A DNA stretch of 25,858 nucleotides from a virus. Within the stretch, counting starts at the first letter, position 1. Each line of letters opens with the position of its first letter. Positions 1 through 25,858 of this stretch are shown piece after piece. Where the stretch lies: the IMG/VR virus record IMGVR_UViG_3300044846_001567, positions 1 through 25,858 of that record. One strand, written 5' to 3'. The notes under the pieces were generated by a model, which did no database searches, was not told the origin of the DNA, and saw nothing but the letters and a program-made list of their open reading frames with translations. Position numbers and translations under genes: made by a program.

Positions 1-67
1 GTGTTCTTCGTGGTGTTTCCATAGGAATTGATGTGCCCCCAGTAGATGCCGGCAGGGGTATAGGCGG
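1..67. other. Left edge, no gene assigned
   Basis: This short stretch lies downstream of the leftward HNH gene and holds no complete gene. On the minus strand an ATG at position 22 opens a frame that runs off the edge after seven codons, without a convincing ribosome binding site. In many actinophages and in HK97 an HNH gene sits beside the terminase genes, so a terminase gene could begin here or just outside. That is inference only. Confidence 0.25.
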
Positions 68-397
68 CTAGGTGAGTGGTTTGTTGCCGCGGCGTTCGTT
101 GCAGCTACGGTGCGCTGGTGCTAATGGTGAGTTTCGGTCACCGGCGATGATGTGGTCGGCTGTCCACGGATCGTTTGTTCTTGCAGGGTCACCGCAGATG
201 TGGCAGTTCACGGCTTGTTCGCGCACGGCTTTGGCGCGGCGTTTGTAGTCACCCGAATACTGACCTGTGATTCGTTTCACGGTTGCGCGCCTGTTCGCTG
301 TCTGCTGGTCAACCTGTGCCTGATGCACAACACAACGACTTTGACCAGGTTCAGTAAGTTGCCCACAAGTCAAACAAGGTCGGCGGAAACGGCTCAC
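68..397 (-). CDS. HNH endonuclease, terminase-associated type
   Basis: This 109-aa protein has the layout of a small phage HNH nuclease. An N-terminal CLTC pair with a later C-x2-H makes one zinc-binding knuckle near residues 8-25. A basic stretch follows, then CHIC (about 65-68), the catalytic-type ADHI motif (about 80-83) and a C-terminal H-x2-CN segment with N-x-R/K-type basic residues. HK97 gp74 is the well-studied member: it acts with terminase in genome packaging and cutting. The gene is last in the leftward run before the window edge, where terminase would be expected. The start is a GTG whose bases overlap the TGA of the upstream FmdB-like gene (GTGA), indicating translational coupling. 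A homing or free-standing HNH role cannot be excluded. Confidence 0.8.
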   Translation of the reverse strand: MSRFRRPCLTCGQLTEPGQSRCVVHQAQVDQQTANRRATVKRITGQYSGDYKRRAKAVREQAVNCHICGDPARTNDPWTADHIIAGDRNSPLAPAHRSCNERRGNKPLT

Positions 398-576
398 TTG
401 CCCTTATCTGTCCAATAGAAACCCGAACCTTTGAACGACACACCCACACCACCCACCACCTGCCACATAGGTTCACCACACTCAACACACTTCATGTCTG
501 TTGGTTCTTCGGCGTGGATGCTTCTGATTTCTTTTCTTATGTGGCCTGATGCGCAGGTGTATTCATACAGCGGCAT
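394..576 (-). CDS. FmdB-family zinc ribbon protein
   Basis: This 60-aa protein matches the FmdB/CxxC-CxxC regulatory zinc-ribbon family. It begins MPLYEYTC and carries a first half-site C8 with H12, a second pair CVEC near residues 30-33, and the characteristic C-terminal KGSGFYWTD segment. FmdB-type proteins are small zinc proteins found widely in bacteria and in actinophages; their biochemical role is poorly defined and a regulatory role is only presumed. The usual first CxxC appears reduced here to C-x3-H, a small deviation. It lies two bases after the 38-aa gene and overlaps the HNH gene start, so it is part of the same operon. Confidence 0.8.
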   Translation of the reverse strand: MPLYEYTCASGHIRKEIRSIHAEEPTDMKCVECGEPMWQVVGGVGVSFKGSGFYWTDKGK

Positions 577-578
577 GG

Positions 579-695
579 TTACTTGTCTAGGCGTTCGATG
601 AACTGTGCGATGGCCACCGCTTCACGATCAGCACCCAACTGATACAGCTCAATGTAATAAGCCTGTAACGCGGCTAACAATTCTTTGGCAGTCAT
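579..695 (-). CDS. 38-aa hypothetical helical protein
   Basis: A short frame beginning MTAKELLAAL and ending RLDK fills the gap between the Cys-rich protein and the FmdB-like gene. It is predicted to be almost entirely helical and amphipathic, with alternating Leu/Ala/Ile and charged residues. Its ATG overlaps the TGA of the upstream gene (ATGA), and the FmdB gene starts three bases after its stop, so it fits the coupled operon exactly. This context is the main reason to call it a gene. Function is unknown. Confidence 0.6.
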   Translation of the reverse strand: MTAKELLAALQAYYIELYQLGADREAVAIAQFIERLDK

Positions 696-1129
696 GCCAT
701 CACCTTCCTAGACCGGTTGGCCCTGCAAGTCTTACACTCACAGTTCAAACCGTCACGCTTCTTCCGATCAACACCGAAACCAGCAAAAGGTTTCACAGTC
801 GCACACCTGGTGCAACGCTTATGACCGTCAGGCACAATACTAATCACAGGCTCAGGTATTGCCGGCGACTCAATGTGGTCTAGGTTCACACAGTCCGAAT
901 AGCCGCACAATCTGATGCCAGGTCTGTAAAGGTTTTGTTTTTTATCCAGTGGCCTGTCGTGTTCATCCAGTTCCCCGATGTGTGGTTGGCACACACCAAA
1001 CTTGGTCTTGACCTTTGTTTGCTGACCAGCCTGACACTGACTACAACCCCACAGGTCACGGCCGCGCTGCAACCTCTGGTGAGCTGTGTCATCCTTCATC
1101 CAGCAACCGCATCGTTGGCAGTTAGCCAT
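692..1129 (-). CDS. Cys-rich HNH-like zinc protein
   Basis: This 145-aa protein has three cysteine-based modules. Residues 4-7 (CQRC) with a CSQC pair near 30-33 form a zinc ribbon. Residues about 47-85 hold the pattern C-x-P-x2-G-x2-D-x2-DRP, then PGIRLCGYSDCVN-x2-HI, which resembles the second half of HNH_3-type nucleases, where a CVNP-x-HL segment carries the catalytic-side His. The C-terminal part has CTRC and a later C-x-C-x2-C, a third zinc knuckle like those in phage recombination or transcription-associated HNH proteins. A paralogue of the middle module lies at 6210-6479. The start overlaps the end of the NlpC/P60 gene by 8 bases. A DNA-binding or nicking role is likely, but no complete HNH catalytic triad can be assigned by eye. 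Confidence 0.6.
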   Translation of the reverse strand: MANCQRCGCWMKDDTAHQRLQRGRDLWGCSQCQAGQQTKVKTKFGVCQPHIGELDEHDRPLDKKQNLYRPGIRLCGYSDCVNLDHIESPAIPEPVISIVPDGHKRCTRCATVKPFAGFGVDRKKRDGLNCECKTCRANRSRKVMA

Positions 1130-1646
1130 TGACTCTCACAAACTTCATCTTTGTATTCTTTACGCTGGCCGACTGCAAGTCAAGAACAGAAGTGGTCTGC
1201 CCCTTCTTGAACCCTGCATGGATCACCTGATTGTTGCCAATGTAGATGCTGGCGTGAAAGTAAGTGTTTGTGCCTTTGTAACCGAACAGCACCAAATCCC
1301 CGATAGCCGGTGCAGACACCTTCACACCACTGGCAGCCTGTTTGTTAGCTGAGTGCGGAATGTCCACACCGATCTGCGCATAAGCCCACCTGGTCAAACC
1401 TGAGCAATCCCAACCGTTAGGTGTAGAACCACTGAACACATACCAAGTCTTGCCAATGCGCTTCTTCAACGCCTTCACGACCTTAGCCATGCGGAACTCG
1501 GCAGCATCCTGCTTCACAACAGACATGAAATCAGGAATTGTTTTTACTGTGGCCTGTGGCGCAGGTATTTGCGCTGCCGTTGCCGATGATGAGCAACCGG
1601 CGAGAATGACACCCAAAGTTGTGAGTGCAATTAGTTGTTTCTTCAT
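1122..1646 (-). CDS. Lipoprotein with NlpC/P60 peptidase domain
   Basis: The protein (174 aa) opens with a signal peptide of lipoprotein type: MKKQ, a hydrophobic stretch, and a lipobox LAGC with the acylated Cys at residue 18. A Ser/Ala/Pro-rich linker leads to an NlpC/P60 domain at about residues 55-174. Its catalytic Cys is C81 in NGWDCSG, the likely His is H131 in YFHASIYIG, and H143 in VIHAG may be the third polar residue. NlpC/P60 enzymes cut peptide stems of peptidoglycan. The lipobox implies an enzyme anchored on the outer face of the host membrane rather than a released endolysin. The main M23 lysin is elsewhere (11743-12279), so this protein may alter the wall early in infection or affect superinfection; that is inference. 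The ATG has an AGGTAGG-type ribosome binding site. Confidence 0.85.
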   Translation of the reverse strand: MKKQLIALTTLGVILAGCSSSATAAQIPAPQATVKTIPDFMSVVKQDAAEFRMAKVVKALKKRIGKTWYVFSGSTPNGWDCSGLTRWAYAQIGVDIPHSANKQAASGVKVSAPAIGDLVLFGYKGTNTYFHASIYIGNNQVIHAGFKKGQTTSVLDLQSASVKNTKMKFVRVNG

Positions 1647-1714
1647 TTAGCGCCTACCTTTCCTGGTTGAGAGTAATTTCTCGGCGTTTATTGTCGAACG
1701 ATATTCAGTTGTAG

Positions 1715-1793
1715 TGGAGTGCTAGGGAATCGAACCCTACTCTTGCAGATACCCCAACAAGGTCTTTTCTGCAATCGAAACCAGTTGCACCCC
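1715..1793 (-). tRNA. tRNA-like element, possible tRNA-Asn (GUU)
   Basis: On the minus strand a 7-bp acceptor stem (GGGGTGC with GCACTCC, one G-U pair) encloses a canonical T arm (TAGGG, TTCGATT, CCCTA). Between them a 3-bp D stem (CTG/CAG) and an anticodon arm AGACC-TTGTTGG-GGTAT can be drawn, with U33 and anticodon GUU at 1756-1758. Several features are off: one mismatch in the anticodon stem, a 9-base variable region, weak D-loop consensus and no encoded CCA. A competing 7-bp helix, TTGCAGA with TCTGCAA, could replace the anticodon arm. It could be a divergent phage tRNA, a decayed tRNA or a tRNA-like attachment segment. Confidence 0.5.
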
Positions 1794-1798
1794 TCGGC

Positions 1799-2968
1799 TT
1801 AGAGTTTAAGCACCGCGCCCTGATAGTGCAAATCTTTGGTCAGTTCCAAACAGGTGATGCCAGGCACAGAGTCCTCACCCGAAACACGCTTGAACCATGA
1901 CGATCCGTTGTCGCTGGTCGTGGCCTGCACCCAGAACCGTGAACCGCCATTGTGACTTGCACCAGCCTCAACAACGCGCAGGTGGTGGAAGTGAGCTGTG
2001 AGCAGGATGGATGCCGCGCTGATCGTCTGATTGCCAAAGGTGTTCTGCCGCCACCAAGTCACAGCGTTCTCAGGTCTGCTGAACTGGTGACCGTGAGCAA
2101 TGCCGACAAGGTGAAAACCGTCACCAAACGCGTCAAAGATTAGTGATTCTTCTTGCTCATGTGGCACAAGGAAGTCAACAGGCAACCCGACCTCTGTTGC
2201 GAGTCTGCGCAGCTGTTGCAAGATAACAATGCCCCAGTCATCGCGCCCAGGTTTGCCAATCTGTTGACGGTTCACACGCCACTGGCAATGGTTCGACCCG
2301 ATGCTCGCATAAGTCACCGGCGCATACTTGGTTGCCATCTTCAAGAAATCCCAAACCAGCGAAGCAGCCAGGTCAACCTGTTGCATTACGCTCAGGTCGT
2401 TGGTCTGCAACTGTGTCATGCTGGCGGCGTTCTCAATGCCTTCAATGATGTCACCCAAATCAAGCGCATAGATTCGCCCATACTTGCCGCGCTTCAACTG
2501 TTCTTCAATACGGTCATACGAAGCCAACACGCGCTGAATCAGCTCTTTACTGCCCCCACGGTAATCAACCTTGCCAACCTGAAAATCTGCCAGGCAAACA
2601 ACAAACACCTTTTCATTTACTGTGGCCTTCGGTGTGCGAGGCCTAGTCTTCTTAGCCTCAGCAAACAACAACGGCAAATCAGGATTAGTGCCGGTGCGCT
2701 TCCTAAACCTGAAACGATAAGCCGTCAACCACTGCGGATCAAGCGGAAACGGTCTAGCCACCTGCCAACGGCTAGTGCGTGGTTCGCCCACAATCTCAAT
2801 CAGTGCAGGGTCGAAACCAGCCTCAACCAAAAACTCATCAAAGTTCGGCTGCTCATCAGGTAAGAAGCCCCTGGTGGTTGCTTCGCCATTAGTGCCATCG
2901 AACTCAACAGCAGGCCGCCAACTGTTCGGCGCATCAAGTTTTGGTGCTGGTTGCAAGTCTTCTAGCAT
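1799..2968 (-). CDS. Calcineurin-type metallophosphoesterase
   Basis: This 389-aa protein has the metal-binding motifs of the calcineurin-like phosphoesterase superfamily in order: D128-x-Q130 (LADFQVG), GD (162-163, LGDIIEG), G-x-NH (204-207), H272-x-H274 (AHGHQF) and H306-x-HH (HFHHL). About 110 N-terminal residues before the catalytic domain have no motif I recognise; they are rich in Pro and aromatic residues. Such phage enzymes are usually annotated as nucleases or phosphodiesterases, but substrate cannot be read from the sequence. It starts at an ATG overlapping the stop of the small HTH protein gene (TGATG). This HTH-phosphoesterase pairing is one I associate with actinophage genomes, and it suggests a shared function in DNA metabolism. 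Confidence 0.8.
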   Translation of the reverse strand: MLEDLQPAPKLDAPNSWRPAVEFDGTNGEATTRGFLPDEQPNFDEFLVEAGFDPALIEIVGEPRTSRWQVARPFPLDPQWLTAYRFRFRKRTGTNPDLPLLFAEAKKTRPRTPKATVNEKVFVVCLADFQVGKVDYRGGSKELIQRVLASYDRIEEQLKRGKYGRIYALDLGDIIEGIENAASMTQLQTNDLSVMQQVDLAASLVWDFLKMATKYAPVTYASIGSNHCQWRVNRQQIGKPGRDDWGIVILQQLRRLATEVGLPVDFLVPHEQEESLIFDAFGDGFHLVGIAHGHQFSRPENAVTWWRQNTFGNQTISAASILLTAHFHHLRVVEAGASHNGGSRFWVQATTSDNGSSWFKRVSGEDSVPGITCLELTKDLHYQGAVLKL

Positions 2969-3204
2969 CAGTCAATCTTCCCACATGAACACGCTTTTGA
3001 ACGGTGATGAGTAACAGCGGAATCAGACAACAACACGCCGCGCTGACGAAGCGCAACACTCAGAGTCTTTGCAGGCCACAGATCAGGTGACTGCAACGCA
3101 GAAGCCAGAATGTCGGCATCCTTCTTATCAAGTTCAGCCAACAACGACCTGACACGACACGGCCTAGCCTTCTTGTGTGGTTCTAAATTGTCTAGTAAAC
3201 CCAT
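2968..3204 (-). CDS. Small helix-turn-helix protein
   Basis: The 78-aa protein begins MGLLDNLEPHKK and contains a helical DNA-binding-type segment: LAELDKKDADILASAL, then LSVALRQRGVLLSDSAVTHHR, which reads as a helix-turn-helix with a recognition helix near residues 57-70. It ends with a CSCG motif. Actinophages often carry such a protein immediately before a phosphoesterase or terminase gene, and it is sometimes annotated as a terminase small subunit. That is possible here but not shown. The ATG at 3204 overlaps the preceding TGA (TGATG); an in-frame GTG one codon upstream is less likely. Confidence 0.6.
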   Translation of the reverse strand: MGLLDNLEPHKKARPCRVRSLLAELDKKDADILASALQSPDLWPAKTLSVALRQRGVLLSDSAVTHHRSKACSCGKID

Positions 3205-3416
3205 CACCAGCCCCTGTTCAGTTTCTTCGCAACCATCAAAGCGTAACGGTTGGCGTGGTTTCCTTTGCGCGACTCATCAAGCAACCAGGCGGCCAAGTCT
3301 TTGCGGATGCCCTCAAAGTCTTCATCCCACACCAAGTTGTCATCATCAATCAGTTTCGATGCTGCGCGAAGTTCAGCTGAGTTGCTTAGGAATAGTTTGA
3401 CCTGATTGCGCATCAT
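3204..3416 (-). CDS. 70-aa hypothetical protein
   Basis: No family is recognised. The protein is mostly helical and charged, with acidic DDDNLVWDEDFEG in the centre and a basic C terminus (VAKKLNRGW). It is held in a chain of overlaps: its start shares bases with the stop of a 26-aa TM micro-gene, and its stop overlaps the start of the HTH gene. The coupling supports expression. Two consecutive ATG codons open the frame, and either could be used. Confidence 0.6.
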   Translation of the reverse strand: MMRNQVKLFLSNSAELRAASKLIDDDNLVWDEDFEGIRKDLAAWLLDESRKGNHANRYALMVAKKLNRGW

Positions 3417-3493
3417 TCGTCACCGGCTCTCATCCAGGCAACGATCGCTGTGCAGGCAATAATGATGCCGAAACCCACATACAAGACATCCAT
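3413..3493 (-). CDS. 26-aa single-TM micro-protein
   Basis: A 27-codon frame beginning MDVLYVGFGIIIACTAIVAW and ending MRAGDE fits precisely between two other genes. Its ATG overlaps the upstream TGA (TGATG) and its own TGA overlaps the downstream ATG. Residues 4-20 are hydrophobic enough for one membrane helix, with a short charged tail likely in the cytoplasm. The exact double overlap in an otherwise fully coupled operon is the evidence for a gene. Function is unknown; a membrane effector or an accessory to another membrane protein are options. Confidence 0.55.
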   Translation of the reverse strand: MDVLYVGFGIIIACTAIVAWMRAGDE

Positions 3494-3888
3494 CAGCGAT
3501 CAGCACCCTTCAACAAATCCATGACCGCCTTCTCAATCGTGGCGTGTGCCAGGTTGCCGTCAGCTGCGTGAGCCAACGCCAAACCGTCAAAATAGGCTTT
3601 GACCGCATCGTGCAGGGTTTCTCGCTCAATCTGTGCAGCTCTAACCTTGTAGTCTTCAAGCAAAGCCGGTGACATGGTGAGCTGCCGATAGTCCATGCCT
3701 TCGTCAATCAGCCGGTAAATGTCCACCCAATCCCAACGCAGGTTCAAATCCCAATCTTTTAGAATGGCAATAATGCGTTTGCGTTCAAAGTCGCGGCCTT
3801 TAAAGAAGCCTTGTGTGTATTCGTTTTGATTAGCTGCTGGTTGAAACCAGGCAGGGTCAATGTCGTTGCGAATCTCAGGATTGCTCAT
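3493..3888 (-). CDS. 131-aa hypothetical helical protein
   Basis: The frame is longer upstream, but the start is placed at the ATG giving MSNPEIRNDID because it overlaps the stop of the HNH gene (ATGA). The protein is helix-rich, with aromatic clusters (WDLNLRWDWVDIY) and an Ala-rich C terminus (AYFDGLALAHAADGNLAHATIEKAVMDLL, described in part). No motif or family is recognised and no TM segment is visible. It belongs to the accessory operon. Confidence 0.6.
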   Translation of the reverse strand: MSNPEIRNDIDPAWFQPAANQNEYTQGFFKGRDFERKRIIAILKDWDLNLRWDWVDIYRLIDEGMDYRQLTMSPALLEDYKVRAAQIERETLHDAVKAYFDGLALAHAADGNLAHATIEKAVMDLLKGADR

Positions 3889-4325
3889 TGTGACTCCTTT
3901 TCGATAGTCGCCCACTTGCGAAGATTGCAATAAGCGTGAGCTGGTCGGATGTTGCTTAGATCATCTGCGCCGCCGCGCGATAAAGGCACTACATGGTCTG
4001 AGTGGTAACCCAGTTCCCAACCCTTTGCGCCAACTTGTGAAGGCGCATCGAAATTGATGGCGTTACCGCAAATGTGACAGTTTGACCCATAAGTGGCCAG
4101 CACTAAATCCCTTGAAAAGTTGCGCTTCTTTGGAAACAGTTTTTGCCATCTACGGCGCAGCAGGTTGATTTCTTGTTTTCTTATCTGCCGCTGTTCGCGC
4201 CAATGATCAGCGTTTGCTCTGCGACAGGCTAGGCACGGCAACTCTCTTGCCTGGCGTGTGTGATAGTCATAACCTGACCGTGTTCCGCAGTCAGGCTTTG
4301 TCCGGTAACGGTCATCACTGCGCAC
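3885..4325 (-). CDS. HNH endonuclease
   Basis: This 146-aa protein has a classic HNH domain at its C terminus. CHIC provides the first zinc pair, then YHSDHVVPLSRGG supplies the catalytic-side DH, N-x-R appears in LSNIRP, and the last part is H-x-YCN. The N-terminal part carries C-x-A-C (LPCLACRRANADHW), seen in many HNH proteins that recognise DNA, and a basic helix (RKQEINLLRRRW). The GTG start at 4325 has an AAGG ribosome binding site about 8 bases upstream; a TTG at 4340 is an alternative. It may be a free-standing homing-type nuclease or take part in phage DNA processing. Confidence 0.85.
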   Translation of the reverse strand: MRSDDRYRTKPDCGTRSGYDYHTRQARELPCLACRRANADHWREQRQIRKQEINLLRRRWQKLFPKKRNFSRDLVLATYGSNCHICGNAINFDAPSQVGAKGWELGYHSDHVVPLSRGGADDLSNIRPAHAYCNLRKWATIEKESQ

Positions 4326-4554
4326 TTTGCAACCTTGCAATCAGGTTCAATAGGTCTGTGCATTTACCGCCATGATGACCACAACGGCCAACGACTTCGG
4401 GATGTGCCATGCGGAAAGTTTCCATCGCATCGTGATCTGCCAAAGCATCGAAACACACCTGGCGTTTGATTAGCTCAACAATGCGCTCACGCTCACGAAC
4501 CTCACCCTGTTTGCGATAGTTCTCGCGCACCGGTTCACCATGCGGATCAATCAT
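4315..4554 (-). CDS. 79-aa hypothetical protein
   Basis: No family is recognised. The N-terminal half is charged (REN, RERERIVELIKR) and likely a long helix. The C-terminal half has a possible metal-binding cluster C-x-HHGGKC near residues 58-64. The start ATG overlaps the end of the upstream gene by 8 bases and its stop overlaps the GTG-started HNH gene by 11. Operon position is the main support. Confidence 0.6.
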   Translation of the reverse strand: MIDPHGEPVRENYRKQGEVRERERIVELIKRQVCFDALADHDAMETFRMAHPEVVGRCGHHGGKCTDLLNLIARLQSAQ

Positions 4555-4777
4555 TTAGCACCTCACCCTGGATAAGACCGATGCAGTGCTTGACCACGCC
4601 AGCCTGCACAACACAATCGTGCTTCACAAGTTTCGTGTAATAAAGACCAAGCTCATAAACGATACGGTTCTCAGTGTTCTGCGCTGCACGGTCAGCATCG
4701 GTGTTTGCGCTGGTGCGACCGGCTTCAACGCCCAACAGGTAAGCCTGTTTAATTTCAGGTTTAGTCAGATCAAGCAT
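4547..4777 (-). CDS. 76-aa hypothetical protein
   Basis: The frame extends further upstream, but the ATG at 4777 (MLDLTKPEIKQAYLLG) is chosen because it overlaps the stop of the preceding gene and leaves a normal acidic-basic helical protein. It has three scattered Cys/His residues (KHDC, KHC) but no clear zinc motif. It resembles its upstream neighbour at 4770-4964 in size, helical content and a central YELG/YEMG segment, so the two may be distant paralogues. Confidence 0.6.
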   Translation of the reverse strand: MLDLTKPEIKQAYLLGVEAGRTSANTDADRAAQNTENRIVYELGLYYTKLVKHDCVVQAGVVKHCIGLIQGEVLND

Positions 4778-4964
4778 CGAAGTCACGCACCCTCTCAGCG
4801 ACATACTCCAACGAAGGTGTCTTAGACGGATGTTGCGCCAACGACTGAATAAAGTCGGCAACCTTCACAACAGTTTCCATCTTGCCCATCTCATAGGCAG
4901 TGTTAGCTGCTTCACGCACAGCCAAAGAAACCTGCTCATAAGTGAACTTTGCATCGGCGCTCAT
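4770..4964 (-). CDS. 64-aa hypothetical protein
   Basis: The start at 4964 (MSADAKFTYEQVS) overlaps the stop of the 56-aa membrane protein gene (ATGA). The sequence is predicted helical with no TM segment or motif. The central AANTAYEMGKMETVVKVADFI resembles the corresponding region of the next gene (NRIVYELGLYYTKLVKH), hinting at a duplicated small helical domain. Function is unknown. Confidence 0.6.
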   Translation of the reverse strand: MSADAKFTYEQVSLAVREAANTAYEMGKMETVVKVADFIQSLAQHPSKTPSLEYVAERVRDFDA

Positions 4965-5131
4965 TTGCGACCTCGCTTCACACCTGGTCGTGTGAAGTAG
5001 TCGTAGAACATCCCACCAGCAAACACAAGTGAGCAGATCCCAACCATCCAAAGTTCTAACCCGAACTCATAGACATAATGCAGGCCGAAGCCCAAAGCTG
5101 CACCAGCAGCCAATACCAATAGAATTTTCAT
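4961..5131 (-). CDS. 56-aa membrane protein with two TM segments
   Basis: This frame begins MKILLVLAAGAALGFGLHYV and ends with a basic tail VKRGRK. Two hydrophobic stretches (residues about 2-20 and 28-42) are likely membrane helices; the basic tail would be cytoplasmic. The ATG has a good AAAGGG ribosome binding site with 6-base spacing, and its TGA overlaps the start of the next gene. It is the first gene after an intergenic gap with promoter-like elements, so it probably opens the accessory operon. Function is unknown. Confidence 0.65.
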   Translation of the reverse strand: MKILLVLAAGAALGFGLHYVYEFGLELWMVGICSLVFAGGMFYDYFTRPGVKRGRK

Positions 5132-5240
5132 TTGTTACCCTTTCGTCAGTTTGTTGGCCTGACAGGTCAAATCTAGGGATGACCACCGACAAAATCAAGC
5201 AACGAAACGCCCTAATTTTGTGCCGTTATCTAACCGTTAC
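5132..5240 (-). promoter_or_regulatory. Intergenic control region with CCGTTA direct repeat
   Basis: The 105-base gap between the RusA gene and the 56-aa gene carries, on the plus strand, CCGTTATC at 5223-5230 and CCGTTACA starting at 5234, spaced 11 bp, overlapping the RusA stop codon. The same tandem repeat occurs at 19026-19044. On the minus strand a candidate promoter TTGATT, 17-base spacer, TAGATT can be read downstream of the repeats. The order repeats, then promoter, then gene supports control of the accessory operon, but the promoter call is by eye. Confidence 0.45.
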
Positions 5241-5677
5241 AATCGCCACAATTCGATGGTTGCGCCAGGCTCAGGCCTTGTTTTCTCGCCACACCAGACC
5301 TTTTCAGCCAGAATCTTGACTATCAGCGCATCATCAGCGATCAGGCCGCCAATGGTCAGCGCATCGCCAACAGCCCGAATGTAGTGATCCAAGTCGGGTT
5401 TGCCGCCTGGATAAACCTTGTGCTTCGGCTGCTTAGGCCGTTCGATGTAGAAGGTCACTTTAAGTTTGACCGGTTCAACAAACTTGGTCACATCCTGCGT
5501 GTCATTGAACATCTGCCGAACCGCCAGGATGATGTCGTTGCGCCAAGCTGGTAAATGTTTGCTGGCCTCAACCATGACGGCGCGTTTGCCAATCACAAAA
5601 GCGTTCTTCGACCCCTGTGGTGCAGGTCTGCCATCAACAAACAACAAAGCGTGTTCGCGACCTACTTCCGCAACCAC
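5237..5677 (-). CDS. rusA: RusA-family Holliday junction resolvase
   Basis: The protein shows the RusA signature: an N-terminal beta strand with FVDGRPAPQGSK, a central PVKLKVTFYIERPK strand, then KPDLDHYIRAVGDAL followed by GLIADDALIV, which contain the conserved acidic residues (PDLD and ADD) that bind magnesium and cut four-way junctions. RusA enzymes resolve branched DNA during phage replication and before packaging. The gene lies directly after the SSB and a small membrane gene in the replication operon. The start is uncertain: a GTG at 5725 overlaps the upstream gene by 64 bases, GTG at 5677 by 16, and a TTG at 5647 lies just before the conserved strand with a GTAGG site further upstream. 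Confidence 0.85.
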   Translation of the reverse strand: MVAEVGREHALLFVDGRPAPQGSKNAFVIGKRAVMVEASKHLPAWRNDIILAVRQMFNDTQDVTKFVEPVKLKVTFYIERPKQPKHKVYPGGKPDLDHYIRAVGDALTIGGLIADDALIVKILAEKVWCGEKTRPEPGATIELWRL

Positions 5678-5820
5678 ACAGCCGCCATCGTGCCAACCTG
5701 GAACATAAACACAATCAAAGCCCACAACCGCAAAGGCACAGGCAAAGCATCGTTGTCAACAGCCAACCACGAAAACAGCGCACCCGACCCCAAAACAAAG
5801 AAGGTCAAAAGTTTGTGCAT
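5662..5820 (-). CDS. 52-aa membrane protein with two TM segments
   Basis: The frame starts MHKLLTFFVLGSG and ends VWLRK. Two hydrophobic segments (about residues 3-20 and 31-50) are separated by a short acidic turn (VDNDALP). The ATG overlaps the TAA of the SSB gene (TAATG), so it should be translated by coupling. A small membrane protein between SSB and a resolvase is an odd place for a holin, and the lysis cassette is elsewhere; function is unknown. Confidence 0.6.
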   Translation of the reverse strand: MHKLLTFFVLGSGALFSWLAVDNDALPVPLRLWALIVFMFQVGTMAAVWLRK

Positions 5821-6179
5821 TAGAACGGCGCAATCTCACTAGCACCAAACGCTTCAAGGTTCGTGCGACCAGCAGGGTTGCCTGGTTTCGCCAACGACCT
5901 GAAAACAGCCTTCGACACCCAGAACGAAACAACAACCTCACCCTTGTCGTTCTGCCACTTACTGATCCGCAGCTCACCAGTGACCTCGTAAAAGCCATCC
6001 TTCTCAACGCTGTGACCCGAATCAAGCGCAATGTTGAAATAGTGCTTCTCAACGGTTTCCCACTCACCAGCATCGGTTTTGCGAACCACCGGCACAGGCA
6101 CAACGACATACTCGCCCGACTTGCCCTGCTTGATTTCCCCTGCATAACCAGTAATTGTTACAACTAGATTTTTAGCCAT
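5820..6179 (-). CDS. ssb: Single-stranded DNA-binding protein
   Basis: This 119-aa protein is beta-rich through its length, beginning MAKNLVVTITGYAG and containing EYVVVPVPVVR, FYEVTGELRIS and VVVSFWVSKAVF, as expected for an OB fold. It ends SEIAPF, resembling the conserved acidic-hydrophobic C-terminal tip of bacterial SSB, which recruits other replication proteins. Position in the operon between helicase-side genes and the RusA gene supports the role. The ATG has a strong AGAAGGG ribosome binding site 7 bases upstream. Sequence similarity to canonical SSB is weak by eye, so a distant OB-fold family is likely. Confidence 0.65.
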   Translation of the reverse strand: MAKNLVVTITGYAGEIKQGKSGEYVVVPVPVVRKTDAGEWETVEKHYFNIALDSGHSVEKDGFYEVTGELRISKWQNDKGEVVVSFWVSKAVFRSLAKPGNPAGRTNLEAFGASEIAPF

Positions 6180-6209
6180 GTTCTTACCCTTCTAATAGTT
6201 TGTTTGATT

Positions 6210-6479
6210 CTAAACACTGCCACTGACAATGTGTGCAGAAGCCACACAATCGGAATGACCACACACACGGTCACCAGGCATAAACTTAACGCCGCGAACC
6301 ACAGGCCGATCCTCACGGTCAAAGTCACCATGCCACGGAATACACGCCTCGCCATTGTATTTCACCTGCTTCGCTGGTTTAGCCCGACAACTCGCACAGT
6401 ATTGAGCTGTGTGCTTCTTCTTAGGAATAACGACCCAAATGAAACCGCATTTGCGGCACTGCACCTGGTTGTCTTCCAC
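6210..6479 (-). CDS. Zinc-ribbon plus HNH-like protein
   Basis: The 89-aa protein starts with a zinc ribbon, CRKC near residue 8 and CASC near residue 28, and continues with C-x-PWHGDFDREDRP and PGDRVCGHSDCV-x3-HI. The second part matches the middle module of the protein at 692-1129. It resembles the end of HNH_3 nucleases but the classical N-terminal His of the motif is not evident. It lies between the helicase and SSB genes. A DNA-binding accessory or nicking function is possible. Confidence 0.6.
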   Translation of the reverse strand: MEDNQVQCRKCGFIWVVIPKKKHTAQYCASCRAKPAKQVKYNGEACIPWHGDFDREDRPVVRGVKFMPGDRVCGHSDCVASAHIVSGSV

Positions 6480-6488
6480 ATCGCTAGA

Positions 6489-7730
6489 TTACTGGTTTTC
6501 AACGACACGAGCAAACACCCCTTCGAACCTGAGCGCAACATGGCCTGTCCGGCCGTGACGGTTCTTCGCAATGTGCAACACCATCTTTGACCGGTCATCC
6601 TCACCGTCATCCATTGCGCGTTCACGGTTCAACAAAATCACCACATCGGCATCCTGCTCAATAGCACCCGAATCTCGCAGATCAGACAGGTTCGGTGCTG
6701 AGTCTTTTCGGCCTTCAACGGCACGGTTCAGCTGCGCCAAAGCAATCACCGGCACATCCAAATCCCTAGCCAAGATTTTCAGGCCGTTGCTGATAGCCGT
6801 CACAGACTCGTAACGAGAACGCCCACGCTCAGTGTCCTGCATCAGCTGCAAGTAATCGACCACGATGGCAGCCAACTTCTGCTTCTTGCTGACCTGCCTG
6901 GCGAACGCCCGAACATCCGTTAGTGTCTGCCCCGACTTATCCGCAATCGCAATCGGCCTAGACATCAACTCACGACCCTTCGCAATGCGTTCCCAATCAA
7001 GTGCCGTCATCTTCCGCTGCTCAATGTGATCCATGCTCACCATGCACACACTGGCAAACAGGCGATTCACAATCTCGCGCTTAGACATTTCCAAGCTGTG
7101 AAAACTGACCGCACCAGTGGCCGCCAACTGATAAGCCATGTTTACCGCAACCACAGACTTACCCACCGCAGGCCTTGCGCCAATAATGTATAACGCACCA
7201 GGTCTGAACCCACCCAAGAAGTCGTTTAGTTTGCCCCACTGCGAAGGCACAAAGTCAGGTGCGCTGTTCAAGTTATCAACCGCTGGCAGAATCAAGTCCT
7301 TCACGAACTCAACCTCAGACCGCAACCTGGCAACCGTCACCTGCTCAATACGGTCACCAGCACGATCCAAAGCAACATCCACATCAGAATCGATGGCGTT
7401 ACCGGCAGCCTGCAACTCGTGACCCACCTGCACCAAAGCCCACCTAGCGTTCCGGTCATGGATTAGTTGCTCATAAAAGTTGGCGTTCTGCCAGGTTGGT
7501 GTTTCCCCTGTGGCCTCATGCAAATAGGCTGACAGCTCAGGAATCTTTGACCCCACCGTTAGCGTGTCGATGCCTTCACCATCGCGGCGCATCTGCACCA
7601 TAGTCGCAAAAATCTTTGAGTGCTTATCAGTTGTAAAGTCGCTGGCGATCAGGTGGCAATCATCTAAGACCGCGCCGCCGCTGAGAAGGATTGCGCCTAG
7701 AAAGATTTTTTCGGCGTTTTGCTCATACAT
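6489..7730 (-). CDS. dnaB: Replicative DNA helicase, DnaB family
   Basis: The protein (413 aa) has the two-domain DnaB plan. The N-terminal helical domain (residues 1 to about 100) begins EKIFLGAILLSGG. The RecA-like motor has a Walker A GARPAVGKS (184-192), a Walker B IVVDYLQLM with D292, and the later conserved DLRDSGAIEQDADVV segment and the LHIAKNRHGRTG arginine-finger region. It unwinds DNA 5' to 3' ahead of the replisome. It follows the HTH initiator gene with a TGATG overlap, as in phages where a DNA-binding initiator loads a phage-encoded helicase (P22-type arrangement). Length is slightly shorter than bacterial DnaB. Confidence 0.95.
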   Translation of the reverse strand: MYEQNAEKIFLGAILLSGGAVLDDCHLIASDFTTDKHSKIFATMVQMRRDGEGIDTLTVGSKIPELSAYLHEATGETPTWQNANFYEQLIHDRNARWALVQVGHELQAAGNAIDSDVDVALDRAGDRIEQVTVARLRSEVEFVKDLILPAVDNLNSAPDFVPSQWGKLNDFLGGFRPGALYIIGARPAVGKSVVAVNMAYQLAATGAVSFHSLEMSKREIVNRLFASVCMVSMDHIEQRKMTALDWERIAKGRELMSRPIAIADKSGQTLTDVRAFARQVSKKQKLAAIVVDYLQLMQDTERGRSRYESVTAISNGLKILARDLDVPVIALAQLNRAVEGRKDSAPNLSDLRDSGAIEQDADVVILLNRERAMDDGEDDRSKMVLHIAKNRHGRTGHVALRFEGVFARVVENQ

Positions 7731-8425
7731 CAGAAGTCACCCACGATTTTGCGCACCTGGTCTTTTGGCTGTTTATCGGCAGCCCACTTCTGAGCCTGAT
7801 TCATCCACTTCTGATAAGCCAAACCCCAATCAGCCATCTTTGAGCCTTTTGCCATGTGATGCAGCTTGAACGCTTCGGTCTGTTCGCTCATGTTCAGCAA
7901 AGGCCATTTAGTGACAAACATTCCAATCAACCGGTCATCAGGTAACCACGATTCATTTAGTAAATGTGGCCTTTTTTGCAAAGGTTCTTTTAAAGGTTTT
8001 ATTTCAGGTTCTATATACGGTTCATCTGAACTAGGGTTCAGGGTATGTGCGACAGAGTTCAGGGTTTCCTGCACAGAGTTCAGGGTTTCGCGCGACAGAG
8101 TTCCTGGTTCGATTATTCGGTGGTTTGTCGTGCCATCACAATTCTCAGGACAGGCAATGTTGATCCAGTAGCGATTTGACTTGTTGCCGCCGCGACTCTT
8201 ACCACCTCGGACTTCGGTTCGCAATTCGCCCAGTGCCACAAGCTCGTTGACGGCATCGTGAACATAACGCTCAGAACAGTTGGCGTAACTTGCCAACTTA
8301 GCCTGGCTAGGCCAAGCACCATCGTTGTCAGGGTTGATGTGGTTTGCAATGCCAATAAGGATCAGCTTGACTGCGCCTTTTGCCTGCGAGTGATTTAGAA
8401 CAACTGTTAGAGCTTCAATGCTCAT
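7730..8425 (-). CDS. Replication initiator with helix-turn-helix domain
   Basis: This 231-aa protein has an N-terminal winged-helix-type domain (about residues 15-80): AVKLILIGIANHIN, WPSQAKLASYANCSERYVHDAVNEL and LGELRTEVRGG, typical of phage replication initiators of the lambda O class. The central part is a flexible linker containing the protein repeat ETLNSVQETLNSV encoded by iteron-like DNA. The C-terminal part (LLNESWLPDD to the end) resembles helicase-loading or helicase-contacting domains and is rich in Trp and Lys. The DnaB gene follows immediately. It probably binds the iterons within its own gene and recruits the helicase. An AAAAGG site lies about 9 bases before the ATG. Confidence 0.75.
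   Translation of the reverse strand: MSIEALTVVLNHSQAKGAVKLILIGIANHINPDNDGAWPSQAKLASYANCSERYVHDAVNELVALGELRTEVRGGKSRGGNKSNRYWINIACPENCDGTTNHRIIEPGTLSRETLNSVQETLNSVAHTLNPSSDEPYIEPEIKPLKEPLQKRPHLLNESWLPDDRLIGMFVTKWPLLNMSEQTEAFKLHHMAKGSKMADWGLAYQKWMNQAQKWAADKQPKDQVRKIVGDF
7950..8030. other. AT-rich stretch beside iterons, possible unwinding region
   Basis: This part of the initiator gene is visibly AT-rich compared with the surrounding DNA, with runs such as TTTAGTAAATG, CCTTTTTTGC and CTTTTAAAGG. It lies directly next to the four iterons, as the AT-rich unwinding element does in the lambda origin. Assignment rests on position and composition only. Confidence 0.5.
8031..8107. repeat. Four iteron-like repeats, candidate origin
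   Basis: On the plus strand two full copies of ACAGAGTTCAGGGTTTC begin at 8052 and 8073, with a partial copy 21 bp to the left (TTCAGGG at 8037-8043) and another partial copy beginning at 8095 (ACAGAGTTC). Spacing is 21, 21 and 22 bp, two helical turns, so the same DNA face is presented. They lie inside the initiator gene as in lambda O. The fourth copy is out of the reading-frame register of the others, which argues for selection on DNA rather than protein. Confidence 0.65.
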
Positions 8426-8536
8426 TTTTTACTGCCTTTTCTTCGGCAAACCTAGTATTCTAGGAAGGCCGATAGTCTAGTTATCGGTATGCGGTCACAG
8501 GGTTATCCAATTTCTCTGTGGCCGCTTCTAATTCTA
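8426..8536 (-). promoter_or_regulatory. Palindrome-rich region upstream of initiator gene
   Basis: The 111-base gap before the initiator gene has three inverted repeats: CCTAG-TATT-CTAGG at 8451-8464, CCGATA-7-TATCGG at 8469-8487, and GCGGTCACAG with CTGTGGCCGC (one mismatch) at 8491-8525. None is followed by a T run, so these are not ordinary terminators. They could be repressor or initiator binding sites controlling the replication genes. No clear -35/-10 pair was settled on. Confidence 0.5.
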
Positions 8537-8905
8537 TCAGGTGTCTAACAATACGCCTTTGCCGTAGTTGTGCAACTCAAAACGCGAAAAGTCATCACCC
8601 AAAATCACATAAATCATGTTCGGCAAATCATAAACCGGTGTTGCAGTCGGATCAGCCCACCGCGACAACTTCCAACCAAACAACCTGGCACGGTCAGCCC
8701 ACACCGCATCCGACTCAATCAGCCCATTGGCCTCAGCACAAAAAACTATAAGATTTGACGGCAAATTCAACACAGATTTGCGACCTGCACCACCAAACCC
8801 ACGATTAGCCCTATGCTGCGGAATCAGCGTGTCATCCGTCTTCCCACAATGAAGGCAATGCTTGTCACGAGCCAACAGCTTGTCGAACTCGCGCCTATTC
8901 ATCAT
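8537..8905 (-). CDS. HNH-like endonuclease
   Basis: Starting at one of two adjacent ATG codons (MMNRREFDKLLARD), the protein is about 122 aa. It carries CLHCG, then LIPQHRANRGFGG with the metal-binding His, LPSNLIVFC with the conserved Asn, and AEANGLIESD, an order matching actinophage HNH proteins of the CxxC-HR-N-C type. The C-terminal part contains Trp-rich WKLSRWADPTATPVY, common to this subgroup. The start overlaps the stop of the upstream gene by several bases. A role in DNA nicking during replication or recombination is plausible. Confidence 0.7.
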   Translation of the reverse strand: MMNRREFDKLLARDKHCLHCGKTDDTLIPQHRANRGFGGAGRKSVLNLPSNLIVFCAEANGLIESDAVWADRARLFGWKLSRWADPTATPVYDLPNMIYVILGDDFSRFELHNYGKGVLLDT

Positions 8906-9125
8906 CCCAACCAGGCTTATCAGGCAACTCAATGTTCAACGACTTCATCTGAAACCCAATACGCTCAAACGAAGTTTCCGCCGAAGTCATAATCGGTGTT
9001 TCAGTCACATCAGGCGTAACCTCGCACCGATGCTTCGACACCCACTCACGCCACAAAGCCACCTCACGCGCACCACTCACCTCAAACGATGAACCGCAAA
9101 ACCCGCAGGTCTGACTAATAGGCAT
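8895..9125 (-). CDS. Small zinc-finger-like protein
   Basis: The 76-aa protein starts MPISQTCGFCGSSFEVSG and has a possible zinc site made of C7, C10 and the later H32-x-C34. The remainder is acidic with no motif and ends with KPGWDDE. It lies between the coiled-coil gene and the HNH-like gene in the early operon. A host-regulation or DNA-binding role is possible but not shown. Confidence 0.6.
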   Translation of the reverse strand: MPISQTCGFCGSSFEVSGAREVALWREWVSKHRCEVTPDVTETPIMTSAETSFERIGFQMKSLNIELPDKPGWDDE

Positions 9126-9134
9126 AACCCAATG

Positions 9135-9473
9135 CTAGTGACCGGTTCTGAAAAGCAGCTCAACCTGCCGACCAATAGTGGCGTTCAAAACACCAGCATC
9201 AGCCAACTGCTTCGCCTTATTCCGCACCCTGTTCAACTCAGCCCTAGCAATGTCAGCATCCAGGCGCAACTGGCCTGTTTCCAACTTCGCCAACGCTGTC
9301 CGATCAGCCACAGTTCCCTCAGCGTTCATAAACGCCAAATTGAACCCACGCTCTAACGCAAACTCGGCTTCAGCCAACTTCTTCTCAGCTTCATAAATCG
9401 CCTGTGGCGCTTTCGCCGCTTCCGTTGTCAATCTCTGCAATTCCTGAATCACCATGTCCGGTGTTATCAACAC
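9135..9473 (-). CDS. Coiled-coil protein of recombination operon
   Basis: This 112-aa protein is nearly all helical with heptad-like Leu/Ala spacing (LQRLTTEAAKAPQAIYEAEKKLAEAE, described in part) and a second helix KLETGQLRLDADIARAELNRVR. Small proteins of this kind commonly occur beside recombination genes in actinophages, but I do not recognise a function. The GTG start at 9473 has an AAAGG ribosome binding site 7 bases upstream; an ATG six codons later is an alternative. It overlaps the upstream frame at 9391-9609 by 83 bases, which is unusual here. Confidence 0.65.
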   Translation of the reverse strand: MLITPDMVIQELQRLTTEAAKAPQAIYEAEKKLAEAEFALERGFNLAFMNAEGTVADRTALAKLETGQLRLDADIARAELNRVRNKAKQLADAGVLNATIGRQVELLFRTGH

Positions 9474-9609
9474 GCTGCAACCTTTCCCTTTGAGTAATCA
9501 ACAAAACTTCACAAGTGTCAGCAGACCCATGCCAAAATTCCCAAGCAATCGTTTCCTGCAACTCCACAATCGAAGCCAGCAAAATCTTACGGTTTAGCCG
9601 TTGATCCAT
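9391..9609 (-). CDS. 72-aa hypothetical protein
   Basis: The frame begins within the end of the annealing-protein gene (23-base overlap) and runs 83 bases into the coiled-coil gene. It has a helical, plausible N-terminal half (LLASIVELQETIAWEFW) and a low-complexity Gly/Asp/Ser C terminus that coincides with the overlap. An AAAGG lies only three bases before its ATG. It may be real with a non-conserved tail. If it is not, the gap between its neighbours would otherwise be unexplained. Confidence 0.5.
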   Translation of the reverse strand: MDQRLNRKILLASIVELQETIAWEFWHGSADTCEVLLITQRERLQRVDNTGHGDSGIAEIDNGSGESATGDL

Positions 9610-10075
9610 AAGCCTTTATCTTTTCCAAGATATCGGCTGAAACCTTAGCGGCCACCGCATCGGTGTATAACAAACGCAAACTGTCAACATCATAGGTCAA
9701 TGCTAGTTTGTCGGCCTCGCCCAACCAGTCACGATTGTTATGACGGTTCACCTTAGCCATTTCTTCTGCCGATGGCCTCTTGCCCTTCGGTGAAAACTCA
9801 CCACCCAAAGCACTAATGGCGCGCCCATAGCAGCTGGTGGCACAGTTCTCGACAAAACTGACCTTGTTAACATTCGATGTGCCAATTCGTTCCTCAGCAA
9901 AATCCACCGTTGTCGGCACTTTGTCTTCCTTATCCAAATACACTTCGCCACGCATAACAACCTGGCTCTCGGTAATCGAAACAATGTCCAGGTTCAGACG
10001 GCCGTTTGGATACTTCTGCCAGAACAGGTCAATGCGTTCCTGAACGGTTTGGTATTCGGCTAGGTTGAACCCCAT
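9587..10075 (-). CDS. Probable single-strand annealing protein
   Basis: This 162-aa protein contains SFVENCATSCYGRAISALGG near its centre, which resembles the E-x-A-x-GRAL-x2-LG signature shared by Erf-type and related phage single-strand annealing proteins. An upstream beta region (LDIVSITESQVVMRGEVYLD) and a C-terminal helical tail complete it. Such proteins pair complementary single strands after exonuclease resection. The YqaJ/lambda-type exonuclease gene lies two genes upstream in the same operon, so the two form a Red-like or Erf-like recombination pair. The ATG overlaps the previous stop (TAATG-type). The exact family is uncertain. Confidence 0.6.
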   Translation of the reverse strand: MGFNLAEYQTVQERIDLFWQKYPNGRLNLDIVSITESQVVMRGEVYLDKEDKVPTTVDFAEERIGTSNVNKVSFVENCATSCYGRAISALGGEFSPKGKRPSAEEMAKVNRHNNRDWLGEADKLALTYDVDSLRLLYTDAVAAKVSADILEKIKAYGSTAKP

Positions 10076-10281
10076 TACATCTCACCAATGTCACACGCAC
10101 AGTGCTTCGCCGTGCAGTCAGCCGGTGGTGTCGGCGCAGCCAACTTAGCCAACTCCTGCAACAACTCACCCTGGCGAATAACCAACGCAGTCACCGCAGA
10201 CAACTGCTGATCCAACAACGCAATTCGCTTGTCGCAAATCTGGTTGATTTCCAGCTGTGATTCCCAAATGTTCTCAGACAT
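10075..10281 (-). CDS. 68-aa hypothetical coiled-coil protein
   Basis: The protein begins MSENIWESQLEINQICDKR and is a predicted coiled coil over most of its length (LDQQLSAVTALVIRQGELLQELAKL, in part). It ends with a C-x4-C-x-C cluster (DCTAKHCACD) that could bind metal. It lies between the exonuclease and annealing-protein genes, with good AAGAAGGG ribosome binding sequence, so it may assist recombination. No family is recognised. Confidence 0.6.
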   Translation of the reverse strand: MSENIWESQLEINQICDKRIALLDQQLSAVTALVIRQGELLQELAKLAAPTPPADCTAKHCACDIGEM

Positions 10282-11146
10282 TTTTACCCTTCTTGATAGT
10301 TAGTGAAACAACACCATTGCGATTCACGCTTCTGGTGCAAACAACATACTGCTCACCACCGACATCAACGAAACCAGTTTTAGCCTCGCCCAAAGCATCG
10401 ATGGTGCGCGACTTCAACTCTGTCAGCAACTCAGCCGCCTTGTCAAAGTCTGATTGTGCGTTCTGAACATGAACACCCAAATCCCCCAGGTCAACAGCCG
10501 TGTCAGCTGTGCCGGTGTTGATGGCCTTCACCGTTTCGAAGGTGCTGGCAGACCCATCCCAATCAGGTTTGGTGTCGTTCAGCACACAGTCGCGCCAACG
10601 CTCAACAGCCGCGAACATCGCATCAAATTCCCACTGGTCAAATTCGATGTCGAACTCGCGCAGATCGTTGCCAGCAAACAACGCAACCAGTTTCGCCTTA
10701 GTCGCACCCATCACAAAGCAATACCAAAGCACCTGCGCCCGATAATGTGGTGGCACTTCATCGAACGGCACACGACTGGTCTTGATTTCAAGGATGCCGC
10801 TAGTGCCGTCAGGGTAAATCAGCAAACCATCAGGATTCGCGCGCGCCCAATCAAACTCGTCATGCGCCCAAGTGCCAACATCGCTCACAATCTCATAACC
10901 AGGATTCAGCTCAGACCACACCAACTTGATCGGGTCTTCGAACACCTGACCAAAGCGCATCGCCAACGACTGCTTCACCTCATTAGGAATTTTGCCTGTG
11001 GCCTTAGCCCAAGCAGTGAACGCAGATTCCCACGGATTCAAACCCAAAATCTGCCCAACAAGAGTGCCGGTCACAACCGCCTCACCCTCACGCAACGCCA
11101 ACCACTCAGCCGAACCCGACTCGTGCTTGCCTAAAAACTTTGCCAT
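10274..11146 (-). CDS. YqaJ/lambda-type 5'-3' exonuclease
   Basis: This 290-aa protein is a YqaJ-family viral recombinase. Conserved points are SAEWLALR and TGTLVGQILGLNPW near the N terminus, FGQVFE with E70, ANPDG with D106, GILEIKTSR with E120 and K122, and HYRAQVLWYCFV with Q138: the PD-(D/E)XK nuclease core of lambda exonuclease. It degrades one strand of linear double-stranded DNA to expose single strands for annealing. The C-terminal third is helical and less conserved. It is the first gene of the leftward early operon, diverging from whiB across only 32 bases, and has a GAGAAGGG ribosome binding site. Confidence 0.88.
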   Translation of the reverse strand: MAKFLGKHESGSAEWLALREGEAVVTGTLVGQILGLNPWESAFTAWAKATGKIPNEVKQSLAMRFGQVFEDPIKLVWSELNPGYEIVSDVGTWAHDEFDWARANPDGLLIYPDGTSGILEIKTSRVPFDEVPPHYRAQVLWYCFVMGATKAKLVALFAGNDLREFDIEFDQWEFDAMFAAVERWRDCVLNDTKPDWDGSASTFETVKAINTGTADTAVDLGDLGVHVQNAQSDFDKAAELLTELKSRTIDALGEAKTGFVDVGGEQYVVCTRSVNRNGVVSLTIKKGKNV

Positions 11147-11178
11147 AAAATACCCTTCTCGCAGTTAGGGTTTATGTT

Positions 11179-11466
11179 ATGGCCACCCACCGACAAACAG
11201 CAGATAACGCCTACAAACGGCTTATGGAACTGCAACGCGACAACGGTGGATCGCCATGCGAAGAACTACCACAAGTGTTCTACCCCGAAGAATTTGAAGA
11301 CCCAGAAATGTATGACATGGCCGAAAAGGTCGCAAAGAACCTGTGCGCAGAATGTCCGCTACTGAAACCCTGTCGCGATTGGGGATTGTTAGCAGCTGTG
11401 CCATACGGCATCATTGGTGGTTTGACCGTTCACGAACGACTGGCCACACCCGAAACTATTTCTTAG
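11179..11466 (+). CDS. whiB: WhiB-family iron-sulfur regulator
   Basis: This 95-aa plus-strand protein has the four WhiB cysteines: C27, then C56-x2-C59-x5-C65 (CAECPLLKPC), ligands for a 4Fe-4S cluster that senses redox state or NO and contacts the primary sigma factor. The family turn G-(I/V)-W-G-G appears here as GIIGG (77-81), without the Trp. The C-terminal basic tail or AT-hook used for DNA contact in host members is absent. Phage WhiB proteins, such as that of mycobacteriophage TM4, interfere with host WhiB function and cell division. This gene diverges from the early operon and converges with the holin-like gene, overlapping it by 11 bases tail to tail. An AGGG site lies 8 bases before the ATG. 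Confidence 0.9.
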   Translation: MATHRQTADNAYKRLMELQRDNGGSPCEELPQVFYPEEFEDPEMYDMAEKVAKNLCAECPLLKPCRDWGLLAAVPYGIIGGLTVHERLATPETIS

Positions 11467-11743
11467 TTTCGTTGGCCTTCTGCACAGCATCCTGAGCAGC
11501 CTTAGCCACATCATCCTCAGTGACTTCGCCCCTTACGGCGATGGCGTAACCCAGGCTTGAAATTAGGCCGAGTAGCAGAGTGGCAAATGCGATGATGACA
11601 CCTATGAACCAATCGCCCACGACAACAGCACCAGTTCCAGCCGAAGCACCCAAAATAAACAGGAACAGCCCAAACCCACGCCACACAATAGCCCCTAGAA
11701 CGCCACCTACGGCGTTTAGACGGGTTTTTATCTTCTCACGCAT
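11456..11743 (-). CDS. Holin-like membrane protein
   Basis: The protein starts at the ATG at 11743 (MREKIKTRLNAV), overlapping the TGA of the endolysin gene. Two hydrophobic segments (about residues 17-40 and 45-70) are followed by a hydrophilic, charged tail (VTEDDVAKAAQDAVQKANETKK, in part). This layout, 95 aa next to an endolysin, is typical of actinophage holins, which form lesions in the cytoplasmic membrane to trigger lysis. It is the last gene of the leftward late operon; its end converges with whiB. A GTG one codon upstream is an alternative start. Confidence 0.7.
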   Translation of the reverse strand: MREKIKTRLNAVGGVLGAIVWRGFGLFLFILGASAGTGAVVVGDWFIGVIIAFATLLLGLISSLGYAIAVRGEVTEDDVAKAAQDAVQKANETKK

Positions 11744-12279
11744 CACTGACCCTCTGGATTCTGAATTAGTGGCTTAGAAGCCGTTGCAGCAGCCTTTTCA
11801 GCCCGTCTAACAGCCGTTGCAGCATCGATGTCTTTGAACAGGTCAACCAACTTATCCACAGGCGCTTCGTGAGGCACTTTGGCAAAAGCCGAACTCATGT
11901 GCAAGTGGTTAGCACCAGGCGAACCCATGTCACCCATCTGATTCAAAACCGTGTTGTGAGTCACCATGTCGCCAACCTTCAACTTGGTCGGCTGGTTGCT
12001 GTGGTTGTATTCATCGAAACGACCCTTGCATTTAGGGTTCACACAACCCATGCGCTCAACGATCAGGCTGTGGCCTAGCTCACCGGTCTTGATAATCGCA
12101 ACAACCTTGCCAGCGTGAACCGCATAAAAGTCCTTGCCAGCCGAACCAGCACGGTCACCCCAGTCATTGCCACGGTGCGGCCTTTTACGAGGCTTCCCAG
12201 TGTCACCAATAGTGGCCTTGCCCAACTCATCACGGCGCTCGCGAGTCTTCATGCGCAACGGCTCATAAGTGCAAGACAT
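11743..12279 (-). CDS. Endolysin, M23-type peptidase
   Basis: This 178-aa protein shows the LytM/M23 zinc peptidase motifs: H35-RGN-D39 (HRGND), GKVV in the strand that follows, GHSLIVE, a central YNH (H93), and H125-L-H127 (NHLHM) with the second zinc-side His. M23 enzymes cut peptide cross-bridges or stems of peptidoglycan. There is no signal peptide, as expected for a holin-released lysin. A C-VNPK-C insertion near residue 79 is not part of the standard motif and may bind metal. The gene lies between a XhlA-like membrane protein and a holin-like gene, a complete lysis cassette. A virion-associated role is a less likely alternative. Confidence 0.85.
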   Translation of the reverse strand: MSCTYEPLRMKTRERRDELGKATIGDTGKPRKRPHRGNDWGDRAGSAGKDFYAVHAGKVVAIIKTGELGHSLIVERMGCVNPKCKGRFDEYNHSNQPTKLKVGDMVTHNTVLNQMGDMGSPGANHLHMSSAFAKVPHEAPVDKLVDLFKDIDAATAVRRAEKAAATASKPLIQNPEGQ

Positions 12280-12485
12280 TAGACAATCACCAACCTGATA
12301 ACAACAGCAACAAAAGTGGAACTAATAGCCGCAGACAACAAACCAGTCACCCAAGCAGACTTCCAACGAGCCTTTTCCAACTCGCGCACACGCAACTCAA
12401 TGTCGGCATAGTTCTGCACCATCGCCTTCACCTCAGCGATGTCACGAACGAGTTGAATCAAAATCTTGTCGTTGTTGGTATCCAT
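12279..12485 (-). CDS. XhlA-like membrane protein of lysis cassette
   Basis: The 68-aa protein has a hydrophilic coiled-coil N-terminal half (IAEVKAMVQNYADIELRVRELEKARW, in part) and a single C-terminal membrane helix (about residues 45-67), ending at the membrane. This is the plan of the haemolysin XhlA/holin-accessory family. It precedes the endolysin with a TAATG overlap, so its translation should be coupled to lysis genes. It may help the holin or set lysis timing. Confidence 0.65.
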   Translation of the reverse strand: MDTNNDKILIQLVRDIAEVKAMVQNYADIELRVRELEKARWKSAWVTGLLSAAISSTFVAVVIRLVIV

Positions 12486-12540
12486 TACGGCCTCTCAAAA
12501 TAAAACCGAGGCGTAGATTCGGTGCGTTTACAGGTCTAGT

Positions 12541-12771
12541 TTACCCGATGAGCAGTGATGCTTCTTCGGTGGTCAAAGGCTCACCAGCAACAAGTTTCGC
12601 TTTTGCTGATGTCTTCAACGCAGCCAAGCGAGTAGCCTCAGCATCACGCTCAGCCTGATTCCTTTCAGCCTGTGCTAGATCCGCTTCTCGCTGCGCAATT
12701 TCGTCAGCAGACAATTCAATTTCTTCAGTCACACCAGTTTCACAGTTGACCACAATCTTTGTTAGTGCCAT
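12541..12771 (-). CDS. Coiled-coil tail-region protein
   Basis: The 76-aa protein starts MALTKIVVNCETG, a short beta segment, and continues as a long Glu/Ala/Arg coiled coil (READLAQAERNQAERDAEATR, in part) ending in LTTEEASLLIG. Proteins of this shape often follow tail fibre genes in phages and may act in fibre assembly or as structural adaptors. It has an AAAGGA ribosome binding site and lies at the end of the tail genes before the lysis cassette. No enzymatic role is suggested. Confidence 0.6.
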   Translation of the reverse strand: MALTKIVVNCETGVTEEIELSADEIAQREADLAQAERNQAERDAEATRLAALKTSAKAKLVAGEPLTTEEASLLIG

Positions 12772-12791
12772 TTTTATTCCTTTGTTAGTTG

Positions 12792-13298
12792 TTATGAGAT
12801 AGTGCCGCCGCCAGAACCTTTAAGAGTGCCATAAAGGTAAGCAGTTGTAAACTCGGCAAAGTTTGCCAGACTTAGAGTGATTTGATTTATGGCAGCAGTG
12901 TTAGACCACTGAGCGCCAAATAATTGTGCAAAAGCTGCCGTGGCATTATTTTCAGTTACCAAATCCACGCTAAAAGTTTTGTTAGTAGCACCAGCATAAT
13001 TAGGCATAAAAATTCTTAGGTTGCCAAAAGTGCTAACAGTGTCAGTGCTAATAGGCGCTCGGCCAACCAAAGTGGTAGAAGTTGCAAAAGAACCAGCGGT
13101 GCCGTTGCCCTGAATGTAAAGCCCAATGAACGAAGCCGAAGAACCATTCAAAGCTATTGTGATCGTGGCCGTTGTGCTTGTTGCCCTAGCAGACAAAACC
13201 AGACTCAAATCCGTGTAAGTAGCAGGGATGCTAGAGAAGCTGATGCTAGCAGCACCACCAGAACCAACTGTGCTAGACGCTATCAAAGTTTGAAACAT
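12792..13298 (-). CDS. Tail fibre-like beta protein, paralogue 3
   Basis: This is the last of three tandem paralogues. The start is the ATG at 13298 (MFQTLIASSTVGSGG), overlapping the previous stop codon. It shares with its neighbours an N-terminal strand motif (SISFSSIPATYTDL near residue 20), a middle strand with NYAGATNK, a W-SNTAAI segment and an ending LYG. The whole is rich in Ser, Thr, Ala and Gly, giving an all-beta domain typical of receptor-binding or fibre proteins at the tail tip. Function in host recognition is inferred from position and composition. Confidence 0.65.
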   Translation of the reverse strand: MFQTLIASSTVGSGGAASISFSSIPATYTDLSLVLSARATSTTATITIALNGSSASFIGLYIQGNGTAGSFATSTTLVGRAPISTDTVSTFGNLRIFMPNYAGATNKTFSVDLVTENNATAAFAQLFGAQWSNTAAINQITLSLANFAEFTTAYLYGTLKGSGGGTIS

Positions 13299-13786
13299 TA
13301 TGCACTCAATCCGTAAAGAGTAAAGGTAGTGCCAGCACCCCAAGTTGTTGAACTTGTGAACGCGATGCTTGTAATAGCTGCGGTATTAGCCCAACGATAA
13401 TGAAACAGGCTTGTAGCCTTTTCAAGAGTCAACCGAGTCAATGCCAATTTGTGTTTATCCGTTTGAGCGTAATCAAAAAAATCACAATTCCAAGTGCCAA
13501 CGCCACCAGAGTCAAAAGCAGAAATGTTCCATGCGGAATACGCACGATCGTTGTCAAGCGTAAATGTTGGCTGCACAGAAGTCGTGTTTCCTTCAATAGC
13601 AACCAAATTATATTTCGTTGTGGTATCACCATTGATGCGAAAAAATGGTGCACCAGTTGAAGTGCCCGTAACTACAAGGCGCAAATCACGATAAGCGGTG
13701 CTTATGCTAGAAAAAGTTACCGTTGCCTGGGCTGAACCCAAAGTCAGATTAGCCAAAGCTGTAATTGCTGAAACACCTACAGGCAT
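13298..13786 (-). CDS. Tail fibre-like beta protein, paralogue 2
   Basis: The 162-aa middle paralogue has the shared strand TVTFSSISTAYRDLRLVV, the segment FFDYAQTDKHKLALTRL, RWANTAAITSIAF and the ending FTLYGLSA. The pattern of shared blocks at both ends with a different middle suggests a conserved fold with diversified loops. Its ATG overlaps the stop of paralogue 1 and its stop overlaps the start of paralogue 3. The base composition of this stretch appears more A/T-rich than the adjacent tape measure gene. Confidence 0.65.
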   Translation of the reverse strand: MPVGVSAITALANLTLGSAQATVTFSSISTAYRDLRLVVTGTSTGAPFFRINGDTTTKYNLVAIEGNTTSVQPTFTLDNDRAYSAWNISAFDSGGVGTWNCDFFDYAQTDKHKLALTRLTLEKATSLFHYRWANTAAITSIAFTSSTTWGAGTTFTLYGLSA

Positions 13787-14346
13787 TATGCACCCCTAAT
13801 TCCGTAAAGAGAAAAACGCGATGCAGTCAAAAAAGAACCAGTCCCCGCTGTAATTGTGAGGCTGGTCACAGCCGAAGTGCTACGCCAAGAACCAGAGTGC
13901 AAACTAACTTCATTTGGCGTAAGTGTGCTGAAACCAGTCATCAAACGAACCGTTTTGTATTTGTTTGTGTCTGCATAATCCACTATTTCCAAAACGCTCG
14001 CCGAGAACGCGCCGGTTGTAAGCGTATTTCCTGGCAGCGTATACAAAGCCATGTTGCTTTGAGAGGCCAAGCCAGAACTCACAGTCGAAGCATTTACTGA
14101 GCCAAACTTGTGTGATGAATAGTTAGCCGCCGTGTCTGAATTGAAAGTCACAGAAGCAGTGTTAGTTGCGGCAGCGTTGTCGGTTCGCATAGTCACGCGA
14201 AGTTGCAAATGTTTGTAAGTCGCAGGAATTGCACTAAAAGTTATTACACCAGAAGAACCTGTGCCAACCGCCGTGGAAATAAGCTCAAAAGCAAAACCAG
14301 CAGCACCACCACCCTGGCTAAGAAGGCCAAGCGGAAGAAGCGACAT
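13786..14346 (-). CDS. Tail fibre-like beta protein, paralogue 1
   Basis: This 186-aa protein starts MSLLPLGLLSQGGG, then shows the shared motif VITFSAIPATYKHLQLRV, the segment VDYADTNKYKTVRL, WRSTSAVTSLTI and the ending FSLYGIRGA. It is the longest of the three and carries an additional hydrophobic, Gly-rich N terminus that may anchor it to the tail. The three genes are coupled by start/stop overlaps and follow the minor tail genes, as expected for adhesion proteins. Confidence 0.65.
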   Translation of the reverse strand: MSLLPLGLLSQGGGAAGFAFELISTAVGTGSSGVITFSAIPATYKHLQLRVTMRTDNAAATNTASVTFNSDTAANYSSHKFGSVNASTVSSGLASQSNMALYTLPGNTLTTGAFSASVLEIVDYADTNKYKTVRLMTGFSTLTPNEVSLHSGSWRSTSAVTSLTITAGTGSFLTASRFSLYGIRGA

Positions 14347-14876
14347 TAGGCCACCGCACCAATAACACGGTAACTGTTAGCCGCAACCTTGATAACCGAA
14401 GCCGCCGAATACTGCGTTCCCATCGCAAACGACTTAGCCGTGCCAGCAGTTCCAGCACCAGCCCAAGTAGTCACACCAGTTCCAGCGTTGATGCTGACAG
14501 TGCCAGCACCATCACGCACAACATCAAAGCGTTCACCAATCTCAAACACATCCGGCACAACAATCGTCTGCGCAGCAGTCGAAGCCGAAACAAAAGTCCT
14601 GTTGTGATCAGTCGCTGTGACTGTGTAAGCCGAAACAGTTGAGTTAGTAATGCTGGTGTAGTTCAACCCAGTCCAACCAGCACCGTTGTAATAATCAAGC
14701 TGCGCACCAGTCGTGATAAACGACATCATTCCATTGCTAACAGCCGTGCCAAGCGCACTAGACCTAGCAGCCGTAGTCGCATAAACCTGCACAACCTGGT
14801 CTTGTAAAAAATTCTGCACCTGAGCAGCAGTCAACACCGCACCCGATGTGAAAGTGCGCCAACCCGAACCAGCCAA
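14346..14876 (-). CDS. Minor tail protein
   Basis: The 176-aa protein begins MAGSGWRTFTSGAVLTAAQVQNFLQDQ, a start seen in many phage minor tail or fibre proteins, and contains LDYYNGAGWTGLNY, then a Ser/Thr/Val-rich beta region with YTVTATDHNRTFVS and a GAGTVSINAGTG turn. It lies between the larger minor tail protein and the three fibre-like paralogues. It is probably a structural part of the tail tip or fibre; no enzyme motif is seen. Confidence 0.65.
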   Translation of the reverse strand: MAGSGWRTFTSGAVLTAAQVQNFLQDQVVQVYATTAARSSALGTAVSNGMMSFITTGAQLDYYNGAGWTGLNYTSITNSTVSAYTVTATDHNRTFVSASTAAQTIVVPDVFEIGERFDVVRDGAGTVSINAGTGVTTWAGAGTAGTAKSFAMGTQYSAASVIKVAANSYRVIGAVA

Positions 14877-14885
14877 AATAACTCC

Positions 14886-16115
14886 TTAGAACGCTAATGT
14901 TCCTGTGTCTAGGATACCAAACGCCACATCATCCAACTGGAATAGTGTTGCGTTCAGCGTTCCCAAACCAAGAACCACCTTGTGATCAACCAACGAAGCC
15001 GTGTGGCCGATGGAAATAACTCTCGCAAACTTGGTGATGGCCGGTGCAATGCCATTAGGTGTGAACTGCACCTGCACAACCGAACCCAAATCCAAAGCCA
15101 AAATCTTATTCTGGTCAACCAACGACAGCTGCGACAAAATGATTTCAACCTGGTCAAAACGATACTCAGGCTGCGCATACAGGCTCACATAGTATGTGGC
15201 CAACTCAACCAAGGCATCATCGGTGTTCTGCAACAAACCATCCAGGGTCAGTGTGCGCACACCATAGTCAGACTGAGCCGATGTGTCGTTGGCCTGCACA
15301 ATAGTCGAAGACCCTTTGCGGCTCACCTCAGACTGCGTAAACAACAACTCCGAACCATAAACCACACGCACCTGCGAATAAGTAATCCCCGAAGCGTTAT
15401 CAGTCAACAAAGGCACAGCAGCCGAAGGGAACACCTTGTTGCGATCCTGAAACACCAAACGGCCATCTTTACCAATAAACAACTCGCCAGGCTCAGAAGA
15501 CTCAATCAGCTGCAAATACTGCAAAGCGTTATCAGCCGGCGTAACCGCATCACCCTGCAAAGTCGCAGTGCCAGTGTCAATGCTTCTAGCACCAGCAGGC
15601 CACGCCACACCAGCCGAATCCAACACACGATTCACACGCGCACCCGACAACTCAACAGGGTTCGTGCCAGTCGTTAGAGTCTGACCAGCTAAGAACGCGA
15701 AACCGTCAGCAGCTGAAACAGTCGCAGTCGAATCACCATTCGGCGCATAATCCAAGTTCCAGTCCTCAGTCGTTCCCAAGAACACCAACTCGTTGTTAGC
15801 AGTTATGCGCACATCGCGGCGAGGCACAATCTGACCATAAAACGGCGAAGCCACATAAGTCGGGTCAAAGAACCTGTTTCGGTTATTGAACTGAACATTC
15901 ACAACACCCGACTGGTAACGGTCAAGCGCACGGCTCTTGCCACGGTTCACACTTATCTGTGTCACATACGCGCTCACATCGTAGAAGAACGACCCACCAC
16001 CCAAAACATAGGCAGGGTTGTCTAAAACACCCTGAACAGGGTCATCAAGGATAAAGAAGTTGCCTGGCCCATTCTCATCGAAACCAAGTTCAACCTTTTC
16101 AGTTACCGCAGGCAT
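14886..16115 (-). CDS. Minor tail protein, tail-tip type
   Basis: This 409-aa protein starts MPAVTEKVELGFDENGPG and contains VTQISVNRGKSRALDRYQSG, NNRNRFFDPTY, a series found in actinophage minor tail proteins encoded after the tape measure gene. The middle part (GELFIGKDGRLVFQDR) resembles the receptor-side domain of tail hub proteins, where the local coordinate frame of a fibre is set. Position after the tape measure matches a distal tail or baseplate hub protein. Its start overlaps the tape measure stop (TGATG). Confidence 0.75.
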   Translation of the reverse strand: MPAVTEKVELGFDENGPGNFFILDDPVQGVLDNPAYVLGGGSFFYDVSAYVTQISVNRGKSRALDRYQSGVVNVQFNNRNRFFDPTYVASPFYGQIVPRRDVRITANNELVFLGTTEDWNLDYAPNGDSTATVSAADGFAFLAGQTLTTGTNPVELSGARVNRVLDSAGVAWPAGARSIDTGTATLQGDAVTPADNALQYLQLIESSEPGELFIGKDGRLVFQDRNKVFPSAAVPLLTDNASGITYSQVRVVYGSELLFTQSEVSRKGSSTIVQANDTSAQSDYGVRTLTLDGLLQNTDDALVELATYYVSLYAQPEYRFDQVEIILSQLSLVDQNKILALDLGSVVQVQFTPNGIAPAITKFARVISIGHTASLVDHKVVLGLGTLNATLFQLDDVAFGILDTGTLAF

Positions 16116-18373
16116 CAGGCAGCGACCCAGACCGAACCGTTGGCGCGTTCATACTTCTTTACCGAATCAATGACCGTGCGAGCTAGACCGTTCGGATCGG
16201 TGACAACACCGGCAGACACATTCACATTGAAGATAGTTGCGCGACCCGAAGAAGCGGCGTTGAACGCTGTGCCACGGCCACCCACACCGCCACCAGACAA
16301 GTTCACAGCAGCCACCTGGTCAATCATCGAACTGCCCTGCGGCAACACCGCATCCACAGCCAACTGCAACTGAGTTGTGAAGGTGCTGGCAAACGCATCA
16401 GCCAAGGTCTGTGCAGCCTTCTGCAAATCAGACTCCTGCGACAACAGACCTTCGATAAAACCGTTGCTCACAACCTGCTGACCAACCTCATAAAGCGTGT
16501 CAGTGGCATTAGCCGCAATGTCACCAGCCGACAAAGCAAGTTCGTTGTAAAGACCATTCAACGCGCTGATAGTGTCCGAACCACCAGCCACAATCGCCTC
16601 AGCCGTAGCCCCACCAGCATCAGCACCAGCCTGAACCAGCTGCGCAAACAACTGCTTATTCAAACCCAACTTCTTCAAAGCAACCAGGTTCTTAGCAAAC
16701 GCCTTAGTCTTATCAACCAACTTCTGGAAATTATCCACAAGGCCACCCGACTCAACCACATCAAAAGTCTTAGTCACCGCAACATCAATGCCGCCAACAA
16801 TCGAACGCACAGTTTCAGTCACACTACGGCTAGAAGTTTCCAGCAGGTTAGTGATGCTCAACAAACCAGTAACGCCAGCCGTTATGGTTCTAGCCACATC
16901 AACCTTGCCAGCCAACACATCACGCTGCTTCGCAATCGCCTGCAAAGTCTTACGCTCACTAGCCGCATACTCACGCAACTGAGAAGCTGCGCTAGACAAA
17001 ATCAGGCCATCAGACAACGCCGAATCAATCGTGTCAAAAATGTTGCTAAACGCATCAACAGCAGACTGCTCAAACGCACCCAGTTCCGGTGTGACCTTGA
17101 ACAGATCACGGAAACCATCAACCATCAAACGAGTCGCAGACATAAAGTCAGCAGCAGCCTCAGCCGCCTTCATGTAAGCCTCAGCCTGCTCATTAGCAGC
17201 ATCAATCGACTTCTGAATAGCATCCGCAGCAGCCTTAGCCGCCGCACTCAAACCAGTGTTCGACTTCTTTAAATCATCCGTGCCTTTACGCACAGTAACC
17301 AGCGCAGTTCCCAAACCGCCACGAATACCAGTCGAACCAAAGTAGCTGTCAAGAACCGAACCACCCTGGCCAGTCGCAGGCTTATTCTTCTTGACAAAAG
17401 CCTCAATCAGCGCAACCTCAGTCGCAGCACGATCACCACCAACACGCCTAAGCAACGCAATCTGTTCGTCATACGCTTTGCGATTCGTCTTGTAAAGGTC
17501 AAGATACTTCTGCATTCCTGCATTAGCATCCTGCTGACCCAACTTGCCAAAATCAAGTTTCGACAACGCAGCAGCGCGTTCAACAAAAGTGGCCAAATCC
17601 TGCAACACACCAGACAACTGCAACGCATCAGCCAAATCAATGACCGAGGTTGCAATGTCAGCAACATCGCTGGCAAACTGTTTCAGCTGCTCTTGACCCT
17701 CTGGCGAGTTGAAGAAATCAGCCAACTCATTTAGATAAGGAAGAAGCGCCATACCAATCTGCTCTTGCAGGTTGCCGAACACAATTTCTAAACGCTGATA
17801 AGGGTCTAGTTTCGCGGCGGCCTCAGCAGCACCATCGAACTGTTTGGCCAAAACACCGAGAGGGTCATTGACACCCTTGACATTTACACCCATCCTGGCA
17901 AGTGCAGTGGTGTTGCCGTTATAGGCGCGACCCAACGCAATCGCAACAGCACCAACATCACGGCCTGTGCCAGCAGCAACATCCAAAGCCAAACTGGTCA
18001 ACTGTGTCGCAGCAGACACATCACCGGTGGCACGAGTCAACTGCGCAAACGCAGGTCTAATGTCATCATCGGCAACAGCAGCCAGGCGTTCCATGCCACT
18101 GATAGAAGTTTCAACAGCTGCGATCTGCTCATTGGTCGCACCAACGGTGTTCCTGAGCGTGTTCGCCAACAACGCCTGCGACTTAGCATCAGCAGCAGCA
18201 GCCTTACCAGCAGCGTTCAACTGTGCAGTGATAGCCCCAAGCCCAAGACCCAAACCGACAGCACCAAGCGCACCTTTTAGCGACTTACCAAGTTTGCCGA
18301 ACTCAGACTGTGCCTTCTTGATGCCCGAATTATCAAGAACCGTTTTTAGCGGAATAAAAATAGAACCAGCCAT
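16115..18373 (-). CDS. Tape measure protein
   Basis: At 752 aa this is the largest protein in the window. It begins MAGSIFIPLKTVLDNSGI, has a Gly-rich hydrophobic stretch near residues 30-55 (LGAVGLGLGLGAITAQL), a conserved early helical domain (AALLANTL-type sequence, ARMGVNVKGVND) and long Ala/Lys/Gln-rich helices through the remainder. The tape measure runs through the tail tube, sets its length and is ejected with the DNA. The length implies a tail of roughly 110 nm if the usual 0.15 nm per residue applies; that is an estimate from family knowledge. The gene stands in the expected place between chaperone and minor tail genes. Confidence 0.9.
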   Translation of the reverse strand: MAGSIFIPLKTVLDNSGIKKAQSEFGKLGKSLKGALGAVGLGLGLGAITAQLNAAGKAAAADAKSQALLANTLRNTVGATNEQIAAVETSISGMERLAAVADDDIRPAFAQLTRATGDVSAATQLTSLALDVAAGTGRDVGAVAIALGRAYNGNTTALARMGVNVKGVNDPLGVLAKQFDGAAEAAAKLDPYQRLEIVFGNLQEQIGMALLPYLNELADFFNSPEGQEQLKQFASDVADIATSVIDLADALQLSGVLQDLATFVERAAALSKLDFGKLGQQDANAGMQKYLDLYKTNRKAYDEQIALLRRVGGDRAATEVALIEAFVKKNKPATGQGGSVLDSYFGSTGIRGGLGTALVTVRKGTDDLKKSNTGLSAAAKAAADAIQKSIDAANEQAEAYMKAAEAAADFMSATRLMVDGFRDLFKVTPELGAFEQSAVDAFSNIFDTIDSALSDGLILSSAASQLREYAASERKTLQAIAKQRDVLAGKVDVARTITAGVTGLLSITNLLETSSRSVTETVRSIVGGIDVAVTKTFDVVESGGLVDNFQKLVDKTKAFAKNLVALKKLGLNKQLFAQLVQAGADAGGATAEAIVAGGSDTISALNGLYNELALSAGDIAANATDTLYEVGQQVVSNGFIEGLLSQESDLQKAAQTLADAFASTFTTQLQLAVDAVLPQGSSMIDQVAAVNLSGGGVGGRGTAFNAASSGRATIFNVNVSAGVVTDPNGLARTVIDSVKKYERANGSVWVAA

Positions 18374-18374
18374 G

Positions 18375-19007
18375 TCACAGACCCTTCATGTTGAAATACC
18401 TAAAAGCGTTAGCCAAAACAACTTCGACCTCACGGCGAACCGCAGGCAAACTCTTTTCAGCACTAGGCCAAATGCGGCGAGAAGGCGCAGCACCATTCTT
18501 CCTGTTCAAACTAGCAATGAAGGCATCACCCTTCTTCTTGCTGGCATTACGCGGCTTAGTGCTGGCAGGCGCATTATCGTTCCTGCGACCCTCACCAATA
18601 AAGCGACCCGAACGGCCAGCCATGTCAACCAAAACCGTGCCAGGTGAAGACACCTTGATTCGCAAAAGCGGCGTAGTCAAAGACTTACCACCAGCCGAAG
18701 TTCTGAACTGGATTAGGGTCTTATCCGGCTTTACGCCAACACCCCAACCCAAACGACCCTTATCCTTCAACATCCCAGACAACGGCTTGATTGTGCCAAT
18801 GCCAGTCTTGATCTGCGACTCTAACGGTTTACCAATCTTCTTGATGTCACGCACAAACTGTGTTCGCAGGCGCGGCTCAATAGCCCTCATGCGCTTTTGC
18901 AGCTCACGGATGTCCGTAACCGAGATGTCTTGACCCACACCTGCACCGCCGCGTTCAGCCAACGCGCCGCTGAATTTAGCGATTTGGAGTGTTAGTGGTT
19001 CGGCCAT
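18375..19007 (-). CDS. HK97 gp10-like tail-joining protein, tentative
   Basis: The 210-aa protein is basic and helical at its start: VTDIRELQKRMRAIEPRLRTQFVRDIKKIGKPLESQIK, in part, which resembles HK97 gp10-type head-tail joining or tail completion proteins. A Gly/Ser-rich middle and an unusually basic Arg/Lys-rich stretch (RRNDNAPASTKPRNASKKK, in part) follow. The unusual point is position: it lies between the plus-strand insertion and the tape measure rather than before the tail tube. There is no ribosome binding site; a TAGAAT -10 box sits 7 bases before the ATG, suggesting a leaderless transcript. The family assignment is moderate. Confidence 0.5.
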   Translation of the reverse strand: MAEPLTLQIAKFSGALAERGGAGVGQDISVTDIRELQKRMRAIEPRLRTQFVRDIKKIGKPLESQIKTGIGTIKPLSGMLKDKGRLGWGVGVKPDKTLIQFRTSAGGKSLTTPLLRIKVSSPGTVLVDMAGRSGRFIGEGRRNDNAPASTKPRNASKKKGDAFIASLNRKNGAAPSRRIWPSAEKSLPAVRREVEVVLANAFRYFNMKGL

Positions 19008-19014
19008 AGGGTCA

Positions 19015-19044
19015 ATTCTACCGCCCCGTTATCAAACCGTTATC
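19015..19044 (-). promoter_or_regulatory. Leftward promoter with tandem GATAACGG sites
   Basis: On the minus strand two copies of GATAACGG (19037-19044 and 19026-19033, 11 bp apart) are followed by five bases and then TAGAAT (19015-19020), with the ATG of the next gene 7 bases further on. No normal -35 box is present in the right place, so the repeats may be activator sites taking its role. The same tandem repeat occurs near 5223-5241. Confidence 0.6.
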
Positions 19045-19064
19045 TAAAAACCCTGCGGATCAAC

Positions 19065-19092
19065 TTGCCAACAGCCAAGCAAACCCTTATCT
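19065..19092 (+). promoter_or_regulatory. Rightward promoter of two-gene insertion
   Basis: TTGCCA at 19065-19070 and TTATCT at 19087-19092 are separated by 16 bases, giving a transcription start around 19099 and a 5' leader of about 32 bases before the ATG at 19131. The assignment is by inspection. It would give the plus-strand gene pair its own transcription inside the late region. Confidence 0.45.
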
Positions 19093-19130
19093 TTGAACCG
19101 CTGGCCAACAAACAGCACAAAGGGTAAATC

Positions 19131-19271
19131 ATGAACGCATATCAAATTGGCAAACTAGCCAACAAACTAAACACATCAGCACCAGACTTCGACAGCTACT
19201 TTGAACTGATCGCACGAATCAGCAAATGGTCAAGCGCGCGCCTAATGGCAGAAATCAAGAAGGCGGCGTAG
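19131..19271 (+). CDS. 46-aa hypothetical protein of moron
   Basis: The protein begins MNAYQIGKLANKLNTSAPDF and ends MAEIKKAA. It is helical and basic at the C terminus, with SYFELIARISKW in the middle. An AAAGGG ribosome binding site sits 6 bases before its ATG. It lies two bases ahead of the 183-aa gene, in an orientation opposite to all surrounding structural genes. No family is recognised. A short helical partner of the larger protein, such as an antitoxin-like or regulatory partner, is one option without direct evidence. Confidence 0.6.
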   Translation: MNAYQIGKLANKLNTSAPDFDSYFELIARISKWSSARLMAEIKKAA

Positions 19272-19273
19272 TC

Positions 19274-19825
19274 ATGGGAATCTACAAGCACATCGAAACC
19301 GTGCTAGGTCAACCACACATTTACAACTACGACCTGGAAGAAGGATTCATTCTTTACAATCCGGTCAAGCCTTTTGAAGACAAGCACGGCACAGTGGTTG
19401 CGCAGCTCATGCAACTGGAAACCCAAGAAGGTCAAGTAGAAATCACCAACTACTACTCACGCGCCTGGTGCTACTGGAACTTCATCGATTCCACACACTT
19501 CGAACTCAAAGAAGCCGATGAACTTGTGGCACTAGAAGCACAGATGATGCCAGAAGGAATGATTGACGGCACAATAAGCGATGCTGAACGAGTATTGCTT
19601 TGGTTGGATCACGGCTACATTCCAACCGAGTCAGAGTTCTGGCAACGCCTAGTCGTGTCGCTGGCATACAACGCCATTACAGACACGAACTTCTTTGAAG
19701 ATCTTGCCGATTACACCTGGCACTCAGCTGCCAGTATTCAGAAGATGTTAGACCTCGCCGCAGGTGCAGTGCTACAACACCCGAACTTCCAACTCACAGG
19801 CTTCCAGCACATTTCCCCCAAATAG
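19274..19825 (+). CDS. 183-aa hypothetical protein of moron
   Basis: The frame extends upstream, but ATG 19274 (MGIYKHIETVLGQ) is chosen because it directly follows the 46-aa gene and has an AAGG stretch ahead. The protein is acidic and aromatic-rich: HIYNYDLEEGFILYNP, YYSRAWCYWNFIDSTHF, then ERVLLWLDHGYIPTESEFW and DYTWHSAASIQKMLD. There is no TM segment, signal peptide or metal motif. Nothing matches a family I recognise. Orientation, own promoter and a bidirectional terminator suggest a moron, often a gene altering the host or excluding other phages. Confidence 0.7.
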   Translation: MGIYKHIETVLGQPHIYNYDLEEGFILYNPVKPFEDKHGTVVAQLMQLETQEGQVEITNYYSRAWCYWNFIDSTHFELKEADELVALEAQMMPEGMIDGTISDAERVLLWLDHGYIPTESEFWQRLVVSLAYNAITDTNFFEDLADYTWHSAASIQKMLDLAAGAVLQHPNFQLTGFQHISPK

Positions 19826-19835
19826 TCGCTGGAAT

Positions 19836-19875
19836 AAAGAAACCACCTGTCACAAAAGGCAGGTGGTTTTCTTTA
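19836..19875. terminator. Bidirectional terminator between moron and tail genes
   Basis: The inverted repeat AAACCACCTG (19840-19849) and CAGGTGGTTT (19860-19869) flanks a 10-base loop. T-rich tails occur on both sides: TTTTCTTT on the plus strand and TTTCTTTATT on the minus strand. It lies just after the plus-strand 183-aa gene and directly after the end of the frameshifted tail chaperone on the minus strand, so it can stop both transcripts. Confidence 0.85.
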
Positions 19876-20273
19876 TCTCTGTTGCGCCCGATGAATCAAA
19901 TACCGTTGCAAAGTAAACAACATCCGAGGCGATTCTTGCATTAGCAGGCTTGGTGCAATACCTGTTTCAACAGCAAGGCCGGCGATGAGCCAATGAGCAG
20001 ACTCATCGCCAAGCCCAACTATTTTGGGTCGGATTCACTCGCAGAAACCGCAGAAACCGTTTCAATAAAATCCTCAAAGCTCTTATCAGTCTGCTTAGTG
20101 CGACTCAACGAAGCCCAAGCCAAAAACACGATATGTGTCAGTTTCTCAGACTTAGCCAAAGTGGCCACAGACAAATTGAACTTCTCTTCAAATTTCAGCA
20201 TGTCAGGCATGATCACCGGAATCGGGTCAATGGTTCTGCCATCCAAAAATTCTGCGCGTAGATTGAGTTTCAT
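19873..20273 (-). CDS. Tail assembly chaperone, -1 frameshift product (gpGT-like)
   Basis: This long form shares its first 84 residues with the 84-aa chaperone. At the slippery site CCCAAAA (20022-20028) a -1 shift bypasses the TAG and continues for 49 codons, giving a 133-aa protein. The extension begins IVGLGDESAHWLIAGLAVE and continues with TGIAPSLLMQESPRMLFTLQ to a TAA. WLIAGLA and TGI-P-L are typical of the second part (T-like) of actinophage tail chaperones. Both forms bind the tape measure and aid tail tube polymerisation. The extension occupies what otherwise looks like empty DNA before the terminator. Confidence 0.85.
19981..20028 (-). promoter_or_regulatory. -1 programmed frameshift signal
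   Basis: In the zero frame the chaperone ends GAC-CCA-AAA-TAG, so the heptamer C-CCA-AAA fits the X-XXY-YYZ rule. Eleven bases later starts a perfect 9-bp hairpin, GGCGATGAG with CTCATCGCC and a 12-base loop (19981-20010), a suitable stimulating structure. The position matches the conserved frameshift of lambda-type G/T genes. Confidence 0.88.
20019..20273 (-). CDS. Tail assembly chaperone, short form (gpG-like)
   Basis: The 84-aa short form starts MKLNLRAEFLDGRTIDPIP, with helical EKFNLSVATLAKSEKLTHIV and SFEDFIETVSAVSASESDPK following, in part. Small proteins of this length between tail tube and tape measure genes are the G-like tail chaperones, usually made in large excess over the frameshifted form. 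The stop is the TAG immediately after the CCCAAAA slippery site. A plus-strand insertion now separates it from the tape measure gene. Confidence 0.8.
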   Translation of the reverse strand: MKLNLRAEFLDGRTIDPIPVIMPDMLKFEEKFNLSVATLAKSEKLTHIVFLAWASLSRTKQTDKSFEDFIETVSAVSASESDPK

Positions 20274-20302
20274 TTGGTTTCCTTTTTAGTTGTGGTAAAG
20301 AA

Positions 20303-20710
20303 TTAGGCTGTTGCGCGAGTAACAGTGCCGCTTGTTGGCCAGGTGACCGAAAGGGTCGCTAGATCGCCAACGGTTGAAGCAAACGGCTGGTATTGCGAAA
20401 CGAGGCAAACAGCAGTGTATGAAGGGTTAGTTGATGACACGGTTGCGCTAGTTGGCGTAATGACAACAGTTGCAGCAGTGTTAAGCAACGGCCAGAGTGT
20501 CTGGTCAACGGCAGCACTGCCGAAGTCCTGGTAAAAGTTCAGGGTCACTGAACCTGATAGAAGGCCGCCAGTTACGGTCTTGAAGTTGCCACCAAAAGTG
20601 GTTGTGTCAACTTCGTCAGCCTGAATGGTTAGATCAACAGACTGAAGCGAGTTGCTCAGGTTTACTCCGTTGACCGTAATCTTGTGGTCTGTTGCGACAA
20701 ATTTTGCCAT
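20303..20710 (-). CDS. Major tail tube protein
   Basis: This 135-aa protein begins MAKFVATDHKITVNGVNLS and contains SVDLTIQADEVDTTTFGG, a strand-turn-strand typical of siphophage tail tube proteins (lambda gpV/HK97 gp6-like beta-barrel fold). SVTLNFYQDFG and the late VCLVSQYQPFA and TLSVTWPTSG segments also match. It polymerises into hexameric rings to form the tube. Context: tail terminator gene upstream, tail chaperone downstream. It has its own strong ribosome binding sequence. Confidence 0.85.
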   Translation of the reverse strand: MAKFVATDHKITVNGVNLSNSLQSVDLTIQADEVDTTTFGGNFKTVTGGLLSGSVTLNFYQDFGSAAVDQTLWPLLNTAATVVITPTSATVSSTNPSYTAVCLVSQYQPFASTVGDLATLSVTWPTSGTVTRATA

Positions 20711-20724
20711 GTTGAATCTCCTTG

Positions 20725-21132
20725 TTAGTCTGCCTGCACAACTAAGTCAAACTCAGCTGCCAGATAGGTGTTATCTCCGAGTGAAATTGAGCCGTAGTTT
20801 CTCATGCCAGACACTATGCAGTCAAATGCTTTACCACCGAGTGTCTTGTCTAATTCTACTGCCCCACGAATACTAGAAGAACCTGTTGGGGAACAGTAAG
20901 CATCCAGCGAGTTCTGTGCCGTTCTCTCACTAGCCAAACCGACAACCAAAGTCACTGTGAAGTTGTAAGTTGACAGGCCGTTCTTGAACGCTTTGTGATA
21001 GTCAACCGATGCCGGTGCAATAATCGCAAACGGTGGATTGACATTCGCAGGAATAGTCGAACCTGTGCGCAAACCTGTGATGGTTGCCAGGTTAGTTGCG
21101 ATGCCTTGTCGCAGATCACTAATCTGTGCCAT
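20725..21132 (-). CDS. Tail terminator-like protein
   Basis: This 135-aa protein starts MAQISDLRQGIATNLATI and contains FAIIAPASVDYHKAF, a Y-N-F-TVTLVVG strand, RTAQNSLDAYCSP and a late YLAAEFDLVVQAD ending. Order and strand pattern fit the tail terminator proteins of siphophages, which cap the tube and join it to the head. It follows the connector gene with a TAATG overlap. A neck protein of another class is possible. Confidence 0.6.
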   Translation of the reverse strand: MAQISDLRQGIATNLATITGLRTGSTIPANVNPPFAIIAPASVDYHKAFKNGLSTYNFTVTLVVGLASERTAQNSLDAYCSPTGSSSIRGAVELDKTLGGKAFDCIVSGMRNYGSISLGDNTYLAAEFDLVVQAD

Positions 21133-21737
21133 TACGCCAAGAACCTTGCCAGACGATACGGCTCAACGAGCTGCTGAACATCAGGGTCAAGTCTTGTGCC
21201 AACACGGATGTAGCCGAGGTCTGGTGCAGACAACACACCCAACGGTGAGTCAAGGCGTTTGAAGATTCGGCTGCTCTGAATAATGGTGGCCTGTTTGATA
21301 GCCACAGGCGCAGCAGACCAACCCCAAGTGCCAGTCACACGCACACTGGCCTCACCAATGTTTGTGCCAAACACATAATCGCCAACAGCCCTGATCCGTG
21401 TAGCAGGCCAACCAGTCAAACCATCAGCCCTGCCGTTCAAAGGTTCAAGCTGGTAATCGGTGCTGTTCCAAGTCTGGTCAAACACGCCATCCAAGTCGGC
21501 AGACACCACAAGGCTGCTCAACGAGATCAAGTCATCAATCTCGCAAACAATCGTGTCTTCTGGTGTGAAGAATCGGGTTGCTGTGCCGTTCGGGTAAAAG
21601 TTGCGACCAGCGAAACCATCAACCAGGCGCGAAGCCGACTCAATAGCCGTTTCCAGCAAACTGTCATCAATGCTGTCTGTTATTCGCAACGCCGCTTTGA
21701 CATCAGCCAAAGTCGCATAACCGTTAGTAATCGCCAC
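21132..21737 (-). CDS. Head-tail connector protein (gp6-like)
   Basis: The 201-aa protein begins AITNGYATLADVKAALRI and SIDDSLLETAIESASRLVDGFAGRNF, the all-helical adaptor start of HK97 gp6/SPP1 gp15-type connectors, then a beta-rich insertion with YQLEPLNGRADGLTGWPATRIRAVG, in part, and a final helix AIKQATIIQSSRIFKR. Such proteins bind under the portal as a 12-mer ring. The start is a GTG with an AGGAG ribosome binding site 5 bases upstream. It is the first head-tail gene after the glycosylation cassette. Confidence 0.85.
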   Translation of the reverse strand: MAITNGYATLADVKAALRITDSIDDSLLETAIESASRLVDGFAGRNFYPNGTATRFFTPEDTIVCEIDDLISLSSLVVSADLDGVFDQTWNSTDYQLEPLNGRADGLTGWPATRIRAVGDYVFGTNIGEASVRVTGTWGWSAAPVAIKQATIIQSSRIFKRLDSPLGVLSAPDLGYIRVGTRLDPDVQQLVEPYRLARFLA

Positions 21738-21765
21738 ACAAACTCCTAAAATCTATGCTTCTAGT

Positions 21766-22197
21766 TTAGCCGTTAGTCAGCCGTGCCTTTATAGCAGTCG
21801 TGCTGATGCCATCCGTGTAAGGCAGATATACCAAACCGATGCCGCGCTCATCCAACCAATCCTGGTCAAAACCCATCTGATAGTAGTAATCACGCCGCGC
21901 CCAATCGCTACCGATCACAACATAGTCAGGTCGCACCTGCTCAATGGTCGGCTTCGAATCTGCACCACCCATGTTCGGCACAACAGCTGCCACCCACTTA
22001 CAACCCAACAAGGTTGCTTCGCGTTCACGGTAAGTCATCACCGGTGCTTTGCCCTTGTATTCCACAATGAACTCATCGGTGTTCAACGACACCACCACAT
22101 CCCCGATCTCATGGCAGCGTTCCAAGAACGCGATATGCCCTGGATGTAGCAGGTCGAATGTGCCGCCAGTGTAAACGGTTGGTCGTTTCAATCCCAT
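21766..22197 (-). CDS. Cytidylyltransferase, TagD-like
   Basis: This 143-aa protein has the nucleotidyltransferase motif GTFDLLHPGHIAFL with the HPGH active-site box, then YREREATL, IGSDW and the family ending GISTTAIKARL, close to TagD-type glycerol-3-phosphate cytidylyltransferases. Such enzymes join CTP and a phosphorylated polyol or sugar to make an activated donor such as CDP-glycerol. The ATG at 22197 has a GAAGGG ribosome binding site 7 bases upstream; a GTG at 22227 is less likely. It lies downstream of two glycosyltransferases, so it may supply a donor for modifying the virion or the cell surface. The substrate is unknown. Confidence 0.88.
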   Translation of the reverse strand: MGLKRPTVYTGGTFDLLHPGHIAFLERCHEIGDVVVSLNTDEFIVEYKGKAPVMTYREREATLLGCKWVAAVVPNMGGADSKPTIEQVRPDYVVIGSDWARRDYYYQMGFDQDWLDERGIGLVYLPYTDGISTTAIKARLTNG

Positions 22198-22835
22198 CGA
22201 TTTGCCCTTCGTGTTTGTAGTGTCCACGCATTTGCGCTTATACGGCCTTGTGCGGCGTTCTCAGCCCACAAACTTTGATTACTGCTGTATGACACCGAGT
22301 TCACATTTTGGAAGCCGCTATGAAGCGTAGAACTGTTATCGTGACCCATTTTGCAGGCAATGGTTTTCTTGCTCACGGCAGCCAAATCAACGCGGCGTTC
22401 CAAATCGTTATCGTCAAAATATAGCGGGTAAAAATTCTCGTCATAAAGCCCAACCTTCTCAACCATGCCCTCACCAAACACCACACCCGACCACTGCGGC
22501 ACAATGTCCAAGAAGTTCAATGCCTGCGTGTCCACCTGATCGGGGATATTCGCCATCTGTCCAGGCTCAAACCAAGCATCATCATTTACCAGCACCCAAT
22601 ATGGCGCATACGGTGTGGCCTTCACAATCAGATTCCAAGCCCCAACCAAACCAAGCCCGAACGGAACTTCGATGTGCCACAAGTGTTTGACCAGCTCAGG
22701 CTTCTTCGGTTGCCAAGTGCGCGTTCCTGAATTGTTGACCACCACCAAATGCTCAACAGGATAATCAATGCTGGCAAGAAGCCGGTCAGCCAAATCAAAT
22801 CGTTTCAGAGTGCAAAACCCCAAAACAGGAATCAT
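22188..22835 (-). CDS. Glycosyltransferase, GT2 family
   Basis: The protein begins MIPVLGFCTLKRFDLADR and has the GT-A fold pattern: VEHLVVVNNSGT, GLGLVGAWNLI, WVLVNDDAWFEPG with a DD metal-binding motif and a late YLYDENFYPLYFDDNDLERR-type acceptor and catalytic segment (only parts quoted exactly: FDDNDLERRVDL). GT2 enzymes transfer a sugar from a nucleotide donor with inversion. The ATG at 22835 overlaps the TGA of the preceding glycosyltransferase gene (ATGA), so the two are coupled. The position between capsid and connector genes favours modification of virion proteins or of surface polymers. Confidence 0.88.
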   Translation of the reverse strand: MIPVLGFCTLKRFDLADRLLASIDYPVEHLVVVNNSGTRTWQPKKPELVKHLWHIEVPFGLGLVGAWNLIVKATPYAPYWVLVNDDAWFEPGQMANIPDQVDTQALNFLDIVPQWSGVVFGEGMVEKVGLYDENFYPLYFDDNDLERRVDLAAVSKKTIACKMGHDNSSTLHSGFQNVNSVSYSSNQSLWAENAAQGRISANAWTLQTRRANRWD

Positions 22836-24043
22836 CGCAAAATCTTCTTCAACACCGGCAACCAGTATTCGCGCCAAACCTTCTCAGCACCAAAACCCTC
22901 AGCAAAATCAATCGCCTTCTGCGACTTCCCACGCGGCCTATCATAAGCAGCCTGCAACGCCGCCACAGTCTGCGGAATGTTCGGCACACTAAACCAAGAC
23001 TTCTGCGCCTCATCCCACAGCGGCTGACACTCAATCAGCCAACCATCGCCACACAACTCAGTGCTGGCACAAATGTCCGACACAACAACCGGTGTGCCAC
23101 AAGCCTGCGCCTCAACCGTGCCAACACCAAAACCTTCCCCATAACTGATGCCCAGGTAAACATCCATAGCCGTATAAAACGCAGCCAAATGTTCCTGCGA
23201 ATAGCCGTAACGGTAAGACACCTGATCGCAGAACACAACCTGATTCCGTTGCAAACCACAGCTGGTCAACAACTGATCTAACTTCCAACCACCGAAACTG
23301 CCGAACATATCGGTGTGCAAATACAGCACAGCATCAGGCTTATCCTTCGCAAAGATTGAGAACGCCAAAAACGCCTCAGCAACAGCCTTCCTGTGAATCG
23401 CACCCGAAGCCTTATTCGCAAAGTTCATGCCCACAATAAAGTTGTCATCCGTCAAACCCATGTAATCGCGCACAGGCTGATTATCAACATAAAAGGTCGG
23501 TTTGAACACCGGCTCAACAGCGTGAGGCACAAACTCAGCCTCAACACCATACTTAGCCAACTGCGCCTGACCCCAACGACTCATCGCAATCGGTGTCACA
23601 TTAGGTCGTTTGCACCACTCCAACACCAACGGCGGAATCGGGTTGTGGTCAATCGGTGTCCATGAAGCAATGTTCAGGTCGGCATACTTATCGCCACGCA
23701 AAATCCACACATCGTAAAGAGTCACCAAAACATTTGGCAACTTGCCCTTCTTCTTCTCTACGGCGGCCACATGATGCAAGTGATTCAGCGGCGTAACATC
23801 CTGCGAATACGGTTCAGCACCACGCGCATACTCAGGCACAACACCGTGGTCACTAGCCCAAGTGCCATTCACACCTTCGCGGCCATAGTTGCTCAACACA
23901 GCAACATCCAAACCGTCACGGATCATACGATTCAACACCTGGTTCGACTGCATCCCATATCCCGTGGTGGCCGTTGGCGAATTACTAAACCACGAAACAA
24001 TGCCGCGCAAACTACCCTTAGCCGGATTCCCAGACTTACCCAT
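22832..24043 (-). CDS. Glycosyltransferase, GT4 family
   Basis: This is a GT-B type enzyme of about 403 aa. Early it has GIVSWFSNSPTATTGYGMQ, the Gly-rich N-terminal acceptor domain. Late it has the family signature GISYGEGFGVGTVEAQACGTP with the E-x7-E pair that binds the nucleotide-sugar, followed by VVVSDICASTELC. The ATG at 24043 is preferred over one at 24079 because AGGAT lies just upstream. GT4 enzymes are retaining transferases using UDP-, GDP- or ADP-sugars. It is first of the three-gene glycan cassette that separates the capsid gene from the head-tail genes. Confidence 0.9.
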   Translation of the reverse strand: MGKSGNPAKGSLRGIVSWFSNSPTATTGYGMQSNQVLNRMIRDGLDVAVLSNYGREGVNGTWASDHGVVPEYARGAEPYSQDVTPLNHLHHVAAVEKKKGKLPNVLVTLYDVWILRGDKYADLNIASWTPIDHNPIPPLVLEWCKRPNVTPIAMSRWGQAQLAKYGVEAEFVPHAVEPVFKPTFYVDNQPVRDYMGLTDDNFIVGMNFANKASGAIHRKAVAEAFLAFSIFAKDKPDAVLYLHTDMFGSFGGWKLDQLLTSCGLQRNQVVFCDQVSYRYGYSQEHLAAFYTAMDVYLGISYGEGFGVGTVEAQACGTPVVVSDICASTELCGDGWLIECQPLWDEAQKSWFSVPNIPQTVAALQAAYDRPRGKSQKAIDFAEGFGAEKVWREYWLPVLKKILR

Positions 24044-24083
24044 TTTTATCCTGTCGTAGAAGGTGCTAACAGAATACAACAGA

Positions 24084-24117
24084 CAAAGGAAAAGCCACCT
24101 GCTTTCGTTCAGGTGGC
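24084..24117 (-). terminator. Terminator before glycosyltransferase gene
   Basis: On the minus strand GCCACCTG (24110-24117) and CAGGTGGC (24094-24101) form a perfect 8-bp stem with an 8-base loop, followed by TTTTCCTTT. It lies about 50 bases upstream of the GT4 start and downstream of the small transcription unit, so the glycosyltransferases may need their own promoter or read-through. Confidence 0.8.
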
Positions 24118-24241
24118 CTTCATACTTTATGCCTTATTGCGTATTAGGCAAATTTCTATGGTTTCTTGTTGATTTCGCAAAAACAAGTTTCCATCCAAGC
24201 TGCAACGGAATCGCCTTGTTGCAAGGCATCAATACGCTGAC
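24084..24241 (-). ncRNA. Candidate small RNA between promoter and terminator
   Basis: A transcript from the promoter at 24248-24277 would start near 24241 and end at the terminator after 24094, about 155 bases. It can form a 6-bp hairpin, GCCTTG-CAA-CAAGGC, and a second stem GCCT/AGGC near its 3' side. A 31-codon frame (24156-24251) begins inside the -10 box, so it would not be fully included in this transcript. No known RNA family is recognised. Confidence 0.4.
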
Positions 24242-24247
24242 TAGACA

Positions 24248-24277
24248 ACATTACAGGTCAACTCTAAAAGATGTCAA
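24248..24277 (-). promoter_or_regulatory. Strong-looking leftward promoter
   Basis: TTGACA (24272-24277) matches the -35 consensus exactly. TAATGT (24248-24253) lies 18 bases downstream as a -10 box. This is the best sigma70-type promoter seen in the window. It sits directly behind the terminator of the capsid gene. Confidence 0.65.
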
Positions 24278-24282
24278 GCAAA

Positions 24283-24315
24283 GGAAAACCCCCAGAGTCT
24301 ACGCGCTCTGAGGGT
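24283..24315 (-). terminator. Terminator after major capsid gene
   Basis: On the minus strand ACCCTCAGAG (24306-24315) pairs with CTCTGGGGGT (24288-24297) with one G-T pair and an 8-base loop, followed by TTTTCC. It lies 23 bases after the capsid stop codon, so the capsid transcript ends here. Confidence 0.88.
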
Positions 24316-24337
24316 CTTCCAGTTTAGAACTTCGAGA

Positions 24338-25486
24338 TTAGCTTGCGCCACCCTTGAAGTAACCAATGTGTGTTGCGTGGGTTAGTCCACCGTCAACGCG
24401 GATAAGTCCGCGGTATGCGGTGACATCGGTGTTGAACGCGAAGTCGGTTGAAGATGCAACCTGAACGCCACCAGCGACACGAGCCTTGAACGATGGAAGG
24501 TGTCCGAATAGAACAGACTTCGCACCAGTAGCAACAGCAGGAACAGCAGGGTTCTCGTAGACCGAGTAACCAAGCAACTGTGCAGGCTGACCGTTAACTG
24601 CGTTGTCAAGCCAGATGTAGTTACCTGCGCCATCCTTCAACTTACGAGCAGCAGCAATACCGCTCTTAGCCATCATGAAGCCGAGGCCTGGAAGAACGCG
24701 CGCGCCATCTGCGATGCCGTAAACGAGGTCAATCAGGTTCTCGTAGGTAAACGCACCCGAAACAGCAGTGCCACCAGTGACAACTGAACCAGCTGCATCA
24801 ACCAACTTGTTAGTCAGTGCAGTGTTAGTCTGCACACCGAGGCTAGTTCCTAGCTGCTGTGCGACATAACCGGTGATGTTGAAACCAGCATCGGTCACCA
24901 ACTCGTTAGCCAAGTTCACGATCGCACCATACTTGACTGCGCCAAGAGTGATTGATGAGAAGGTTGGGTTTGACTCTGAGATAGTTCCAGCAGCTGCAAC
25001 TGAACCAGAAGTAGAAATAGCTGTGACCGTAGGCAAAATCAAGTTTTCGCCGCTGGCCGTGTTGAACACTTCTGAGGTGGTTAGGATCGGCCCGACTAGG
25101 GTTGCAATCTGAAACACCTGGTCATAAAAGGCCGTTGGAACAGTCGAAGACGAAGGGGTCAATGGTGCGCGAGTTTCGCGGAAGAACTCGTGTGAACGAA
25201 CCTCACCACGAGCAATCGCACGAAGAACATCAGCCTCAGAAGAAGCAGGTGCAACTTCTGGTGCAAACGAACCAGCAGACTCAGCGGCCTCAGCTGAACG
25301 CTGTGCAACCTTCTGAGCAGTAGCAATAGCAGCATCGCGCTGAGCAATGTCAGCTTCGATACGGTCAATCTTTTGTGAGTCCTCAGCAGTAAGTCCGCCA
25401 CGCTTCTCAGCGTCATCCAAAACCTCACGCATTTGTGCGATTAGGTTGTTGCGAACTTCAGCCTGACCCTTGATGAAATCAGACAT
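24338..25486 (-). CDS. Major capsid protein, HK97 fold
   Basis: The 382-aa protein has an N-terminal coiled-coil scaffold (delta) domain (residues 1 to about 100, rich in Ala, Glu, Arg and Asp), then a likely protease cleavage region around SHEFFRETRAPLT (98-110). The HK97 core follows: VPTAFYDQVFQIATLVGP, EVFNTASGENLILPTV, KYGAIVNLANELVTDAG, LGTSLGVQTNTALTNKL, and VDGGLTHATHIGYFKGG at the end, quoted in parts. Capsid proteins with a fused delta domain assemble without a separate scaffold and are trimmed by a protease, which should lie to the right of the window. A GAAAGG ribosome binding site precedes the ATG. Terminators on both sides make it a separate, probably highly expressed unit. Confidence 0.93.
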   Translation of the reverse strand: MSDFIKGQAEVRNNLIAQMREVLDDAEKRGGLTAEDSQKIDRIEADIAQRDAAIATAQKVAQRSAEAAESAGSFAPEVAPASSEADVLRAIARGEVRSHEFFRETRAPLTPSSSTVPTAFYDQVFQIATLVGPILTTSEVFNTASGENLILPTVTAISTSGSVAAAGTISESNPTFSSITLGAVKYGAIVNLANELVTDAGFNITGYVAQQLGTSLGVQTNTALTNKLVDAAGSVVTGGTAVSGAFTYENLIDLVYGIADGARVLPGLGFMMAKSGIAAARKLKDGAGNYIWLDNAVNGQPAQLLGYSVYENPAVPAVATGAKSVLFGHLPSFKARVAGGVQVASSTDFAFNTDVTAYRGLIRVDGGLTHATHIGYFKGGAS

Positions 25487-25598
25487 GATTTCCTTTCAAT
25501 TAGGTTAGATGAATTGTCTGCCGTGAATAACACAGAACAGTTGGCCGCGCTAACGCTGAACCTGTGAATAAGTTTAGCCAACGCAATATAACGGCGTA
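25487..25598 (-). promoter_or_regulatory. Upstream region of capsid gene
   Basis: The gap between the 52-aa gene terminator and the capsid start should hold the capsid promoter, but no clear -35/-10 pair stands out. The 8-base sequence GTGAATAA occurs twice in direct orientation (25523-25530 and 25564-25571), 41 bp apart, about four helical turns. It could be an activator site for late expression. A single CGTTAT lies near the right end. Confidence 0.4.
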
Positions 25599-25641
25599 AA
25601 AGAAAACCCCTGCCGGTAAAGGGTAAGAAAACCAGCAGGGG
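25599..25641 (-). terminator. Terminator after 52-aa gene
   Basis: On the minus strand CCCCTGCTGG (25632-25641) pairs with CCGGCAGGGG (25607-25616), with one wobble and a 15-base loop, followed by TTTTCTTTT. It lies just past the stop codon of the 52-aa gene. Confidence 0.88.
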
Positions 25642-25655
25642 AAAAGAACTGCGAT

Positions 25656-25814
25656 CTAACGAGTTTCTTTTGCCTCAGTCACACGAACTTCTTTGGCCGG
25701 TGCTGATGCCGATGCAATGTCCTTCACCAATTCGGCAATAATGCCGCTGTCAGGTGAACCAGCAATCTCGTTGATTACCTTTATTGCAATTTCGTATTCT
25801 TCTTTTGTTGGCAT
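25656..25814 (-). CDS. 52-aa hypothetical protein before capsid gene
   Basis: The protein starts MPTKEEYEIAIKVINEIAG and ends TEAKETR. It is acidic and helical with a Pro/Ser/Ala linker near residues 34-40. The ATG overlaps the TAA of the upstream partial gene (TAATG), and a terminator follows 15 bases after its stop. It closes the operon that would contain portal and protease genes. A small capsid-assembly factor is a possibility without direct evidence. Confidence 0.65.
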   Translation of the reverse strand: MPTKEEYEIAIKVINEIAGSPDSGIIAELVKDIASASAPAKEVRVTEAKETR

Positions 25815-25858
25815 TAGATGTCCTTCATTAGCAGGTCTAGTTTCTTCTTCTTCAAGGC
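25814..25858 (-). CDS. Partial gene at right edge (C terminus only)
   Basis: Only the last 14 codons are visible: ALKKKLDLLMKDI followed by TAA. The frame is open to the edge, and its stop overlaps the start of the 52-aa gene. By position it could be the end of a protease, portal or small head gene; the residues do not identify it. Confidence 0.55.
   Translation of the reverse strand, partial: ALKKKKLDLLMKDI

Follow-up and report, generated by a model that had tools for sequence, protein, structure and literature searches.

What is a pair of genes doing on the plus strand in the middle of a block of tail genes that all read the other way? The question arises from a stretch of 25,858 nucleotides taken from an IMG/VR virus record (IMGVR_UViG_3300044846_001567; the whole stretch that was analysed is called the window here), in which two small reading frames, ORF1 and ORF2, separate the tail assembly chaperone (TAC) gene from a gp10-like tail gene. 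A first-pass annotation had described a 46-aa and a 183-aa gene at this place as a moron, possibly a paired system, with transcription signals of its own. The coordinates of both genes were confirmed, the gap between them is 2 nt, and all of their structural neighbours lie on the minus strand (Table 1). When the window is compared with its relatives (dS about 0.9-2.3), the dN/dS of ORF2 is 0.12-0.19 and that of ORF1 about 0.2, low values from which we conclude that both are real genes and which indicate that purifying selection acts on them.

Table 1. Features of the antisense slot and of its flanks, in window coordinates.
Feature	Position	Strand	Basis or remark
Tape measure protein (TMP) gene	16115-18373	-	
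gp10-like tail gene, gpA type, 210 aa, slot flank	18375-19007	-	
Candidate extended -10 of the gp10-like gene, GGTAGAATTGA	19012-19022	-	7 nt before ATG
Direct repeats CCGTTATC, 11 bp apart	19026-19033, 19037-19044		
Candidate rightward promoter, TTGCCA-17-TATCTT	19065-19093	+	
Third repeat copy CCCTTATC, over the rightward -10	19084-19091		
Ribosome binding site AAAGGG of the first slot gene	19119-19124	+	
ORF1 (optional first gene of the slot), 46 aa, basic	19131-19271	+	ORF and homologues
ORF2, 183 aa, acidic, N1 and C domain	19274-19825	+	ORF and homologues
Bidirectional terminator, common to ORF2 and TAC transcripts	19839-19870	both	fold
TAC N-terminal ORF, other slot flank	20019-20273	-	
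TAC slippery heptamer CCCAAAA	20022-20028	-	-1 extension ends at 19873, read by eye
MTP gene	20303-20710	-	

The idea that the genes carry their own signals held firmly for the terminator and less so for the promoter. The bidirectional terminator folds strongly in either direction (z-scores -7.0 and -4.5, values that no shuffle equalled), and it is near-identical in relatives with other forms of ORF2 (classes II and III, described below); the unit formed by ORF1 and ORF2 thus ends in a terminator of its own, as expected of a moron. The rightward promoter is a candidate, its consensus having been found once where 2.5 occurrences were expected, which is not above chance, and hexamers resembling TTGCCA and TATCTT at the equivalent place in several relatives (judged by eye) speak for it. 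On the other strand, GGTAGAAT precedes the ATG of the gp10-like gene by 7 nt, and could possibly be the extended -10 of a leaderless transcript; the same spacing recurs at sites that hold no antisense gene. The slot thus has the TAC terminator at one end and the putative gp10-like -10 at the other, both being signals for leftward late transcription. The repeats CCGTTATC and CCCTTATC are possibly a shared operator that would couple the two divergent promoters; the first two copies are partly retained in two relatives (L059 and L062), and neither was detected in L012, where the site is empty. Elsewhere in the window, the GATAACGG direct repeat found beside the gp10-like promoter recurs with three mismatches at 5223-5241 on the minus strand, about 90 nt before an ORF at 4961-5131.

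Scans of IMG/VR found relatives of ORF2 encoded by 48 contigs besides the window. The position is the same throughout, the relative adjoining TAC and lying antisense to it in 48 of 48 contigs, with a gp10-like gene on its other side in 45 of them. Each of eight carrying records searched has a single copy, and no copy turned up in six searched records whose site is empty. A tblastn search of 50,697 annotated phage records gave no significant relative, and a pattern scan of 84,980 bacterial and archaeal genomes gave no match. The empty state, in which the cassette is absent and the flanks adjoin, was seen in twelve contigs and in Pontimonas phage phiPsal1, the gp10-like gene there being of another type; the empty-site relatives include some whose TAC is 93-100% identical, several of them at 99-100%. 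The two genes are therefore not conserved tail parts of all related phages: ORF1 is patchy, the site of ORF2 can be empty, and the class of ORF2 is independent of the tail genes.

The site can also be filled by a second antisense family, A5 (153-166 aa), found in a sister lineage in 22 contigs, all of them with a gpA-type gene at the flank. The A5 gene is preceded by a 71-aa ORF in L118, L121 and others, or alternatively followed by a BRCT mini-protein (Pfam PF00533, 1e-8 and 1.4e-10); stand-alone BRCT mini-proteins of 71-75 aa occur in the A5 antisense unit at L040:1076-1291 and L044:4162-4389, and in L134 and L135. We do not claim A5 as a distant homologue of ORF2 (E 0.003 and probability 10% against class II; E 0.41 against class I). 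In a tree of gp10-like proteins (64 rows), a supported branch (96/95) separates the 10 empty rows from all 54 rows that hold an antisense gene; these 54 form the gpA clade and divide into 36 with the ORF2 family and 18 with A5. Since the tree is rooted for drawing only, gain of the slot in one clade and loss elsewhere are indistinguishable on it. What stands of the moron described in the first-pass annotation is thus an independently terminated antisense unit at an operon boundary, of no recognised protein family, which relatives with TAC of 93-100% identity lack; it is not sporadic, as every gpA row carries one. The antisense gene is constant in one clade and its identity alone varies.

Proteins of the ORF2 family come in three architectures. 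The window's own type, class I, consists of a beta-rich N1 domain (about residues 1-75), with an invariant D36-x-H38-G39 and YS-x-x-W-x-YWNF-x-D, followed by a helical C domain (about 105-183). The proteins of class II run to 135-175 aa, and their N part is unrelated to that of class I; those of class III (256 aa) add an internal repeat (shuffle p 0.0005) to N1. A C domain of some 75 aa is common to all three, with the motifs WQ-x-LVV-x-x-AYNAIT and Q-x-M-x-D-x-A-x-G-x-V, and hhalign aligns class I with class II at an E of 1e-38. The C domain comes out as helical and the N domain as alpha-beta in two AlphaFold models of modest confidence (pLDDT 73 and 65). Among the minor variants, L109:5848-6336 and L112:5836-6336 are class II with a Cys/His-rich C-terminal extension, and L080:5983-6447 is a relative without the YYSRAWAYWNF segment.

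Consistent with the earlier statement that neither protein resembles a recognised family, Pfam, PHROG, NCBIfam and PADLOC profiles (the last being models of defence rather than counter-defence) gave no usable match to ORF1 or ORF2, and a sequence search of the PDB gave no significant one. A fold search of both models against the PDB and BFVD returned nothing at E < 0.001 (best Foldseek E 0.038, best VIA Z 4.4), and its CorA, PTP1B and WGR rows were taken as noise. We also set aside phrog_22725, a family of unknown function whose match to residues 38-87 of the L056 protein (E 0.0026) is weak and uninformative. The acidity that had been noted for ORF2 is borne out by a pI of 4.5 and a net charge of -18, which make it the most acidic per residue among 42 window ORFs compared, yet -18 over 183 aa is not strong evidence for a DNA mimic. 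No TM-like segment is evident in ORF2, the maximal 19-residue KD hydropathy being 0.74.

Comparison of close relatives establishes that the locus is a fixed antisense slot, the coding content of which has been repeatedly exchanged between constant ends. Inside the gpA clade there have been at least 6-7 changes between class I (counted with class III) and class II. Within the classes, purifying selection is evident. Identical gp10-like proteins accompany class I in L001 and class II in L006, and L004 (class II) and L002 (class III) are 100% alike in TAC, 95% in the gp10-like protein, 98% in TMP and 99% in MTP. At the DNA level, homology of about 91-92% between the window and L006, L004 and L002 extends up to the end of the first ATG (19133) and restarts at 19736 against class II and at 19636 against class III. 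From these breakpoints we conclude that the candidate promoter, the ribosome binding site, the start codon, the last ~30 codons and the terminator have been kept while the middle has been exchanged. Elsewhere, the middle of the gene for the major tail protein, MTP (window about 20355-20590), is another exchanged segment, 60-80% identical between flanks that are mostly 91-100% identical, and homology to several close relatives breaks in a TMP segment at about 17247-17690.

The first gene of the slot is less constant than the second. ORF1 accompanies ORF2 in 7 of the 48 contigs (L001, L057, L059, L060, L063, L105 and L106, its homologues in the last six being 70-76% identical), and the remaining 41 carry ORF2 without it. 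Its place is taken by a 94-aa Cys-rich ORF in L056, L058, L061 and L065, with a cut form in L064, and in L062, L066 and L067 there is no first gene before ORF2. In L105 and L106, moreover, it stands beside a class II ORF2. Thus ORF1 is an optional companion and not an obligate partner, and the paired two-gene unit suggested at first is not supported. By eye the register of ORF1 resembles that of the ORF2 C domain; hhalign gives E 0.024 and a probability of 2%, and we make no claim of a copy.

Because the same tail genes carry different classes, the role of ORF2 would seem to be aimed at something variable outside the virion. The reading that we favour, to which we would give a probability of roughly 0.4, is that this is an independently expressed accessory slot for soluble host- or defence-directed proteins. 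The slot lies on the opposite strand at the border of two late units, after the TAC terminator and before the gp10-like promoter, and appears to be transcribed from a promoter of its own, which would be of host type and independent of the late genes. Recombination would swap the coding content between a promoter, ribosome binding site and start codon on one side and the C-terminal ~30 codons and terminator on the other. The product would be a soluble two-domain protein in which the N module is exchanged (hence three architectures) and the ~75-aa helical C domain stays constant, the former perhaps binding a host target, for example one of defence or takeover, and the latter perhaps giving a common activity or allowing oligomerisation, with ORF1 as an optional helper. 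A broader version, which we offer tentatively, is that of a diversification slot of aquatic actinophages, whose fixed ends accept plug-in N modules or whole genes and whose products may be counter-defence or exclusion proteins of new fold. The significance of the slot is that, in a phage group that is widespread and for the most part uncultured, it shows one gene being replaced at a definite position between constant ends. If its products act on host defences or on rival phages, the locus is a source of unknown effectors that would permit a comparison of N modules with hosts and a test of the C domain as a common platform.

Close behind the host-directed reading comes superinfection exclusion or phage-phage competition, in which ORF2 made in the infected cell would block related phages and the N module would set specificity; on our analysis this is possible but somewhat doubtful. 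The model is Tab of Pseudomonas phage JBD26, an 83-aa protein encoded between terminase genes, expressed from the prophage and paired with an anti-Tab on the late strand (PMC10884400). ORF2 is like Tab in being antisense in the late region, with its own promoter (a candidate in the case of ORF2), a fixed site and no known similarity; an antisense gene that is always there while its identity changes would fit exclusion through the same diversification, as would the lack of a match in the bacterial and archaeal genomes scanned. It is unlike Tab in its site between TAC and the gp10-like gene, in its length (135-256 aa), in that no signs of lysogeny were found in ten contigs and in that no late-strand partner was noted at the slot. 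Additionally, a system directed against tails must spare itself, whereas the class of ORF2 does not track the TMP, gp10-like or MTP alleles, and Tab-like targeting of the phage's own TMP was rejected for the same reason. Membrane exclusion proteins offer another comparison: HK97 gp15, encoded by a moron close to the tape measure gene of a temperate phage, is a membrane protein that acts in superinfection exclusion. ORF2 resembles gp15 and other tail-region morons as an extra gene among tail genes, but it is antisense and has no TM-like segment.

Another way to view the slot is as a part of the tail programme itself, ORF2 or the antisense transcript tuning the expression or assembly of the gp10-like protein and TMP. 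In the 64-row tree the antisense gene is found with every gpA-type tail gene and with no other type, which would agree with such a role, as would divergent promoters with common repeats. However, adjacency alone can explain the association, phages with gp10-like genes of the gpB, gpC or gpD types do without an antisense slot gene, and the classes swap although gp10-like, TAC, TMP and MTP are nearly identical. A tail-linked role is therefore unlikely, class and tail alleles being uncoupled. Still less likely is an operon of the Acr-Aca kind, in which the small gene (ORF1, the 94-aa Cys-rich ORF or the 71-aa ORF) would encode the effector and ORF2 an autoregulator. The acr-aca loci have a fixed site, their own promoter and changing small genes next to a conserved gene, which encodes an HTH repressor. 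The small and changing first gene, the constancy of ORF2 and the promoter repeats recall this arrangement, but the first gene is missing in many members, ORF2 has no HTH match in Pfam, PHROG or NCBIfam and no fold match with the modest-confidence models, and it is ORF2 itself that is modular and exchanged.

A toxin-antitoxin pair (ORF1 and ORF2 in either order) or a lysogenic conversion gene, the latter named in the first-pass annotation, is very improbable: a small gene 2 nt before a larger one of opposite charge (the pI of ORF1 is 9.6) would suit the former, but ORF1 and ORF2 do not co-occur as a pair would, and ten contigs of 19-34 kb, possibly fragments, yielded neither a tyrosine integrase nor a resolvase. 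The closest annotated phage by capsid protein (MCP) is phiPsal1 (MG835450; 47%). Its authors call it clearly lytic (PMC6106888), which together with the integrase result makes lysogenic conversion unlikely. Its structural gene order is similar to that of the window, whereas its site is empty, TAC and the next tail gene being about 100 bp apart. The phages that bear the slot are aquatic, probably lytic siphoviruses related to phiPsal1. Another plus-strand gene of the mostly minus window is WhiB-like (11179-11466; PF02467, 6e-12). On the minus strand, cytidylyltransferase-like and glycosyltransferase genes lie between the neck and capsid genes (21766-24079), and phiPsal1 has glycosyltransferases at the matching place.
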